A stretch of DNA of 64,000 bases from Streptomyces sp. CB00316 (GTDB taxonomy: Bacteria > Actinomycetota > Actinomycetes > Streptomycetales > Streptomycetaceae): the NCBI RefSeq assembly GCF_001905595.1, contig NZ_LIXI01000005.1, forward strand, positions 372,001-436,000, given 5' to 3'. The stretch's first letter is position 1. Each line of letters opens with the position of its first letter. Both the position numbers and the translations under genes were made by a program. Below the pieces are notes generated by a model. That model was not told the DNA's origin. It did not search any database and was given only the letters and a program-made list of their open reading frames with translations. Below, piece after piece: positions 1-64,000 of this stretch.

Positions 1-366
1 GGCGATCACCCCGAGGACCCGGCCCTCGCGGCGTACGGGGATGGACTCGACCCGCACGGGAACCTCCTCGCGCCACTCCGGGTCGCCCTCGCGCACGATC
101 CGGCCCTCGTCCAGGGCCGCGTCGAGCAGCGGGCGGCGGCCGCGCGGCACCAGGTGGCCGACCATGTCGTCCTGGTAGGAGGTGGGGCCGGTGTTGGGCC
201 GCATCTGGGCGACCGAGACGTACCGCGTGCCGTCGCGGGTGGGGACCCAGAGCACGAGGTCGGCGAAGGACAGGTCGGAGAGCAGTTGCCACTCCGAGAC
301 CAGCAGGTGGAGCCACTCGAGGTCGGTGTCGCTCAGAGCGGTGTGCTGGCGGACGAGGTCGTTCAT
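1..366 (-). CDS. pdtaS: PdtaS-like cytosolic sensor histidine kinase, N-terminal fragment
   Basis: Only the first 122 codons are in the window; the gene continues past the left edge. The frame starts at an ATG at 366 and begins MNDLVRQHTALSDTDLEWL, followed by a GAF-like stretch (LSFADLVLWVPTRDGTRYV, then a segment ending VRREGRVLGVIA). This matches the GAF_PdtaS N-terminal sensor region of actinobacterial PdtaS kinases, soluble HisKA_2-type kinases that phosphorylate the RNA-binding antiterminator PdtaR. The PAS, HisKA_2 and HATPase parts cannot be seen here. There is no signal peptide or membrane segment, in keeping with a cytosolic sensor. A DasR-type operator lies about 160 bp upstream (525-540), the unusual feature of its context. 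The identification rests on N-terminal resemblance only. Confidence 0.8.
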   Translation of the reverse strand, partial: MNDLVRQHTALSDTDLEWLHLLVSEWQLLSDLSFADLVLWVPTRDGTRYVSVAQMRPNTGPTSYQDDMVGHLVPRGRRPLLDAALDEGRIVREGDPEWREEVPVRVESIPVRREGRVLGVIA

Positions 367-524
367 GGAGGGCACCTGTGGAGCGTACCCGGGGTCAACA
401 GCGATGTTCGAACCGATCGGCCCGGCGGCCCGTGCCGTGTGGGAGGGACGCTGCCGCACAGGATGTCGATGGACAGGGCGTGGCGTGCGGCCGGAGAATG
501 TCGTGCACACGGATGGACACAGCA

Positions 525-540
525 ATTGGTCTAGTCCACA
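525..540. promoter_or_regulatory. Candidate DasR operator (dre) upstream of the pdtaS-like gene
   Basis: The 16-mer ATTGGTCTAGTCCACA has the core TGGTCTAGTCCA, one mismatch from the perfect dre palindrome TGGTCTAGACCA (known DasR consensus close to ACTGGTCTAGACCACT). It sits about 160 bp upstream of the pdtaS-like start and beyond the hairpins that close the SIS gene. Its quality equals the sites at nagB and dasA. Function at this promoter is inferred. Confidence 0.75.
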
Positions 541-558
541 ATGAGTTCATCAAGACCT

Positions 559-627
559 CCGCTCTCCCCGCACAGGAGAGCGGACCGAGGCACCCGGCGC
601 TCTCTGCCCTGACCGCGCCGGTGCCTC
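559..627 (-). terminator. Tandem hairpins downstream of the SIS-domain gene
   Basis: Two consecutive inverted repeats: 587-600 with 615-627 (13 bp with one bulged C) and 559-567 with 575-583 (a perfect 9-bp stem, CCGCTCTCC/GGAGAGCGG, 7-nt loop). There is no U-tract, which is common in Streptomyces terminators. They lie about 120 bp past the SIS stop codon and before the pdtaS promoter region, so they probably insulate the two. Confidence 0.5.
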
Positions 628-746
628 ATGTGGCCGGGGGCACCGCACACCGCCGGCCAGGTAGCTCCGGGCTGCGGTGCCGGGCGGGCTGAGGGTCCCG
701 CCCTGGCGCCGCGGCCCGCGGGTGTCTCCGGGGCCGGCCGGCCGGG

Positions 747-1829
747 TCAGCGGGTCTCCGTCACCTTCGCGAGGGCACGCGGTGAGTCGGGGTCCTGGCC
801 CCGCGCGATGGTGACCTCGTACGCCAGCATCTGCAACGGCAGGATCTCCAGAATCGGCTGCAGCTCCTCCGGCACCCCCGACGTCGGGAGCGAGAAGCCC
901 GCCGACGCCGCCTCCACCTGGGCCTTCGGGCCGACCACGAACAGGTCGGCGCCGCGGCCCCGCAGCCGGTCCAGCACCGGTTGGAGGGCCTCGCCGCCCC
1001 GGCCGTCGGTGACCACGGCGATCACCGGTGAGATGTTGTCGACCATCGCAAGCGGGCCGTGCAGCAGATCGGCGCCCGAGTAGGAGAGAGCGGGGATGTA
1101 GCTGGTTTCCATCAGCTTCAGGGCCGCCTCCTTGGCCGTGGGGTAGCCGTAGCCGCGCGAGGTGATCACCATGCGCTCGGCGAAGCGGTAGCGGGAGGCC
1201 AGCGCCTTGACCTCGGCCCGGCGACCCAGGATCGCGCCCGCCAGGTCGGGCAGGTTCGCGGCCGCCTCCGTGCCGTCGGCGCCCGCCAGCCCCTCCACGA
1301 AGAGGTAGAGGGAGAGCAAGGAGGCCGTGTACGTCTTGGTGGCCGGGAGCGCCTTCTCCGGGCCCGCCAGGATGTCGATGTGGAACTCGGAGACCGCCGC
1401 CAGGGCGGAGTCCGGGTTGTTGGTGACCGCCAGGGTGACCGCACCGGCCTCCCGGGCGGCCCTCGTGGAGGCCACCAGATCCGGCGATCCGCCCGACTGG
1501 CTGACGGTGACCATCAGGACGTCCCGCAGATCGGGCTTGGCCCCGTACGCCGTCGTGGTGGACATGGAGGCGAGGCCACAGGGCAGGCCGAGCCGGATCT
1601 CCAGCAGGTACTTCGCGTACAGCGCCGCGTTGTCCGAGGTGCCGCGCGCGGTGAGCAGGACGAAGCGGGGCTTCCTGGCGGCGATCTCTGCGGCCACCTC
1701 GCGGATGCGGGGGGCGCCCTGGTCGAGGATGCGCCGCAGCATCGCGGGCTGCTCGGTCATCTCGCCGGACATGATGCGGCCGGGCACGTCGCGCTGGTAG
1801 TCGGGGCCGGGCGGAGGGGTGGCTGACAT
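747..1829 (-). CDS. SIS-domain sugar-phosphate protein (GlmS isomerase-like, AgaS type)
   Basis: The protein has 360 residues with two SIS (sugar isomerase) domains. The first contains TARGTSDNAALYAKYLLE and VSQSGGSPDLV, the second TSRGYGYPTAKEAALKL and SYSGADLLHGPLAM, which resemble the isomerase half of GlmS. It lacks the N-terminal Cys glutaminase domain of GlmS, so it cannot use glutamine and is expected to act on amino-sugar phosphates as a deaminase/isomerase or sensor. I chose the ATG at 1829, preceded by GGGAGG six bases upstream; longer frames lack a ribosome site. It is divergent from nagB, with a dre between them, which ties it to GlcN-6-P metabolism. The exact reaction is unknown. 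Confidence 0.85.
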   Translation of the reverse strand: MSATPPPGPDYQRDVPGRIMSGEMTEQPAMLRRILDQGAPRIREVAAEIAARKPRFVLLTARGTSDNAALYAKYLLEIRLGLPCGLASMSTTTAYGAKPDLRDVLMVTVSQSGGSPDLVASTRAAREAGAVTLAVTNNPDSALAAVSEFHIDILAGPEKALPATKTYTASLLSLYLFVEGLAGADGTEAAANLPDLAGAILGRRAEVKALASRYRFAERMVITSRGYGYPTAKEAALKLMETSYIPALSYSGADLLHGPLAMVDNISPVIAVVTDGRGGEALQPVLDRLRGRGADLFVVGPKAQVEAASAGFSLPTSGVPEELQPILEILPLQMLAYEVTIARGQDPDSPRALAKVTETR

Positions 1830-1967
1830 GGGGGGTGCCTCCCGATGCGGTGTCGTACCGGACAAGTCGACCAGGCGAACGCGGGGTCCGCCAGCGGGCG
1901 GGGCGGGTGGACCGAACCGTGGGCCGTTCACCGCCCAGGCGGCCGATTCTGCTAGATTGGGCCTTCG

Positions 1968-1983
1968 ATTGGTCTATACCACA
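1968..1983. promoter_or_regulatory. DasR operator (dre) between the SIS gene and nagB
   Basis: ATTGGTCTATACCACA contains the nearly perfect palindrome TGGTCTATACCA. It ends 31 bp before the nagB start codon and 139 bp before the divergent SIS gene start, so bound DasR would overlap the nagB promoter and may also affect the SIS gene. Direct control of nagB by DasR is known in S. coelicolor. Confidence 0.9.
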
Positions 1984-2014
1984 GAGTTCCCCTCATCAGA
2001 TCGGCAGGCACAGC

Positions 2015-2800
2015 GTGGAAGTTGTCATCGTCCCGGACGCCACGGCAGGCGGCGAACTGATCGCGGAGGCCATCGCCTCCCTGCTCAGCCGCAAGCCCGA
2101 CGCCCTGCTCGGCGTTGCCACCGGCTCCACCCCGCTGCCCGTCTACCGCGCGCTGGCGGCCAAGGTCGCCGCCGGGTCCGTCGACGCCTCCCGGGCCCGC
2201 ATCTGCCAGCTCGACGAGTACGTCGGGCTGCCCGCGGGCCACCCGGAGTCGTACCGCTCCGTGGTCCTGCGTGAGGTCGTCCGGCCGCTCGGGCTCTCCG
2301 AGGCGTCCTTCATGGGCCCGGACGGCTCCGCCGAGGACGTCCAGGCCGCGTGCGAGGCGTACGACCGGGCGCTGGCGGAGGCCGGCGGGGTCGACCTCCA
2401 GCTGCTCGGCATCGGCACCGACGGGCACATCGGCTTCAACGAGCCGTGCTCCTCGCTCGCCTCGCGCACCCGGATCAAGACGCTGACCGAGCAGACCCGG
2501 GTGGACAACGCGCGCTTCTTCGACGACGACATCGACCAGGTGCCGCACCACGTGATCACCCAGGGCATCGGGACGATCCTGGACGCCCGCCACCCGATCC
2601 TGCTGGCCACCGGTGAGGGCAAGGCGGAGGCCGTGGCCCAGACCGTGGAGGGGCCGGTCGCCTCGATCGTGCCGGCCTCAGCGCTCCAGCTGCATCCGCA
2701 CGCGACGGTGGTGGTGGACGAGGCCGCCGCGTCGAAGCTGAAGCTGGCGGACTACTTCCGCGCCACGTATGCGGCGAAGCCGGCGTGGCAGGGGCTGTAG
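2015..2800 (+). CDS. nagB: Glucosamine-6-phosphate deaminase NagB
   Basis: This 261-residue enzyme converts GlcN-6-P to fructose-6-P and ammonia, the last dedicated step of chitin/GlcNAc use. Landmarks are the phosphate loop GVATGSTPLP at 33-42, QLDEYVGL at 66-73 with catalytic Asp67, and GIGTDGHIGFNEP at 132-144 with Asp136, His138 and Glu143 (the family acid/base set). The start is a GTG at 2015 with GGCAGG upstream; the longer upstream frame would run through the dre. Length equals S. coelicolor NagB as I recall it. The dre at 1968-1983 indicates DasR repression, relieved by GlcN-6-P, which is NagB's own substrate. A strong terminator follows at 2820. Confidence 0.97.
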   Translation: MEVVIVPDATAGGELIAEAIASLLSRKPDALLGVATGSTPLPVYRALAAKVAAGSVDASRARICQLDEYVGLPAGHPESYRSVVLREVVRPLGLSEASFMGPDGSAEDVQAACEAYDRALAEAGGVDLQLLGIGTDGHIGFNEPCSSLASRTRIKTLTEQTRVDNARFFDDDIDQVPHHVITQGIGTILDARHPILLATGEGKAEAVAQTVEGPVASIVPASALQLHPHATVVVDEAAASKLKLADYFRATYAAKPAWQGL

Positions 2801-2819
2801 GTCGTACGCCTGTACATGC

Positions 2820-2859
2820 GGGAAGGGCCAGGACACCGTGAGGTGTCCTGGCCCTTCCC
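2820..2859 (+). terminator. Strong terminator after nagB
   Basis: A perfect 18-bp stem (2820-2837 with 2842-2859) closes on a GTGA tetraloop, 19 bases after the nagB stop. No U-tract follows. Since dasD ends head-on from the other side, it may stop transcription from both directions. Confidence 0.88.
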
Positions 2860-2866
2860 GTTGTGC

Positions 2867-3015
2867 CGCCCGTCCGGCGAGAGGCTCTTCCTCGATCGCC
2901 GGACGGGCTTGATCTTGTCCGCCCGACACGCTTGGCCATCGCCGGACGGGCTTGACGCCGGCCGGGCTCGACCTGCCGGCCTGACGGCCTTGTCCTCAAA
3001 CGCCGGACGGGCTGG
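2867..3015. repeat. Cluster of short extragenic GCCGGACGGGCT repeats
   Basis: A roughly 16-bp unit with core CGCCGGACGGGCTTGA occurs three times in direct orientation (about 2896-2912, 2939-2955, 2999-3014) and once inverted (2867-2880, GCCCGTCCGGCGA). Such GC-rich extragenic palindrome-like units are widely scattered in Streptomyces intergenic DNA. The last copy overlaps the 3' end of dasD and supplies its final codons (SSPSGV) and stop. Confidence 0.7.
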
Positions 3016-4537
3016 ATGTGTCCGTCACCGCTTCCGCGGCCGCCTGGCCGCAGACCCTCGACGCGCCGTGGGTGGCGATGTGGAGGGCTCCCCGGGGCGT
3101 GGATTCCGGGACGCCCATCTCGACCACGATCGTGTCCGGGCGGGCCGCCAGCAGGGCGTCCAGCGCCTCGCCCATCCAGGCGTGGCGGTGCTCGTCACGG
3201 ACGACGGCGACGATGCGCCGCTCCCCCGCCGCGGCGACCGCCGCGGCCGCCGGGTCGGCGCTCTCACTGGTGTACCGGCCCGACTCCGTGCCCGGCAGGA
3301 GCCGGGTGAGTCCGGCGGCGATGCCCCAGGGGGTCTCGTCGCCGACCGCGATGTTCGCCACCGCGGAGAACTCCGCGACGTACCCCGGCCCGGTCAGCCG
3401 GTCGCCGGTGCCGGTGACCTTCAGCGCGCGGCGGGCGGCCACCAGGCCGATGTCCGAGCTGACTCCGGTGCCGGGCGCGGTCCCCTCCTGCACTTCCGCG
3501 CCCGGCTCCGGGACGTCCCCCCGGGCCCCCTGCGTCCAGGACGCGAGGGCTCGTACACGGGCGGCCGCATCCGCGAGCCGCTCCTCGGCCAGGTCTCCGC
3601 TGTGCACCGCGGCGACGAGGGCGTCGCGCAGGCGCAGCACCGTCTCCTCGTCGGCCAGCCCGCCGCCGACGCAGATCGCGTCGGCGCCCGCGGCGATCGC
3701 GAGGACCGATCCGCGCTCGATGCCGTAGGTCCTGGAGATGGCTTCCATCTCCACGCCGTCGGTGACGATCAGGCCGTCGTAGCCCAGTTCCTGACGGAGC
3801 AGACCGGTGAGGATCCGCGGACTCAGGGTGGCCGGGCGGTCCGGGTCGAGTGCGGGAAGCAGGATATGCGCGCTCATCACCGATTTGGAACCCGCTGCGA
3901 TGGCCGCCCGGAAAGGCAGCAGCTCACGGGCGTGCAGAGTGTCGAGATCCACATCGATGCGGGGCGTCGCGAGGTGCGAGTCGACCGCGGTGTCGCCGTG
4001 GCCGGGGAAGTGCTTGGTGCAGGCGGCGACGCCGGCGGCCTGGAGCCCCTCGACGTACGCGGCGGTGTGCCGGGCCACCAGAGCGGTGTCGGCGCCGAAG
4101 GAGCGTACGCCGATGACCGGGTTGTCCGGGTTGGAGTTGACGTCCGCGGACGGCGCCCAGTTCAGGTTGACGCCGCACACGGCGAGCCGGCGACCGAGCT
4201 CGTGGGCGACGGCCCGGGTCAGGTCGATGTCGTCGACGGAGCCGAGGGCGAAGTTGCCCGGGAACGAGGAGCCGTCCCTGACCTCCAGGCGGGTCACGTC
4301 CCCGCCCTCCTCGTCGATGGCGACGAGGACATCGTCCCGCTCGGAGCGCAGCCGCGCGGTGAGGGCGGCGAGCTGCTCGGGCGACTGGATGTTGCGGCCG
4401 AACAGCCCGACGGAGGTGAGCCCTTCACCGACGCGGCGCAGCAGCCAGTCCGGTGCGGTGGTTCCGGTGAATCCGGGCTGGAGCACCGCGAGCGCGTCGC
4501 GCGTCAGGGTGTCCGTGGTGGAAACGAGGGTGGTCAT
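2996..4537 (-). CDS. dasD: GH3 beta-N-acetylglucosaminidase DasD
   Basis: The 513-residue protein is a glycoside hydrolase family 3 enzyme that splits N,N'-diacetylchitobiose into GlcNAc. The NagZ-type signature KHFPGHGDTAVDSH lies at 175-188, with the Asp186/His188 acid-base dyad, and the likely nucleophile Asp260 lies in IVTDGVEM. No signal peptide is seen, so it acts in the cytoplasm on imported disaccharide. The start ATG at 4537 is 9 bp past the dasC stop, so it is the last gene of dasBCD. Its stop codon lies inside an extragenic repeat unit, so the C-terminal five or six residues may vary between species. A role in cell-wall turnover is also possible from the family. Confidence 0.93.
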   Translation of the reverse strand: MTTLVSTTDTLTRDALAVLQPGFTGTTAPDWLLRRVGEGLTSVGLFGRNIQSPEQLAALTARLRSERDDVLVAIDEEGGDVTRLEVRDGSSFPGNFALGSVDDIDLTRAVAHELGRRLAVCGVNLNWAPSADVNSNPDNPVIGVRSFGADTALVARHTAAYVEGLQAAGVAACTKHFPGHGDTAVDSHLATPRIDVDLDTLHARELLPFRAAIAAGSKSVMSAHILLPALDPDRPATLSPRILTGLLRQELGYDGLIVTDGVEMEAISRTYGIERGSVLAIAAGADAICVGGGLADEETVLRLRDALVAAVHSGDLAEERLADAAARVRALASWTQGARGDVPEPGAEVQEGTAPGTGVSSDIGLVAARRALKVTGTGDRLTGPGYVAEFSAVANIAVGDETPWGIAAGLTRLLPGTESGRYTSESADPAAAAVAAAGERRIVAVVRDEHRHAWMGEALDALLAARPDTIVVEMGVPESTPRGALHIATHGASRVCGQAAAEAVTDTSSPSGV

Positions 4538-4546
4538 GGGCCCGCA

Positions 4547-5407
4547 CTATCCCTTCACAGCGCCGGAAGTGAGGCCTGCGGCCATCTTCTTCTGGATGAT
4601 CATGAAGAACACGACGACGGGCAGGGCGATCATGGTCGAGGCCGCCATGAGTGCGCCGTAGTCCGTTCCGCGCTCGGTGGTGAACGTCATCAGCCACACG
4701 TTCAGCGTGTACTTGGAGTTGTCGTTGATCAGGATGTACGCGAAGAGGTACTCGTTCCACGCGTTCACCAGGGCGAAGATCGACGCGGCGGCGAGCCCGG
4801 GGGCGAGCAGCGGGAAGATCACGCGACGGAAGGCGCCGAAGCGGGTGAGGCCGTCCACCATCGCCGACTCCTCCAGCTCCACCGGGATGTTCACGACGAA
4901 GCCGCGGATCATGATGGTGGCGAAGGGCAGCGTGGAGACCAGGTAGACGACGATCAGGCCCCAGTACTCGTCGATCCCGCCCATGGCGTTGAGCTGGGCG
5001 TAGATCGGGATGAGCATCGCCGTCGGCGGCAGCATCTGGACCAGGATCATGACCAGGATCAGGGCCTTGCGGCCGAAGAACCGGAACCGGCCGATCGCCA
5101 GGGCCGCCAGCGTAGCGATGATCATGCCGCCGAGCACCGCGGTGACGGCGACGATCAGGCTGGACTGGATGGCGGTGACGAAGTTCGGCTGGTCGACGGC
5201 GCGCGCGAAGTTGTCGAACGTGATCGACGTGGGCCACAGGGTCTGGTCGTAGCTGCGGATCTCCTGGTTGGGCCGCAGGGCGCTGATGACCAGCCAGTAC
5301 ACCGGGAAGACCATGACCGCGGCGATGCCGAGGCCGAGGATGTCGAGGTGGAGCCGGCTCTTCTTCCGGTCGGGACGCAGCGCCTGTGTTTCGGTCGTAC
5401 TGCTCAT
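4547..5407 (-). CDS. dasC: ABC sugar permease DasC (chitobiose uptake)
   Basis: A 286-residue binding-protein-dependent permease (MalG-type) with about six membrane helices; the first is near 31-50 (IAAVMVFPVYWLVISAL). The cytoplasmic coupling loop has the EAA motif form EESAMVDGLTRFGAFRRVIF. With DasB it forms the membrane channel for chitobiose bound by DasA. No ATPase gene is present, as expected because the shared ATPase MsiK is encoded elsewhere in Streptomyces. Its ATG overlaps the dasB stop by 4 nt (5404-5407), indicating translational coupling. Confidence 0.95.
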   Translation of the reverse strand: MSSTTETQALRPDRKKSRLHLDILGLGIAAVMVFPVYWLVISALRPNQEIRSYDQTLWPTSITFDNFARAVDQPNFVTAIQSSLIVAVTAVLGGMIIATLAALAIGRFRFFGRKALILVMILVQMLPPTAMLIPIYAQLNAMGGIDEYWGLIVVYLVSTLPFATIMIRGFVVNIPVELEESAMVDGLTRFGAFRRVIFPLLAPGLAAASIFALVNAWNEYLFAYILINDNSKYTLNVWLMTFTTERGTDYGALMAASTMIALPVVVFFMIIQKKMAAGLTSGAVKG

Positions 5408-6411
5408 TCGACCTCTCCCGTCTTCATGAGCTGGCGCAGGTAGAACACGGCCACGCCGGACAGCAGCACCACCGTGATGAGGGCGATCGCGGTGCCCTGG
5501 CTGAAGGAGGTGGACTCGAACGCCTTGGAGTAGGAGTAGAGGCCGAGGGTCTCGTACTCCGGCTCGGGCTTGTTGCCGCGCAGCAGCCAGATCTGGCCGA
5601 AGACGTTGAAGTCCCAGATCACGGAGAGGGTGGCGACCATGGTGAAGACCGGCTTGATGACCGGCCAGGTGACGAACTTGTAGATGCCGTACGCGCTGGC
5701 GCCGTCGAGCGCCGCCGCTTCCTCCAGCTCCTGGGGGACCTGGGTGAGGGCGGCGTACAGGGTGACGACCACGAACGGGATGGCGCCCCAGACGACCAGC
5801 AGCGTGATGATGCCGAAGCCCTGAATCGGGTCGAGGTACCAGTTGTGCCCGAGCCAGTCCTCACCGACGACCTTGGCGATCAGCGTGTTGATCAGGCCGT
5901 AGTCGGAGTCGGCCATGAACCGGAAGATCGAGGCGGCGACCATCAGCGGCATCGACCAGGCGGCGATCAGGGCCACCGTCAGGACGAGCCGGACCCAGGT
6001 GGAGAGCTTGCGCATGAGCAGGGCGACCAGCAGCCCGATGCCCATCGTCAGCGTCACACAGATGGCCATGAAGACGATCGTGCGGAAGGTGACCCACCAG
6101 AACTCGGAGTCGCCGAGGATGTTGGTGAACTGTTCGAAGCCCACCCAGGGGGCGGGCTCTCCGGACCACAGTTCGCGCCGGCCCATGTCCTGGAAGGACA
6201 TGATGACCGTCTTGCCGAGCGGGTAGAGGTAGACGGCGGCGATCGCCACGATCGCCGGGAGGATCAGGAAGTAGGGGAGGAGTTCACCCTTCTTCCGCTT
6301 CCTCTTCTGTACCCGGGGCGCGTCGTCGTCGGAGGACGACTTCCCGGTCGGCTGCGGGTCGGGTGGTACGGGGACCGGCGGCCCGACGGCCTTGGTATCA
6401 GCGGCAGACAC
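5404..6411 (-). CDS. dasB: ABC sugar permease DasB (chitobiose uptake)
   Basis: A 335-residue MalF-type permease. A 45-residue hydrophilic N-terminus rich in Pro and Lys (QKRKRKKGE) precedes six or so membrane helices starting at LLPYFLILPAIVAIAAVYLY. The EAA loop reads EEAAALDGASAYGIYKFVTW. The start is a GTG at 6411, with GGAAGG eight bases upstream; an upstream ATG is out of frame. It is separated from dasA by 112 bp that contain a perfect hairpin, so dasBCD is probably expressed at a lower level than dasA. Confidence 0.95.
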   Translation of the reverse strand: MSAADTKAVGPPVPVPPDPQPTGKSSSDDDAPRVQKRKRKKGELLPYFLILPAIVAIAAVYLYPLGKTVIMSFQDMGRRELWSGEPAPWVGFEQFTNILGDSEFWWVTFRTIVFMAICVTLTMGIGLLVALLMRKLSTWVRLVLTVALIAAWSMPLMVAASIFRFMADSDYGLINTLIAKVVGEDWLGHNWYLDPIQGFGIITLLVVWGAIPFVVVTLYAALTQVPQELEEAAALDGASAYGIYKFVTWPVIKPVFTMVATLSVIWDFNVFGQIWLLRGNKPEPEYETLGLYSYSKAFESTSFSQGTAIALITVVLLSGVAVFYLRQLMKTGEVE

Positions 6412-6482
6412 GTGGCTGACCTTCCATCGCGGGTCCGAGGCGGGCCCCGGAATTCACGGCGTTCACTTACGAGAAGGGCGGA

Positions 6483-6504
6483 GGCCCGGCATCGCTGCCG
6501 GGCC
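6483..6504 (-). terminator. Intercistronic hairpin between dasA and dasB
   Basis: A perfect 9-bp stem GGCCCGGCA/TGCCGGGCC with the 4-nt loop TCGC lies 20 bases after the dasA stop. Being inside an operon, it is likely a partial terminator or 3'-end stabiliser that leaves the binding protein in excess over the permeases, a common arrangement in ABC importers. Confidence 0.65.
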
Positions 6505-6523
6505 CCGCCTGGCGACCGGAAGG

Positions 6524-7822
6524 TCAGGCCTTCTTGTTGATCAGGGCGTTGATCTTGTCGTCGGCCTTCTTGGAGGCGTCGGCGACGGAGGCGCCCTTGA
6601 GGATCTCCAGGAGGACGTTCTCCAGGATCTCCTCCTTCTCGATGGAGGCCCAGCCCGGCGCGATCGGCGTGAACCAGGCGTCCGGCACCGCGTTGGCGAT
6701 GGCGGCTGTCTCCGGCTTCGTCTTCAGCGGCTCGAGCTGCTTCTCGTTGTTCGGAAGGACGTTCTTCGACGCGAGGAGCTCGCCGCCCTTCGCGTTGGTG
6801 AAGAGGGCGATCCATTCCTGGCCGAGGTCCTGGACCTTGGACTTGGAGATCGTCGCGAGGTCGGAGCCGCCGATGAAGGAGGGGAGGGCCTTGCCCTCGG
6901 GGCCGGGGATACCGGCCGTGGCGATCTTGCCCTCGAGCTTCGGGTTGCCGTTCTCGCCACCCGTGACGCTGCCGGCCTCCCAGGCCTGGCCGTAGATCAC
7001 GGCGGCCTTCTCGTTGGCCATGACGTTGGCGTGGTCCTGCTCGTCCTTCGTCTGGTCGGCCTTGTTGTACTTCTTGACCAGGTTGACGAAGTGCTCGAGG
7101 CCCTTCTGCGACTCGGGGGAGGACAGCGAGCCCTTCCACTCCTTGGCGCCCTCGTCGTACGTGGCTATCTGGCCACCGTAGGCGGCGACGTAGGACATCG
7201 CGGCGTACCAGTAGCGGCCCGGGAAGTAGAGCGAGGAGGCACGCTTGTCCTTCTTGCCCAGCTCGGCGGAGACCTTGTCCATCGCCTTGAGGAACTCGTC
7301 CTCGGTCTGCGGGAGGACGTCGCTGCCGGTACCGGCCTTCAGCATGTCCTTGTTGTAGACGGCCAGACGGGCACTGGCGTAGTAAGGAACGCAGTACGTC
7401 TTGCCCTCGAAGGTGCAGGTGTCCTTCAGACCCTTGATCCAGGTGTCCGAGTTCTCGTACTTCTCGGGGTCGATTTCCCCGAGCGCACCATTGAGGATGT
7501 ACTGCATGGTCTCGGTGTTGCCGAGTTCGACAACGTCCGGGAATTTGTCGCCGCCGAGGGAGGTGTCAAGCTTCTTGACCTTGTCGGCCCACTGCTGGTA
7601 TTGAACCTTGACCGTGACGCCGGGGTACTTCTTGTTGAACTCGGCGTTGACGTCCTTGACCAGTTCGGGCCAGGTGGACTGGGCCTCCCCCATGAGCCAG
7701 ACGGTCAGGTTTTCCTTGCGGTCCTTCGGGTCCTGCGACGACGCCTTGTCGTCGGTACCGCATGCCGCGACCGAAACCAACATGCCCGCGACACCGATAG
7801 CCGCGATGAGCTTGCGCTTCAC
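6524..7822 (-). CDS. dasA: Chitobiose-binding lipoprotein DasA
   Basis: This 432-residue extracellular solute-binding protein (family 1) captures N,N'-diacetylchitobiose and hands it to DasBC. It begins with a lipoprotein signal MKRKLIAAIGVAGMLVSVAAC, so Cys21 is the lipid-anchored first mature residue. The next section (LTVWLMGEAQSTWPELVKDV) is typical of sugar-binding proteins. The start is GTG at 7822 with GAGGAGG upstream. The promoter region carries two dre sites, so it is under DasR control. In S. coelicolor, dasA loss affects development and antibiotic timing; here that is inference from orthology. Confidence 0.96.
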   Translation of the reverse strand: MKRKLIAAIGVAGMLVSVAACGTDDKASSQDPKDRKENLTVWLMGEAQSTWPELVKDVNAEFNKKYPGVTVKVQYQQWADKVKKLDTSLGGDKFPDVVELGNTETMQYILNGALGEIDPEKYENSDTWIKGLKDTCTFEGKTYCVPYYASARLAVYNKDMLKAGTGSDVLPQTEDEFLKAMDKVSAELGKKDKRASSLYFPGRYWYAAMSYVAAYGGQIATYDEGAKEWKGSLSSPESQKGLEHFVNLVKKYNKADQTKDEQDHANVMANEKAAVIYGQAWEAGSVTGGENGNPKLEGKIATAGIPGPEGKALPSFIGGSDLATISKSKVQDLGQEWIALFTNAKGGELLASKNVLPNNEKQLEPLKTKPETAAIANAVPDAWFTPIAPGWASIEKEEILENVLLEILKGASVADASKKADDKINALINKKA

Positions 7823-7904
7823 GTCAAACCCTCCTCAGGGATGCTGCAACCCCACCCACCGCGAAGACATTCGACGAGTTCTGCTGGGGCTGGACCTGGT
7901 CTTT

Positions 7905-7920
7905 AATGGTTTAGACCAGT
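7905..7920. promoter_or_regulatory. DasR operator dre1 in the dasA-dasR intergenic region
   Basis: AATGGTTTAGACCAGT, core TGGTTTAGACCA, is one base from the perfect dre palindrome. An extra half-site CTGGTCT at 7896-7902 forms, with AGACCAG at 7913-7919, a wider inverted repeat, so more than one dimer register is possible. It lies 83 bp upstream of dasA. Confidence 0.9.
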
Positions 7921-7928
7921 ACCGGGAG

Positions 7929-7944
7929 CTTGGCCTAGACCTTT
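7929..7944. promoter_or_regulatory. Second, weaker DasR operator (dre2)
   Basis: CTTGGCCTAGACCTTT has the core TGGCCTAGACCT, with two mismatches from the dre palindrome but an intact CTAGACC half. It is 24 bp (centre to centre) from dre1, between divergent dasA and dasR, so it may serve DasR autoregulation or cooperative binding. Confidence 0.7.
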
Positions 7945-8101
7945 AGGGGTGTCAAGGGTGTATAAGAAGTGCACTCGCGTCCGTTATAGGACCGACACCT
8001 AAGGGAGGGCGACGACCCGTGACCGGACCGTGCCACCATGTGAGCCGCGACAGACGGAGGAGCCGGTGACGGCAGCAACGCAAGCGTCGGAGAGGCGGGC
8101 C

Positions 8102-8866
8102 ATGGGTGCCGACGGGGGCAGTTCGGGGAGTGAGACCGGCAACGGTGCGCGCACCGCGCGCGTACCGAAGTACTACCGGCTCAAGCGGCACCTCCTCGAC
8201 ATGACGGATACCTTGCCGCCCGGCACCCCGGTGCCGCCCGAACGCACCTTGGCGGCCGAGTTCGACACCTCGCGCACCACCGTGCGCCAGGCCCTGCAGG
8301 AGCTGGTCGTCGAGGGCCGACTCGAACGCATCCAGGGCAAGGGGACGTTCGTCGCCAAGCCCAAGGTCTCCCAGGCGCTCCAGCTGACCTCGTACACCGA
8401 GGACATGCGCGCCCAGGGGCTTGAGCCGACGTCCCAGCTGCTCGACATCGGCTATGTCACGGCGGACGACACGCTCGCCGGACTGCTGGACATCTCGACG
8501 GGCGGCCGCGTACTGCGCATCGAGCGGCTGCGCCTCGCCAGCGGCGAGCCGATGGCGATCGAGACCACACATCTTTCGGCCAAACGCTTCCCGGCACTGC
8601 GCCGCTCGCTGGTGAAGTACACCTCGCTCTACACCGCGCTCGCCGAGGTGTACGACGTCCGCCTCGCCGAGGCCGAGGAGACCATCGAGACCTCGCTCGC
8701 CACCCCGCGTGAGGCGGGTCTGCTGGGGACGGATGTCGGGCTGCCGATGCTGATGCTCTCCCGGCATTCGATCGATGGCCAGGGCGAACCCGTGGAGTGG
8801 GTGCGATCCGTGTACCGGGGCGACCGGTACAAGTTCGTGGCCCGCCTGAAGCGGCCGGTGGACTGA
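8102..8866 (+). CDS. dasR: GntR/HutC-family global regulator DasR
   Basis: This is the N-acetylglucosamine-responsive master regulator of chitin use, development and antibiotic production. It has 254 residues: a short variable N-terminus, a winged-helix GntR domain at about 21-87 (recognition region [20 protein letters not shown], ending [12 protein letters not shown]), then a UTRA effector domain that binds GlcN-6-P (from about 105; [20 protein letters not shown]). I chose the ATG at 8102 because GGAGAGG precedes it and the length equals S. coelicolor DasR; an in-frame upstream ATG would add 24 residues without a good ribosome site. It is divergent from dasA across the two dre sites and followed by a strong terminator. 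Confidence 0.97.
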
Positions 8867-8882
8867 GGAACAGCGGCAGGCG

Positions 8883-8930
8883 AACAGGCGGTGGCCCGGG
8901 GATCCCCTCCCCGGGCCACCGCCTGTTTTC
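8883..8930 (+). terminator. Terminator after dasR
   Basis: A perfect 19-bp stem (8883-8901 with 8909-8927) with a 7-nt loop ATCCCCT, followed by a short T run, starts 16 bases after the dasR stop. Confidence 0.92.
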
Positions 8931-9116
8931 GGTCATCTGCGCTGCCGCCCGGATCGCGTGAACCGACCGCCCCTCCCGTCCGTGTCCCTACTGCGGAACG
9001 TGGGTGGAGACATCGGCGATACACGACCGGTATGCAGACAGGGGTTCCGGAGAGCGGCTGTACCACCTAGATTTCGCGCACGTTACGACAGTGATCACGC
9101 GAGGGGACGGATCGAT

Positions 9117-11342
9117 ATGCCGGAATCGCCCACACCAGCACCACCGGTTCCACAAGCACCGGGACGGCGGACACTGTCCCCGAAGTCCATAGCCGTCTGG
9201 AGCCTGGTCGGCCTGGTCGGCGCGATCGGCTGGGCCACCCTCGCGCTCTCGCGGGGTGAGGAGGTCTCCGCCGCCTGGATGCTGGCGGCGGCCCTGGGCT
9301 CGTACGCCATCGCCTACCGCTTCTACTCCCGGTTCATCGCCAACCGGGTCCTCAAGGCGGACAAGAACCGCGCGACGCCGGCCGAACGGCTGGACAACGG
9401 TGTGGACTTCCACCCCACCGACCGCCGGGTCCTGTTCGGCCACCACTTCGCCGCCATCGCGGGGGCCGGGCCGCTGGTCGGCCCCGTGCTCGCCGCGCAG
9501 ATGGGTTATCTGCCCGGCACGATCTGGCTCGTCGTCGGCGTCATCTTCGCCGGTGCCGTCCAGGACATGGTGACGCTCTTCTTCTCGACCCGCCGCAACG
9601 GCCGTTCGCTCGGCCAGATGGCGCGCGACGAGATAGGGCCGGTCGGCGGGATCGCCGCCCTGGTCGCGGTCTTCATGATCATGATCATCCTGCTCGCGGT
9701 CCTCGCGCTGGTCATCGTGAACGCGCTCGCCCACTCGCCGTGGGGCGTCTTCTCCATCGGCATGACGATCCCGATCGCCCTCTTCATGGGCGTCTATCTG
9801 CGCATCCTGCGGCCCGGCAAGGTCAGTGAGGTCTCCCTCATCGGCGTCGCGCTGCTGCTCCTCGCGATCGTCTCGGGCGGCTGGGTCGCCGAATCGTCGT
9901 GGGCGGACTTCTTCACGCTGGAGCCGGGCACGCTGGTCATCTGGATGATCGTGTACGGGTTCCTCGCCTCCGTGCTCCCCGTGTGGCTGCTGCTGGCCCC
10001 GCGCGACTACCTCTCCACCTTCATGAAGATCGGCACGATCGGGCTGCTGGCCCTGGGCGTCATCGTCGCGCTGCCGACGCTGAAGATGCCCGCGATCACC
10101 GACTTCGCCACCAACGGCCAAGGGCCGGTCTTCGCCGGCTCGATGTTCCCGTTCGTCTTCATCACCATCGCCTGTGGCGCGCTCTCCGGCTTCCACTCCC
10201 TGGTCTCCTCCGGCACCACGCCGAAGATGGTCCAGAAGGAGACGCAGATCCGGATGATCGGCTACGGCGCCATGCTGGTCGAGTCGTTCGTGGCGATCAT
10301 GGCGATGATCGCGGCCTGCATCATCGACCCGGGCCTCTACTTCGCCATCAACGCGCCCGCCGGAGTGATCGGCGACAGCGTCCAGGCCGCCTCCCAGGCC
10401 GTGGCCAACTTCGGCTTCACCATCAGCCCGGAGGCCCTGGCGCAGGCCGCCAAGGACGTCGAGGAGACGAGCCTGCTCTCCCGGACCGGCGGTGCGCCGA
10501 CGTTCGCGCTCGGCATGGCGGAGATCTTCTCCGCGGTGATCGGCGGGACCGCGATGAAGGCGTTCTGGTACCACTTCGCCATCATGTTCGAGGCGCTCTT
10601 CATCCTCACCACCGTGGACGCCGGCACCCGCGTCGGGCGCTTCATGCTCCAGGACATGCTGGGCAACGCCTACAAGCCGTTCCGCGAGGTCAGCTGGAAG
10701 CCGGGCGTCTGGTTCGCCAGCGCCGTCGTGGTCGGCGGTTGGGGCTACTTCCTCTGGGTCGGCGTACACGACCCGCTGGGCGGCATCAACCAGCTCTTCC
10801 CGCTCTTCGGCATCGCCAACCAGCTGCTGGCCGCCGTCGCACTGGCCGTCTGCACCACCCTGCTCGTCAAGTCCGGTCGGCTGAGGTGGGCGTGGGTCAC
10901 CGCGGTCCCGCTCGCCTGGGACGTGGCGGTCACGCTCACCGCGAGCTGGCAGAAGATCTTCTCGCCGGACGTGAAGATCGGTTTCTTCGCCCAGCGCGAC
11001 AAGTACCAGGCGGGCATCGACGCGGGCGAGGTGCTGCCGCCCGCCAAGAACATGGACGACATGCAGACCGTGGTCACCAACTCCACCGTCGACGGCGTGC
11101 TGTGCGCCCTCTTCGCGCTCCTCATCATCGTGGTGCTCGTGGACGCCGGCCGGGTCTGCTTCAACGCCATCCGAGACCCGGAGAGCGTGAAGCTCCACGA
11201 GACGCCGTACGTCGAGTCCAAGCTCGTCGCCCCGGCCTCGCTCATCGCCACCAAGGAGGAGAAGGCGGAACTGGCCGCCGCCGGCGTCGGCCCCGAGGGC
11301 GGCATCCGCAAGGAGGCGGCGGGAACGGGGAGCCGGACATGA
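9117..11342 (+). CDS. cstA: Carbon starvation protein CstA-family transporter
   Basis: A 741-residue membrane protein with roughly 15 hydrophobic segments from residue 22 onward (SIAVWSLVGLVGAIGWATLA). It carries the CstA hallmarks FGHHFAAIAGAGPLVGPVLA and QDMVTLFFSTRRNGRSLGQM. CstA-type proteins import peptides or pyruvate (BtsT/YjiY) in E. coli; the substrate here is unknown. The ATG at 9117 is used because CstA homology begins directly after it; the frame is open upstream without similarity. The C-terminal 60 residues are polar. It overlaps the small downstream gene by ATGA, so they are cotranscribed. Confidence 0.94.
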   Translation: MPESPTPAPPVPQAPGRRTLSPKSIAVWSLVGLVGAIGWATLALSRGEEVSAAWMLAAALGSYAIAYRFYSRFIANRVLKADKNRATPAERLDNGVDFHPTDRRVLFGHHFAAIAGAGPLVGPVLAAQMGYLPGTIWLVVGVIFAGAVQDMVTLFFSTRRNGRSLGQMARDEIGPVGGIAALVAVFMIMIILLAVLALVIVNALAHSPWGVFSIGMTIPIALFMGVYLRILRPGKVSEVSLIGVALLLLAIVSGGWVAESSWADFFTLEPGTLVIWMIVYGFLASVLPVWLLLAPRDYLSTFMKIGTIGLLALGVIVALPTLKMPAITDFATNGQGPVFAGSMFPFVFITIACGALSGFHSLVSSGTTPKMVQKETQIRMIGYGAMLVESFVAIMAMIAACIIDPGLYFAINAPAGVIGDSVQAASQAVANFGFTISPEALAQAAKDVEETSLLSRTGGAPTFALGMAEIFSAVIGGTAMKAFWYHFAIMFEALFILTTVDAGTRVGRFMLQDMLGNAYKPFREVSWKPGVWFASAVVVGGWGYFLWVGVHDPLGGINQLFPLFGIANQLLAAVALAVCTTLLVKSGRLRWAWVTAVPLAWDVAVTLTASWQKIFSPDVKIGFFAQRDKYQAGIDAGEVLPPAKNMDDMQTVVTNSTVDGVLCALFALLIIVVLVDAGRVCFNAIRDPESVKLHETPYVESKLVAPASLIATKEEKAELAAAGVGPEGGIRKEAAGTGSRT

Positions 11343-11542
11343 CCCTCGCGGACGTACGACGGGTGGCGGGACGGATCCGCTGGTACGTCCGGGAACTGAC
11401 CGGCGAGTCGGCGTACGACCGCTATGTGGCGCACGCGAGGGTCCACGATCCGGATACTCCGGTGATGACGCGCCGCGCCTTCGAGCACAGCCGCACGGAC
11501 GCCCGTGAGGCGGACCCCCGCGAGGGCTTCCGCTGCTGCTGA
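11339..11542 (+). CDS. YbdD/YjiX-family small protein (CstA partner)
   Basis: A 67-residue protein overlapping the cstA stop by 4 nt. It has the YbdD/YjiX (DUF466) pattern: RIRWYVRELTGESAYDRYVA, then an HDPDTPVMTRRAF segment and a C-terminal RCC. In E. coli the homologues lie directly after cstA and btsT, and this pairing is conserved. The function is not known; a role with the transporter is inferred from the fused translation signals. Confidence 0.93.
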   Translation: MTLADVRRVAGRIRWYVRELTGESAYDRYVAHARVHDPDTPVMTRRAFEHSRTDAREADPREGFRCC

Positions 11543-11558
11543 GCGCCACCGGCCGATC

Positions 11559-11598
11559 GGGGCCGTCGCACCCCTCCCAGGGGCGCGACGGCCCCTTC
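11559..11598 (+). terminator. Terminator after cstA-ybdD
   Basis: The stem GGGGCCGTCGC (11559-11569) pairs with GCGACGGCCCC (11585-11595), 11 bp with a 15-nt loop, followed by TTCT. It separates the transporter operon from the nrdAB control region. Confidence 0.85.
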
Positions 11599-11691
11599 TC
11601 GCTCCCATGTAAGGGCCCGTCAGCACCCGGCCGATACGGAGAAAAGCCGGGCGAAGAAACCAGACCGCCATACCGACACCTGTTCACGCCG

Positions 11692-11739
11692 ACACAACAT
11701 GTGGGGGCTTCCTCATCGAGCGCCCCCCACATGTATGCT
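11692..11739 (+). promoter_or_regulatory. Candidate pair of NrdR boxes upstream of nrdAB
   Basis: Two AT-richer 16-mers, ACACAACATGTGGGGG (11692-11707) and CCCCCACATGTATGCT (11724-11739), lie 32 bp apart start to start, the three-helical-turn spacing known for NrdR box pairs; each resembles the NrdR consensus ACACWATATATWGTGT in its central part. Their inner parts also form an 11-bp inverted repeat (ACATGTGGGGG/CCCCCACATGT). NrdR is known to repress Streptomyces nrdAB. Individual box matches are imperfect. Confidence 0.55.
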
Positions 11740-11860
11740 CGACCTCGCTGTCGCCGCAGGGGAATCCGGTGCGAATCCGGAACTGTCCCGCAACGGTGTG
11801 ATCAGTGTGCTTTTGCACACCCGAAGTCCGACGACCTGTCGACAGCGCGTCCGGCTCGAC
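11740..11860 (+). ncRNA. Cobalamin (B12) riboswitch upstream of nrdAB
   Basis: The conserved riboswitch blocks are present in order: GCAGGGGAATCCGGTG and CGAATCCGGAACTGTCCCGC with CAACGGTG (about 11756-11798), a variable hairpin GTGTGC-TTTT-GCACAC (11805-11820), then AAGTCCGACGACCTGTC (11824-11840). It lies in the nrdAB leader, about 130 bases before the start codon. Two further hairpins follow in the leader (11865-11883, a 7-bp stem, and a GCCCCGCGGGGC palindrome at 11922-11933), possibly the expression platform. A B12 riboswitch that shuts the class Ia enzyme when the B12-dependent class II enzyme can work is established in S. coelicolor. Confidence 0.92.
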
Positions 11861-11991
11861 CGAACCGGACGCCAGACGTCCGGGCCTCGCGGATGGGCCG
11901 GTGGACGCCGTGAGCAGTGCTGCCCCGCGGGGCGTCGCGCTGCCCGGCTCCCCGCTCGCCGCCGGCCCCCAGCCGAGCGAGGGAAAGCCCA

Positions 11992-14406
11992 GTGACCATC
12001 GCGCCCGCCGATCCGGTCTCAGCCACCGAATCCGCTGCCTCCACCACGTCCGGAGCAGGCCGGAACGACGGACCCGGGACCGCCCTGCTGCGGACCCTGA
12101 CCGACCTCGCCGTCGATCTGCCCGACACCGACCCCGGACGGGTCGCCGCCTCCGCGCTGCGCGGGCGCAACGCCCGCTCCGACGAGGCCGAGCTGCGCTC
12201 GCTGGCCACCGAGGCCGCCGCCGGTCTCATCTCCGAGGACCCGGCGTACTCCCGGCTCGCCGCCCGGCTGCTGACCCGTACGATCGCCGACGAGGCCGCG
12301 GGGCAGGGCGCGACGCACTTCTCCGCCTCCGTCGCCGTGGGCCACCGCGAGGGCCTGATCGCGGACCGCACCGCCGAGTTCGTGGCGCTGCACGCGGTCG
12401 CGCTGGACGAACTCGTCGAGCAGGCCCTGGCCGACGGTGCCGACGACCGCTTCGGCTACTTCGGTCTCCGTACGCTGCACAGCCGCTACCTGCTGCGCCA
12501 CCCGCTCACCCGCCAGGTCATCGAGACCCCGCAGCACTTCATGCTGCGCGTGGCCGCAGGCCTCGCCGAGGACGACTCGGTGCGCGCGCTGGACGAGGTC
12601 GCCGCGCTCTACCGGCTGATGAGCCGGCTGGACTACCTCCCCTCCTCCCCCACGCTCTTCAACTCCGGCACCCGGCACCCGCAGATGTCCTCCTGCTACC
12701 TGCTGGACTCGCCCAAGGACGAGCTGGACTCGATCTACGACCGTTACCACCAGGTGGCGCGCCTCTCCAAGCACGCGGGCGGCATCGGTCTGTCGTACTC
12801 CCGCATCCGCGCCCGGGGTTCGCTGATCCGGGGCACCAACGGGCACTCCAACGGCATCGTGCCGTTCCTCAAGACGCTGGACGCCTCCGTCGCGGCGGTG
12901 AACCAGGGCGGCCGGCGCAAGGGCGCCGCCGCGGTCTACCTGGAGACCTGGCACGCGGACATCGAGGAGTTTTTGGAGCTTCGCGACAACACCGGTGAGG
13001 ACCAGCGCCGTACGCACAACCTGAACCTGGCGCACTGGATCCCGGACGAGTTCATGCGCCGCGTCGACGCGGACACGGACTGGTCGCTGTTCTCCCCCGC
13101 CGAGGTCCCCGAGCTGGTCGACCTGTGGGGCGACGAGTTCGACGCGGCCTACCGTGCCGCCGAGGCCAAGGGCCTGGCCCGCAAGACGATTCCGGCGCGT
13201 GAGCTGTACGGCCGGATGATGCGGACCCTCGCGCAGACCGGCCAGGGCTGGATGACGTTCAAGGACGCCTCCAACCGGACCGCGAACCAGACCGCCGAGC
13301 CGGGCCGGGTCGTGCACTCCTCGAACCTGTGCACCGAGATCCTCGAAGTCACCGACGACGGCGAGACGGCCGTCTGCAACCTGGGTTCGGTCAACCTGGG
13401 CGCGTTCGTGAGAGACGGCTCGATCGACTGGGACCGGCTGGACTCCACGGTCCGCACCGCGGTCACCTTCCTCGACCGGGTCGTCGACATCAACTTCTAC
13501 CCGACCGAGCAGGCCGGGCGCTCCAACTCCCGCTGGCGGCCGGTCGGCCTGGGGGCCATGGGCCTCCAGGACGTCTTCTTCCAGCTGCGCCTGCCCTTCG
13601 ACTCCCCCGAGGCCCGCGCGCTCTCGACGAAGATCTCCGAGCGCATCATGCTGGCCGCGTACGAGGCGTCCTGCGACCTCGCCGAGCGGTCCGGCCCGCT
13701 GCCCGCGTGGTCCGAGACCCGGGCCGCGCGCGGCGTGCTGCACCCCGACCACTACGACACCGAGTTGAACTGGCCGGAGCGCTGGGAGGCCCTGCGCGCC
13801 CGGGTCGCGCGGACCGGTATGCGCAACTCGCTGCTGCTCGCCATCGCGCCGACCGCCACGATCGCCTCGATCGCCGGTGTGTACGAGTGCATCGAGCCGC
13901 AGGTCTCCAACCTGTTCAAGCGCGAGACGCTCAGCGGTGAGTTCCTTCAGGTGAACGCCTACCTGGTGGCCGAGCTGAAGAAGCTCGGTGTGTGGGACGC
14001 CCGCACCCGTGAGGCGCTGCGCGAGGCCAGCGGCTCGGTGCAGGGCTTCGCCTGGATCCCCGAGGACGTGCGGGCGCTGTACCGCACGGCGTGGGAGATC
14101 CCGCAGCGCGGCCTGATCGACATGGCGGCGGCCCGTACGCCGTTCCTCGACCAGAGCCAGTCGCTCAACCTGTTCCTGGAGACGCCGACGATCGGCAAGC
14201 TCTCCTCGATGTACGCGTACGCCTGGAAGCAGGGGCTGAAGACGACGTACTACCTGCGTTCGCGCCCGGCGACCCGCATCGCCCGTGCCGCGTCCGGTCA
14301 GGCGTCGGCCGCCACCCCCATTCCCGTACAGCAGGCGTCGGCTCCCGACGCGGACGCCATCGCCTGCTCCCTTGAGAACCCCGAGTCCTGCGAGGCCTGT
14401 CAGTAA
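11992..14406 (+). CDS. nrdA: Class Ia ribonucleotide reductase large subunit NrdA
   Basis: The 804-residue catalytic subunit reduces ribonucleotides for DNA synthesis under aerobic, B12-poor conditions. The active-site segments are PSSPTLFNSGTRHPQMSSCY (first redox Cys), NLCTEI (the Asn-Cys-Glu radical triad) and LNLFLETPTIGKLSSMYAYA followed by YYLRSRPA. The C-terminus ends ESCEACQ, the CxxC-type thiol shuttle. The start is a GTG at 11992 with GAGGGA upstream, behind the riboswitch leader. The N-terminus has the later part of an ATP-cone-like fold (GLISEDPAYSRLAARLL), but the N-terminal KRDG strand that binds the nucleotide is not visible. nrdB follows with a 1-nt overlap. Confidence 0.96.
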   Translation: MTIAPADPVSATESAASTTSGAGRNDGPGTALLRTLTDLAVDLPDTDPGRVAASALRGRNARSDEAELRSLATEAAAGLISEDPAYSRLAARLLTRTIADEAAGQGATHFSASVAVGHREGLIADRTAEFVALHAVALDELVEQALADGADDRFGYFGLRTLHSRYLLRHPLTRQVIETPQHFMLRVAAGLAEDDSVRALDEVAALYRLMSRLDYLPSSPTLFNSGTRHPQMSSCYLLDSPKDELDSIYDRYHQVARLSKHAGGIGLSYSRIRARGSLIRGTNGHSNGIVPFLKTLDASVAAVNQGGRRKGAAAVYLETWHADIEEFLELRDNTGEDQRRTHNLNLAHWIPDEFMRRVDADTDWSLFSPAEVPELVDLWGDEFDAAYRAAEAKGLARKTIPARELYGRMMRTLAQTGQGWMTFKDASNRTANQTAEPGRVVHSSNLCTEILEVTDDGETAVCNLGSVNLGAFVRDGSIDWDRLDSTVRTAVTFLDRVVDINFYPTEQAGRSNSRWRPVGLGAMGLQDVFFQLRLPFDSPEARALSTKISERIMLAAYEASCDLAERSGPLPAWSETRAARGVLHPDHYDTELNWPERWEALRARVARTGMRNSLLLAIAPTATIASIAGVYECIEPQVSNLFKRETLSGEFLQVNAYLVAELKKLGVWDARTREALREASGSVQGFAWIPEDVRALYRTAWEIPQRGLIDMAAARTPFLDQSQSLNLFLETPTIGKLSSMYAYAWKQGLKTTYYLRSRPATRIARAASGQASAATPIPVQQASAPDADAIACSLENPESCEACQ

Positions 14407-15422
14407 TGAGCTCCGACGAAGACAAGAACCTGCTCGACCCGGGCTTCGAGCTGACCCTGCGCCCCATGCGCTACCCGGACTTCTACGAGCGCTACCGGGA
14501 CGCGATCAAGAACACCTGGACCGTCGAGGAGGTCGACCTCCACTCGGACGTCGCCGACCTCGCCAAGCTGTCGCCGGGTGAGCAGCACATGATCGGCCGG
14601 CTGGTGGCGTTCTTCGCGACCGGGGACTCGATCGTCTCCAACAACCTCGTGCTGACGCTGTACAAGCACATCAACTCCCCCGAGGCGCGGCTGTACCTGT
14701 CGCGGCAGCTCTTCGAGGAGGCCGTGCACGTCCAGTTCTACCTGACGCTGCTGGACACCTATCTGCCCGACCCGGACGACCGGGCGGCGGCGTTCGACGC
14801 GGTCGAGGAGATCCCCTCGATCCGGGAGAAGGCCCAGTTCTGCTTCAAGTGGATGGACTCGGTCGAGAAGATCGACCGGCTGGAGACGAAGGCCGACCGC
14901 CGCCGCTTCCTGCTGAACCTGATCTGCTTCGCGGCCTGCATCGAGGGACTGTTCTTCTACGGCGCCTTCGCGTACGTGTACTGGTTCCGCTCGCGCGGCC
15001 TGCTGCACGGTCTCGCCACGGGCACCAACTGGGTGTTCCGTGACGAGACGATGCACATGAACTTCGCGTTCGAGGTCGTGGACACCGTCCGCAAGGAGGA
15101 GCCGGAGCTCTTCGACGACGCGCTCCAGCAGCAGGTCACCGACATGCTGAAGGAAGCCGTCGAGGCGGAGCTGCAGTTCGGCCGCGACCTGTGCGGCGAG
15201 GGGCTGCCGGGCATGAACACCGAGTCGATGCGCCAGTACCTGGAGTGCGTCGCCGACCAGCGGCTCGCCCGCCTGGGCTTCCCGACGGTGTACGGCTCGG
15301 AGAACCCGTTCTCCTTCATGGAGTTGCAGGGCGTCCAGGAGCTGACGAACTTCTTCGAGCGCCGCCCGTCCGCCTACCAGGTGGCGGTCGAGGGCTCGGT
15401 CGGGTTCGACGACGACTTCTAG
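14406..15422 (+). CDS. nrdB: Class Ia ribonucleotide reductase small subunit NrdB
   Basis: The 338-residue subunit carries the di-iron tyrosyl-radical cofactor. All ligand positions expected from E. coli R2 are present: Asp74 (TGDSIVSNN), Glu105 and His108 with radical Tyr112 (EEAVHVQFY), Glu180 (CIEGLFFY), and Glu214/His217 (DETMHM). The start ATG at 14406 shares one base with the nrdA stop. A strong terminator follows 21 bases later, so no third gene is cotranscribed here, unlike the nrdABS arrangement described for S. coelicolor. Confidence 0.97.
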   Translation: MSSDEDKNLLDPGFELTLRPMRYPDFYERYRDAIKNTWTVEEVDLHSDVADLAKLSPGEQHMIGRLVAFFATGDSIVSNNLVLTLYKHINSPEARLYLSRQLFEEAVHVQFYLTLLDTYLPDPDDRAAAFDAVEEIPSIREKAQFCFKWMDSVEKIDRLETKADRRRFLLNLICFAACIEGLFFYGAFAYVYWFRSRGLLHGLATGTNWVFRDETMHMNFAFEVVDTVRKEEPELFDDALQQQVTDMLKEAVEAELQFGRDLCGEGLPGMNTESMRQYLECVADQRLARLGFPTVYGSENPFSFMELQGVQELTNFFERRPSAYQVAVEGSVGFDDDF

Positions 15423-15443
15423 GCCGAGGGGTTCCAACAGCCT

Positions 15444-15484
15444 CGACGCCGCACCACCGCGCCCAGCACGGTGGTGCGGCGTCG
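15444..15484. terminator. Terminator after nrdB
   Basis: A perfect 16-bp stem (15444-15459 with 15469-15484) with a 9-nt loop lies between nrdB and the convergent methyltransferase gene, so it may act in both directions. Confidence 0.9.
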
Positions 15485-15517
15485 TGCGGTAGCCCCCGAG
15501 GGCTTCTCCCGCCCGGC

Positions 15518-16387
15518 CTAGGTGTCCTGCCCCGCAGGGGCGGCCGGCCGGTCCGCCGTGACCAGCCATGACGTGCTGAGGAGCCGTACCGTGCCGTCCG
15601 CCGTCTCGTGGGGGCGCAGGTGGTCCGCGAGGGAGCGGCGGGCGCGGGTGCGGGCGGCCGGGTCGGCCTGCTCCATCAGGTGGCGGCCTGGGCCGGTGTC
15701 CAGCAGGAACGCCGCCGCGTCCTCGGCGCCGTGGCCCCATGTCCCGTACGCCTCGGTCCGGGCGGTGCCGATGCCGGTGAATCCGGCGGCGGCGAGCACT
15801 GCGCGGATGTGGCCCGGGGCGGCCAGGGAGAACATGCCCGGCAGCCCGGGCGCCCCGAAGTCGCCGAGGGGCAGGAAGTCGCGCAGCGACGCCATCGCCG
15901 TGACCCAGCCGTTGCGCGCGGCATCCGCCGGTGTGACGAATGCCAGGCGTCCGCCGGGCCGCAGGGCCCGGCGGACGTTGCCGAAGGCCGCCACCGGGTC
16001 GGAGAAGAACATCACGCCGTAGCGGCTCACCGCCGCGTCGAACGAGCCCTCCTCGAAGGGGTGCACCTGGGTGTCCCCCTGCACGAAGGAGGTGTTCGTG
16101 ACACCCTCCCGCTCCGCGCGGGTGCGCGCCTCGGCCAGCATCGGGCCCGAGAGATCGAGGCCGAGCGCGTGTCCTCGGGGTGCCCTGAGCGCGGCCATGC
16201 GCGTGGTCTGCCCGGAACCGCAGCCGAGGTCGAGGATCCGGTGGTCCACGGCGATCCCGGCCGCATTGAGCAGCGGCTCGTTGAAGCCCTCGTTCACGGC
16301 GTTCCAGCGGTCCTGGTTGCGGGCCCAGTGTGAGCCTTCCGGGCCGTTCCATGCTTGCGCCTGCTCGGTGTTGACGACGTCCGGCAC
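15518..16387 (-). CDS. Class I SAM-dependent methyltransferase
   Basis: A 289-residue Methyltransf_11/25-type protein. Motif I reads ILDLGCGSGQTT, followed by LGLDLSGPMLAEART (motif II acidic residue), the SRYGVMFFSDPVAAF region (motif IV-like) and RRALRPGGRLAFVTP. I chose the GTG at 16387 because GGAGG lies five bases upstream; an upstream ATG at 16423 has no ribosome site and would overlap the operator. It is divergent from a tetR gene across a perfect palindrome, so it is probably repressed by that regulator. The substrate is unknown; small-molecule methylation is most likely from the family. Confidence 0.87.
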   Translation of the reverse strand: MPDVVNTEQAQAWNGPEGSHWARNQDRWNAVNEGFNEPLLNAAGIAVDHRILDLGCGSGQTTRMAALRAPRGHALGLDLSGPMLAEARTRAEREGVTNTSFVQGDTQVHPFEEGSFDAAVSRYGVMFFSDPVAAFGNVRRALRPGGRLAFVTPADAARNGWVTAMASLRDFLPLGDFGAPGLPGMFSLAAPGHIRAVLAAAGFTGIGTARTEAYGTWGHGAEDAAAFLLDTGPGRHLMEQADPAARTRARRSLADHLRPHETADGTVRLLSTSWLVTADRPAAPAGQDT

Positions 16388-16432
16388 GGGTGCCTCCAGT
16401 GGCGAATCACGGATAATGGGCATGCGCCCAAA

Positions 16433-16456
16433 CAGTATGGGCAGATGCCCATACTG
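16433..16456. promoter_or_regulatory. Perfect 24-bp palindromic operator between methyltransferase and tetR genes
   Basis: Two 11-bp arms, CAGTATGGGCA and TGCCCATACTG, are separated by GA. It is centred about 85 bp from the tetR start and 58 bp from the methyltransferase start. TetR-family repressors typically bind such sites in divergent promoters, so the neighbouring regulator is the likely ligand. Confidence 0.85.
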
Positions 16457-16528
16457 GCAACCGCCGTTACCATCCACGGTGCGGTCGCCGTTCGAAGGCG
16501 GCGGCACCGGAACGGAAGAGAGGCCCCC

Positions 16529-17152
16529 ATGTCACCGCGCGGAGTGGCGACGCCCGACGTACGCGAGCGACTGTTCGCGGCGGCCGAGCGCGTCGTGGAG
16601 CGGGACGGGCCCGGCGCGCTCACCAGCCGGGCCGTCACCACCGAGGCGGGATGCGCCAAAGGGCTGCTGCACACGCACTTCGTGGGGCTCGACGCATTCG
16701 TGGCCGAGCTCTGCCTCGACCGGTTCGCGCGGGCGGCCGCACAGGCGCAGGCGCTGTCGGAGCTCGCCGGGCAGGGCACGGTGGCGCGGAACCTCGGCAC
16801 CGTCGTCCTCGCGCTGTTCGACGCCGCCGGTCCGGCCCTCTCCGGCCTGGCCATGAGCCGGGCCGCCTCCACGCTGCAGATCCGTGAGGCCCTGGAGGGA
16901 GGGGCGCCCGGCTTCACCGCGATCGAGGAGGCCATCACCGCCTACCTGGCGGCCGAACAGGAGCTCGGCCGGGTGGCGGAGACCGTCGACCCGAGCATCG
17001 CGGCCCTCGCTGTCGTCGGCACCGCCCACCACCTCCTGATGACCAGCCGGCCGGGCACACCCGACCCTCAGCTCCCCATGGCGCGCCTGGTGGCGATGCT
17101 GGTCGAGGAGAACGGCCAGAGGTCGCCGGGCCGGATCCCGGCGGACGCCTAG
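16529..17152 (+). CDS. TetR-family transcriptional regulator
   Basis: A 207-residue repressor-like protein with an N-terminal TetR helix-turn-helix at about 10-55 (VRERLFAAAERVVERDGPGA, then LTSRAVTTEAGCAKGLLHTH). The C-terminal alpha-helical domain would bind an unknown effector. The ATG at 16529 has GGAAGAGAGG just upstream. It is divergent from the methyltransferase across the 16433-16456 palindrome, so local repression and autoregulation are likely. Confidence 0.9.
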   Translation: MSPRGVATPDVRERLFAAAERVVERDGPGALTSRAVTTEAGCAKGLLHTHFVGLDAFVAELCLDRFARAAAQAQALSELAGQGTVARNLGTVVLALFDAAGPALSGLAMSRAASTLQIREALEGGAPGFTAIEEAITAYLAAEQELGRVAETVDPSIAALAVVGTAHHLLMTSRPGTPDPQLPMARLVAMLVEENGQRSPGRIPADA

Positions 17153-17184
17153 GCAGGCCGCCTCCGGCCGACAGCTTCGACGCG

Positions 17185-17394
17185 CTAGACGTTCACCCAA
17201 CTCCCCGAGTGGAGGCGCCGCGTGGTCGTCGCAGGCCGCGCGGCGCTCCCCCTTTCCGTGGGCGCCGCCTCCTCCCGTTCGGCGTCGCGGAGCTGGCGGT
17301 CGATGCGGCGCTCACGGACGGACCCGATGACAGCGGGGAGGAGGACGAGAGCGAAGAGGGCGGTCACGACGAGGTAGTCCAGGAAGGTGTTCAT
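17185..17394 (-). CDS. Small single-span membrane protein, unknown function
   Basis: A 69-residue protein with one clear transmembrane helix near the N-terminus (about 4-26, FLDYLVVTALFALVLLPAVI), followed by a charged cytoplasmic tail rich in Arg and Glu (RERRIDRQLRDAEREE). The ATG at 17394 is preceded by GGTGGAG. It is divergent from the AraC-type regulator, and the operator-like repeats lie just upstream of both, so it may be that regulator's target. I do not recognise the family. Confidence 0.7.
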   Translation of the reverse strand: MNTFLDYLVVTALFALVLLPAVIGSVRERRIDRQLRDAEREEAAPTERGSAARPATTTRRLHSGSWVNV

Positions 17395-17429
17395 GGCTCC
17401 ACCTTCGTCCGCCCGGAAGATTCTGGTCA

Positions 17430-17468
17430 GTGGCAGCACTGCCACACAGCATCGAATTACTGCCACAC
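17430..17468. promoter_or_regulatory. Repeated ACTGCCACAC half-sites upstream of the AraC-type gene
   Basis: ACTGCCACAC occurs exactly at 17438-17447 and again at 17459-17468, 21 bp apart (two helical turns). The first copy is also the right half of the palindrome GTGGCAG-CA-CTGCCAC (17430-17445). Direct half-sites two turns apart are typical of AraC-family activators. It sits between the small membrane protein gene and the AraC-type gene, 8-46 bp before the latter's start. Confidence 0.65.
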
Positions 17469-17475
17469 TGACTCC

Positions 17476-18453
17476 ATGCTGAAAAACGTCGCCGTCCTAC
17501 TGCTCGACGAGGTCCACCCCTTCGAACTCGGCGTGCTGAGCGAGGTCTTCGGCCTCGACCGCAGTGAAGAGGGGCTGCCGGTCCACGACTTCGCCGTCGT
17601 CTCCGCCGAGGGCCCGGTGCTCCGGACTCACGCGGGCTTCACCATCAGCACGCCCCACGGCCTGGAACGGCTGGAGGAGGCCGACCTCGTCGCCGTACCG
17701 GCAGGCAGCAACTTCATGGAGCGGGAGTACCCGGAAGAGGTCCTCGACGCCCTGCGCCGGGCCGTAAAGCGCGGGGCACGGGTGCTGAGCGTCTGCTCCG
17801 GCGCGTACGTCCTCGGAGCGGCGGGACTGCTGGACGGCCGCCGCTGCACGACGCACTGGCGCCACACGGCGGAGCTGGCCCGCCGCTACCCGAAGGCGGT
17901 CGTGGAACCGGACGTGCTCTACGTGGACGAGGGCCCCGTCATCACCTCGGCCGGGACCGCCTCCGGCATCGACGCCTGCCTCCACCTGGTCCGCCAGGCG
18001 TACGGCCAGGAGGCGGCCAACACGATCGCCCGGCGCATGGTGGTGCCGCCGCACCGGGACGGCGGCCAGGCGCAGTACATCAGCCGCCCGCTGCCCCGGA
18101 ACGCCTGCGACACGGTCGGCTCCACGCTGGCGTGGATGGAGCACCACCTGGACCAGGAGATGACGGTGGAGCGGTTGGCGGCCCTGGCGCACATGTCGCC
18201 GCGTACCTTCGCCCGCCGCTTCCAGCAGGAGACCGGGACGACCCCGTACCGCTGGCTGCTGCGCCAGCGGGTGCTGCTGGCCCAGCACCTGCTGGAGACC
18301 TCCGACCGGACGATCGACACGATCGCGGGGCAGACGGGGTTCGGGACGGCGGCGACCCTGCGCCACCAGTTCGTGCGCACGCTCGGGACGACGCCGAACG
18401 CCTACCGCCGGACCTTCCGGGGACCGGCGAGCACCGTGCCCGACGTCGCCTGA
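17476..18453 (+). CDS. GlxA-type AraC family regulator (DJ-1/PfpI + HTH)
   Basis: A 325-residue regulator. Residues 1-190 form a DJ-1/PfpI-like domain with the nucleophile-elbow segment VLSVCSGAYVLGAAGLLDGR, and residues 215-315 an AraC HTH_18 domain (MTVERLAALAHMSPRTFARR and TIDTIAGQTGFGTAATLRHQ). The ATG at 17476 follows the repeats at 17438-17468. In S. coelicolor an AraC-like gene, nrdS, lies directly after nrdB; this protein could be its counterpart separated by three intervening genes, or an unrelated GlxA-type regulator. Its target is not shown by sequence beyond probable autoregulation. Confidence 0.9.
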   Translation: MLKNVAVLLLDEVHPFELGVLSEVFGLDRSEEGLPVHDFAVVSAEGPVLRTHAGFTISTPHGLERLEEADLVAVPAGSNFMEREYPEEVLDALRRAVKRGARVLSVCSGAYVLGAAGLLDGRRCTTHWRHTAELARRYPKAVVEPDVLYVDEGPVITSAGTASGIDACLHLVRQAYGQEAANTIARRMVVPPHRDGGQAQYISRPLPRNACDTVGSTLAWMEHHLDQEMTVERLAALAHMSPRTFARRFQQETGTTPYRWLLRQRVLLAQHLLETSDRTIDTIAGQTGFGTAATLRHQFVRTLGTTPNAYRRTFRGPASTVPDVA

Positions 18454-18490
18454 GGGCGGACGCCGGGCACGGCCGACAACTTCAGGGGGA

Positions 18491-19228
18491 TCAGATGCCG
18501 CAGCTGGGGGCCGACCAGAAGCGGCTGGACCCCTGGTTGACGTGCACGTGGTCATTGTGGCCCGAGTAGCCGGGGCCGAGGATGCCCCGGAAACCGTGGT
18601 AGCGGGCCTGCTTGGCCAGCGTGCACAGGGAGTGGGGCGAGGCGCCGAGGTCGACCGCGTCGCCGTACAGGTGACGGCTGTTGCTCGCTCCGCCGACGGC
18701 CGAGTTGCAGGAGTAGGAGCGGAATCCGCTGGTGACGCGGATCGACTGGTCTCCCAGCGCGTGGCGCAGCGCCTCCAGCTTCCACATGCTGCTCAGCGCG
18801 TTGGCCTTGGCCGTGCCCGCCGCGACCGCACCACCGGCCCAGGTGCTGTTGCACTGGTTGAGCTCGGGATAGGTGAAGTGGATCGGCGTGCAGTCGTTGT
18901 CCTGGAGCGCGTAGATCTTGTTCTGGGTGGCCGGGCCCGCGATCCCGTCGGCGGCCAGCCCGTAGGCCGCCTGGAACCGCTTGACGGCGGCGGTGGTGGC
19001 CGGGCCGTAGGAGCCGTCGATGGCGAGCACGGAGTCGTACCCGGGCCATCCGGCCACGCGGAGCTGGAGCTGGGTGACGTCGTTGCCGGTGGATCCCGGC
19101 GCGAGCGTACGGGTCCAGGTGTAGCAGCCGTCGGCCTGCGCGGGGCCGGCGGTCAGCACCGCCCCGCCCAGTGCGAATGAAATGGTCATGACAAATCCGA
19201 GCAGAACGCGTGCGGTACGTCTCAGCAC
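18491..19228 (-). CDS. Secreted zinc D-Ala-D-Ala carboxypeptidase (M15A) with PG-binding domain
   Basis: The 245-residue precursor has a Sec signal peptide (about 1-32, RRTARVLLGFVMTISFALGG, ending PAQA). Next is a peptidoglycan_binding_1 domain (about 40-100, GSTGNDVTQLQLRVAGWPGY and DGSYGPATTAAVKRFQ), then an M15A/VanY-like catalytic domain with zinc motifs SRHLYGDAVDLG (HxxxxxxD) and GHNDHVHVNQG (HxH). This is the layout of the Streptomyces albus G enzyme that removes the terminal D-Ala from cell-wall stem peptides. The start is a GTG at 19228 with GAGGGAG upstream; longer frames lack a ribosome site. Confidence 0.93.
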   Translation of the reverse strand: MLRRTARVLLGFVMTISFALGGAVLTAGPAQADGCYTWTRTLAPGSTGNDVTQLQLRVAGWPGYDSVLAIDGSYGPATTAAVKRFQAAYGLAADGIAGPATQNKIYALQDNDCTPIHFTYPELNQCNSTWAGGAVAAGTAKANALSSMWKLEALRHALGDQSIRVTSGFRSYSCNSAVGGASNSRHLYGDAVDLGASPHSLCTLAKQARYHGFRGILGPGYSGHNDHVHVNQGSSRFWSAPSCGI

Positions 19229-19343
19229 AGGGGGTCTCCCTCTGAACGTCACGGGCGGTGTCCAGGCGAGCCTGGCCCAGGAGTCGACGCGCGTCAACTA
19301 CCCCTCGGAAAACGCCAGTTGTCCAACCAGTGGCACAAGCCCA

Positions 19344-19374
19344 GGGCCCGGCCCCGATCCCCGGCGCCGGGCCC
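19344..19374 (-). terminator. Terminator after the def gene
   Basis: The stem GGGCCCGGC (19344-19352) pairs with GCCGGGCCC (19366-19374), loop 13 nt, about 50 bases past the peptide deformylase stop on the minus strand. Confidence 0.6.
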
Positions 19375-19423
19375 CCTCCTGGGCGTACGCACGCGTACTC
19401 GTACACCTACACGTACGGCGTCC

Positions 19424-20062
19424 TCAGTCGTTCGGGACGGTCTCGTAGCGCGGTGTGCCCTCTTCCATCTGCCGGAGCGCGTCCTTGCGGTCGCGCTTGG
19501 AGAGCCGGTCGATGTACAGGTAGCCGTACAGGTGGTCCGTCTCGTGCTGGAGGCAGCGCGCGAAGTAGCCGCTGCCGCGCACCTTGATCGGATTGCCCTG
19601 GGCGTCCTGGCCGCGCACCACGGCGTAGTCGGGGCGGGCGAGGGAGGCGTAGGCGGTCGGGACCGAGAGGCACCCCTCGTTGGAGTCGTCCAGCACCCGC
19701 GCCTCGGGTGCCAGCTCCTCCAGGACCGGGTTGCAGACCACACCGGTGTGCCGCTTGCCGTCGTCGTCCGGGCAGTCGTAGACGAAGACCTTGAGGTCCA
19801 CGCCGATCTGGTTGGCCGCCAGGCCCACACCCTCGGCCGTCTTCTGGCTGGCGAACATGTCGTCGATCAGCTGCGCCAGCTCGTCGCCGAACTCGGTGAC
19901 GTCCTTGCACTCCTTGTGCAGCACCGGGTTGCCCACGACCGTGATCGGACGCGACGTGCCGCGCGCCCGGTACGCGGCCTCGCGCTCCTCGCAGTCCTCG
20001 GTGTCGACGATGAACCCCTCGTCGTCCACGCCGATCCGCCCGTCCGTCTCCTGCTGCGACAT
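19424..20062 (-). CDS. def: Peptide deformylase
   Basis: The 212-residue enzyme removes the formyl group from nascent proteins. The three signature motifs are present: GVGLAANQ at 78-85, EGCLS at 129-133 (metal Cys131) and HETDH at 173-177 (metal His and catalytic Glu). The ATG at 20062 gives a 40-residue acidic N-terminal extension ([20 protein letters not shown]) before the usual beginning at [12 protein letters not shown], longer than typical bacterial deformylases; a GGAAGG is 12 bases upstream. No sigma-R promoter was seen in front. Confidence 0.94.
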
Positions 20063-20182
20063 GTCCGCCGTGCGCCTTCCTGCAAAACCTGAACTCGGTG
20101 ACCCCGCCGGACCCTGGGGAGACCCGGGAACCACGGGAGGAACAGCACCGCGATCGGTGCGCGTACAGCCTACGGGCAGCGG

Positions 20183-21178
20183 TCAGCAGACTTCTTCGAG
20201 ATCCCGCCACTCACGGCTGTCCGGACTGTCGGCGACCCAGCCGTCCAGCAACCCGCGCACCAGCCCGGCCGGGGCCGCGAGACCGCACTCGCGCTCGGGG
20301 ACCCACAGGTCACCGGCGCCCGCGGTCCGGTGGCCCAGCGGTCCCGGGTGGCCCGGCTCGCTGTGGTCGTGCGGGTCCAGGTGCTCTCCGTCGCCCTCGT
20401 CGCTCTCCATCCGGCTCTCCGAGCAGGCCCGGCACAGCAGCCGTACGGAGGAGGACCAGTCCTCGGCGGCGAACCCGGCGTCCGAGGCGAGCTTCTCCAG
20501 CGCGTCCCGGTCCTCCTCGGTGGCCGCCTCCAGCAGCACCACCCAGGTCGGCACCGGGGAGGGCGCCCACAGCTCGATCTCGTCGAACACCGGATACGAG
20601 GGTCCGGCGGCGGTGACCCGCTCGCCGTTGGGCACCCCGTCGTGCAGCACGACCTCGCCCCAGCGCCGCCCGGAGGACGGCAGCGGGATGGAGAGGACCT
20701 CCATCCGGGCCGGGTCGAGCCGGCGCCCCCAGACCACCTCGGCCTCGCCCTCGGGCGAGAGCCGCACCGCGGCGCTGCCCAGCTCCATACCGGTGGGCTC
20801 GGTGGTGGCCGCGCTGTTCAGCCCGGAGCCGGGCACTTTGAGGCCGTACGCCTGCCAGGCCCGGCGCGCCAGCGGCCAGTCCTGGAGGGCGGTGGCCGCG
20901 ATGCCGACGTTCCACCAGTCCGGGGCGCCGGACTCACGGTCCAGCAGCGCGACCGCCCGCAGGCCCGCCGCGCGCGCCTGCTCCCAGTCGTGCCGGAACT
21001 TGTGCAGCAGCGCCAGATTGAACCAGGACTCCGAGAGCCAGGGCTCCAGATCCGCCGCACGCGTCAGCAGCGCCCCCGCGTCCTCGTACCGGCCGTCGCC
21101 GATCAGCGTGAACGCGCGGTCCGTGGCCTGCCGCCAAGAGGCGGACGGCCGATGCCGTACCTTCCCGAAGATCCTCAC
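20183..21178 (-). CDS. TPR-containing protein of unknown function
   Basis: A 331-residue protein. The first 110 residues carry TPR-like helices (ASWRQATDRAFTLIGDGRYE, then a DAGALLTRAADLEP and a NLALLHKFRHDWEQARAAG segment). The remainder is an uncharacterised domain with many Trp, one CRAC pair (LLCRACSESRME) and a His/Asp-rich strip (HLDPHDHSEPGH) that could bind metal. I chose the GTG at 21178 (VRIFGKVRHRPS) because AGGCGGG precedes it and similar proteins start there as I recall; longer frames are possible. It lies between def and rsrA in the same direction but over 200 bp from rsrA. Confidence 0.8.
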   Translation of the reverse strand: MRIFGKVRHRPSASWRQATDRAFTLIGDGRYEDAGALLTRAADLEPWLSESWFNLALLHKFRHDWEQARAAGLRAVALLDRESGAPDWWNVGIAATALQDWPLARRAWQAYGLKVPGSGLNSAATTEPTGMELGSAAVRLSPEGEAEVVWGRRLDPARMEVLSIPLPSSGRRWGEVVLHDGVPNGERVTAAGPSYPVFDEIELWAPSPVPTWVVLLEAATEEDRDALEKLASDAGFAAEDWSSSVRLLCRACSESRMESDEGDGEHLDPHDHSEPGHPGPLGHRTAGAGDLWVPERECGLAAPAGLVRGLLDGWVADSPDSREWRDLEEVC

Positions 21179-21408
21179 GATTCCCGCCTGTCCCGACTGG
21201 ACACCCTCGTTTTCCGCTCTGCTTCGCATCCAACCATGCCCGGCCGGACGCCCGCTCATTACCCATGGGTTACCCAGCCCCGGCCCGGGTCAGACCGCCC
21301 CGGCCGAGGACTCTCGCGAGGATCTCCGCCGGCTGCGGCGGGTGACCGGGGGCGCGGGGAAGGGCGGCGGCACGGAGGGCGGGCGGGGTGCTGCCCTCCG
21401 CCCGGTGG

Positions 21409-21729
21409 CTATTCGCGCGCGGTCGCGGCCTGGTCCGTGCCGCCGACGGTGATGTCCTGCTCGGGCACGGCCTCGCCGGCCCTGATCAGGTCGATCCGGC
21501 CCATCACCTTGGAGCGCAGGTCGGTCGGGACCTCGTCCTGACCGCAGCAGCGCTTGACCAGCTTCTTCACGGCCTGCTCCAGGCCGTACTTCTCCAGGCA
21601 CGGGGAGCACTCCTCGAAGTGCACCTCGAACTTCGTGCAGTCGCCCTCGGGCATCTCCCGGTCGAGGAACTCGTAGAGATGGTCGAGGACCTCCGAGCAG
21701 TCCGTCTCGTGCGGCTCTCCGCAGCTCAT
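21409..21729 (-). CDS. rsrA: Zinc-containing redox-sensitive anti-sigma factor RsrA
   Basis: The 106-residue ZAS protein sequesters SigR in reduced cells; disulfide stress expels zinc and releases SigR. It has Cys3, Cys11, Cys31, His37, Cys41, Cys44, Cys61 and Cys62, the same cysteine and histidine positions as S. coelicolor RsrA; the core motif is HFEECSPC (HxxxCxxC). The start ATG overlaps the sigR stop by 4 nt (21726-21729), so the two are translationally coupled. Confidence 0.97.
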
Positions 21730-22382
21730 GAGGTCGAGCCCTTCCGATCGTCCGAGTCACCGGCACCGGCTGCGACGAGCCCGCGCTCACGGGCGTAGTC
21801 CTCCAGCATGCCGCGCAGCTGACGGCGGCCGCGGTGCAGCCGGGACATCACCGTACCGATGGGTGTCCCCATGATGTCCGCGATCTCCTTGTAGGCAAAG
21901 CCCTCCACATCGGCGAGGTAGACGGCGATGCGGAACTCTTCGGGAATCGCCTGGAGCGCCGACTTCACGTCGGAGTCCGGCAGGTGGTCGAGGGCCTGGG
22001 ACTCGGCGGAGCGCAGACCGGTCGACATGTGCGACTCGGCGCGCGCCAGCTGCCAGTCCTCGATCTCCTCAGCGGCACTCCGCTGGGGCTCGCGCTGCTT
22101 CTTGCGGTACGAGTTGATGAAGGTGTTGGTGAGGATGCGGTACATCCACGCCTTGAGGTTCGTGCCCTCACGGAACTGGTGGAAGGAGCCGTACGCCTTC
22201 GCGTAGGTCTCCTGGACCAGGTCCTCGGCATCGGCGGGGTTGCGCGTCATGCGCAGCGCGGCCGAGTACATCTGGTCGAGAAAGCCGAGGGCGTCCCGCT
22301 CGAAGCGCGCGTTGCGCTCGGCGGTCGTCTCCGGTGCACGGCCGTCGTCGGTCCCTGTGTCGGTCCCAGTGACCGGACCCAC
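21726..22382 (-). CDS. sigR: ECF sigma factor SigR (thiol-oxidative stress)
   Basis: The 218-residue ECF sigma factor directs the thiol-stress regulon. Region 2 ([34 protein letters not shown]) and region 4 ([40 protein letters not shown]) are intact. The GTG at 22382 (VGPVTG) is the start of the short stable form, directly after GGAGGAG. The frame stays open upstream to an ATG at 22568, which would add 62 residues; this corresponds to the longer unstable form SigR-prime known in S. coelicolor, made from the sigma-R-dependent promoter found at 22619-22645. The WblC-activated promoter described in S. coelicolor was not resolved here. Confidence 0.96.
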
Positions 22383-22618
22383 CTCCTCCAACGATGTGGC
22401 GGAGCCGAAACCGGACCCGCTCGCCTCGGAGAATAGTCGACCTTGCCTGGAGACGGGCTGCCGATCAGCGCCGCCCGTCGGCCGCTCACGAGTGGTCTTC
22501 GCCGCAGGGAGCACGGTCCACTCCAGGTCAGCGGCGTTCGAGCGGCTGGGGCAGATGGTCGAACCCATGCGACGGACTCCCTCTCCACGTACGACGTTGT
22601 TGTACCGACGTCCCGAAC

Positions 22619-22645
22619 AACAGCGTCCCCGTACGCCGCATTCCC
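22619..22645 (-). promoter_or_regulatory. Perfect sigma-R promoter driving sigR (p2)
   Basis: On the minus strand GGGAAT (22645-22640) is followed after exactly 18 bp by GTT (22621-22619), the known sigma-R consensus GGGAAT-N18-GTT. It lies about 50 bp upstream of the ATG for the long SigR form and 237 bp upstream of the short-form GTG, so it is the autoregulatory promoter. The alpha/beta hydrolase gene ends only 11 bp before it. Confidence 0.92.
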
Positions 22646-22655
22646 GTGGTCCGTG

Positions 22656-23297
22656 TCACCCGAGGGACGTGAGCCATCCGGTGACCGCTCCGGTGAGGAG
22701 GTCCATCGCCTGGGCCTCACTCAGCCCGGACTTCTTCGGTACGGCGAAGCCGTGGTCGCCGTACGGCACCTCCGCCAGCTCGTACGCGCCGGGCGGGAAC
22801 TCCTCCGGTCGCCCGAACGGGTCGTTGCCGCCCTGGACCACCAGGGTGGGCACACCCGTGCCCAGCAGCTCCTCGGCCCGGGACTTCTCCGGCCTGCCCG
22901 GCGGGTGGAGCGGGAAGCTGAGGGCGAGGACGGCCGCCGCGCCCAGCTCGGTGGCGGTCCGGCAGGCGACCCGGGCCCCGGCGCTGCGGCCTCCGGCGAC
23001 GACGGGCAACCCGGGTGCGGCCAGGGCGGGCCACAGCCCGCGCCACCCGGTGTCCAGGGTCTTCGGGGCGGGGGCCAGCTTCTTGCCGGCCACCCGCCAG
23101 GGCTGCTCCACCAGGGCGACGGTGACCCCGTGGGCGGGCAGGAAGGCGGCGAGGGCCTTCAGGTCCCGGGCCTCGATGCCGCCGCCGGCCCCGTGGCCCA
23201 CGGCGAGCACGAGGCGGGGCGCGGACGCGCGGACCCAGGTGATCCGGGCGTCACCGGCGTCGGTGGTGACGTTCTGCGTACGTGGTTGACGGCTCAC
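22656..23297 (-). CDS. Alpha/beta hydrolase (KANL3/Tex30-like dienelactone-type fold)
   Basis: A 213-residue hydrolase with the pattern LAVGHGAGGGIEARDLKAL (oxyanion region), nucleophile elbow AGGRSAGARVA (Ser in GxSxG), the acid loop LVVQGGNDPFG and the catalytic His in YGDHGF. These features fit the Tex30/KANL3 alpha/beta-hydrolase group; the substrate is unknown. The GTG at 23297 has GGAGG nine bases upstream. It is in the same direction as sigR and ends just before the sigR promoter. Confidence 0.87.
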   Translation of the reverse strand: MSRQPRTQNVTTDAGDARITWVRASAPRLVLAVGHGAGGGIEARDLKALAAFLPAHGVTVALVEQPWRVAGKKLAPAPKTLDTGWRGLWPALAAPGLPVVAGGRSAGARVACRTATELGAAAVLALSFPLHPPGRPEKSRAEELLGTGVPTLVVQGGNDPFGRPEEFPPGAYELAEVPYGDHGFAVPKKSGLSEAQAMDLLTGAVTGWLTSLG

Positions 23298-23322
23298 CGC
23301 GCCATCCTCCCCCGCCCGCCGC

Positions 23323-24138
23323 TCAGAACAGCGTGGACTCCTCCGGCGCGGCCAGTTCCTCCAGCAGTTCCGGCCCGTTGTTGCGGACGTTGCTGACGGC
23401 GGTGGCGACCGGGTAGGCGCGCATCAGCCCGCCGGGCGGCGGCTCCAGCAGCGCGCGCAGCTCGTCCACGCCGGTGTGCGAGGGGTCAAGCCAGGTGTCC
23501 CAGCGGTCCGCGGTGAGCATCAGCGGCATCCTGGGGTGGATGTCGGCGAGCGCGCCGGGGCCTTCGGCGGGGGCGACGGCCAAGGGGGTGGTCTCGGCCT
23601 CGGTGGTGATCACCGAGCACGTCACCCACCAGGCGTTCTCATGGTCGCCGGGGAGGGTCGGATCGCGCCAGAACTCGTACAGTCCGGCCATCGCGAAGAC
23701 CGAGCCGTCGGCGGGGGTCACGAAGTAGGGCTGCTTGCGCGCCCGCTTCCTGCCCTTCTCCTCCTCCAGCTGCCGCTCCTGCGCACCGGTGACCCACTCG
23801 TAGTAGCCGTCGGCGGGCAGGATGCAGCGGCGCTGGGCGAAGGCACGGCGGAAGGACGGCTTCTCGTGCACGGTCTCGGCGCGGGCGTTGATCATCCGGG
23901 CCGCGCCCTCGGGGGTCTTGGACCAGGAGGGCACGAGCCCCCACTTCAGGGCCCGCAACTGGCGAACCGGACGCTGGTCGTCCGCGTCCTTAACAGGACG
24001 CTCCAGTACCGCGTAGACCTCTTTGGTCGGCGCCACGTTCCAGTCCGGCTCCAGGGTTTCGGTGGGTTCCCACTTCTCGACCCCGAAAAGTCCGGTCAGG
24101 TCCTCGGGCCGCCGACTCGCCGCATACCGTCCGCACAT
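23323..24138 (-). CDS. SOS-response-associated peptidase (HMCES/YedK family)
   Basis: The 271-residue protein forms a protective covalent crosslink with abasic sites in single-stranded DNA. The key elements are Cys2 as mature N-terminus (MCGRYAASRRPEDL), the NVAPTKEVYAV segment, WGLVPSW, NARAETV (Asn/Arg/Glu), CILPADGYYEW (Glu) and the catalytic His in DIHPRMP. The ATG at 24138 gives the Cys2 terminus directly, which fixes the start. It is divergent from the M50-like gene with a 53-bp gap. The insert with many Lys/Arg (QLEEEKGRKRARKQ) is common in the family. Confidence 0.95.
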   Translation of the reverse strand: MCGRYAASRRPEDLTGLFGVEKWEPTETLEPDWNVAPTKEVYAVLERPVKDADDQRPVRQLRALKWGLVPSWSKTPEGAARMINARAETVHEKPSFRRAFAQRRCILPADGYYEWVTGAQERQLEEEKGRKRARKQPYFVTPADGSVFAMAGLYEFWRDPTLPGDHENAWWVTCSVITTEAETTPLAVAPAEGPGALADIHPRMPLMLTADRWDTWLDPSHTGVDELRALLEPPPGGLMRAYPVATAVSNVRNNGPELLEELAAPEESTLF

Positions 24139-24191
24139 AAGTGCCAGACTGCCACGACCGCCCGCCCCTGCCGCAAGGAGTCGCCCGGCCG

Positions 24192-24905
24192 ATGAACAGC
24201 ACCGAACTGGGCGATCTGTGGGATCGCCTCACCGGCACCCAGCCCGCACCCGAGCAGTGGCTGGTGGTGATGACGGCCGCCCTGGCGCTCATCGCCGTCG
24301 CGCCGAATCCGATATGGCGCCTCGCGCGCAACACCATCACCATCGCGCACGAGGGCGGCCACGGCCTGGTGGCCCTGCTCACCGGGCGCCAGCTGTCGGG
24401 CATCCGGCTGCACTCGGACACCAGCGGCCTCACGGTGAGCCGCGGCAAGCCGACGGGGATCGGCATGATCCTCACCGCCGCGGCCGGCTACACGGCCCCC
24501 TCGCTGCTGGGTCTGGGCGGCGCCTGGCTGCTGACCAACGGCCGGATCACGCTGCTCCTGTGGATCGCCACGGCGCTGCTCGCCGCGATGCTGGTGATGA
24601 TCCGCAATGTGTACGGGGCGCTCACCGTCATCCTGACCGGCACGGCGTTCCTGTTGGTGTCCTGGCTGACCTCGTCGGACGTGCAGTCGGCGTTCGCGTA
24701 CGCGGTGGTCTGGTTCCTGCTGCTGGGCGGGGTGCGGCCGCCCTTCGAGCTCCAGTCGAAGCGGCGCTTCGGGGGCGCCCCGGACTCCGACGCGGACCAG
24801 CTGGCCCGGCTGACGCACGCCCCCGCTGTGCTGTGGCTCTTCCTCTTCCACGCGGTGTCGCTGTGCTCGCTGATCGGCGGCGGGCGCTGGCTGCTGGGCT
24901 GGTGA
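24192..24905 (+). CDS. M50-family-like integral membrane metalloprotease
   Basis: A 237-residue protein with about six membrane helices. The first cytoplasmic segment holds [20 protein letters not shown], an HExxH zinc motif (HEGGH), placing it among M50B-like peptidases, followed by a conserved [16 protein letters not shown] helix. No second-domain NxxPxxxxD motif is obvious, so activity is not certain. The ATG at 24192 has AAGGAG 12 bases upstream. The substrate is unknown. Confidence 0.85.
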
Positions 24906-25029
24906 GATCCGGAGGCGCCCGGGGATCGGGGAGGCGTGCCTCCGGTCCGTACCATTGTTTCGTTACGGGACGGTTTTCGACCTTTTGTTGACGAACCGGG
25001 CCGGGCAGGGAGCCACTAAAGTAAGGACC

Positions 25030-26370
25030 ATGACCGAGAGTTCCGTGCACCCCGCCCTCTGGCCCGCACCTCACGCGAGTGGAGCCGTCGACGCGACCGT
25101 CACCGTGCCCGGCTCCAAATCGGTCACCAACCGGGCGCTCGTACTGGCGTCGCTGGCCTCCGAGCCGGGCTGGCTCCGCCGCCCGCTGCGCTCCCGCGAC
25201 ACCCTCCTGATGGCCCAGGCGCTGCGCGCGATGGGCGTCGGCATCGAGGAGACCATCTCCTCCAGCTCCACCGTGGCGGGCGAGCCCGACGGCTCCGGCG
25301 AGGCCTGGCGGGTCATCCCGGCGGGGCTGCACGGCCCGGTCACCGTCGATGTCGGCAACGCCGGCACCGTCATGCGCTTCCTGCCGCCCGTCGCCACGCT
25401 GGCCGACGGGCCGGTCCACTTCGACGGCGACCCCCGTTCCTACGAGCGGCCGCTGACCGGCGTGATCGAGGGGCTGCGGGCGCTGGGCGCGCGGATCGAG
25501 GACGACGGGCGCGGCGCGCTGCCGCTGACCGTGCACGGCGGCGGGGCGCTGGACGGCGGCCCGGTGGCGATCGACGCGTCGTCGTCCTCGCAGTTCGTCT
25601 CGGCGCTGCTGCTGTCGGGGCCGCGCTTCAACCAGGGCGTGGAGGTCCGGCACACCGGCTCCGTCCTCCCCTCGATGCCGCACATCCGGATGACCGTGGA
25701 CATGCTGCGGGCCGTCGGCGCGCAGGTGGACGAGCCGGAGACGGGCGGCGAGCCGAACGTGTGGCGGGTCTCCCCCTCCGCGCTGCTCGGCCGGGACCTG
25801 ACGATCGAGCCGGACCTCTCCAACGCCCAGCCGTTCCTGGCCGCCGCGCTGGTGACCGGGGGCAAGGTCACCATCCCCGACTGGCCCGAGCGGACCACCC
25901 AGCCGGGTGACGCGCTGCGGGAGATCTTCACCGCGATGGGTGGCAGCTGCGAGCTGACCGAGCGCGGTCTGACCTTCACCGGTACGGGCCGGATCCACGG
26001 CATCGACGTGGACCTCGGCGAGGTCGGCGAGCTGACCCCGGGCATCGCGGCGGTCGCGGCGCTGGCCGACTCCCCCTCCACGCTGAGCGGCGTCGCCCAC
26101 CTGCGGCTCCACGAGACGGACCGGCTGGCCGCGCTCACCAAGGAGATCAACGAGTTGGGCGGCGACGTCACCGAGACGGCCGACGGGCTGCGCATCCGCC
26201 CGCGCCCGCTGCACGGCGGTGTCTTCCACACGTACGACGACCACCGCATGGCCACCGCCGGGGCGATCATCGGCCTCGCGGTGAAGGGCGTGGAGATCGA
26301 GAACGTGGGCACGACCGCCAAGACCCTGCCGGACTTCCCGGACATGTGGACCGGAATGCTCGGGGTCTAG
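25030..26370 (+). CDS. aroA: 3-phosphoshikimate 1-carboxyvinyltransferase (EPSP synthase)
   Basis: The 446-residue shikimate-pathway enzyme joins shikimate-3-phosphate and PEP. Signatures are [20 protein letters not shown] near 22-41, [29 protein letters not shown], and [20 protein letters not shown] followed by [10 protein letters not shown]. The ATG at 25030 has AAGGA immediately upstream; an open stretch before it has no homology. rsgA begins three bases after the stop, so the pair is an operon. No other aromatic-pathway gene is nearby. Confidence 0.97.
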
Positions 26371-26373
26371 GAC

Positions 26374-27390
26374 ATGCGCCGCTACGGGAAGAACCCCGAC
26401 GAGGACGACATCCGCGTCCGCCCCAACCGCAAGGGCAACCGGCCGCGTACACACATCCGGCCCAAGCACGAGGACGCCGAGGACGGCATGGTCCTCACCG
26501 TCGACCGGGGCCGGCTCACCTGCCTCGTCGACGGCCGGACCGTGGTGGCGATGAAGGCCCGCGAACTGGGGCGCAAGGCCGCCGTGGTGGGCGACACCGT
26601 CTCCATCGTCGGGGATCTGTCCGGCGAGAAGGACACCCTCGCCCGGATCGTGCGCATCGCCTCGCGCCGTACGGTGCTGCGCCGCACGGCCGACGACGAC
26701 GATCCCTACGAGCGCGTGGTCGTCGCCAACGCCGACCAGCTCGCGATCGTCACCGCGCTGGCCGACCCGGAGCCGCGCCCGCGCATGATCGACCGCTGTC
26801 TGGTGGCGGCGTACGACGGCGGCCTCACCCCGCTGCTGGTACTGACCAAGTCCGACCTGGCCTCGCCGGACAAGCTGCTGGAGGCGTACACCCCGCTCGG
26901 CGTCCCGTACATCGTGACCAACCGCGAGGAGCTGGAGAGCGGCGGCGCGGCGGACCGGGTGCGCGAGCAGCTGGAGGGCAAGATCACCGCCTTCGTCGGG
27001 CACTCCGGGGTCGGCAAGACGACCCTGGTCAACGCACTGGTGCCGAAGGACCGGCGGCGGACCACCGGCATCGTCAACGCGGTCACCGGCCGCGGCCGGC
27101 ACACCACCACGTCCGCGCTCGCCCTGCCGCTGCCCGACGGCCGCGGCTGGGTCGTCGACACCCCCGGCGTACGGTCGTTCGGGCTGCACCACGTCGACCC
27201 GTCGCGCGTCATCAACGCCTTCCCCGACCTCCAGCCGGGCACCGAGAACTGCCCGCGCGGCTGCACCCACGACGAGGACCAGCCGGAGTGCGCGCTGGAC
27301 GCCTGGGTGGCCGAGGGGCACGCGGACCCGGCGCGGCTCGACTCCCTGCGCCGGCTGCTCTCGACCCGCGAACGGCGCGAGGGCGACTGA
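26374..27390 (+). CDS. rsgA: Ribosome small subunit-dependent GTPase RsgA
   Basis: The 338-residue circularly permuted GTPase helps mature the 30S subunit. It has a basic N-terminus and an OB-fold, then motifs in permuted order: TKSD (G4), GHSGVGKTTL from residue 209 (G1), and VVDTPGVRSFG (G3). The C-terminal zinc cluster includes NCPRGCTH and PECAL. It starts 3 bp after aroA and is probably cotranscribed with it. Confidence 0.95.
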   Translation: MRRYGKNPDEDDIRVRPNRKGNRPRTHIRPKHEDAEDGMVLTVDRGRLTCLVDGRTVVAMKARELGRKAAVVGDTVSIVGDLSGEKDTLARIVRIASRRTVLRRTADDDDPYERVVVANADQLAIVTALADPEPRPRMIDRCLVAAYDGGLTPLLVLTKSDLASPDKLLEAYTPLGVPYIVTNREELESGGAADRVREQLEGKITAFVGHSGVGKTTLVNALVPKDRRRTTGIVNAVTGRGRHTTTSALALPLPDGRGWVVDTPGVRSFGLHHVDPSRVINAFPDLQPGTENCPRGCTHDEDQPECALDAWVAEGHADPARLDSLRRLLSTRERREGD

Positions 27391-27493
27391 GACGGCGGCG
27401 GGGGCGGTCGGCTTCGGCCGGCTGCGGACTGGCGGTATTCGGCCGGTGCGCCCCGGGCATGTTTGCCAGTTTCAACGATTGGTAAAGGCATAA

Positions 27494-27521
27494 TCGCACC
27501 GTGCGGGACCGATCGGTGCGA
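27494..27521. promoter_or_regulatory. Inverted repeat upstream of the SMR exporter gene
   Basis: TCGCACCG (27494-27501) is repeated inverted as CGGTGCGA (27514-27521) with a 12-bp spacer, overlapping a CATAAT -10-like hexamer at 27489-27494 and ending 29 bp before the start codon. It may be an operator for the neighbouring TetR-like protein or a leader hairpin. I could not match it to a guanidine riboswitch class. Confidence 0.45.
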
Positions 27522-27550
27522 CCAGTCACCTACGCAGGAGGCAACGGACG

Positions 27551-27874
27551 ATGGCATGGCTGCTGGTCGTGGTCGCCGGGCTGCTGGAGACCGGTTTCGC
27601 CGTCTGCCTGAAGCTCTCGCACGGCTTCACCCGGCTCTGGCCGACCATCGCGTTCGCCGCTTTCGCCCTGGGCAGTTTCGGCCTTCTGACGATGGCCCTG
27701 AAGAAGCTGGACGTCGGACCGGCGTACGCGGTCTGGACCGGCATCGGCGCCGCGGGGACGGCGATCTACGGCATGGTCTTCCTCGGTGACCTGGTCTCGA
27801 CGCTGAAGCTGGTGTCGATCTCGCTGGTGATCATCGGAGTGATCGGACTCCAGCTGTCCGGCTCCACCCACTGA
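27551..27874 (+). CDS. sugE: SMR-family exporter, Gdx/SugE type (guanidinium)
   Basis: A 107-residue four-helix membrane protein. Glu13 in helix 1 (AGLLETGFAVCLKLSHGFTR) is the essential proton/substrate site, and AYAVWTGIGAAGTAI is the Gdx/SugE-type motif that separates this subgroup from EmrE-type exporters. Gdx proteins export guanidinium by proton antiport. The ATG at 27551 has AGGAGG upstream. Its 3' end overlaps the convergent TetR gene by 44 bp. Confidence 0.93.
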   Translation: MAWLLVVVAGLLETGFAVCLKLSHGFTRLWPTIAFAAFALGSFGLLTMALKKLDVGPAYAVWTGIGAAGTAIYGMVFLGDLVSTLKLVSISLVIIGVIGLQLSGSTH

Positions 27875-28367
27875 CTCCCGGCGCCGCCCGCCCGCCGGGC
27901 GGGCACGGCACGATCACGTAGGAGAGTGCGAGCCGCAGGGCCCTCTCGCAGTCCGCCGGCGACCTCGGATGCGACGCGGCCGCCATGCGGTTCCTGGCCA
28001 GCCCGAGCAGTTCCCCCGGACCCGGGACATCGCGGCCCGGGCGGGGCAGCCCCTCGTCCCAGAGCCCGGTGAGCAGTCCCTTGACCAGCGGATCCGTACC
28101 GGCGGCCCGTACGGTCCAGTGCGCCACGGCGGCCGGATGATCCGGCGCGGGAGCCGTCAGTGCGCGGTCCACGCCGGTCAGATAGCCGTCGGCGGCCTGG
28201 CGTAACAGGGCGGTGGCCAGGCCGCCCTTGGTGCCGAACTCGTTGTAGAGGGTCTGCCGCGAGACACCGGCCAGCGCGGCGACGTCGACCATCCGCACCG
28301 TGCGCCAGGGCCGGTCGGCGAGCGCCCTGAGGGCGGCGTCCAGCAGGGCTTCTCGCGCTGTCGGCAT
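27831..28367 (-). CDS. TetR-family regulator overlapping the SMR gene tail to tail
   Basis: A 178-residue protein with an N-terminal helix-turn-helix ([40 protein letters not shown]). I chose the ATG at 28367 with GGGAGG eight bases upstream; longer frames lack a ribosome site. The last 15 codons lie inside the convergent SMR reading frame, an unusual overlap that makes antisense interference possible. The C-terminal end ([15 protein letters not shown]) is thus constrained by the SMR sequence. Its target may be the SMR promoter repeat at 27494-27521, but that is inference. Confidence 0.85.
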
Positions 28368-28521
28368 CGCCGCCTCCCACGCCCGGGGCCGTGCCAGGGG
28401 CCTGCGGTTCAGAGTTGAGGCGCTCATGCCGACTGTCAAGGGGCCGCGTACGGTCCGTGGCTTCGGGCCGAGGCCCGGGGGCCGGTGGCTCCTCCCCCGT
28501 ACCGCTGGATACTGTGACGGC

Positions 28522-29322
28522 ATGCCCGATTACCACGATGATCTGCGCCTCGCCCATGTACTGGCGGACGCCGCCGACGCGGCGACCATGGACCGGTTCA
28601 AGGCTCTCGACCTGAAGGTGGAGACCAAGCCGGACATGACGCCGGTGAGCGAGGCCGACAAGGCCGCCGAGGAGCTGATCCGCGGCCATCTGCATCGGGC
28701 CCGCCCGCGTGACGCGATTCTGGGCGAGGAGTACGGGGTCGAGGGCACCGGGCCGCGGCGCTGGGTGATCGACCCGATCGACGGCACCAAGAACTACGTC
28801 CGCGGCGTGCCGGTGTGGGCGACGCTGATCTCGCTGATGGAGGCCGGGGAGAACGGCTTCCAGCCGGTGGTCGGGGTCGTCTCCGCGCCGGCGCTGAACC
28901 GGCGCTGGTGGGCGGCGAAGGGCGCCGGGGCGTACTCCGGGCGCAGTCTCACCTCCGCGACCCGGCTGCAGGTGTCCAAGGTGGAGACGATCGCGGACTC
29001 CTCGTTCGCGTTCTCCTCGCTGAGCGGCTGGGAGGAGCAGGGCCGCCTGGACGGCTTCCTCGACCTGACGCGGGCCTGCTGGCGGACTCGGGGGTACGGG
29101 GACTTCTGGCCGTACATGATGGTCGCCGAGGGTTCCGTGGACATCTGCGCGGAGCCGGAGCTCTCGCTCTGGGACATGGCGGCGAACGCGATCATCGTCC
29201 AGGAGGCGGGCGGCCGGTTCACCGACCTGGACGGGACCGACGGGCCCGGCGGCGCCAACGGGGCCGCGTCGAACGGCCTGCTCCACGACGAACTGCTGGG
29301 CTACCTCAACCAGCGCTACTGA
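28522..29322 (+). CDS. hisN: Histidinol-phosphatase HisN
   Basis: A 266-residue inositol-monophosphatase-fold enzyme. Metal and substrate motifs are [17 protein letters not shown] (Glu-Glu), [18 protein letters not shown] and [18 protein letters not shown]. The [13 protein letters not shown] variant is typical of actinobacterial HisN, which dephosphorylates histidinol phosphate in histidine synthesis. It is encoded away from the main his cluster, as in S. coelicolor. It is divergent from the TetR gene. Confidence 0.93.
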
Positions 29323-29337
29323 GCCCCCCTGCTGCTC

Positions 29338-29393
29338 ACCGGGCGCCCGGGGAGGGTGCACGCGCTCACGCACTCCCCCGGTGCGCGCCCGGT
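29338..29393 (+). terminator. Long imperfect hairpin after hisN
   Basis: ACCGGGCGC (29338-29346) pairs with GCGCCCGGT (29385-29393), and the inner CCGGGGAGGGTGC region pairs imperfectly with GCACTCCCCCGG. It begins 15 bases after the hisN stop. Confidence 0.65.
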
Positions 29394-29499
29394 CCACCCC
29401 TTGTCGGCCCGCCCCAGGGGTGCAACTCTGAGAGTCCCCCCACTTGTGAACTTGTGAATCGACTCACAGAGTCGGCACACCGAGGAGGTGGCTCGTTTC

Positions 29500-29907
29500 A
29501 TGCTCGTACGTGACGCCATGAGCACGGTGGTCCTCACCATCGGCCCCACCCATACGCTCCGCCAGGCCGCCCGGCTGATGTCGGCCCGCCGTATCGGGGC
29601 GGCCGTCGTCCACGACCCGGACACCTGCGGGCTCGGGATCATCACCGAGCGCGACATCCTCAACGCGATCGGGTCGGGCCAGAACCCCGACCTGGAGACC
29701 GCGTCCGCCCACACCACGACCGACGTGGTGTTCGCCGCCCCGGCCTGGACCCTGGAGGAGGCCGCGGAAGCCATGACGCACGGCGGGTTCCGGCACCTGA
29801 TCGTGCTGGACGACCACGGGCCGGTGGGCATCGTGTCGGTGCGCGACATCATCCGCTGCTGGGCGCCGACCCACCGTCGTGCGGTGGCGGCCGCCGGGTC
29901 GGCGTAG
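29500..29907 (+). CDS. Stand-alone CBS-pair protein
   Basis: A 135-residue protein made of two CBS domains (about 1-60 and 66-130: VRDAMSTVVLTIGPTHTLRQ, then GLGIITERDILNAI, and GPVGIVSVRDIIRCWAPTHR). CBS pairs bind adenine nucleotides and act as energy sensors. I prefer the ATG at 29500 since GAGGAGG at 29482-29488 is correctly spaced for it; a GTG at 29488 overlaps the ribosome site. No partner gene is evident. Confidence 0.87.
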   Translation: MLVRDAMSTVVLTIGPTHTLRQAARLMSARRIGAAVVHDPDTCGLGIITERDILNAIGSGQNPDLETASAHTTTDVVFAAPAWTLEEAAEAMTHGGFRHLIVLDDHGPVGIVSVRDIIRCWAPTHRRAVAAAGSA

Positions 29908-29967
29908 GGGCGTCCCGCATCGGCGTGGAGGCGCCCTGCCGGTAGGCGGGACATCCCCGCGAACGCC

Positions 29968-30005
29968 CGGTGGGCCGGATCCCCGCGAGGGGAGCCGGCC
30001 CACCG
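29968..30005. terminator. Bidirectional terminator between the CBS gene and catalase
   Basis: The outer stem CGGTGGGCCGG/CCGGCCCACCG (11 bp, 29968-29978 with 29995-30005) encloses an inner stem TCCCC-GCGA-GGGGA. It lies 18 bp past the catalase stop and 60 bp past the convergent CBS gene. Confidence 0.85.
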
Positions 30006-30023
30006 TCGACGGCGAGCGACCGG

Positions 30024-31475
30024 TCAGCCGCGAAGGGCCTGGACCGCGGCCTCGAGCCGCTTGCCGAAGTCACCGTCCGCCTGGCGGAAGTTGTCGATCG
30101 CGCGCTCGGCGATGTCGTCGCGCGAGACCTGGGAGATGAACCCGGCGAGGTTGTCGATCAGCCGGGCTTTCTCGTCCTCGGAGAAGAGCCGGTAGAGGTT
30201 GCCGGCCTGCACGAAGTCGTCATCCTCGGCGTGGCCGGGGGCCTCGGTGTTGCCGGTGGTGCCGCTGACCGGCACGGGCTGCCAGAGCGGGCGGTCCGTC
30301 TGGACGGGACCGCCGAAGCTGTTCGGCTCGTAGTTCTTCGCGCCCTGGTGGCGGCCGTCGTAGAGGTGGCCGTCCCGGCTGTTGGTACGCGCCTCGGTGG
30401 CGTGCGGGCGGTTCACCGGCAGGTGGTCGGCGTTGATGCCGACGCGGTAGCGGTGGGCGTCGCCGTACGCGAAGAGACGGCCCTGGAGCATCTTGTCCGG
30501 GGACGGGCCGATGCCCGGCACGAAGTGCGCGGGGCTGAAGATCGACTGCTCGACCTCGGCGAAGATGTTCTCCGGGTTGCGGTTGAGCTCCAGCTTGCCG
30601 ATCTCGATCGGCGGGTAGTCCGCGTGCGGCCACACCTTGGTGAGGTCGAACGGGTTGAAGCGGTACGTCGCCGCGTCCGCCGCCGGCATGATCTGGACCT
30701 GCACCGTCCAGGACGGGAAGTCGCCGCGCTCGATCGCCTCACGCAGGTCGCGCTGGTGGCTGTCGGGGTCGACGCCGGAGAGCCGGACGGCCTCCTCGGT
30801 GGTGAGGTTCTTGATCCCCTGGTCGGTCTTGAAGTGGTACTTGACCCAGAAGACCTCGCCAGCCTCGTTGTTCCACTGGAAGGTGTGCGAGCCGTACCCG
30901 TTCATGTGGCGCAGCGTGGCCGGGATGCCGCGGTCACCGAAGAGCCAGGTCACCTGATGCGTCGACTCGGGCGAAAGGCCCCAGAAGTCCCAGACGTTGT
31001 CCGCCTCCTGCGAGCCGGTGTACGGGTCGCGCTTCTGGGTGTGGATGAAGTCGGGGAACTTGATGGCGTCCTTGATGAAGAACACCGGGGTGTTGTTACC
31101 GACGAGGTCGTAGTTGCCCTCCTCGGTGTAGAACTTCAGCGCGAAACCGCGCGGGTCGCGCACGGCGTCGGCGGAGCCGAGGTTGCCGGCGACGGTGGAG
31201 AAGCGCAGGAACGTCTCGGTCTGCTTGCCGACCTCGGAGAGGAACTTCGCCCGGGTCCACTGCGACACATCGCGGGTCAGGGTGAAGGTGCCGTACGCGC
31301 CGGCGCCGCGGGCGTGCACGACGCGCTCCGGGATGCGCTCCCGGTTGAAGTGGGCGAGCTTCTCCAGCAGCGCCTGGTCCTGGACGAGAACGGGACCGCC
31401 GACGCCCGCGGTCTCGCTGTTCTGGTTGTCCGCGACCGGAGCCCCGGCCTCCGTGGTGAGCGGTCCCTGCGTCAC
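30024..31475 (-). CDS. Monofunctional haem catalase (clade 3)
   Basis: The 483-residue small-subunit catalase breaks down hydrogen peroxide. The essential distal His54 is in [15 protein letters not shown], the Asn region is [13 protein letters not shown], and the proximal haem Tyr lies in [13 protein letters not shown] chose the GTG at 31475 because AGGAGG sits five bases upstream; ATG and GTG codons further out lack such a site. It is divergent from a Fur-family gene and has a perfect TAGACA-A-TGTCTA operator about 86 bp upstream, so peroxide-responsive derepression by that regulator is expected, as in known Streptomyces catalase/Fur-like pairs. Confidence 0.95.
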
Positions 31476-31560
31476 GTGCGCCTCCTGCGTCATGTCCTGC
31501 ACAGCCTTCTGTTGCCTGTACAGCCCTGTCCCTTGGCTAATGCCGTTTCCGATCCTACAA

Positions 31561-31573
31561 TAGACAATGTCTA
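31561..31573. promoter_or_regulatory. Perfect Fur/PerR-type operator between catalase and the fur-like gene
   Basis: The sequence TAGACAATGTCTA is a perfect 6-1-6 inverted repeat in AT-rich surroundings. It lies between the divergent catalase and fur-like genes, 67 bp before the latter's start. Fur/PerR family regulators bind such AT-rich repeats; it probably controls both promoters. Confidence 0.85.
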
Positions 31574-31639
31574 AGTCAAGTGAACATCCAAAGTCACACC
31601 CGATCGGGACTCGCTCCCTCCACTGTTAGGCTGGGCTCC

Positions 31640-32059
31640 ATGAGCGACCTGCTGGAACGACTCCGTGGACGCGGCTGGCGCATGACGGCACAGCGGCGTG
31701 TCGTGGCCGAGGTCCTCGACGGGGACCACGTGCACCTGACGGCCGACGAGGTCCACGCGAGGGCCGTCGACAAGCTGCCCGAGATCTCGCGCGCCACCGT
31801 CTACAACACCCTCGGCGAGATGGTGTCCCTCGGTGAGGTGCTGGAGGTCTCCACCGACCGCCGGGCGAAGCGGTACGACCCGAACGCGCACCGCCCGCAC
31901 CACCACCTGATCTGCGGCCGGTGCGGCGCCATCCGGGACGTGCACCCGGCGGGCAACCCGCTGGCGGACCTGCCGGCGGAGGAGCGCTACGGCTTCACGG
32001 TCTCCGGCGTCGAGGTGACGTACCGGGGGCTCTGTCCTGGCTGCGCCGTTGCCGCGTGA
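31640..32059 (+). CDS. Fur-family repressor, CatR/PerR-like
   Basis: A 139-residue Fur-family protein. The DNA-binding part is LRGRGWRMTAQRRVVAEVLD and AVDKLPEISRATVYNTLGEM; the metal-site part is HRPHHHLICGRCG (regulatory His residues and first Cys pair) followed by CPGC (second pair, structural zinc). The ATG at 31640 places the helix-turn-helix normally. Divergence from catalase and the shared operator indicate a peroxide-sensing repressor like CatR or FurA. Distinguishing peroxide from iron sensing is not possible by eye. Confidence 0.92.
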   Translation: MSDLLERLRGRGWRMTAQRRVVAEVLDGDHVHLTADEVHARAVDKLPEISRATVYNTLGEMVSLGEVLEVSTDRRAKRYDPNAHRPHHHLICGRCGAIRDVHPAGNPLADLPAEERYGFTVSGVEVTYRGLCPGCAVAA

Positions 32060-32066
32060 GCCGGTG

Positions 32067-32101
32067 CCGGGCCCGCCCCCTTGAGGCGGGCCCGGGTCTT
32101 T
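32067..32101 (+). terminator. Terminator after the fur-like gene
   Basis: CCGGGCCCGCC (32067-32077) pairs with GGCGGGCCCGG (32085-32095), 7-nt loop, followed by GTCTTT. It is 7 bases past the stop codon. Confidence 0.85.
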
Positions 32102-32130
32102 GATCCTCCCCGGCCCGTTCCCGGACATGA

Positions 32131-32167
32131 CGAAGGCCCGGATCTCCTGTCGAGATCCGGGCCTTCG
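32131..32167 (-). terminator. Terminator of initiator tRNA copy 1
   Basis: A perfect 15-bp stem CGAAGGCCCGGATCT/AGATCCGGGCCTTCG (32131-32145 with 32153-32167), 9 bases downstream of the tRNA 3' end on the minus strand. The same arm sequence is found after the second tRNA copy. Confidence 0.85.
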
Positions 32168-32175
32168 CTCTGCAG

Positions 32176-32249
32176 TAGCGGGGACAGGATTTGAACCTGC
32201 GACCTCTGGGTTATGAGCCCAGCGAGCTACCGAGCTGCTCCACCCCGCG
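32176..32249 (-). tRNA. Initiator tRNA-fMet (CAU), copy 1
   Basis: The 74-nt minus-strand gene folds as a cloverleaf: acceptor CGCGGGG/CCCCGCT, D-arm GAGCAGCTCGGTAGCTC, anticodon arm CTGGG-CTCATAA-CCCAG with CAT anticodon, and T-arm GCAGG-TTCAAAT-CCTGT. Three consecutive G:C pairs in the anticodon stem and an unpaired 1-72 position (C/T) are hallmarks of the initiator tRNA. The full CCA end is not encoded. Confidence 0.96.
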
Positions 32250-32373
32250 TCGGTGAATGCAACATTACGTCAGCAGGTCGAACGGCGCAAATTCCTTCAC
32301 ACCGGCCTCCGAGAGACCGGTCCGCCCCCGGTGTTACGTGGTGAGCTGCTGCATGACGCGGTGCGTTCCGGCG

Positions 32374-34572
32374 TTACGCGGTCAGCTCCTGGTGGAGAGC
32401 GTCGCGCAGCCGGGCCGCCCGCTCGGCCACCTCGGCCGGTCCCAGCTCCACGGCCCGCGCGCACCAGCGCTGGCCCTCGGTGAGCTCGCCCCGGCGCGCG
32501 GCCAGCAGCGCCAGCCGCAGCGCGGCCCGCCCGTGACCGGCGTTGGCGGCGCGGCTCCACCACAGGGCGGCCTCACGCTCGCTGCCCTCACGGGCCAGGA
32601 GCAGCCCCAGGTTGAAGGCGCCGTTGCGGCTGCCGGCCTCGGCTGCCTCCCGGTACCAGTGGGCGGCGCTCTCCACGTCCCCGCGCGCGGCGGCGAGCAT
32701 GCCGACCCGGACCTGGGCGCGGCGATGGCCCTGCTGGGCGGCCCGCTCGTACCACTCCTCGCACTCGGTCTTCTCCGGCACCGGCTCGCCCAGCGCGGGC
32801 GGGCCCGGCGGCGGCTGGCGGGCGTCGAGCACCCCGGCCAGCCGGAACGCCGCCTCGGCGCTGCCGCCGCCCGCGGCGCAGCGCAGGTGGCGCTCGGCCT
32901 CCCGGTCCTCGCCGTCGCGCAGCAGGGCCATGGCGACCTGGAGCGCGGCGTCGGTGTGCCCGGCCGCCGCGGCCCGCTGGTACCAGCCCAGCGCCGTACG
33001 GTCCTCGTCGCGCCCGGCGTGCAGGATGCCGAGGTTGAAGGCGGCGTCCACGCTGCCCGCCTCGGCCGCCTTGGAGAACCAGGGCTCGGCGCCGGTGTGG
33101 TCACCGGCCTGGAGGAGCAGCACGGCGAGCGCGTTGGCGGCCTCCCGGTGCCCGGCGTAGGCGGCGCGGCGGTACCACTGCTCGGCCTGCGGTGTACGGT
33201 CCTGGGCGGCGCAGAGCAGGCCGAGGTTGTACGCGCCGTTGACGTCACCGGCGTCCATGGCGGCCCGGTACCAGCGCTCGGCGGTCTGCTGCTCGCCGCG
33301 CGCCGCGTGCAGGGCGCCCAGCGCGTTGGCCGCGTTGCCGTCACCGTCCTGGGCAGCGCGCAGCCACCACACGGCGGCGCTCTCCTCGTCGCCCGCGTCG
33401 CGCAGCAGGAAGCCCAGCGCGCAGGCGGCGCGGGCCTCTCCGTCCTTGGCGGCGGTGAGGTACCAGCGGCCCGCCTCCTTGAGCTCGCCGCGCTGTTCCA
33501 GGATCGCGCCGAGGTGCAGGGCGGCACGGCGGTGCCCCCGGGCGGCGGCACGGCGATACCACTGCTCGGCCTCACCGACCCGGCCCGCGGCGGGGCCGGC
33601 CACGGGGCTGTCGCCGCCGGCTCCGCCCTTCTCCCCCTTCGCGCCCGTCGTCAGGGCGTCGGGGACGGCCGGGTCGGCAGAGAGGCCGAGGCCCGTTCGC
33701 CCCGCGCCCCGGCCCAGGCCGAAGGCGTCGTGCGGGTCCTCGACCGCGTTCCGCTCCAGAGTGCGGGCCAGCCGGTAGGCGGCCTCCCGGTGGCCCTGCT
33801 CGGCGGCGGCGCGCAGCCAGCGCTCGGCGCCGATGTCGCCGCGGTGCTCCAGGAGGTCGGCCAGCGCGTAGGCGCCCAGCGCGTGGCCCTGCTCGGCGGA
33901 CTGGCGCAGCCAGTACTCCGCGCCCGGCTCGTCCCCGCGCTCGCGGAAGTGGCGGCCCAGCGCGTGCGCGGCGGCGGCGGATCCGGCCACCGCCGCGATG
34001 CGCCACCAGCCGGCGGCCTCGTCCGGGTAGCCCCGCTGGTGCAGCAGGACGCCCAGGTTGTTGGCGGCGGCCCGGTCGCCGTCGGCGGTGGCGGCGCGGA
34101 GGTAGGTCTCGGCGCCGTCCAGCTCGCCCCGGCGCAGCAGCAGCGCGCCCAGCACGCTCATGGACGCGGTGTCCCCGGCTTCGGCGGCCCGGCGGTGGCG
34201 CGCCTCGGTCTCGGCGCTGTCCGCCGCGTCGACGGCGTCCGTGGTGCCCGCGTCGACATCCGTGGTGCCCGCGTCCGGCGTGGTCACGCCCGTGGCGCCG
34301 GTGGCGTACGCGGCGTCCGCGCGCACGTGTCCCACCGTCGCGGTGGTCTCGCTCGTGGTACGCCCCCTGCCCCTGGTCGGCGCCTCGACGGCGGGCCCTG
34401 CCTCACCAGCGGTGGTGGCGTCCCGTGGTCCGGGTGTGCTCGCGCTCGCTCCGGCCGCCCCGGCGATGACGGCGGCGAAGGCCGCATCTGCCACCTTGTC
34501 CGCCTTCTGGCCGCGCCGCTGCACAAACCGCCCTGTCTCCAACAGAGTTGCCCTGTCCCCCATAAATACCAT
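32374..34572 (-). CDS. Large Sel1/TPR-repeat protein
   Basis: A 732-residue protein: a short N-terminal motif (MGDRATLLETGRFVQRRGQK), an Ala/Thr-rich linker (about 40-120), then more than a dozen Sel1-like repeats of about 36 residues to the C-terminus, with the recurrent pattern A..G..DA...LG.L...RG....A..WYRRAA. Such repeats form a solenoid for protein-protein contacts. No signal peptide or membrane helix is seen. The ATG at 34572 is preceded by AGGTGG; a second ATG three codons later is possible. It lies between two identical initiator tRNA genes on the same strand. The function is unknown. Confidence 0.87.
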   Translation of the reverse strand: MVFMGDRATLLETGRFVQRRGQKADKVADAAFAAVIAGAAGASASTPGPRDATTAGEAGPAVEAPTRGRGRTTSETTATVGHVRADAAYATGATGVTTPDAGTTDVDAGTTDAVDAADSAETEARHRRAAEAGDTASMSVLGALLLRRGELDGAETYLRAATADGDRAAANNLGVLLHQRGYPDEAAGWWRIAAVAGSAAAAHALGRHFRERGDEPGAEYWLRQSAEQGHALGAYALADLLEHRGDIGAERWLRAAAEQGHREAAYRLARTLERNAVEDPHDAFGLGRGAGRTGLGLSADPAVPDALTTGAKGEKGGAGGDSPVAGPAAGRVGEAEQWYRRAAARGHRRAALHLGAILEQRGELKEAGRWYLTAAKDGEARAACALGFLLRDAGDEESAAVWWLRAAQDGDGNAANALGALHAARGEQQTAERWYRAAMDAGDVNGAYNLGLLCAAQDRTPQAEQWYRRAAYAGHREAANALAVLLLQAGDHTGAEPWFSKAAEAGSVDAAFNLGILHAGRDEDRTALGWYQRAAAAGHTDAALQVAMALLRDGEDREAERHLRCAAGGGSAEAAFRLAGVLDARQPPPGPPALGEPVPEKTECEEWYERAAQQGHRRAQVRVGMLAAARGDVESAAHWYREAAEAGSRNGAFNLGLLLAREGSEREAALWWSRAANAGHGRAALRLALLAARRGELTEGQRWCARAVELGPAEVAERAARLRDALHQELTA

Positions 34573-34741
34573 CGTCGCACCACCTGTAACCCGCGTACAC
34601 CTGGTATATCGCGGTCAGTGAGGTCACTTCAGCGTTTTGTCGACATGCCCACAGAGAGACAAGTCAAACACGTCGGAACCCAACTGGTGCCCAGCGAACC
34701 GCACTTCACGCCCACGGAACAAGAAAGACACGACGACACGG

Positions 34742-34774
34742 CGAAGGCCCGGATCCATAGGATCCGGGCCTTCG
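34742..34774 (-). terminator. Terminator of initiator tRNA copy 2
   Basis: A perfect stem CGAAGGCCCGGATCC/GGATCCGGGCCTTCG (34742-34756 with 34760-34774) lies 9 bases after the tRNA 3' end. It shares its 14-base outer arm with the terminator of copy 1. Confidence 0.85.
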
Positions 34775-34782
34775 TCCTTCAG

Positions 34783-34856
34783 TAGCGGGGACAGGATTTG
34801 AACCTGCGACCTCTGGGTTATGAGCCCAGCGAGCTACCGAGCTGCTCCACCCCGCG
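34783..34856 (-). tRNA. Initiator tRNA-fMet (CAU), copy 2
   Basis: Identical over all 74 nt to the copy at 32176-32249, including the anticodon-stem GGG/CCC pairs and C1-T72 mismatch. Only short flanks are shared, mainly the terminator arm, so the sequence outside has diverged while the tRNA is conserved. Confidence 0.96.
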
Positions 34857-34898
34857 TCGTTGTGTTCAAACCGTACCACGACGCGGGGTGGTGCTTTC

Positions 34899-37871
34899 TC
34901 AGGTGCCCTGGTCGCCGCCCTGCTCGGCCCCGTCGCCCTCATCGGGCTTCTTGGCCGCGTCGGCTCCGTCGTCCTTCTCCGGAGTATCGGCCTTGTCGCC
35001 CTCGGCACCGCCCGCGGGCTGAGCCTTGGCCGCCCGCTCCAGAGCTTCCTGGAGCGCGTCCTGGGCCTTGCCGTAGGCCGGCCAGTCCTGCTCCTTCAGC
35101 GCCGCCTCACCGTCCTCGTACGCCTTCTGGGCGTCCGCGATGGCCCTCTTGAGCGCGTCGCTGCCGGTGGCCGGCGGCTTGGTGGTGTCACCCGGCGGCT
35201 CACTGGGGTCGGACGGGGTGGTGTCGGCGTCGCCGTCGACCCCGAAGACCGCGTTGAGCGCGTCTCCCAGGTTGTTCTCGAAGACGATCTTCGAACCGTA
35301 CGAGGCGGCCACCTTGCGCAGCAGCGGGTAGTTCTGTGTGCCACCGCGCGTGTAGACGGGCTCGATGTAGAGGAAGCCGCCTTCGAGCGGCACCGTCAGC
35401 AGGTTGCCGTACTCGATGTCGGAGTCCGTGCCCTTGAGGTTCCTCACGAACTCGGCGACGTCGTCGTTACCGTTGAGCTCACTCTGTACCTGGCCCGGGC
35501 CCTTCACCGTGGAGGTGACCCGCAGCAGTCTCATCGTGCCGTAGTCCTTGCTGGCCGCGTCCGCGTTCACCGCCATGAAGGCGCCGAGGTTCGGGCGCCC
35601 CCTCGGGGTGAACGTGGTGGTCAGCGAGAACGCCTGCTGGTCCTGGCCCGGCATCTTCATGGACAGGTAGTACGGCGGGACGGAACCGGGCTCCTTGTTG
35701 GTCGGGTCGTCCGGCACCTGCCACGCGTCGGAGCCGCTGTAGAACTGCGCGGGGTCCTCGACGTGGTAGCGGGTGAGCAGCTCGCGCTGGACCTTGAAGA
35801 GGTCCTGCGGGTACCGCAGGTGGTCCATGAGCGTCTGCGGGATCTTCGAGCGGGCCTCCACCGTGCCCGGGAACGCCTTGCGCCAGGTCTTGAGGACCGG
35901 GTCCTTGGTGTCCCACTCGTAGAGCTTGACCTTGCCGTCGTACGCGTCGACGGTGGCCTTCACCGAGTTGCGGATGTAGTTGACCTGGTTCTGCTGGGCG
36001 ACGACCGCGCGCTGGTTGGTGGTCAGCGAGTCGGCCGTGGTGTCGCCGAGCGTCGTCCGCGAGGCGTACGGGTAGCCGTTCGTCGTGGTGTAGGCGTCGA
36101 CGATCCACTGGATCCGGCCGTCGACGACCGCCGGGTAGGCGTCGCCGTCGATGGTCAACCACGGGGCGACCGCCTCGACGCGCTCCTTGGGCGTGCGGTT
36201 GTACAGGATGCGCGAGCCGTCACCGATGGCTCCCGAGTACATGATCTGCGGCTCGCTGAACGAGACCGCGTACGCGGCGCGGTTGAAGGAGTTGGAGAGG
36301 CTGACCCCGCTGTCGCCCTCGTAGCTGGTGGTCTTCTCACCGTCCTCCTCGTAGTCGAGCTCCTTCTGGGGCCCGCCGACGATGGAGTACTGCTCGGTCT
36401 TCTCGCCGTAGTAGATCCGCTGCTCGTACTTCCCGAACTCACCGGTGGACGGCAGACCCGACTCGATGAAGTCCGGGGACCCCGTCGGGTTGGTGCCGGT
36501 GGTGGTGCCGCGGGCCGCGATGGCGCCGTAGCCGTGGGTGTACGTGAAGTGGTCGTTGATCCAGTTCCGCTTGGGCAGGCCCTGGATGTTCAGCTCACGC
36601 AGGCCGATGACGGTGTCCTGCTCCTTGCCGTCCTTGCCCTTGTAGCGGTCGACGTCCAGCGTCTTGGGGAACTGGTAGTAGTTCCTGCGCTGCTGGAGCT
36701 GCTGGAAGGCGGGGGAGACGACGTTGGGGTCCATCACGCGGTAGCTGGCGGCCGTGTTGGCGGCGGCCCGCAGCTCGGTGTCGTCGCCCGTGGTGGCCTG
36801 GCCCGCGTAGTCCTCCATCACCGCGTCGTCGATGTCGTACGCATCGCGTGTCGCGTCGATGTTCTTCTGGATGAACGGCGCTTCCTTGGCCTGCTCGTTC
36901 GGCTGGACCTGGAACTTCTGCACGATCGCCGGGTAGAGCCCCCCGATCAGGATCGCCGAGAGGACCATCAGGCCGAAGCCGATGACCGGCAGCTGCCAGG
37001 TGCGGCGCCACAGCGTCGCGAAGAACAGCACCGCGCAGATCGCCGCGATGCAGAAGAGGATGGTCTTCGCCGGGAGATAGGCGTTCGCGTCGACGTACCG
37101 CAGGCCCGTCCAGTTCTCCGCGGCCTTGAAGTCACTGGACTTCACCGCGAGCCCGTACCGGTCGAGCCAGTAGGCCACGGCCTTCAGGGAGACGAAGATG
37201 CCGAGCAGCACCGAGAGGTGACCGGTGGCCGCGCCGGTGGCGCGGGCGCCGGGGCTGGTGATGCGCAGCCCGCCGTACAGGTAGTGGGTCAGGGCGGCGG
37301 CGATCAGCGAGAGCACGGTCGCCGCGAAGCCGAAGCCCAGCAGGAAGCGGTACCACGGGAGGTCGAAGGCGTAGAAGGCGACGTCCAGCTTGAACTGGGG
37401 GTCCTTCGTGCCGAACGGCACCCCGTTGACGTACATCAGCCAGGTACGCCACTGGCCGGAGGCGGATGCTCCGGCGATCAGTCCGACGAGCGCGGTGACG
37501 GCGAGCAGCACCCACTTCTTGAAGGGGGCGACGCTCATCCGGTAGCGGTCCAGGCTCTGCTGCTCCAGCGACATCGCGCTCAGCGGCGGCCTGAGCCGGT
37601 GCGCGAGCCAGATGTTCACGCCGATGGCCAGGGCCATCACCAGTCCGAAGACGAGGAACAGCCCGATCTTGGTCCACAGGGTGGTGGTGAAGACGGAGGA
37701 ATACGCGACCGACCGGTACCAGAGCCAGTCCGTCCAGAACCCGGCGAACATGACGAAGGCCATGGCGAGAACCGCCAGGACCCCCAAGGTCATGAGCAGG
37801 GTGCGGACGCGCCGGGACGGGCGGCCGACACTGATCCGTGGCCCGGTCGGGCCTCCGCCGCGGTCCGGCAT
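34899..37871 (-). CDS. UPF0182 family large membrane protein
   Basis: A roughly 990-residue UPF0182 (COG1615) protein. The N-terminal third has about seven membrane helices ([20 protein letters not shown] near 23, then [20 protein letters not shown]). A large extracytoplasmic domain follows with [25 protein letters not shown] and YFLYIEP-like segments ([14 protein letters not shown]). The tail is Ala/Asp/Glu/Lys-rich and low in complexity ([20 protein letters not shown]). I used the ATG at 37871; a TTG at 37883 would add LAFQ, matching where I recall related proteins starting. The function is unknown. Confidence 0.92.
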
Positions 37872-38007
37872 CTGGAAAGCCAACGTGCGCACCTCGAAGT
37901 TCGCGGTCGTGTGGAGCGGGCCCAGCGGTCCTAGAACCCACCTATGCAACTTACTGAAGCTTTACCTAGTTCCCGATACCGGGGCCGAAGGAGGCAGGAT
38001 ATTGCCC

Positions 38008-38568
38008 ATGCCCAACGTTTCCCCCGCAGGACCCCCGATGGCAGCGAGCCCGCTCACCGTCGCCGTCCTCGAAATCGACGCCTATGCCTCCACTCTCGGC
38101 TGGGACCAGCCCGCCCGGCTGTTCGCCCTGGTCGACACCGCCCGGCTGCGGGTCCAGGAGCCGGGTCTGGCCGCTCAGCTCGGGCTGGACGACGCAGCCT
38201 CGACGACCGCATCCCTCACACCGATCGAGCAGGAGGAGCTGTCCGCCGGTACCGCCCTGGACGATTTCCTCGGCACCATCGCCTGGCCCGATTCCGTGGC
38301 CGGCTGCGCCATGACCGTGGAGCGGCTGATGCTGCCGCCGTCCGCCGAGGCCTCCGTACCGGAAGGGCTCAGCGACAGGCAGCTCACCCAGTGGGTCGCC
38401 AAGCACCCCGACCGGCAGGAGGTGCGGATGACGGTGGCCGTGCTGCGGGACGGGGCGCGTGAGTCCGCCGTGCGGCTGCGCGAGAAGGACTCCCCCACCG
38501 AGGTGCTGACCGGTGCGGGTCTGGTGCCGGGGCTGGCCGAGGCCCTCGCGGCGACGTTCGAGTCCTGA
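38008..38568 (+). CDS. PPA1309-family protein
   Basis: A 186-residue protein of the actinobacterial PPA1309 family: VAVLEIDAYASTLGWDQPAR, then LFALVDTARLRVQEPGLA, followed by QEELSAGTALDDFLGTIAWP and CAMTVERLMLPPSAE. The ATG at 38008 has GGAGG 13 bases upstream. It is divergent from UPF0182 and convergent with the PDZ protease, a conserved order in Streptomyces as I recall. The function is unknown. Confidence 0.88.
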   Translation: MPNVSPAGPPMAASPLTVAVLEIDAYASTLGWDQPARLFALVDTARLRVQEPGLAAQLGLDDAASTTASLTPIEQEELSAGTALDDFLGTIAWPDSVAGCAMTVERLMLPPSAEASVPEGLSDRQLTQWVAKHPDRQEVRMTVAVLRDGARESAVRLREKDSPTEVLTGAGLVPGLAEALAATFES

Positions 38569-38598
38569 CGGGCCCGCCGTCCGCTTCCCGACGCGCTG

Positions 38599-39702
38599 TC
38601 AGCCTGCCGAGCAGCTCGGCAGCGCGTCGGTCTTCCCGGCGCTGATCTGCTCCAGCGACTTCCTGGCGTCGTCGAGGTTCTTGACCCTGACCAGAGTCAG
38701 CCCGTCCGGGGTGTCCGAGGCGGCCGCCGCGCAGTTGTCGTCGGGCGTGAGGAAGTAGCGGGCGCCCGCTTCGCGGGCCCCGACGAGCTTCATGTTGATC
38801 CCGCCGATCGGGCCGACCTTGCCCGCGTCGTCGATGGTTCCGGTGCCCGCGACGAACTTTCCGCCGGTCAGGTTGCCGGGGGTGAGCTTGTCGATGATGC
38901 CCAGGGAGAACATCAGCCCGGCGCTGGGGCCGCCGACGTCCGCGAGCTCGATGTCGATGTCGAACGGGAACGTGTGGTCGGTCCCGGCCCTGATCCCGAC
39001 GACCGCCCGCTCCTTGCCGCCCTCCTCCGCGGGGGGCGCCTTCTCGGTGGTGATGGTGATCTTCCGGCTGCCCTCGGGTGCCCGGCCGGCCTTCTCCGCG
39101 GCGGCCGCCTCCTTCGCCGGGACGATGGTGAAGGTGACGTCCTCGCCGGGCTGGTGCTTGGTGACGAGCTCGGCGACGTCAGCGGGCTCCTCGACCACGG
39201 CGCCGTCCACGGCCTTGATCACGTCACCCGCGTGCAGTTTGCCCTCGGAAGGAGTGCCCTTGACCACGGTGGAGACCACGACCTGGGTGGCGACCGGGAT
39301 GTCCAGCTCCTTCAGGGCGGCGACTTTGGCGCTCTCCTGGGACTGGCTGAACTCCTCGGCGTTCTCCTGGGTGGACTGCTCCTCGGTCTTGCCGTCCGGG
39401 TAGAGGGTGTCGTGCGGTACGACGACGCTGTCGTGGGCCAGCCAGCCCCACACGGCCTGGCCCAGGTTCATCCGGTAGTCCGCTCCGGTGACGCGCACCG
39501 TCGTCATGTTGAGGTGCCCGGATGTCGAGTAGGTCTTGCGACCGGTGATCCGCAGGACGGGCTCGCCACGCGCCTCGCCCAGGGTGTTCACAGTCGGCCC
39601 GGGAGACATCTCCGCATACGGGACTTTGATCAGCAGGCCTGCGCAGAACAGCACGATGAGGATGAGGGCGGAGGCGAGCATCGTCGCGGTGCGGCGTGGC
39701 AT
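38599..39702 (-). CDS. YlbL-type Lon-like PDZ serine protease
   Basis: A 367-residue membrane-anchored protein: one N-terminal helix (ATMLASALILIVLFCAGLLI, about 7-26), an N-terminal domain, a PDZ domain (about 160-240, GTPSEGKLHAGDVIKAVDGA), and a C-terminal S16 Lon-like protease domain with the Ser in GGPSAGLMFSLGI and the Lys in GGINMKLVGAREAGA, forming the Ser-Lys dyad. The ATG at 39702 starts the homology. Substrates are unknown; B. subtilis YlbL acts in the DNA damage response. Confidence 0.92.
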   Translation of the reverse strand: MPRRTATMLASALILIVLFCAGLLIKVPYAEMSPGPTVNTLGEARGEPVLRITGRKTYSTSGHLNMTTVRVTGADYRMNLGQAVWGWLAHDSVVVPHDTLYPDGKTEEQSTQENAEEFSQSQESAKVAALKELDIPVATQVVVSTVVKGTPSEGKLHAGDVIKAVDGAVVEEPADVAELVTKHQPGEDVTFTIVPAKEAAAAEKAGRAPEGSRKITITTEKAPPAEEGGKERAVVGIRAGTDHTFPFDIDIELADVGGPSAGLMFSLGIIDKLTPGNLTGGKFVAGTGTIDDAGKVGPIGGINMKLVGAREAGARYFLTPDDNCAAAASDTPDGLTLVRVKNLDDARKSLEQISAGKTDALPSCSAG

Positions 39703-39805
39703 GGAACGACAGTACGGGAAGGGCCTGTCCGTCCACCGTCGGGGCCGGTCCGTCCGGGGATCGGCCGAAGCGCGGCGGAAGGTGGTCACGCGGCGTTCGA
39801 CGGCC

Positions 39806-39976
39806 TCAGAGAGCCTCGGAACCGGAGTGCGACTTCTCCATCGCGTCACGGAACCTGGCGTACCCGGCGAGCTCGGCGACATCGCCGGTCGTGCGGTTGC
39901 GAGCAGCCCAGCTCGCCCATATCGCACCGCCGACAGCAGCGAAAAGTGGAATCAACAGCCAAGCGAGTGCCGCCAT
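39806..39976 (-). CDS. 56-residue single-span membrane protein
   Basis: The translation begins MAALAWLLIPLFAAVGGAIW, one strong transmembrane helix at about 2-25, then a basic and polar tail ending EKSHSGSEAL. The ATG at 39976 is preceded by GGGAGG with five bases spacing, an excellent site, and codon use matches neighbours. It lies between moaE and the ylbL-type gene on the same strand with 103 and 126 bp gaps. The function is unknown. Confidence 0.85.
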   Translation of the reverse strand: MAALAWLLIPLFAAVGGAIWASWAARNRTTGDVAELAGYARFRDAMEKSHSGSEAL

Positions 39977-40102
39977 CACGACCTCCCTACCCCATGAGCG
40001 ACCGAGTGATCGATCTGCAGATTAACGATCCGGAAGACCAACGCTCACGGCAGGGGTGCGGTTACGCAAATCGGGGCTGATGCGCTCCGGTCCGGTTTGC
40101 GC

Positions 40103-40564
40103 TCAGCAGGCCCCGACCCACTCCTCCGTCCCGTCGGAGAAACGCTGGTGCTTCCAGATCGGAACCTCGTGCTTGAGGTCGTCGATGAGCTTGCGGCAGG
40201 CGGCGAAGGCCTCCGCGCGGTGCGGACAGGCGACGGCGACGACCACCGCCAGATCGCCAACCTCCAGTTCACCCACCCGGTGGACGGCGGCGAGGCCGCG
40301 CACCGGGAATTCGGCGACGACCTTCTCCGCCACTCGGCGCAGCTCGTCCTCGGCCGAGGGATGGCAGGAGTAGCCGAGCGCACCGACGTCCTGTCCGGCG
40401 TCGTGGTTGCGCACGGTGCCGACGAAGAGGGCGATGCCGCCCGCGGCGCCGTCCCCGACGGAACGGAAGACCTCGTCGACGGAGAGTTCGCTCTCCCGGA
40501 TCGCCAGCAGCCGGATGGGGTCGGAAGCCGCCTGCTCACCGGGGTGGTCCTGGGTGCGTGCCAT
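40103..40564 (-). CDS. moaE: Molybdopterin synthase catalytic subunit MoaE
   Basis: The 153-residue protein transfers sulfur from MoaD thiocarboxylate to precursor Z. Signatures are GGIALFVGTVRNHDAG, a HRVGELEVGDLAVVVAVACP strip, HRAEAFAACRKLIDDLKHEV and PIWKHQRFSDG with the catalytic Lys. The start is an ATG at 40564. No moaD or other cofactor gene is adjacent, so it is an isolated copy. Confidence 0.95.
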   Translation of the reverse strand: MARTQDHPGEQAASDPIRLLAIRESELSVDEVFRSVGDGAAGGIALFVGTVRNHDAGQDVGALGYSCHPSAEDELRRVAEKVVAEFPVRGLAAVHRVGELEVGDLAVVVAVACPHRAEAFAACRKLIDDLKHEVPIWKHQRFSDGTEEWVGAC

Positions 40565-40664
40565 GCCCCCATCGTGCCGTACGGCACCGACATCGCGGAA
40601 TTGCCTGTTCGACCGGCGGACGCGCGGCCGCGTTGGAGCCTCCTACAGACGGCGGCCGGCCGTC

Positions 40665-41822
40665 TCAGATGCGGCGTCGGGCCTTACGGGCCCGGCGGAC
40701 GAGGGCAGCCGTACCGAGCAGGGCGACCGTGGCGCCGGCGGCGGTGGCCGTGGCGGCGGTGGCGTCCTTGCGGCCGAGGCGGCGTCCGGCGAGCGTGTGG
40801 CGTCCCTCGACCTCTTCGAGGAGCGCTCCGAGGACCTCCTCGTTGGTCCACCGCGGCCGCCATCCCACGTCGTGCAGCCGGCTCACGCTGACCACCCAAG
40901 GATGCATCGTGTACGCCAGGTCGCCGGCCGGGGACGGGGTGAGCCCGATGCGGTGCAGCCGGGCGGCCGCTCCCAGGGCGACGGCGGAGGGCAGCTCCAT
41001 CCGGCGTACGCCGCTGAGCTCCTCGACCTCCTCCTGTTCGAGCCAGCCGTCGCAGCCGACCGCGAACTCGCCGTCGATCTTCTCCAGGGCCGCGTACTCC
41101 AGAGCCGTCACCAGGTCGTCGACATGGCAGAACTGCCAGGTGGGGCGGGAACCGGCGACAACCAGGAGACGCGGTGACTCGAAGTAGCGGGTCAGCGCGG
41201 TGTCCGTGCCGCCGACCAGGACGGTGGGGCGTACGACGGTGACGTTGAGCCCGGGGTGGGCGCGGGGGGCGCGGCGGCCGAGCCGTTCGATCTCCAGGAG
41301 GTCGCCGACGCCGGTGGCCTCGGCGGTGGCGCGGAGCTCGGCGTCCTCGGAGAGCGGCACATCGTTGTCGGGCAGCGCGCCGTAGACCATGGCCGAGGTG
41401 CACAGCACGACCCGGTGGACCCCGGCGGCGGCCGCGGCGGTGAGCACGGTCTGGGTGCCCCGTACGTTGTAGGCGGTACGGGCGGCGGGGTCGGTCTCCA
41501 GGTCGAGGTCGAGCGCCAGGTGCACGACGACGTCCGCGCCGCGCAGCTTCTCCGCGATGGCCGGATCGCGTACGTCCAGGATGTGCCAGGTCGCCTCGGA
41601 GACCTCTCCGCGGCGTTCGTCGATCGCGATGACCTGCTTGATCTCGTCGGATGCGGCGAGGCGGGCGGTCAGCAGCTCACCGACGCCGGTGGCGGCACCG
41701 GTGACCGCGACGACGGGGCCCCGGTTCCTGGGGGGCCTGGGGTGTTTCTTCTCGGGCGTGCTCTCGGGCGAGGGGTCGGTCAGGTTTCGCGCTGCGCGAA
41801 CCTGCGGATCTGGGGAACTCAC
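40665..41822 (-). CDS. NAD-dependent epimerase/dehydratase-like SDR with C-terminal hydrophobic tail
   Basis: A 385-residue extended SDR: VVAVTGAATGVGELLTARLA (a GxxGxGxx-like nucleotide motif), LDVRDPAIAEKLRGADVVVH, TSAMVYGALPDND (the Tyr-containing region), and VTVVRPTVLVGG. No obvious YxxxK pair is seen, so it may be non-catalytic. The tail carries a likely membrane anchor (GATVALLGTAALVRRARKAR). The GTG at 41822 is used, with GGAGA upstream; longer frames are unlikely. The function is unknown. Confidence 0.82.
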   Translation of the reverse strand: MSSPDPQVRAARNLTDPSPESTPEKKHPRPPRNRGPVVAVTGAATGVGELLTARLAASDEIKQVIAIDERRGEVSEATWHILDVRDPAIAEKLRGADVVVHLALDLDLETDPAARTAYNVRGTQTVLTAAAAAGVHRVVLCTSAMVYGALPDNDVPLSEDAELRATAEATGVGDLLEIERLGRRAPRAHPGLNVTVVRPTVLVGGTDTALTRYFESPRLLVVAGSRPTWQFCHVDDLVTALEYAALEKIDGEFAVGCDGWLEQEEVEELSGVRRMELPSAVALGAAARLHRIGLTPSPAGDLAYTMHPWVVSVSRLHDVGWRPRWTNEEVLGALLEEVEGRHTLAGRRLGRKDATAATATAAGATVALLGTAALVRRARKARRRI

Positions 41823-42012
41823 CGGGCGTCTCCAGCGGTTGTCTTCAGTACGTACCCGAATGACGCGTACGTACCAGGTGGCGTCCATCCTGCCGCAGGC
41901 CGGGAGTCGGCGGAGCACTGAGGCCCGAAGCGGGCGTGGTGTCTACGCTGGATGGTGATGTCGGGCAGTCGCCGTCGGTTCGAGCCGGCGGCCCTATGAG
42001 CCGAGGAAACCC

Positions 42013-43452
42013 GTGAGTGACACCCCATTCGGATTCGGCCTTCCGCCGGAGGAGCCGGAGAACGGCGACGAGGGCAAGAAGAAGGACCCCACCGAGGGTG
42101 GGCAGAGCGCGGGCGGGCCCGGAGGCCCGTTCGGATTCGGGCCGGGGGCGGGCGGGGACAACCCGTTCGCCGCGATGTTCGGCTCGATGAACCCGAACGA
42201 TCTCGGTGCGGCCTTCCAGCAGCTCGGCCAGATGCTGAGCTACGAGGGCGGTCCCGTGAACTGGGACATGGCCAAGCAGATCGCCCGCCAGACCGTCTCG
42301 CAGGGGACGGCCGACGGCACCAAGGACGCGAGTGTCGGCCCCTCCGAGCGGACGGCGGTCGACGAGGCGCTGCGGCTGGCGGACCTCTGGCTGGACGGTG
42401 TGACGTCGATGCCCTCCGGTTCGGTCTCCACCGTGGCGTGGAGCCGCGCGGAGTGGGTCGAGGCCTCCCTGCCGGCCTGGCAGCAGCTGGTCGACCCGGT
42501 GGCCGAGCGGGTGGGCCTGGCGATGGGCGATGTGCTGCCCGAGGAGATGCAGGCCATGGCGGGCCCGCTGATCGGCATGATGCGGTCGATGGGCGGCGCC
42601 ATGTTCGGCCAGCAGATCGGGCAGGCCGTGGGCGTGCTGGCCGGTGAGGTGGTCGGTTCCACGGACATCGGGCTGCCGTTGGGCCCGGCGGGCAAGGCCG
42701 CGCTGCTCCCGCTGAACGTGGCGCAGTTCGGCAAGGACCTCAGCGTCCCGCAGGACGAGGTGCGGCTGTATCTGGCCCTTCGCGAGGCCGCCCACCAGCG
42801 GCTCTTCGCCCATGTGCCGTGGCTTCGCTCGCACCTGTTCGGTGCCGTCGAGGCGTACGCACGCGGTATCAAGGTCGACACCAGCAAGCTGGAGGACGTC
42901 GTCGGCCAGTTCGACCCCTCGAACCCCGAGCAGTTGCAGGACGCCCTTCAGCAGGGCATGTTCCAGCCCGAGGACACGCCTGAGCAGAAGGCCTCCCTGG
43001 CCCGTCTGGAGACGGCTCTGGCGCTCGTCGAGGGCTGGGTGGACGCGGTGGTCCACGAGGCCGCGAAGTCCCGGCTGACCTCGTCGGACGCCCTGCGCGA
43101 GACGATGCGCAGGCGCCGTGCGTCCGGCGGCCCGGCCGAGCAGACGTTCGCCACGCTCATCGGTCTCCAGCTGCGCCCGCGCCGGCTGCGGGACGCCTCG
43201 CGGCTGTGGGCCTCGCTCACCGACGCCCGGGGCCTGGAGGGCCGCGACGCCCTGTGGGCGCACCCGGACATGCTGCCGACGGCGCACGACCTGGACGACC
43301 CTGACGGCTTCGTCCACCACGAGCAGGCCGACTTCTCCGAGCTGGACAAGATGCTCGGCGAGGCCGCGAAGGGCCCGCAGAAGCCCGCCGAGGAGAAGGA
43401 CGCCCCGGACAAGGACACCGGCGACGACGGCAAGGACGGCCGCGACCAGTGA
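42013..43452 (+). CDS. Zincin_2-family zinc-dependent metalloprotease-like protein
   Basis: A 479-residue protein of the actinobacterial DUF2342/zincin_2 family. A Gly/Pro-rich N-terminus (PFGFGPGAGGDNPFAAMFGS) precedes a helical domain with the metal-site-like motif LREAAHQRLFAHVPWLR and the segment DMAKQIARQTVSQG. The C-terminal 40 residues are acidic and Lys-rich (EEKDAPDKDTGDDGKDGRDQ). The GTG at 42013 follows GAGGAAA. It overlaps the Nudix gene by 4 nt, so they form an operon. The substrate is unknown. Confidence 0.88.
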   Translation: MSDTPFGFGLPPEEPENGDEGKKKDPTEGGQSAGGPGGPFGFGPGAGGDNPFAAMFGSMNPNDLGAAFQQLGQMLSYEGGPVNWDMAKQIARQTVSQGTADGTKDASVGPSERTAVDEALRLADLWLDGVTSMPSGSVSTVAWSRAEWVEASLPAWQQLVDPVAERVGLAMGDVLPEEMQAMAGPLIGMMRSMGGAMFGQQIGQAVGVLAGEVVGSTDIGLPLGPAGKAALLPLNVAQFGKDLSVPQDEVRLYLALREAAHQRLFAHVPWLRSHLFGAVEAYARGIKVDTSKLEDVVGQFDPSNPEQLQDALQQGMFQPEDTPEQKASLARLETALALVEGWVDAVVHEAAKSRLTSSDALRETMRRRRASGGPAEQTFATLIGLQLRPRRLRDASRLWASLTDARGLEGRDALWAHPDMLPTAHDLDDPDGFVHHEQADFSELDKMLGEAAKGPQKPAEEKDAPDKDTGDDGKDGRDQ

Positions 43453-43997
43453 CCCTGCACGACGACGCCACCCTCGTACTGAAGGGCTACGCCCCTGAGC
43501 ACGGGGCCGGGGCTGAGGACGGCCAGGCGGAGCTGCGCCAGGCCTACCTGGACCACCTGGCACTCCACGACGACGGCATGTGGAAGGCGTGCGCGGCCGG
43601 GCATCTGACGGCCAGCGCCCTGGTGATCGATCCGGAGCGGGAGAAGGTGCTGCTCACCCTGCACCGCAAGCTGCGGATGTGGCTCCAGATGGGCGGGCAC
43701 TGCGAGCCGCGGGACACCACCCTGGAGGCCGCGGCGCTCCGTGAGGCGATGGAGGAGTCCGGCATCACGGGGCTCACCCTGCTGCCGGGCGGGCCGGTCC
43801 GGTTGGACCGGCACCCCATTCCGTCCCCCTGCAACCGGCACCTCGACGTCCAGTACGCCGCCCTGGCCCCGGCCGGAGCGGCGGAGCGGATCAGCGAGGA
43901 GTCCCTGGAGCTGCGCTGGTTCGGCTACGAGGACGTGCCGGAAGTGGCCGACACCTCCGTCGTACGGCTGCTGGAAGCGACCCGCGCCCGGCTGTAG
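43449..43997 (+). CDS. Nudix hydrolase
   Basis: A 182-residue protein with a complete Nudix box GGHCEPRDTTLEAAALREAM-EESGI (GX5EX7REUXEEXGU) in a MutT-like fold. The GTG start overlaps the upstream stop by 4 nt. The substrate is a nucleoside diphosphate derivative by family, but not deducible. A terminator follows. Confidence 0.92.
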   Translation: MTLHDDATLVLKGYAPEHGAGAEDGQAELRQAYLDHLALHDDGMWKACAAGHLTASALVIDPEREKVLLTLHRKLRMWLQMGGHCEPRDTTLEAAALREAMEESGITGLTLLPGGPVRLDRHPIPSPCNRHLDVQYAALAPAGAAERISEESLELRWFGYEDVPEVADTSVVRLLEATRARL

Positions 43998-44019
43998 CCG
44001 TCGGATGCACGGACGCGCC

Positions 44020-44052
44020 TAAGGGGCGGCCTTTGGGAGAGGCCGCCCCTTA
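44020..44052. terminator. Bidirectional terminator between the Nudix and AIM24 genes
   Basis: TAAGGGGCGGCCT (44020-44032) pairs perfectly with AGGCCGCCCCTTA (44040-44052), a 13-bp stem with a 7-nt loop, flanked by T-rich bases in both readings. It lies between two convergent transcription units. Confidence 0.9.
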
Positions 44053-44082
44053 CCGCTGTGACCTGCGGGTGGAGGACAGAGG

Positions 44083-44838
44083 TCAGTTCCAGGCGTTGTT
44101 CTGGTTCTGGCCGTGGGCTCCCTGCTGGCCCCCGCCGAACTGGGCGCGGGCGCCCTGGCCGATCTGGGCGTTCTGCGGGGGCATGACCTCGCTCGGCTGG
44201 ACGAGGGCGAAGCCCTGACCGAGGAAGCTGAGCTCCCAGCCCTCGCCGGTGTTGCCGCGGCGCCGGAAGACACCGCTGGAGTGCGTCTGGGCCTGCATCT
44301 GCACCCGCAGGGCGCTGGACCAGGCAACGATGGCGTCGGCGTCCACGTTGACGTACTTGTCGGGCGTGACCTGCATCATCAAGGGCTGGCCGGAGGTCAT
44401 GAGGGCTACCTTGCCGGTGCCGGTGATGTTGAGCTGGTACTTGCCACTGCCGGAGATCCCGTACTGGCTGTCCACCGCGATGACCTCGGTGTGCAGCGAG
44501 GAGTCGAGCGCGAGGACGTAGGAGCTGTCCACGGTCATCCCCTCACGGTCGACGTCCACGACGTGGATGTACTGGGCGAGGTTGGCGAAGTAGACCGTGC
44601 CCTGACCGGAGACCCGCATCAGGTCGAGGCCCTCGCCGGTGTGCGCGCGGGCGCGCCGCTGGCCCTGTGACTGGTACTCGCCGTCGAAGTCCATCAGTCC
44701 CTGGTAGGCGACCATGGCGCCCTTCCGGGCCAGGATGTCGTCCTGTCCGGTCAGCGCCACCCGCAGGAGCTGCGGGTTCTGGATCGTGTACCGGTCCTGG
44801 GACTGCTGCTCGGTGTAGCTGAAAAGCGGACTCTGCAT
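44083..44838 (-). CDS. AIM24-family protein, third gene of the TerD/AIM24 operon
   Basis: A 251-residue AIM24 (COG2013) protein made of beta-strand-rich repeats: LLRVALTGQDDILARKGAMV, VSGQGTVYFANLAQYIHVVD, and IVAWSSALRVQMQAQTHSSG. A Gln/Gly/Asn-rich C-terminus ends GAHGQNQNNAWN. The ATG at 44838 has GGAGGGGAA upstream. It is 17 nt downstream of another AIM24 gene, so they are cotranscribed. AIM24-type proteins are membrane-associated and linked to membrane stability; the precise job is unknown. Confidence 0.9.
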   Translation of the reverse strand: MQSPLFSYTEQQSQDRYTIQNPQLLRVALTGQDDILARKGAMVAYQGLMDFDGEYQSQGQRRARAHTGEGLDLMRVSGQGTVYFANLAQYIHVVDVDREGMTVDSSYVLALDSSLHTEVIAVDSQYGISGSGKYQLNITGTGKVALMTSGQPLMMQVTPDKYVNVDADAIVAWSSALRVQMQAQTHSSGVFRRRGNTGEGWELSFLGQGFALVQPSEVMPPQNAQIGQGARAQFGGGQQGAHGQNQNNAWN

Positions 44839-44855
44839 GGTGTGTTCCCCTCCCC

Positions 44856-45536
44856 TCAGTTCCGGATCCGCAGGCGGTCCGTACTGTCCTCGCTCGGCTG
44901 GACGACGACGATGCCCTCTCCGGAGAAGGCCATCTGGTACGCCTCCCCGCTGCCGCGGCCGATCAGCGCCCCGGCCTTGAAGCTGCGCTTGCCCTTGACC
45001 TTGAGGTTCGTCGACCAGGCGACGAGGGCGTCCGGGTCGACGTACGTCTCGTCGTCACCGCGTCCGCAGTCGACGACGATCGGGGTGCCCCGGGAGGTGA
45101 TGGCCACCCATCCGGTGCCCTGGACGACGACGTTCCACAGCCCCTGTCCGGCGAACTTGGCCATCCCCTTGACCTTCTCGACGCCCCAGGTGAGGTGCGC
45201 GTCGAAGGCGAGGATGTTGGTGCCGTTGACCGAGATGGCCTCGTTGTTCAGGTTGATGACGACCACGTCGGCGCCGTAGTCGGCGAGGTAGAGCAGTCCG
45301 TCGCCGGAGCACTTCATGACGGGTGCGCCCTCACCGGTGATCCACTGGGAGGCGATCTGCCGGGCGGCGGGCGGATTGGGCTCGTACTGGATGAACCCCT
45401 CGTACGCCACCATCGAACCGGTGCGCGCGTAGAGGTCCTGCCCGGAGGCCATGGCGACCTTGAGCATGGCCGAGCCGTGGTTCTCCATCCGGGCCGTGAC
45501 GGGGGTCGGGGCGAAGCCCGCGAGTTGCTGGTTCAT
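44856..45536 (-). CDS. AIM24-family protein, second gene
   Basis: A 226-residue AIM24 paralogue with repeats such as MLKVAMASGQDLYARTGSMV, CSGDGLLYLADYGADVVVIN and VVVQGTGWVAITSRGTPIVV. The start ATG at 45536 has GAGGGAGCC upstream and follows the TerD-AIM24 gene by 12 nt. The three AIM24 modules here diverge enough that they must be old duplications. Confidence 0.9.
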   Translation of the reverse strand: MNQQLAGFAPTPVTARMENHGSAMLKVAMASGQDLYARTGSMVAYEGFIQYEPNPPAARQIASQWITGEGAPVMKCSGDGLLYLADYGADVVVINLNNEAISVNGTNILAFDAHLTWGVEKVKGMAKFAGQGLWNVVVQGTGWVAITSRGTPIVVDCGRGDDETYVDPDALVAWSTNLKVKGKRSFKAGALIGRGSGEAYQMAFSGEGIVVVQPSEDSTDRLRIRN

Positions 45537-45548
45537 GACGGGCTCCCT

Positions 45549-47171
45549 CTAGACCTCGTAGGGCTGGACGACGATGAAGTTGCCGGGGGCTCCCCGGAAC
45601 TGGAGGTTCACGGTCTCCCCGCTGTGTCCCGGGTACGCGTTGCGGCGCAGCCGGACCTGACTGGAGACGATCACCTGGGAGGCGGCCGACCAGGCCACCA
45701 CCGCGTTGCAGTCGGCGAACGTGGTGGGGGTGACCGGCAGGACGACCGGGGTGCCATGGGTCTTGATGATCACGGTGCCGGTGCCCTGGAACTGCATGGT
45801 GAACAGGGCGCCGCCGGGGATGCCGTGCCCCTCGACCCGGCGGACCTCGTACTGGAGGGACTCGTCGAAGGCGAGGACGCTCTCGGCGGAGACGCAGATG
45901 GCGTCGCCCTGGAGCTCGATGGGGTGCAGGTACGAGCCCTCCTCGGCGAGGAAGACCTGGCCGCGGCCGGTACAGCGCATCAGCTGCATCTCCTGGCCGG
46001 TGGCGTTGCCGACGGCCCGTCCGACGAAGCCGGCGCTCTTGTAGCCGAAGTCGACCTTGCCCTGGTACATCACCATGCTGCCCTGGCGGGCCAGCACGCC
46101 GGCTCCGCCCATGGTCAGGTCGACCCGCATGAGCTGCTTGTTCTGCGGGGTCCAGCGCTGTCCGGTAGGCGTCTCCTTGTACAGCTGGAGGGCCGCGTGG
46201 AGCCCGGCGCCGGCCGCCGGAGGGCCCTGCGGCACACCGACGGGCTGCTGCTGCCCGAAGGGGGCCGGGGCGTTCTGCCCGTACGGTGCCGGGGCCGGCT
46301 GGCCGTAGGGAGCGGGCGCGGGCTGGCCGTAGGGCGGTGTGGGCGCAACGCCCTGGCCGGGGACCTGGCCGAACTGCGGCTGCGGGGGCGGCGGGGGCTG
46401 GTGACCGGGCTGGCCGTACGGGGCCGGGGCCGGGGGCGCCTGCGGCGTGAGCGGGGCCGCGATCGTGGGCGCGGCATGCATCGGCTGCTGCGGCGCGGGC
46501 GCGGGCGGGGCGCCGAAGGACGGTGCGGGCTGCGGGGCCTGGGGGGCGGGCGGTGCGGGCGGGGCCGCGAAGGCCGGGGCCGCGGTGGCCTGGGCCGGCG
46601 GGGCGAAGCCCGGGGCCGCCTGCGGGGCGGCCGGCGCCTCCTCCTCGGCGACCTCGCCGCCGAAGTTCTTCAGGAGCGCGTCGAGACCGCCGTCGAAGCC
46701 CTGGCCGACGGCGGCGAAGCGCCAGACGTCCTTCAGGTAGAAGTCACCGAGCATCACAGCGCGCTCGGTGGTGAACTCCGAGCCGGTGAAGGCGTATCTG
46801 ACCACTTCCTCACCGCCCGCGACGATCCGGATGTACCCGGGGCCGACCTGCGACATCTGTCCGGCACCGTCGAGCGTCGCGGTGAAGGAGAGCTTGTGGA
46901 TACTGGCCGGGATGCGGTCGAGCGTGACGCGGAAGGACTCGGTGTCACCGGACTGCGCACCGAGGAGCTGAATCGACTCCTCGGGCGATTTCGGCTGGTT
47001 GAAGAAGATGAAATACCGGTCGTCCGAGAGCTGTTCATCGGCATCCAGGCCGAAGCAGCTGATGTCGAAGGTCAGTCCAGGGGCGGCGATCTGCACACCT
47101 ACGTACAGATCTGTCCCCGGTGTGAGATCACTGATCTTGGCCTTGTGGCCTCGTTGGAATTCCCTGGCCAT
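45549..47171 (-). CDS. TerD-AIM24 fusion protein
   Basis: A 540-residue fusion. Residues 1-185 form a TerD-like calcium-binding domain: MAREFQRGHKAKISDLTPGT, VQIAAPGLTFDISCFGLDAD, EQLSDDRYFIFFNQ. A long Pro/Ala/Gln linker of near-repeats (PYGQPAPAPYGQ, PYGQNAPAPFGQ) follows, then an AIM24 domain from about 320 (QLMRVDLTMGGAGVLARQGS) to the end (NFIVVQPYEV). TerD-domain proteins take part in tellurite and stress responses. The ATG at 47171 begins the TerD homology. It heads an operon with the two other AIM24 genes. A role in membrane stress is inference from domains. Confidence 0.92.
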   Translation of the reverse strand: MAREFQRGHKAKISDLTPGTDLYVGVQIAAPGLTFDISCFGLDADEQLSDDRYFIFFNQPKSPEESIQLLGAQSGDTESFRVTLDRIPASIHKLSFTATLDGAGQMSQVGPGYIRIVAGGEEVVRYAFTGSEFTTERAVMLGDFYLKDVWRFAAVGQGFDGGLDALLKNFGGEVAEEEAPAAPQAAPGFAPPAQATAAPAFAAPPAPPAPQAPQPAPSFGAPPAPAPQQPMHAAPTIAAPLTPQAPPAPAPYGQPGHQPPPPPQPQFGQVPGQGVAPTPPYGQPAPAPYGQPAPAPYGQNAPAPFGQQQPVGVPQGPPAAGAGLHAALQLYKETPTGQRWTPQNKQLMRVDLTMGGAGVLARQGSMVMYQGKVDFGYKSAGFVGRAVGNATGQEMQLMRCTGRGQVFLAEEGSYLHPIELQGDAICVSAESVLAFDESLQYEVRRVEGHGIPGGALFTMQFQGTGTVIIKTHGTPVVLPVTPTTFADCNAVVAWSAASQVIVSSQVRLRRNAYPGHSGETVNLQFRGAPGNFIVVQPYEV

Positions 47172-47310
47172 ACGTAACGACCGTCCCCCATCCCGAAGGT
47201 GAATGCGTCGCGTCAGGCTAACCGCAAACCGCGACATCCGGCCAAGCCGGTACAGACCCGGTACAGAATCGCCGAACGCGTCTCGTCCGGGAGCGCGGCG
47301 TGCGCCGGTC

Positions 47311-47892
47311 TCACTCCTCGCGTGCGGCGGGCGGTCGGGGCAGCTGATCGGCAGCCACCACTCCTTCGAGGTAGCCGCGGGCCCGCTCGGTGCGGGGATA
47401 CGCCTCCAGCAGCCGCCAGAACCCCGGGCCGTGGCCGGGGACCAGCAGATGGGCCAGCTCATGGAGGAGTACGTAGTCGACGACGTACTCCGGCATGCCC
47501 TGGAGCCGGTGCGAGAGCCGGATGCTGCCCTCGGCGGGGGTGCACGAGCCCCAGCGGGTGTTCTGGTTGGTCACCCAGCGAACGGATGCGGGCCGGGCCC
47601 TGCCGTCGAAATACTGGGCGGACAGCCGCTCGGCCCGCCCCGTGAGCTCGGCGTCACCGAGGACCCTCTTGCTCTCCTGGGCGGCGAGCTTGTCGAGCAT
47701 CACGCCCACCCAGCGCCGCTCCTCCGCCTCCGACATCCGGGCGGGGATGAGCACGATCGTGCGGCCGCCCTCCCGGTAGGCGGAGACCGACTTCCTGCGC
47801 CGGGTGCTCCTGCGGACCTCGACCGCGCTCGTCGCCGGGGCGCGGGGCGCACGGCCGACCGCGCCGGGCTGATGGCTCACGGCGCTGCGCAT
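47311..47892 (-). CDS. YgjP-like M48-type metallopeptidase
   Basis: A 193-residue protein with a VLLHELAHLLVPGHGPGFW zinc-site motif (HExxH) and the preceding NQNTRWGSCTPAEGSIRLSH segment, characteristic of the DUF45/YgjP group. The ATG at 47892 has GGGGAG five bases upstream; a longer frame exists. It is on the same strand as the TerD operon, 139 bp upstream of it. The substrate is unknown. Confidence 0.9.
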   Translation of the reverse strand: MRSAVSHQPGAVGRAPRAPATSAVEVRRSTRRRKSVSAYREGGRTIVLIPARMSEAEERRWVGVMLDKLAAQESKRVLGDAELTGRAERLSAQYFDGRARPASVRWVTNQNTRWGSCTPAEGSIRLSHRLQGMPEYVVDYVLLHELAHLLVPGHGPGFWRLLEAYPRTERARGYLEGVVAADQLPRPPAAREE

Positions 47893-48039
47893 GGGGGTCT
47901 CCCCGGCGACGCCGGGTGACGGGTCTGCGGGCACGCCTCGACGTTACCCGCTGTCAGTGGGGGAAGTCCTGCCTCCGGGTCCCTTCGCCACCGGTTCTCT
48001 CCACTCCCCGCACCTCACTTCGCACCATGAGCAGCATTA

Positions 48040-48069
48040 TTGAATGACTGACCCCTCTACCTGTGGATA
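48040..48069 (+). promoter_or_regulatory. Candidate sigma-70-type promoter of the ThiF-like gene
   Basis: TTGAAT at 48040-48045 and TGGATA at 48064-48069, spaced 18 bp, lie in a comparatively AT-rich stretch between divergent genes, about 100 bp before the GTG at 48171. It is a pattern match only. Confidence 0.4.
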
Positions 48070-48170
48070 ACTCCGAGCACGCTTCACCGAGGGCGCGCAT
48101 TCTGGCAATGGCTCGACGCGGCCGGGAATCCTCCCGAGCACGCGGTCACGACACCGATCGGGGGAAAGCC

Positions 48171-49337
48171 GTGCGTCTCGGGGGAGAAGTCCTGCATCCG
48201 ATGCTGAAGCCCGTGCTGCGACGTGCGTGGCGCGGACGGAACACCGTGCAATTCGGGGTGACCCCCGCCCACGCCGTGACGCTCGGCCCGGTGGACATCG
48301 CGACGGGGAGCTTTCTGGAGCTGCTCGACGGGACACGCGGCCTGCCGCTGCTGCGGGAGGAGGCCCGGACCCTGGACCTGTCGGACCGTCATGTGGACGT
48401 CCTGGTCCGGCGACTGGCGGAGGCGGGCCTTCTCGACGATCCGCGGGCGGCCGGCCCGCGGGCGGATGTCCTGCGCCAGCGGGTCGAGGTGATGGAGCGT
48501 CAACGTCCCGATGTCGCCTCGCTCTCCGTCGTCCACCCCGGGCCGGGCGAGGGACCGCGCCGGATGGCGGCCCGGCGGGCGATGCGGGTCCAGGTGCGGG
48601 GCGCGGGCCGGGTCGGCGCGTCGATCGCCGCGGTGCTGTCCGGCTCGGGGGTGGGCCATGTGGAGGTGCTGGACGGGGGCCGGGCCGAGCCGGAGGACGT
48701 GGCACCGGCCGGACTTCCGGCCGCGGCCGTGGGGGAACGGCGCGACACGGCGGCCCGCCGGCTCGTCCGCCGGGCCGCCGCCGGGCCCGCGCCCCGGTCG
48801 ACGGGGGCGGAGCGGGGCGCGGGCGATGGACAGCCCGGCCTGTCGCTGATCGTCGTCGCACCCCGGGACGGCCTCTCGGTGTACGCACCGGTCCCGGACA
48901 CCGCGGCCCCCTGGATCGCGTCGGGCACTCCTCATCTCTATGCGGGAGTCATCGAGGCCACCGGAGTGGTCGGGCCGCTCGTGCTTCCGGGCGGCACCGG
49001 CTGCGCGGGGTGTCTGGAGCTGCACCGCGCGGACCGGGATTCGCAGTGGCCCCGGATGCTGGCGCAGTGGCGCTCGGGGCGGCGGGGCGTGGTGCCCGCC
49101 TGCGATCTGGGGCTGGCCACGGCGGTCGCCGGACTCGCCGCGGCCCATGCCCTGTCCTTCCTGGACGGGGAACTGCCGGCCAGCACCGGGGCGCGCTGGG
49201 AGGCCGCGCTGCCCCTGCTGGACTGGCGGAGCGAGCGGATCGGCCCCCATGCCGACTGCTCCTGCGGGGCGGCCGAGCACGCCGAGGGGGAAGGGGCCTC
49301 CGGCTCCGTTCCGGCGCAGGACACAATGGCCGGGTGA
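48171..49337 (+). CDS. Orphan ThiF/E1-like protein
   Basis: A 388-residue protein. The N-terminal 130 residues (RAWRGRNTVQFGVTPAHAVT and the LLDGTRGLPLLREEA winged-helix-like strip) resemble the leader-binding (RRE-like) part of cyclodehydratase-type E1 proteins. A ThiF-like Rossmann part follows (RVQVRGAGRVGASIAAVLSG, SGVGHVEVLDGGRAEPEDVA), then TGCAGCLELHRAD and a C-terminal CSCG, a likely zinc site. The E1 Arg finger and typical catalytic Asp context are not obvious, so it may be non-catalytic. I chose the GTG at 48171 with GGGGGAAA upstream. No RiPP precursor or YcaO gene is nearby. An ABC1 kinase gene follows. Confidence 0.82.
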   Translation: MRLGGEVLHPMLKPVLRRAWRGRNTVQFGVTPAHAVTLGPVDIATGSFLELLDGTRGLPLLREEARTLDLSDRHVDVLVRRLAEAGLLDDPRAAGPRADVLRQRVEVMERQRPDVASLSVVHPGPGEGPRRMAARRAMRVQVRGAGRVGASIAAVLSGSGVGHVEVLDGGRAEPEDVAPAGLPAAAVGERRDTAARRLVRRAAAGPAPRSTGAERGAGDGQPGLSLIVVAPRDGLSVYAPVPDTAAPWIASGTPHLYAGVIEATGVVGPLVLPGGTGCAGCLELHRADRDSQWPRMLAQWRSGRRGVVPACDLGLATAVAGLAAAHALSFLDGELPASTGARWEAALPLLDWRSERIGPHADCSCGAAEHAEGEGASGSVPAQDTMAG

Positions 49338-49401
49338 CCGTCGCCGCCGGAGAGACACCGGCGGCCCGAGCGGCACGGCAGTCTGGGAACTGGAGGGGCA
49401 C

Positions 49402-50781
49402 ATGTCTGATCTTCCCCGGAAGGCGGTTACGCGTACGGCCAAGCTGGCCGCGCTCCCGCTCGGCTTCGCCGGCCGTGCCACCTGGGGTCTGGGCAAGCGG
49501 ATCGGCGGCAGGTCCGCCGAGCTGGTCGCCCGTGAGGTGCAGCAGCGCACGGCGGACCAGCTGTTCAAGACCCTGGGCGAGCTGAAGGGCGGGGCCATGA
49601 AGCTGGGCCAGGCCCTCTCGGTCTTCGAGTCGGCGCTGCCCGAGGAGATCGCGGGCCCCTACCGGGCCGCGCTGACCAAGCTCCAGGAGGCCGCTCCGCC
49701 CCTGCCCGCGGCCACGGTTCACGCGGTGCTGGCCGAGCGGATCGGCGAGGACTGGCGGGAGCACTTCCTGGAGTTCGAGGACAAGCCGTCGGCCGCCGCC
49801 TCGATCGGGCAGGTGCACCGGGGGGTGTGGCACGACGGCCGGGAGGTCGCCGTGAAGGTGCAGTACCCCGGTGCGGGCGACGCGCTGCTCTCGGACCTCA
49901 CCCAGCTCAGCCGCTTCGCCCGGCTGCTCGGCCCCCTGGTCCCGGGGATGGACATCAAGCCGCTCATCAAGGAGATGCGCGACCGGGTGTCGGAGGAGCT
50001 GGACTACGAGCTGGAGGCGCAGGCCCAGCGGGTCCACACGGAGGAGTTCGCGGACGATCCCGATGTGGTGATCCCGGGGGTGGTGCACCAGTCCGACCAG
50101 GTGCTGGTGACGGAGTGGATGGACGGGGTGCCGCTGGCCGACATCATCGCGGAGGGCACGGCGGAGCAGCGGGACCGGGCCGGGCAGCTGCTGGCGCGCT
50201 TCCTCTTCTCGGGCCCGGCCCGTACCGGCCTGCTCCACGCCGACCCGCATCCGGGCAACTTCCGGCTGCTGCCCCCGGCGGAGGCCCCGCACGCTCCGGA
50301 TGGCTCGGACGAAGGGGGTGCCGAGGCCGGTCGGTGGCGGCTGGGGGTGCTGGACTTCGGCACGGTTGACCGACTGCCGGGCGGGCTGCCGGGGACCATC
50401 GGTGAGTCCCTGCGGATGACCCTGGAGGGCGACGCGGCCGGGGTGTACGGACTGCTGCGCGCAGAGGGGTTCGTGAAGGAGTCGATCGACCTGGAGCCGG
50501 ACGAGGTGCTCGACTACCTGCTCCCGATCATCGAACCTGCGCAGGTGGAGGAATTCGCCTTCTCCCGGGGCTGGCTGCGGGACCAGGCGGCCCGGATAGC
50601 TGATCCGCGCTCCCCCGCCCACCAGCTCGGCAGGCAGCTGAACCTGCCGCCGTCCTATCTCCTGATACACCGGGTCACGCTCAGCACGATCGGGGTGCTG
50701 TGCCAGCTCGGTGCGGCGGTCCGGCTGCGGGACGAACTCGAGGCGTGGCTGCCGGGGTTCGTCGCGGAGAGCGGTGCGTAG
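49402..50781 (+). CDS. ABC1/UbiB-family atypical kinase
   Basis: A 459-residue protein with the ABC1 signatures KGGAMKLGQALSVFESALPE (KxGQ), SAAASIGQVHRGVW (the A-rich loop), VAVKVQYPG (Lys), LLHADPHPGNFRLLPP and LGVLDFGTVDRLPGG (DFG). UbiB-family kinases act in isoprenoid-lipid biosynthesis and mitochondrial-type quinone homeostasis; the actinobacterial role is unknown. The ATG at 49402 has GGAGGGG upstream. A small zinc-ribbon gene follows on the opposite strand. Confidence 0.93.
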   Translation: MSDLPRKAVTRTAKLAALPLGFAGRATWGLGKRIGGRSAELVAREVQQRTADQLFKTLGELKGGAMKLGQALSVFESALPEEIAGPYRAALTKLQEAAPPLPAATVHAVLAERIGEDWREHFLEFEDKPSAAASIGQVHRGVWHDGREVAVKVQYPGAGDALLSDLTQLSRFARLLGPLVPGMDIKPLIKEMRDRVSEELDYELEAQAQRVHTEEFADDPDVVIPGVVHQSDQVLVTEWMDGVPLADIIAEGTAEQRDRAGQLLARFLFSGPARTGLLHADPHPGNFRLLPPAEAPHAPDGSDEGGAEAGRWRLGVLDFGTVDRLPGGLPGTIGESLRMTLEGDAAGVYGLLRAEGFVKESIDLEPDEVLDYLLPIIEPAQVEEFAFSRGWLRDQAARIADPRSPAHQLGRQLNLPPSYLLIHRVTLSTIGVLCQLGAAVRLRDELEAWLPGFVAESGA

Positions 50782-50787
50782 CCGGGG

Positions 50788-50991
50788 TCACCACCAGAGG
50801 GAGTCGAGGCGGCTCTCGATCGCTCTGATGTGGAGGCGGGCACAGGTCTCGCAGAAGTGAAGGCGGCGGCCGTCCTCCACGGAGGAGAGCCAGGTCACCG
50901 GTGCCGTGTCGCCTTCGGCGGCGGTGCCGCAGCGGGCACAGACCACCGGTCCGGCGGCCGGCTGTTCGGGGGGATGCGTGTCCTCGTCCAC
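50788..50991 (-). CDS. Small zinc-ribbon protein
   Basis: A 67-residue protein with two CxxC pairs (PVVCARCGTA and HFCETCARLH), a zinc-ribbon arrangement, and a C-terminal LDSLWW. The start is uncertain: the GTG at 50991 has no strong ribosome site, and a longer frame reaches 51036 but would overlap the terminator at 51035. The codon usage looks genuine. It is convergent with the ABC1 gene. The function is unknown. Confidence 0.75.
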   Translation of the reverse strand: MDEDTHPPEQPAAGPVVCARCGTAAEGDTAPVTWLSSVEDGRRLHFCETCARLHIRAIESRLDSLWW

Positions 50992-51034
50992 CTCGTGACG
51001 ATATCCCCGCGCCCGGGCCCCGGCAGCACAACGC

Positions 51035-51070
51035 ACCGCGGGGCCGTCCTTGTTCGGACGGCCCCGCGGT
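51035..51070 (-). terminator. Terminator downstream of the wblC unit
   Basis: A perfect 15-bp stem ACCGCGGGGCCGTCC/GGACGGCCCCGCGGT (51035-51049 with 51056-51070) with a 6-nt loop, 38 bases after the stop of the gene at 51108. It is the likely end of the wblC-containing transcript. Confidence 0.88.
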
Positions 51071-51107
51071 CGGGTGGTGCTCCGGCGTGGAGCGGAGGTG
51101 GGGCCTC

Positions 51108-51371
51108 TCAGTGCATGACGGCCATGGCCAGCGCCCGGCGGGCGCGCAGCGAGGCGCGCTCCGCTCGGCGCTGCATCTTGCGGGCGGCGACGAGGCGCAC
51201 CGCTTGACGGCCCACCTCGGCCTCCCGCAGACGGTCGTGCATATGCGCACGGGCCAGGGCTTCTGGGATGAGTTGCATCTCGCGGGTCCTGTTCTGACGC
51301 GAGTCGTTCGCGCCGATGATGGTGACGTCGGAGGTCGCGGAGCCGACGGGCTCCTTCGTGGGGGTGATCAT
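51108..51371 (-). CDS. Small basic protein downstream of wblC
   Basis: An 87-residue protein; its C-terminal half is strongly basic and helical (LVAARKMQRRAERASLRARR), the N-terminal half polar (SATSDVTIIGANDSRQNRTR). The ATG at 51371 has only a weak AGGCAC. It follows wblC by 92 bp on the same strand and lies before the terminator. The function is unknown; RNA or DNA binding is suggested only by charge. Confidence 0.78.
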   Translation of the reverse strand: MITPTKEPVGSATSDVTIIGANDSRQNRTREMQLIPEALARAHMHDRLREAEVGRQAVRLVAARKMQRRAERASLRARRALAMAVMH

Positions 51372-51463
51372 TGGTGCCTGATTCCGGGGGTCATGGGTCT
51401 GGGGACGGTCGATGGTTCCGAGGCGCAGCCACCGTGTGGGGGCGGGGGCGCCGCATTCGGCGG

Positions 51464-51841
51464 TCACGCTGCGACCGGGTTCTTGCGCGGACGGCCGCGC
51501 GGCCGCTTGCGGGCCACGACGACACCCTGGACGAAGAGCTCGCCTCCCCAGACGCCCCACGGCTCGCGCCGCTCCCTGGCACCGGCGAGGCAGGCCTCGA
51601 CGAGCGGGCAGGTACGGCAGAGGGACTTGGCGTACTCGACGTCGGCCGGGGACTCGGCGAAGAAGACCTCCGGGTCGTACGAGCGGCAGGGGACGGGTAC
51701 GCCGAGGTTCTCGATGGCGTCGTCGAGCGCGGTGAGCGCGGTGAGCGCGGTGAGGGGGAGCAAGGTGGAGTCCTCCGTGGAACCGGGCGGGGAGATCGAG
51801 TCGGACTGCGGTACTGACGGGGCGTGCGCTTCGAGTTGCAC
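51464..51841 (-). CDS. wblC: WhiB-family antibiotic-resistance regulator WblC/WhiB7
   Basis: A 125-residue WhiB-like iron-sulfur protein. The four cluster ligands are Cys52, Cys75, Cys78 and Cys84 (VPCRSYDPEVFF, LCRTCPLVEAC), the GVWGG turn is at 96-100 and the C-terminal AT-hook RGRPRK at 115-120 is diagnostic of WhiB7/WblC. It partners with the principal sigma factor to turn on ribosome-protection, efflux and drug-modification genes. Upstream lie a uORF and an intrinsic attenuator. Residues 31-39 (TALTALTAL) derive from a 9-bp tandem triplication. The start at 51841 follows the leader. Confidence 0.97.
   Translation of the reverse strand: MQLEAHAPSVPQSDSISPPGSTEDSTLLPLTALTALTALDDAIENLGVPVPCRSYDPEVFFAESPADVEYAKSLCRTCPLVEACLAGARERREPWGVWGGELFVQGVVVARKRPRGRPRKNPVAA
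51725..51751. repeat. 9-bp tandem triplication inside wblC
   Basis: GAGCGCGGT is present three times in tandem (51725-51733, 51734-51742, 51743-51751), encoding three consecutive LTA-type triplets near residues 30-40. It preserves the frame and looks like a slippage-prone length-variable segment in the non-conserved linker before the first Cys. Confidence 0.85.
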
Positions 51842-51940
51842 GGTGGGTGGTGTCCTCGTCTGGTCGTGCCGGCCGGTTGGCCGGTTGGCGGCTGGTACTG
51901 CTGGCCCGAGGCGCCTTCGGTGTGTCCCGTCCGTTCGGAC

Positions 51941-51983
51941 AAAACAAAAGGGCCGCGGATCCCGAGTGGGGTTCCGCGGCCCT
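51941..51983 (-). terminator. Intrinsic attenuator in the wblC leader
   Basis: On the minus strand AGGGCCGCGGA/TCCGCGGCCCT forms an 11-bp stem (51949-51959 with 51973-51983), followed by the U-rich run TTTTGTTTT. It lies between the uORF stop (52006) and the wblC start (51841). A premature terminator in the whiB7 leader that is read through when ribosomes stall on the uORF is the known control mode for this gene. Confidence 0.92.
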
Positions 51984-52005
51984 GAGGCGCCGGCCTGATG
52001 CTGGA

Positions 52006-52335
52006 TCAGGCTGGATCGCTCCAGGGTTCAGGCCCACGGAAGGCCCACATCGTGTGGTGCTGCTGCGTCTGCTTCTTGGCTCCGGCACCGGCTGCCGCAA
52101 AGGCATAGGCCTGAGCCTGTGCGTCCTTCGCTACTGCTGCCGCCGGTGCCTCGATCGGTCGCTCATTGCGCTCCCGCACCACGGGGAGGCTCGCCAGGGA
52201 CAGCGGGCTGACGGCGGAGATGCCGGACAGACCGGTGACGCGGAGCGAAGCAGCCGAGGAGCGGGCGAGGCCGAGCGAGCAGGCGGAAGCGACCGAAAGA
52301 CCGGTCATTTTCTGGGTTTCGATGATGCTGATCAC
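52006..52335 (-). CDS. wblC leader uORF (109 codons)
   Basis: The frame starts at a GTG (52335) with GGAGG nine bases upstream and reads VISIIETQKMTGLSVASACS, continuing in a Ser/Ala-rich run to GAKKQTQQHHTMWAFRGPEP. It ends just before the attenuator stem. It corresponds in place and character to the conserved wblC-upstream ORF of Streptomyces; translation, not the product, is thought to matter. It is unusually long for a leader peptide. Confidence 0.85.
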   Translation of the reverse strand: MISIIETQKMTGLSVASACSLGLARSSAASLRVTGLSGISAVSPLSLASLPVVRERNERPIEAPAAAVAKDAQAQAYAFAAAGAGAKKQTQQHHTMWAFRGPEPWSDPA

Positions 52336-52502
52336 TTCAATCGCCTCCTCTCGGCGTCTCAGGGGGACCGGCCGGAGCCGGTCCTGCGTATTCGGATAAG
52401 TACAGCACTGAATCAGGGCTTCAGAGAAGTCGCTGTTCCCGTGGTTAAGAACCTATGGTGACGACTGGTGCGGGCGCAAACTATTTTCTGGACGAGTTTT
52501 TC

Positions 52503-54722
52503 TCAGCCCTCCCCGTCGCCCTCTGCAGGGCCCTCACCGACCGTCTCACCTGCGCAGATGGCGAGTACGTCGGCTCCGAAACGGGTCAGCTTCCGGTTCC
52601 CGACGCCGGCGATGACGACCAGCTCCCCCTCGGTGGACGGCACCGCCTCGGCGATGGCCATCAGCGTCTTCTCGGTGAAGACGCAGTAGTCCGGCTGACT
52701 CAGTTCGACCGCCTGGCCGGCGCGCCAGTCCAGCAGGCGCCCGTACAGCGCCTCGTCCATGTCGGACGGGCACTCCTCGCACCGCATCAGCTTCATCTCG
52801 CCCGCGTCGGTGAGGGGCCGGCGGCAGACCCGGCACCGCGCCGTCTGTCGGGGCCTGCTCTCGACGGCCTCGGTCCGCTCGGCACGCGCGGCCCGGCCGG
52901 TGCCCCGGTCGATTCCCCCGCCGCCTCCGGCCCCGCTCCGGGCGCCGAGCGCCGTGGAGCCCGGGCGCAGCCCGTTCAGGAACCGGGTGGGCCTGCGGCT
53001 CGGTCGTCCGCCGGGGGAACGCGCCAGGGACCAGGAGAGCGAGAGGTGGAGACGGGCCCGGGTGACGCCGACGTACAACAGGCGCCGCTCCTCCTCGACC
53101 TGCTCGTCGGTCTTGGCGTACGCGATCGGCATCATGCCCTCGGTCAGGCCGACCAGGAACACCGCGTCCCACTCCAGGCCCTTCGCCGAGTGCAGGGAGG
53201 CCAGCGTGACGCCCTGGACCGTCGGGGCGTGCTGGGCGGCCGCCCGCTCGTCCAGCTCCCGGACCAGGTCGGTCAGGGTCGCCCCCGGCTTGGCCGCCTC
53301 GAAGTCCTCCGCCAGCCGCACCAGCGCGGCCAGCGACTCCCAGCGGTCGCGTACCGCCCCCGATCCGGCGGGCGGGCGGGTGGTCCAGCCCTTCGTGGAG
53401 AGCACCGCCCGCACCTGGGACGGCAGCCCCTCCGCCCCGTCGAGCAGGGAGTCGTTGCGCCCGGCGCGGGCGGCGCCGCGCAGGGCGGTGCCCGCCTCCC
53501 GGACCTCGGCCCGCTCGAAGAACCGCTCGGCGCCGCGCAGCTGGTAGGGCACGCCCGCGTCGGCGAGGGCCTGCTCGTAGACCTCGGACTGGGAGTTGAC
53601 CCGGTAGAGAACGGCGATCTCCCCGGCCGGGACACCCCCCGCGATCAGGTCGCGGATGCGGCGGGCGGTGGCCTCGGCCTCGTGGGGCTCGTCGGGATAC
53701 TCCGCGTAGATGGGCTCGGGGCCCTTGTCGCGCTGCGAGACCAGCTCCAGCCGCTGGTCGGCGGCCTTGCCGCGGGCCTGGCTCAGCAGGCCGTTGGCGA
53801 GGTGGACGACCTGGGGGGTGGAGCGGTAGTCCCGCACCAGCTTGACCACCGTCGCGCCGGGGTGGCGGGTGCGGAAGTTCAGCAGGTGGTCGGGGGTGGC
53901 CCCGGTGAAGGAGTAGATCGTCTGGCTGGCGTCGCCGACGACGCAGAGGTTGTCCCGGTCGCCGACCCAGAGGTCGAGCAGGCGCTGCTGGAGCGGGCTC
54001 ACGTCCTGGTACTCGTCGACGACGAAGTGCTGGTACTGGCCGCGCACGTGGTCGGCGATGTCGTGCCGGTCCTGGAGGATGCCGACGGTGAGCAGCAGCA
54101 CGTCCTCGAAGTCGATCACCGATCGGTCGCGCTTGAGCTGCTCGTACGTGGAGTAGATCTGGGAGAGGACCGCCGGGGCGCGCGGGGCGTCCCGCTGGGT
54201 CTTCGCGACCGCGGCCGGATAGTCGGCGGGCACGGTCTGGGTGACCTTGGCCCACTCGATCTCGCTGGTGACGTCCCGCAGCTCGTTGCGGTCGAGCCGG
54301 AGCTCGCAGCGGGCCGCGGCCTCGGCGACAAGCTGCACCTTCCGCTCCAGCAGCCGGGGCAGCTCACCACCGACTGCTTTCGGCCAGAAATACTGGAGCT
54401 GCCGGAGCGCCGCGGAGTGGAACGTCCGCGCCTGGACCCCGGTCGCGCCGAGCTGCCGGAGCCGCCCGCGCATCTCGCCGGCGGCCCGGTTGGTGAAGGT
54501 GACGGCGAGAATCGTGGCGGGCTGGAGGATGCCCGCCCGCACCCCGTACGCGATGCGGTGGGTAATCGCGCGCGTCTTGCCCGTACCCGCTCCTGCCAGC
54601 ACGCACACCGGTCCGTGCAGGGCGAGAGCCACCTCGCGCTGCTCGGGGTCGAGCCCGTCGAGCACGGCGTCCGGGGTCTCGGGAACCTGCGGGAAGAGGG
54701 TGGAGTGCGTTGCTGCTGTCAC
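52503..54722 (-). CDS. uvrD2: DNA helicase UvrD2 (SF1A, HRDC, tetracysteine)
   Basis: The 739-residue helicase has Walker A VLAGAGTGKTRAITHRIAYG, motif II VVDEYQDVSPLQQ, SQTIYSFTGATPDHL and the motif VI-like LLYVGVTRARLHLSLSW. A C-terminal tetracysteine zinc module (CRVCRR and RCEECPSDM) and an HRDC domain follow, the layout of mycobacterial UvrD2. The GTG at 54722 (VTAATHSTLFPQ) begins the homology; the upstream frame is not protein-like. It is divergent from the mycoredoxin gene. Confidence 0.94.
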   Translation of the reverse strand: MTAATHSTLFPQVPETPDAVLDGLDPEQREVALALHGPVCVLAGAGTGKTRAITHRIAYGVRAGILQPATILAVTFTNRAAGEMRGRLRQLGATGVQARTFHSAALRQLQYFWPKAVGGELPRLLERKVQLVAEAAARCELRLDRNELRDVTSEIEWAKVTQTVPADYPAAVAKTQRDAPRAPAVLSQIYSTYEQLKRDRSVIDFEDVLLLTVGILQDRHDIADHVRGQYQHFVVDEYQDVSPLQQRLLDLWVGDRDNLCVVGDASQTIYSFTGATPDHLLNFRTRHPGATVVKLVRDYRSTPQVVHLANGLLSQARGKAADQRLELVSQRDKGPEPIYAEYPDEPHEAEATARRIRDLIAGGVPAGEIAVLYRVNSQSEVYEQALADAGVPYQLRGAERFFERAEVREAGTALRGAARAGRNDSLLDGAEGLPSQVRAVLSTKGWTTRPPAGSGAVRDRWESLAALVRLAEDFEAAKPGATLTDLVRELDERAAAQHAPTVQGVTLASLHSAKGLEWDAVFLVGLTEGMMPIAYAKTDEQVEEERRLLYVGVTRARLHLSLSWSLARSPGGRPSRRPTRFLNGLRPGSTALGARSGAGGGGGIDRGTGRAARAERTEAVESRPRQTARCRVCRRPLTDAGEMKLMRCEECPSDMDEALYGRLLDWRAGQAVELSQPDYCVFTEKTLMAIAEAVPSTEGELVVIAGVGNRKLTRFGADVLAICAGETVGEGPAEGDGEG

Positions 54723-54824
54723 CCCGCCATGCTGCCAGGTCCCGAGGGACGGATGCGGCGGTTGTCCACAGGGGTGAGGTATTCGTCGTACTGATGCGGG
54801 GGATGACGGCTCCGGTGCTGTTGC

Positions 54825-54851
54825 GGGAATGGTGACCGCCTCCCGTACGTT
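54825..54851 (+). promoter_or_regulatory. Perfect sigma-R promoter driving mrx
   Basis: GGGAAT (54825-54830), an 18-bp spacer, then GTT (54849-54851): the same consensus as in front of sigR. It is 95 bp upstream of the mycoredoxin start, which places this gene in the thiol-stress regulon. Confidence 0.92.
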
Positions 54852-54945
54852 CCACTCGGTGCGGGAAGGCGGCGCAGGCCGCCGGCCCGCATGTGACGCT
54901 GCCGGCCGCGCAGCGGGACGGACGAGACAAGGGAGCGCCACCGAC

Positions 54946-55200
54946 ATGGCGGGCACTGTGACGATGTACAGCACGACCTGGTGCGGCTACTGCCGTCGGC
55001 TCAAGGGCCAGATGGACCGCGAGGGCATCGCGTACAACGAGGTCAACATCGAGCACGACGCGGACTCGGCGGCGTTCGTCGAGAAGGCGAACGGCGGAAA
55101 CCAGACGGTCCCGACGCTGCTGATCGTCTCCCCCTCCGGCACCGAATCGGTCATGACCAACCCGTCACTGGCCCAGGTGAAGCAGGCACTCGCCGCCTGA
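54946..55200 (+). CDS. mrx1: Mycoredoxin (glutaredoxin-like)
   Basis: An 84-residue glutaredoxin-fold protein with the active site WCGYCRRLK (Cys13, Cys16) and the cis-Pro segment TVPTLLI. Mycoredoxins use mycothiol to reduce S-mycothiolated proteins. The start ATG is at 54946 with GGGAG upstream. The perfect sigma-R promoter at 54825-54851 agrees with known SigR control of mycothiol-linked genes. It is convergent with nudC. Confidence 0.95.
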   Translation: MAGTVTMYSTTWCGYCRRLKGQMDREGIAYNEVNIEHDADSAAFVEKANGGNQTVPTLLIVSPSGTESVMTNPSLAQVKQALAA

Positions 55201-55227
55201 CGCCGAGCGCTCGGCGCATCGAACCCG

Positions 55228-55263
55228 CACGACGGCCCCCGGCATCAGGCGGGGGCCGTCGTG
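55228..55263. terminator. Bidirectional terminator between mrx and nudC
   Basis: CACGACGGCCCCC (55228-55240) pairs with GGGGGCCGTCGTG (55251-55263), 13 bp with a 10-nt loop, between the convergent genes. Confidence 0.88.
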
Positions 55264-55271
55264 TTTCCCGT

Positions 55272-56228
55272 TCAGTTCGTGCGGTTCAGGCTGCCCGGCC
55301 TCGGCAGCGGCTTCCCGTACCAGAGCTCGATCAGCCGAGCGGCGATCGAGATGCCGAATGGGGGCATGACCTCGCCGGACTCGAAGGCGGCCGTGAGGTC
55401 CTCGCGGGAGAACCAGCGGGCCTCCTCGATCTCCTCACCGTCGACGGTGATCTCCGAGGAGGTCGCCCGGGCCATGAAGCCCAGCATCAGGCTGGAGGGG
55501 AAGGGCCACGGCTGGCTGGCGATGTACTCCACCTCGCCGACGGTGACGCCCGCCTCCTCGTACACCTCGCGGACCACGGACTGCTCGATCGACTCCCCCG
55601 GCTCGACGAACCCGGCGAGCGTGGAGAAGCGGCCCTCGGGCCAGTGCACCTGGCGGCCCAGCAGCGCGCGGTCCTGGTCGTCGGTGACGAGCATGATGAC
55701 CGCCGGGTCGGTGCGCGGATAGTGCTCGGCGCCGCAGGCCTGGCAGCGGCGGATGTGCCCGGCCGCGGCGATGACGGTGCGCTCGCCGCAGCGGGAGCAG
55801 AAGCGGTGCAGGCGCTGCCAGTTCTCCAGGGCGACCGCGTGCACCATCAGGCCCGCGTCACGGGGGCCGAGCAGCAGGCCCGCCTCGCGCAGTCCGGCCG
55901 GGCGGGCCGACTGGTCCATGCGGCCGGGCAGCGAGTCCTTCTGGAGAGCGAAGTAGCTGACGCCCTCCTCGTCGGTGCCGAGGAAGTAGCGGTGGGTCTC
56001 GGTGACCGGGGCCTCGAAGGCCGGGGTCATCACGATGGAGGTGCCCCCCTCGGGGGTGTCGTCGATCAGCACCTGCCCGCCGGAGACGACGAAGACGCGG
56101 GTCGTCGGGTGGCTCCACGCCACGGCCAGCCACGCCTCGTCGAGGCGGTGGTGCGCCGCACGGTCGATGCCGCTGGGCGCGGTGAGGCCGATCGGGCGGT
56201 CTGCGGTGGCGTTGTCGAAGGTGCTCAC
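55272..56228 (-). CDS. nudC: NADH pyrophosphatase / RNA decapping NudC
   Basis: A 318-residue NudC: the zinc ribbon CSRCGERTVIAAAGHIRRCQ and CGAEHYPRTDP, a Nudix box GFVEPGESIEQSVVREVYEE-AGV, and the NudC-specific SQPWPFPSSLMLGF motif. It hydrolyses NAD(H) and can remove NAD caps from RNA. The start is a GTG at 56228 with AGGAAG upstream. Its 3' end faces mrx. Confidence 0.95.
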   Translation of the reverse strand: MSTFDNATADRPIGLTAPSGIDRAAHHRLDEAWLAVAWSHPTTRVFVVSGGQVLIDDTPEGGTSIVMTPAFEAPVTETHRYFLGTDEEGVSYFALQKDSLPGRMDQSARPAGLREAGLLLGPRDAGLMVHAVALENWQRLHRFCSRCGERTVIAAAGHIRRCQACGAEHYPRTDPAVIMLVTDDQDRALLGRQVHWPEGRFSTLAGFVEPGESIEQSVVREVYEEAGVTVGEVEYIASQPWPFPSSLMLGFMARATSSEITVDGEEIEEARWFSREDLTAAFESGEVMPPFGISIAARLIELWYGKPLPRPGSLNRTN

Positions 56229-56281
56229 AGGTGCTTCCTACTCCCCCTGGGCGGATCGGGTGTGCGGAGGTGGGGCCGGGT

Positions 56282-57679
56282 TCATCGGCCGAGCGCCGTG
56301 GCCAATTCGCCCCACAGGTACGCGGTCGTCTCCACGCCCTTGAGCAGCAGGTCCAGCTCGACCTTCTCGTCGGGGGCGTGCCAGCCGTCGGAGGGTACGG
56401 AGATGCCGAGGAAGAGGACGGGGGCGCCGAGAACGTCCCTGAGGTCGGCGGCAGGGCCCGAGCCTCCCTCGCGGGTGAAGAGGATCTTCTTGCCGAAGGC
56501 ACGGCCCATCGCGCGGGCCACCGCCTGGAGGGCGGGGTGGTCCAGCGGGGTCAGACAGGGGCGGGTGGCGGGCTGGAAGGTGATCCGGTGGCGGATGCCC
56601 GCCGGAACGCGGGACTCCACCCAGGCGCGGGCGGTCTCCTGAACGCGGTCGGGGTCCTGGCCGTCGACCAGGCGGAAGCTGATCTTCACCAGGGCCGAGG
56701 ACGGGATGATCGTCTTGCTGCCGGCGCCCTGGTAGCCGCCGCCGATGCCGTTGACCTCGGCGGTGGGGCGGGCCCAGACGCGTTCCAGCGTGGAGTACCC
56801 GGCCTCGCCGGAGGCGGCCTGCGACTTCGCCGTACGCAGCCAGGTCGCCTCGTCGAAGGGGAGCTGGGCGAAGAGGGCCCGCTCGGTGTCGGTGAGCTCG
56901 GTGACCCCCTCGTAGAAACCCGGGACCGCGACGCGGCCGTCCTCGTCGTGGAGGGCGGCGACCAGCCGGGCGATCTCGGTGGCCGGGTTGGGGACGGCTC
57001 CCCCGAACGATCCGGAGTGGATGTCCTGGGCGGGGCCGTACAGCTCGATCTCGCACTCGGCGAGGCCGCGCATGCCGGTGCAGACGGTCGGCGTCTCCTC
57101 GTCCCACATGCCGGTGTCCGAGACGATCACGGCGTCGGCGGCGAGGCGGGCGGCGCGCTGTTCGGCCAGGGCGCGGAAGTTCGGGGAGCCCGACTCCTCC
57201 TCGCCCTCGATCAGCAGCTTGAGGTTCACGGCGGGGGTGGTGCGGCCGGTGGCGGCGAGGTGGGCGCGGACCCCGAGGGTGTGGAAGAACACCTGGCCCT
57301 TGTCGTCGGCGGCGCCGCGTCCGTACATCCGGCCGTCCCGGACCACCGGCTCGAACGGGTCGGTGGCCCAGCCGTCCTCGCGGGCGGCGGGCTGCACGTC
57401 GTGGTGGCCGTAGACCAGGACCGTCGGGGCGCCCGGGTCCTCGCTGGGCCACTCGGCGAAGACCGCCGGGGCGCCGGGCGTCTCCCAGATCTCGGTGACC
57501 GGGAAGCCGGTCTCCTTGAGCTTGGCGCTCAGCCACTCGGCGCTGCGCCGTACGTCCCCGTCGTGCTCCGGCTGCGCCGATACGGACGGGATGCGCAGCC
57601 ACTCGGCGAGGTCGTCGAGGAAGGCTGCGCGGTGCTGTTCGGTGTACGTACGGACGGCGCTGTCCGGGGTCTCGCTCAT
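56282..57679 (-). CDS. M20-family dipeptidase
   Basis: A 465-residue M20 metallopeptidase: VYGHHDVQPAAREDGW with the first metal His, MYGRGAADDKGQVFFH with bridging Asp, IEGEEESGSPNF (catalytic Glu) and the dimerisation-domain pattern DIHSGSFGGAVPNP. The C-terminal REGGSGPAAD and HAPDEKVELD carry the remaining His. The ATG at 57679 begins the homology. It lies 53 bp from nudC on the same strand and 10 bp after adnB. Confidence 0.94.
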   Translation of the reverse strand: MSETPDSAVRTYTEQHRAAFLDDLAEWLRIPSVSAQPEHDGDVRRSAEWLSAKLKETGFPVTEIWETPGAPAVFAEWPSEDPGAPTVLVYGHHDVQPAAREDGWATDPFEPVVRDGRMYGRGAADDKGQVFFHTLGVRAHLAATGRTTPAVNLKLLIEGEEESGSPNFRALAEQRAARLAADAVIVSDTGMWDEETPTVCTGMRGLAECEIELYGPAQDIHSGSFGGAVPNPATEIARLVAALHDEDGRVAVPGFYEGVTELTDTERALFAQLPFDEATWLRTAKSQAASGEAGYSTLERVWARPTAEVNGIGGGYQGAGSKTIIPSSALVKISFRLVDGQDPDRVQETARAWVESRVPAGIRHRITFQPATRPCLTPLDHPALQAVARAMGRAFGKKILFTREGGSGPAADLRDVLGAPVLFLGISVPSDGWHAPDEKVELDLLLKGVETTAYLWGELATALGR

Positions 57680-57689
57680 GCTCTTGAGC

Positions 57690-60600
57690 CTATCCGTCCC
57701 CGGGGGCCGGCTCGTCCAGCAGGATCCGCTCCAGCTCCGCCCGGCCGGGCAGCCCCTGCGGGCGGACGGTCTCCCCGCTGCGTACGTAGAGGAAGGTGGC
57801 GGTGACCTCGGTGAGTGGCAGATCGTGCAGCTCGGCCCAGGCCAGCCGGTAGACGGCGAGCTGGAGCGGGTCGGCGGTGCGGTGGCGGGTGGTCTTCCAG
57901 TCGACGATCTCGTAACGGCCACCCGTGCGGTACACGGCGTCGATACGGCCCCGGATCACCCGGCCCGCGAGGGTGATCTGGAACGGGGTCTCCACCCGGT
58001 ACGGCGTGCGCCGGGCGTACGAGGTGCGCTCGAACGCCTCCTTCAGCTCGGCGAGGTCCCGCTCGTCGGCGATCTCCGTGTCGCTCTCGTCGCCCCCGGG
58101 CAGCTCGTCGGGGCCGAGCATGGGCAGCGGCAGCTCCTCGTACCGGGACTCCACCCAGGCGTGGAAGCGGGTGCCCCGGCGGGCGGCGGGCTGCGGCGGC
58201 CGGGGCATGGGCCGGGCCAGCTCCTTGGCGAAGGCGTCGGGGTCCTCGGCCAGGCGCAGCAACTGGGTGGCGGAGAGCGCGGCGGGGACGAGGACGTCGT
58301 GCACGGTGGCGCGGGCGCGGCGGAGCTCTCCGGCGAGGGCGTCGAGATCCCGGTCCCAGGAGGCGAGGGTGCGGGCCTCCTCGGGGGTGAGGCGGTCCGC
58401 CGGTCCTTCCTGCGGGTGGCGGGCGGCGGGGATGTGCGGTGCCGACTCCCGTACGGTCTCCGACACCTCGGCCGGGGCGTCCTGGGGGCGCTCGGTGGGG
58501 AGCGCGTCCCAGTCCCAGTCCTCGTCGGCCGGTGGCTCGTCCTCGTACGCCGGTACGTCATCGGGTTCGGGGGCGTACGCCGGTGGCTGCTCGTCCCCGC
58601 GGACGGCCAGGCTCTCCAGGTGGGCCAGCACCGTGTCCCGAGCGGCGCGACGGCGCGCGAGGGCCGTGGCGTCCAGCGGGAGCGGCCAGGCCAGGTCGGT
58701 GTCGGGCGCCGCGAGGGCCGGGTTCTCCTCGTCCTCCGCGGGCTCGTCCGCCCAGACCTCGATCTCGCCGTGGCCCGCCACGCAGTGCTCGTACAGCGCC
58801 TCCAAAAAGGCGGACGGGCCGCGCGTCCTCTTCTGGGACGGGCCCCACCAATGGCCGGAGCCGAGGAGCAGCGAACGGGGGCGGGTGAAGGTGACGTACC
58901 CCAGGCGCAGCTCCTCCGTGTGCTGGTGCTCCTTCATCTCCTCCTTGAAGGCCTTCATGCCCTTGGCGTCGAACGCGCCCAGCACCGGGAGGGTCGCCGC
59001 GTCGCCACGCAGGGCGTGCGGGAGCACCTTGGCCTGCGCGGTCCAGGCGTCCCGGGAGCGGTCGCTCGGGAACTGGCCGGTGACCAGGCCGGGCACGGCG
59101 ACCACGTCCCACTCCAGCCCCTTGGACCTGTGCGCGGTGAGGACCTTGACGGAGTTCTCGCCGCCGGGCAGCGCGTTGTCGAGGCCCTTCTCGTACTGCG
59201 CGGCGGTCCGCAGGAAGCCGAGAAAGGCGAGGAGGGACGCCTCGCCGTCCAGAGAGGCGAAGGAGGCCGCTATGTCCAGGAAGTTGGCGAGGGTCTCGCG
59301 CCGGCGGGCGGCCAGTGCCTGTGGGGACGCGGACAGCTCGACCTCCAGGCCGGTGGTGGCCAGGACCCGGTGCAGGACGTCCATCAGGGGGTCCGCGAGC
59401 GAGCGGCGCAGGTCGCGCAGCTCGCGGGCGAGCCGGGCGAAGCGCACACGCGCCTCCGCCGAGAACGGCAGCCCGTCGTCCGCCGCGTCCCCCGCGATCA
59501 GGAAGGTGTCCAGGGCGTCGGCGAGCGATATCACCTCGGCCGGGTCGGTGCCCTCGACGGCCTCCGCGAGCCGCCGGTCCGGGTCGGTGTCGTCCCCCTG
59601 GGCGGCCCGGTGGACCAGGAGGCGGGCGCGGCGGCCCAGGAGCGCGAGGTCACGGGGGCCGATGCGCCAGCGCGGGCCGGTGAGGAGGCGGACCAGGGAC
59701 GCGTTGGCGCCCGGGTCCTGGAGGACCTCGCAGACGGCGACCAGGTCCGCCACCTCGGGCAGGTGCAGCAGGCCGGCCAGGCCGACCACCTCGACCGGGA
59801 TGTCCCGGGCGACCAGGGCCGCCTGGATCTGCCCGAAGTCCCCGGCGGTGCGGCACAGGACGGCGATCTCGCCGGGCGGGGTGCCGGTGCGCACGAGGTG
59901 GGCGAGGGAGTCCGCGAGCCAGTCGATCTCCTCGGTGTGGGTGCTCAGCAGGGCGCAGCGGACCGTCCCGTCGCGCTCGGCACCCGGCGCCGGGCGCAGC
60001 GCCTCGACGCCCTCGTGCATCGCGCGCAGGGGTTCGGCGAGACCGTTGGCGAGGTGGAGGAGGCGGCCGCCGCTGCGCCGGTTCTCACTGAGGCTGTGGC
60101 GCGTGGCGGGGGTGCCGTCGGCGTGCGGGAAGTGCTCGGGGAAGTCGTCCAGGTTGGCGACGGAGGCGCCGCGCCAGCCGTAGATCGCCTGACAGGGGTC
60201 ACCGACGGCGGTCACCGCGTGGCCGGTGGCCGTGGCGGACGTACCGCTGCCGAACAGCGCCGACAGCAGCAGCCGCTGGGCCACCGACGTGTCCTGGTAC
60301 TCGTCCAGCAGCACCACCCGGAACTCGTCCCGCAGGATCTCCCCCACCTCGGGCCGGGTCAGGGCCAGCTCGGCGGAGAGGGCGATCTGGTCGCCGAAGT
60401 CCAGGAGGTCCCGGCTCCGCTTGGCGGACCGGTAGCGCTCGGTGAGGCCGAGGAGGGAGCGGCGGGCCTCGGCGGTCTCGGGGATCTTGCGCAGGTCGGC
60501 GTTGCTGAGCTTGGCCGTCTCCAGCTCCCGCAGCAGCTCGGTGTCGTACGTGTCCAGGCGCCCGGGTCGTACGAGGTGTTCGGACAGCTCCCCGTCGAGC

Positions 60601-61115
60601 GCCAGGAGGTCGCTGACCAGAGTCGGGAACGAGCGGGTGAGCGCCGGGTACGGGCCCGGGGCCTCCCGCAGGACCTTCGCTGCCAGCTGGTAGCGCGTGG
60701 CGTCGGCGAGGAGGCGCGTGGACGGCTCCAGGCCGATGCGCAGGCCGTGCTCGGTGAGGAGGCGGCCGGCGAACGCGTGGTACGTGGAGATGGTGGGCTC
60801 GCCCGGCGGGTTGTCCGGGTCGATGACCTCGGGGTCGGTGACCCCGGCGGCGATCAGCGCCTTGCGGACGCGCTCGGCCAGCTCGCCCGCCGCCTTGTTG
60901 GTGAAGGTGAGGCCGAGGACCTGTTCGGGGGCGACCTGGCCGGTGCCGACCAGCCAGACCACGCGTGCGGCCATCACCGTGGTCTTCCCGGACCCGGCTC
61001 CGGCCACGATCACCTGCGGGGCGGGCGGCGCGGTGATGCAGGCCGTCTGCTCCGGGGTGAAGGGGATCCCGAGGAGCTCCTTGAGCTGCTCGGGATCGGT
61101 GATGCGTGAGGACAC
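57690..61115 (-). CDS. adnB: ATP-dependent DNA helicase-nuclease subunit AdnB
   Basis: A 1141-residue UvrD-like motor with a RecB-like nuclease. Walker A is VIVAGAGSGKTTVMAARVVW, motif II VVLLDEYQDTSVAQR, the GDPCQAIYGWRGASV motif III and the TAHRSKGLEWDVVAVPGL motif V are intact. The C-terminal nuclease has GRIDAVYRTGGRYEIVDWKT and QLAVYRLAW. AdnAB resects double-strand breaks in actinobacteria in place of RecBCD. The start is taken as GTG at 61115; a TTG at 61145 would add ten residues. adnA lies upstream on the same strand. Confidence 0.95.
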   Translation of the reverse strand: MSSRITDPEQLKELLGIPFTPEQTACITAPPAPQVIVAGAGSGKTTVMAARVVWLVGTGQVAPEQVLGLTFTNKAAGELAERVRKALIAAGVTDPEVIDPDNPPGEPTISTYHAFAGRLLTEHGLRIGLEPSTRLLADATRYQLAAKVLREAPGPYPALTRSFPTLVSDLLALDGELSEHLVRPGRLDTYDTELLRELETAKLSNADLRKIPETAEARRSLLGLTERYRSAKRSRDLLDFGDQIALSAELALTRPEVGEILRDEFRVVLLDEYQDTSVAQRLLLSALFGSGTSATATGHAVTAVGDPCQAIYGWRGASVANLDDFPEHFPHADGTPATRHSLSENRRSGGRLLHLANGLAEPLRAMHEGVEALRPAPGAERDGTVRCALLSTHTEEIDWLADSLAHLVRTGTPPGEIAVLCRTAGDFGQIQAALVARDIPVEVVGLAGLLHLPEVADLVAVCEVLQDPGANASLVRLLTGPRWRIGPRDLALLGRRARLLVHRAAQGDDTDPDRRLAEAVEGTDPAEVISLADALDTFLIAGDAADDGLPFSAEARVRFARLARELRDLRRSLADPLMDVLHRVLATTGLEVELSASPQALAARRRETLANFLDIAASFASLDGEASLLAFLGFLRTAAQYEKGLDNALPGGENSVKVLTAHRSKGLEWDVVAVPGLVTGQFPSDRSRDAWTAQAKVLPHALRGDAATLPVLGAFDAKGMKAFKEEMKEHQHTEELRLGYVTFTRPRSLLLGSGHWWGPSQKRTRGPSAFLEALYEHCVAGHGEIEVWADEPAEDEENPALAAPDTDLAWPLPLDATALARRRAARDTVLAHLESLAVRGDEQPPAYAPEPDDVPAYEDEPPADEDWDWDALPTERPQDAPAEVSETVRESAPHIPAARHPQEGPADRLTPEEARTLASWDRDLDALAGELRRARATVHDVLVPAALSATQLLRLAEDPDAFAKELARPMPRPPQPAARRGTRFHAWVESRYEELPLPMLGPDELPGGDESDTEIADERDLAELKEAFERTSYARRTPYRVETPFQITLAGRVIRGRIDAVYRTGGRYEIVDWKTTRHRTADPLQLAVYRLAWAELHDLPLTEVTATFLYVRSGETVRPQGLPGRAELERILLDEPAPGDG

Positions 61116-61187
61116 GTGGGAAACGGTAACCGGAGCCACTGACAACCCGGGCCGACGCCCACGAAAGGGCCTACCGCGCCAGAGGGG

Positions 61188-64000
61188 CTACTCCACCACC
61201 TGCCGCCCCTCCGGCTGCGCGCTGCACGAGGCGCGGAAGGTGCAGTGGGTGCAGTGGGTGCCGGTGGTCGGCGTGAACCGTTCGTCCAGGACCCTTCCGG
61301 CGGCCGTCGCGAGCAGGTCGGAGACCCACTCCCCGGCCAGCGGTTCCTGCGCCTGCACCTGGGGGAACGCGTCGCCGCCCTCCTTCCTGGGGGCGGGTCG
61401 GCGGAGCTGGACCAGTTCGGCGCCGCCGGGTTCGGGCCGCCGGCCGTCGAAGACCTCGTCGACCGCGCCCTCGCGGACGGCCAGCTGGTAGACGGCGAGC
61501 TGCGGGTGGGTGGCGACCTCGTCCTTGGTGGGCGCGCCCTTGCCGGTCTTGAAGTCGACGACGTACGCCCTTCCCTCGGCGTCCTCCTCCACCCGGTCCA
61601 TCGAGCCCCGGATGCGGACGGCGTACGCGCCCGCCTCCAGGGTCACGTCGAAGTCGTGCTCGCTGACGGCGGGGGTGCGGCCGCCGCGGTCCAGGACGTG
61701 CCAGTGCAGGAAGCGCTCCAGGGCGGCGCGGGCCTGGTCCTTCTCCTGCTCGGACTTCCAGGGGGCGTCGAAGGCGAGGCCGTTCCAGACGGAGTCCAGG
61801 CGCTCCATGAGGACGTCGAGGTCGGCGGGTGTACGGCCGGAGGCGACCTCGTCGGCGAGTACGTGGACGACGTTGCCGAACCCCTGGGCGGCGGTGGCCG
61901 GGGTGTCGGCCTTCACCTCGCGGCCCAGGAACCACTGGAGGGCGCAGGTGTTGGCGAGCTGGTCCAGGGCGGAGCCGGAGAGGGTGACGGGCTGGTCGCG
62001 GTCGCGCAGCGGGACTGCGGAGCGGGTCGGTTCGTCCAGGCCCCACCAGCGGGACGGGTGGGCGGCGGGCACCAGTGCCTGGCCCTCGTCGTCGGTGAGC
62101 GCGGCGAGCCGGGCGAGCCGGTGGGCGGCGGCGTCGCGCAGGGCGTCGGATGCGGCCGGGTCGACGGTGGTGGCGCGCAGCTCGGCGACGAGTGCGGCGA
62201 CGGCGAGGGGGCGGCGCGGGCGGCCGGTGACGTCGCGGGGTTCGACGCCCAGCTCGGTCAGGAAGCGGGAGGGCTGGTCGCCGTCGTCGGCGGGGGCCTT
62301 CACGGCGGTGACGACGAGGCGCTCGCGGGCGCGGGTGGCGGCGACGTAGAAGAGGCGGCGCTCCTCGGCGAGGAGGGCGCCGGGCGTGAGGGGTTCGGCG
62401 AGCCCGTCGCGGCCGATCAGGTCCGCCTCCAGGAGGGAGCCCCGGCGGCGGAGGTCGGGCCAGAGCCCTTCCTGGACCCCGGCGACGACGACGAACCGCC
62501 ACTGGAGGCCCTTGGAGCGGTGGGCGGTCATCAGGCGTACGGCGTCGGGGCGGGCGGTCCGCCGGGAGAGGGTGTCGGCGGCGATGTCCTGGGCGTCGAC
62601 CTCTTCCAGGAAGTTGAGCGCCCCGCGCCCGCCGGTGCGCTCCTCGGCGCGCGCGGCCGTGTCGAAAAGGGCGCACACCGCGTCGAGATCCCGGTCGGCG
62701 TTGCGTCCGCCCGCCCCGCCGCGCAGCGCGGCCCGCTCCAGCCTGCCCGGCCAAGGGGTGCCGTTCCACAGGGCCCACAGGGCCTCCTCCGCGGTCCCGC
62801 CGCCTTCGAGAAGCTCGCGGGCCGTGCGCAGGAGCGCGCCGAGGCGCTGGGCGCCGTGGGCGTACGCCGGATCGTGGGTGACCAGGCGTTCGGGCTCGGC
62901 CAGGGCTCGGGCGAGCAAAGCGTCGGAGGGGGCGGGGACCCGGATTCCGGCGGCGCGCTCCTCGTCGCGCAGGGCCCGGCCGAGGCGGCGGAGGTCGGCG
63001 GCGTCCATGGAGCCGAGAGGGGAGGTGAGGAGGGTGAGGGCGGTCTCGGTGCCGAGCCAGAGGGCGGTTCCGTCGTCGCCCTGCCCCTCGTCGGCCCGGC
63101 CCGTGCGCAGCGCCGCCGTCGCCACCGTCCGCAGGGCGGTCAGCAGCGGGGCGACGGCCGGTTCGTGGCGGAGCGGGAGGTCGTCGCCGTCGACCTCCAG
63201 GGGGACGCCCGCCGAGGTGAGGGCGCGGCGGACGGCGGGCAGCGAGCGGCCTCCGGCCCGTACCAGCACGGCCATCTCGCGCCACGGGACCCCGTCCTCC
63301 AGGTGGGCGCGGCGCAGCAGATCCGCGATGTTGTCCAGCTCCGTGGAGGCGGTCGGGTAGGTGTACGTCTCCACCCGGCCGCCCTCCCGGACGGCGTGCA
63401 GGTCGCGGTGGGCGCGGACGGTGTCGGCGGGCAGCCGGGTCAGCGGCATCCGGCGGGTGAGCAGGCGGGTCGCCGCGAGCAGGCCGGAACCGGAGCGCCG
63501 CGAGGTGGTGAGGACGCCCACGGGTGCGGGGGTGCCGTCGGCCCGCCGGAAGGTGTCGGGGAATTCGAGGATGCCGTTCACATCGGCGCCCCGGAACGTG
63601 TAGATCGACTGGTCCGGATCGCCGAAGGCCACCAGCGTCCGGCCGCCGCCCGCCCCACGCCCCCGGCTTCCGCCTCCGGTGTGCGCCCCGCGCCCCGGGT
63701 TCCCGGCCAGGGCGTGCAGCAAGCGCACCTGGGCCGGGTCGGTGTCCTGGTACTCGTCGACGTACACCGCGTCGTACGCCCCGGCCAGCTGCGCCGAGAC
63801 CTCGGGGCGCTCCGCGAGCAGCACCGCGCGGTGGACCAGCTCCGCGTAGTCCAGCACGCCCTGGGCGTCGAGCACGTCCAGGTACTCGGCGAGGAACTGG
63901 GCCGCCGCGCTCCAGTCCGGGCGGCCCGTCCGGCGGGCGAAGGCGGCCAGCGCGTCCGGGCCGAGGCCCAGGTCGCGGCTGCGGGCGAGCACGGCGCGCA
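61188..64000 (-). CDS. adnA: ATP-dependent helicase-nuclease subunit AdnA, 5'-truncated by the window edge
   Basis: The visible part covers about 937 codons; the N-terminus with Walker A is outside. It contains VDEYQDTDPAQVRLLHALAG, GDPDQSIYTFRGADVN, ERRLFYVAATRARERL and a C-terminal RecB-like nuclease (GSMDRVEEDAEGRAYVVDFK, then TGKGAPTKDEVATHPQLAVY). Cysteines for an iron-sulfur cluster are seen at NTCALQWFLGRE and THCTHCTFRASC (pattern C...CxxCx5C), as in the AdnA/AddB type. It precedes adnB by 72 bp, so the two form one operon. Confidence 0.94.
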   Translation of the reverse strand, partial: RAVLARSRDLGLGPDALAAFARRTGRPDWSAAAQFLAEYLDVLDAQGVLDYAELVHRAVLLAERPEVSAQLAGAYDAVYVDEYQDTDPAQVRLLHALAGNPGRGAHTGGGSRGRGAGGGRTLVAFGDPDQSIYTFRGADVNGILEFPDTFRRADGTPAPVGVLTTSRRSGSGLLAATRLLTRRMPLTRLPADTVRAHRDLHAVREGGRVETYTYPTASTELDNIADLLRRAHLEDGVPWREMAVLVRAGGRSLPAVRRALTSAGVPLEVDGDDLPLRHEPAVAPLLTALRTVATAALRTGRADEGQGDDGTALWLGTETALTLLTSPLGSMDAADLRRLGRALRDEERAAGIRVPAPSDALLARALAEPERLVTHDPAYAHGAQRLGALLRTARELLEGGGTAEEALWALWNGTPWPGRLERAALRGGAGGRNADRDLDAVCALFDTAARAEERTGGRGALNFLEEVDAQDIAADTLSRRTARPDAVRLMTAHRSKGLQWRFVVVAGVQEGLWPDLRRRGSLLEADLIGRDGLAEPLTPGALLAEERRLFYVAATRARERLVVTAVKAPADDGDQPSRFLTELGVEPRDVTGRPRRPLAVAALVAELRATTVDPAASDALRDAAAHRLARLAALTDDEGQALVPAAHPSRWWGLDEPTRSAVPLRDRDQPVTLSGSALDQLANTCALQWFLGREVKADTPATAAQGFGNVVHVLADEVASGRTPADLDVLMERLDSVWNGLAFDAPWKSEQEKDQARAALERFLHWHVLDRGGRTPAVSEHDFDVTLEAGAYAVRIRGSMDRVEEDAEGRAYVVDFKTGKGAPTKDEVATHPQLAVYQLAVREGAVDEVFDGRRPEPGGAELVQLRRPAPRKEGGDAFPQVQAQEPLAGEWVSDLLATAAGRVLDERFTPTTGTHCTHCTFRASCSAQPEGRQVVE

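Follow-up and report, generated by a model that had tools for sequence, protein, structure and literature searches.

A conserved Streptomyces operon that joins a TerF-type TerD domain to three AIM24 proteins

A short operon of Streptomyces sp. CB00316 ties one TerD domain through a long linker to an AIM24 domain and places two further AIM24 genes behind it, which raises the question of what a TerD domain does with three AIM24 proteins and whether calcium has any part in it. The operon lies in a stretch of 64,000 nucleotides of contig NZ_LIXI01000005.1 (the window).

Layout of the operon and its flanks

The three genes run head to tail on the minus strand from 47171 to 44083, and the intergenic gaps of 12 and 17 nt are exactly those given in the initial annotation. 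The genes and their parts are as follows.

45549-47171, minus strand: gene 1, the TerD-linker-AIM24a fusion, 540 aa
46662-47171, minus strand: TerD domain of gene 1 (residues 1-170), of the TerF-type clade, most calcium ligands lost
46140-46661, minus strand: linker of gene 1 (residues 171-344), Pro/Ala/Gln/Gly low-complexity
45561-46139, minus strand: AIM24a domain of gene 1 (residues 345-537)
44856-45536, minus strand: gene 2, AIM24b, 226 aa
44083-44838, minus strand: gene 3, AIM24c, 251 aa, with a Gln/Asn/Gly-rich tail at the C-terminus

Both domains of the 540-aa gene 1 product score above their Pfam cut-offs (TerD, PF02342, 123.8 bits against 25.3; AIM24, PF01987, 87.6 bits against 25.7), confirming that TerD and AIM24 are tethered in one protein. 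Genes 2 and 3 each carry a single AIM24 domain (126.9 and 110 bits against the same 25.7). The NCBIfam model TIGR00266, with a cut-off of 96.6 bits, was missed by genes 1, 2 and 3 (29.6, 47.4 and 43.4 bits), and the Pfam scan found no C-terminal vWA-TerF-like domain (PF10138) in gene 1. Fold comparison of AIM24 was made with the gene 3 model alone (pLDDT 70.9, 28 rows), which matches the AIM24 crystal structure 1pg6 (E 6.7e-10) and six chains of 1yox, the sole matches at E ≤0.001; the model of the fusion had a pLDDT of 43 and was too poor to use, including for the linker. A chance origin of the arrangement is excluded by the E-values and by the fact that other genomes keep both the fusion and the gene order.

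The linker had been described as a long Pro/Gln repeat. It is indeed long, of low complexity and contains Pro and Gln, but Ala and Gly are also abundant and there is no strict repeat: the composition is Pro 31, Ala 21, Gln 13 and Gly 13% in 65 fusions from 80 named loci, and the length between domain matches is 128–233 residues, with a median of 175, in the 64 loci where the trio is complete and a single frame encodes the fusion. Judged by this composition the linker is probably disordered. Hydropathy shows no membrane-spanning segment in any of the three proteins, the highest 19-residue Kyte–Doolittle mean being 1.34.

Upstream, a YgjP-like gene ends 139 nt ahead of gene 1. On the other side a NUDIX gene, convergent to the operon, lies beyond a 12-pair hairpin. 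The candidate control elements are listed below, with counts out of 65 upstream regions, 64 from named loci and one from the window.

47179-47193, minus strand: conserved leader block GGATGGGGGACGGTC, containing a likely ribosome-binding site, in 63/65 upstream regions
47214-47222, minus strand: conserved GTTAGCCTG, a -10-like element (TAGCCT) with a putative promoter role, in 61/65 upstream regions
47248-47264, minus strand: direct repeat GTACCG-N5-GTACCG, a possible operator
44021-44051, no strand assigned: 12-pair GC-rich hairpin, terminator-like, in the interval between operon and NUDIX gene (z -3.63 for the folded 81-nt stretch)

The repeat occurs as GTACCG-N(3-7)-GTACCG in 48/65 upstream regions, and its recurrence, with that of GTTAGCCTG and the leader block, makes it likely that the operon has its own promoter. 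A sigma-70 pattern scan returned no promoter at the operon; a terminator pattern scan, which needs a T run, returned none on the operon strand and did not report the 44021-44051 hairpin.

In many named loci the operon adjoins a block that contains a WhiB family gene (window 51464-51841) and an ABC1-type kinase (49399-50781) resembling the macrolide-binding MABP-1 at 452.8 bits, below the model cut-off of 800. An 82-aa frame at 50788-51036 of the window has no Pfam or NCBIfam match.

The TerD domain, calcium and the ter clusters

The initial annotation took the fused domain for a calcium-binding-type TerD and proposed that it is the sensor of a calcium-triggered membrane complex. Pfam does place the domain in the TerD family, and according to an excerpt of PMC8779313 the TerD of K. 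pneumoniae binds calcium at two sites. With the site numbers of that excerpt (D29, D40, D42, D78, N79, D88 and E89), and with residue identities read off the alignment, residue 29 being taken as the GWD aspartate of the own-genome TerDs, the fused domain retains two of the seven side-chain ligand positions, D42 and E89. The same holds across 66 fused domains: D42 is kept in all 66 and E89 in 65, D40 in none (one has Glu) and D88 in one, while D29, D78 and N79 fall in alignment gaps in 66/66. In contrast, all seven positions are kept in the five calcium-type TerDs of the same genome; among its nine other TerD domains, six positions are kept in three and fewer in the rest. The GDNxTG motif is likewise missing in all four aligned TerF-type relatives. 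The calcium-binding label was thus wrong, and we consider a calcium sensor in this domain very improbable, although calcium could still enter via canonical TerD paralogues.

In the TerD tree the domain stands away from the calcium-type TerDs of its own genome and groups with TerF-type domains from plasmids (100/100). The plasmid matches have 42.6–46.9% identity among the 20 listed from 139 records, and four relatives inspected by Pfam comprise two with a vWA-TerF-like domain and two with TerD only. TerF of the ter clusters, which combines TerD with a vWA-TerF-like domain, belongs to the same clade (100/100) but differs in its partner, a vWA domain where gene 1 has AIM24 on a long leash; the operon differs further in having two more AIM24 genes after gene 1 and no TerC on its contig. 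A mobile origin of the fusion was rejected, since none of the 139 matching plasmid records holds 80% of it. With the TerD domain alone, five phage records match at 28.8–33.7% identity.

This clade membership is one reason to ask whether the operon is a ter cassette for tellurite resistance or phage defence. A second is found on a Deinococcus taeanensis plasmid (NZ_CP083457.1, 4607-5989), where a TerD-AIM24 fusion annotated only as AIM24 family protein adjoins TerF and TerD genes and has its TerD in the TerF-type clade. A third is that ter group I contains AIM24, according to extracts of PMC5822837. The operon itself, however, keeps its chromosomal site, flanked by YgjP and NUDIX, in 65 of the 80 best named loci; among the 15 that remain, 13 start within gene 1. 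Its contig, C22, has no TerC, the four TerC matches of the genome being on three other contigs (C24, C12 and C1). The five calcium-type TerDs (two have a TerC neighbour) likewise lie off the operon contig, and so do both PF10138 matches in the genome. At E 0.1 the three operon proteins match no PADLOC family, and a filing under phage defence was rejected on that ground. Taken as a whole, a ter cassette appears quite unlikely.

The Deinococcus fusion resembles gene 1 in domain order, in its Pro/Ala-rich linker and in its TerF-type TerD. It differs from the operon in having one AIM24 in the fetched stretch and TerF and TerD genes next to it, and its AIM24 part, with at most 40% identity to any row, falls outside the a clade. 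Two other fusions (L101 and L205) share with it (L219) the lack of b or c in the fetched stretch. In genomes G049 and G341 the TerD of the fusion lies in another clade than the TerF type, so TerD-AIM24 fusions occur in more than one TerD clade. A tree forcing the TerDs of nine actinobacterial fusions together was rejected at p-AU 4.5e-45 for a group chosen post hoc from the tree; the same constraint on the AIM24 halves, including Deinococcus, gave a weak p-AU of 0.028. The fused TerDs of Streptomyces and Frankia group together within the TerF-type clade with a support of just 88/83.

Gene order, natural deletions and AIM24 lineages

The initial annotation had suggested surveying the distribution of the fusion, and both fusion and order prove to be conserved across Streptomyces and Frankia-like loci. 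A pattern scan of named genomes gave at least 594 matched stretches, 552 of which encode a relative; the best 80 loci were kept, being by title 76 Streptomyces and one each of [Kitasatospora], Microtetraspora, 'Actinobacteria bacterium' and Frankia gtarii. The a-b-c order is present in 79 of these 80, and in the remaining one, from Frankia (L146), the contig ends before a c gene can be recognised. TerD and AIM24a share one frame in 65/80 and are frame-split in 2/80, the contig beginning inside gene 1 in the other 13. Another 17 same-genus loci all have the three genes, with the fusion in frame in 16 and cut by the contig end in one; among them L087 lacks any of the usual neighbours and L094 has them on one side only.

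A class search listed matches in 17 genomes of family f59, which we call Frankia-like since its rows group with Frankia gtarii in the AIM24 tree. The order fusion-b-c is found in all seven f59 loci fetched, where none of the Streptomyces flanking genes was found; in L207 about 790 nt separate the fusion from b. The N-terminus of AIM24c is Pro/Gly/Tyr-rich in Frankia-like L201, L202, L204 and, over a short length, L207; the Frankia L146 contig ends in a similar reading, so that arms of low complexity are found elsewhere in the triad too.

A survey of 147 genomes of the order, which covered gene 2 only, found its ortholog in 129 of 134 same-genus genomes (E below 1e-70), in none of 12 genomes of family f46, and as only a distant match (42% identity) in the sole genome of family f45. 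Three of the five same-genus genomes without gene 2 lack the whole operon: in G201, G246 and G262 YgjP and NUDIX are immediate neighbours, both intact, with the operon missing between them, and the rest of these genomes yielded nothing closely related to gene 1 or 3. In the fourth, G214 (L208:3992-6037), the TerD and the Pro-rich linker remain at the same site in an open frame ~418 residues long, and AIM24a, b and c are gone. In all four genomes the AIM24 parts have thus disappeared together; the search for loci that miss only a or only c covered the fetched loci. The fifth genome, G165, was rejected as a deletion, its TerD gene running off the contig end. With conserved order and block loss, the modules do behave as a unit, in line with the initial annotation. 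Since G214 keeps an open TerD frame without any AIM24 part, the TerD arm can persist alone, which argues against strict dependence in that direction, and it may have a job of its own.

A tree of 54 AIM24 rows unites the Streptomyces and Frankia-like members of a, b and c in one clade each (100/98, 100/99 and 100/99), which means that the triad either predates the split between the two or moved as one. A second AIM24 triad is present in the same genome (L023:7306-9343; contig C22, ~200.3–202.3 kb), near genes that we take to resemble GlxA/CslA and a MarR regulator, and with no TerD in the surrounding 16-kb stretch. Its members 1, 2 and 3 pair with those of G049, a genome of another family whose triad is divergent to TerD genes (96/85, 99/98 and 100/100); the pairing of member 1 is weaker in two other trees (94/44 and 95/75).

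Shared transcription could also be all that links the three genes, each forming an AIM24 homo-oligomer with a separate ligand and kept with the others for dosage or regulation. This would agree with the phylum sample, in which AIM24 occurs in 46 genomes, with one copy in 40 of them and two copies in two, so that AIM24 can work without a triad in 42/46, and with the position of the a, b and c lineages of the operon, which lie far apart in the tree, the deep AIM24 branches being long and partly unresolved (the tree tool warned of long branches). It accounts less readily for an order conserved over two families and two neighbourhoods, for two triads in one genome and for loss as a block, and we regard it as rather unlikely, though deserving of attention.

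A possible three-subunit assembly

The reading that we prefer, and to which we give an even chance, is an assembly of three AIM24 subunits from which a flexible TerD arm, blind to calcium, extends. The operon would make one assembly, cytoplasmic or peripheral to the membrane. In it the diverged AIM24a, b and c would depend on one another as parts of a single hetero-oligomer, of which a heterotrimer is the most probable form. AIM24a would bear the TerF-type TerD on its long, probably disordered leash, and the TerD, with most calcium ligands lost, would act as a docking arm, perhaps for other TerD proteins or another Ter partner. Contact between a, b and c is suggested by genetic evidence; the trimer stoichiometry, the docking target, a location at the membrane and a role in envelope or stress adaptation are putative. 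The one-assembly reading is favoured by the a-b-c order in named and Frankia-like loci of different neighbourhoods, the three-way orthology, the second triad, the block loss and the fusions in different TerD clades. It is weakened by the prevalence of AIM24 without a triad, by fusions that lack b and c, by G214, by the long, partly unresolved deep AIM24 branches and by the 88/83 support for the fused TerDs.

The neighbourhood of TerD and AIM24 is not new. Extracts of PMC5822837 report that Anantharaman, Iyer and Aravind found in 2012 that AIM24 is often encoded beside TerD and that an interaction was suggested. Their ter group I neighbourhoods, as far as these extracts describe them, resemble the operon in having TerD and AIM24 genes near each other, and the operon differs by the fusion and the three-member AIM24 triad in Streptomyces and Frankia; fusion and triad are here a new variant of a neighbourhood known since 2012. 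Among the matches listed from the open-access literature, with most subscription journals outside its scope, we recognised no paper on a fused TerD-AIM24 triad; searches there for 'AIM24 family protein' with Streptomyces, and for guessed S. coelicolor locus tags of the operon, returned none, and no pertinent paper on an AIM24 trimer was recognised among 10 of 51 matches listed. The operon had been called an under-described system: it is little described in open-access literature, where searches gave PMC5822837 as the one paper naming both families, but AIM24 beside TerD had already been reported, as the extracts of PMC5822837 indicate.

Streptomyces and Frankia share a hyphal habit. More tentatively, the AIM24s of hyphal actinomycetes may be obligate hetero-triads, and the Ter system may have recruited AIM24 as a working platform more than once, here with a TerF-type TerD and AIM24 replacing the vWA half, in a calcium-independent Ter branch of the core genome.

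Yeast Aim24 has a role in respiration at the mitochondrial inner membrane, which is not transferable as such to the AIM24s of the operon. The likeness between yeast mitochondrial Aim24 and the operon proteins is in the AIM24 family name, as used in extracts of PMC5822837, and, for gene 3, in a fold that matches the AIM24 crystal structures. The same extracts state that by 2018 AIM24 had been given no role in prokaryotes. The molecular function of TerD is unsettled, and the operon provides a concrete TerD-AIM24 pairing that is separate from calcium. In summary, a conserved chromosomal operon joins one TerD to three AIM24s, with natural deletion strains and with fusions in more than one lineage. 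Our reading predicts that AIM24 can form hetero-oligomers of three parts; this would bear on views of its mitochondrial relative.
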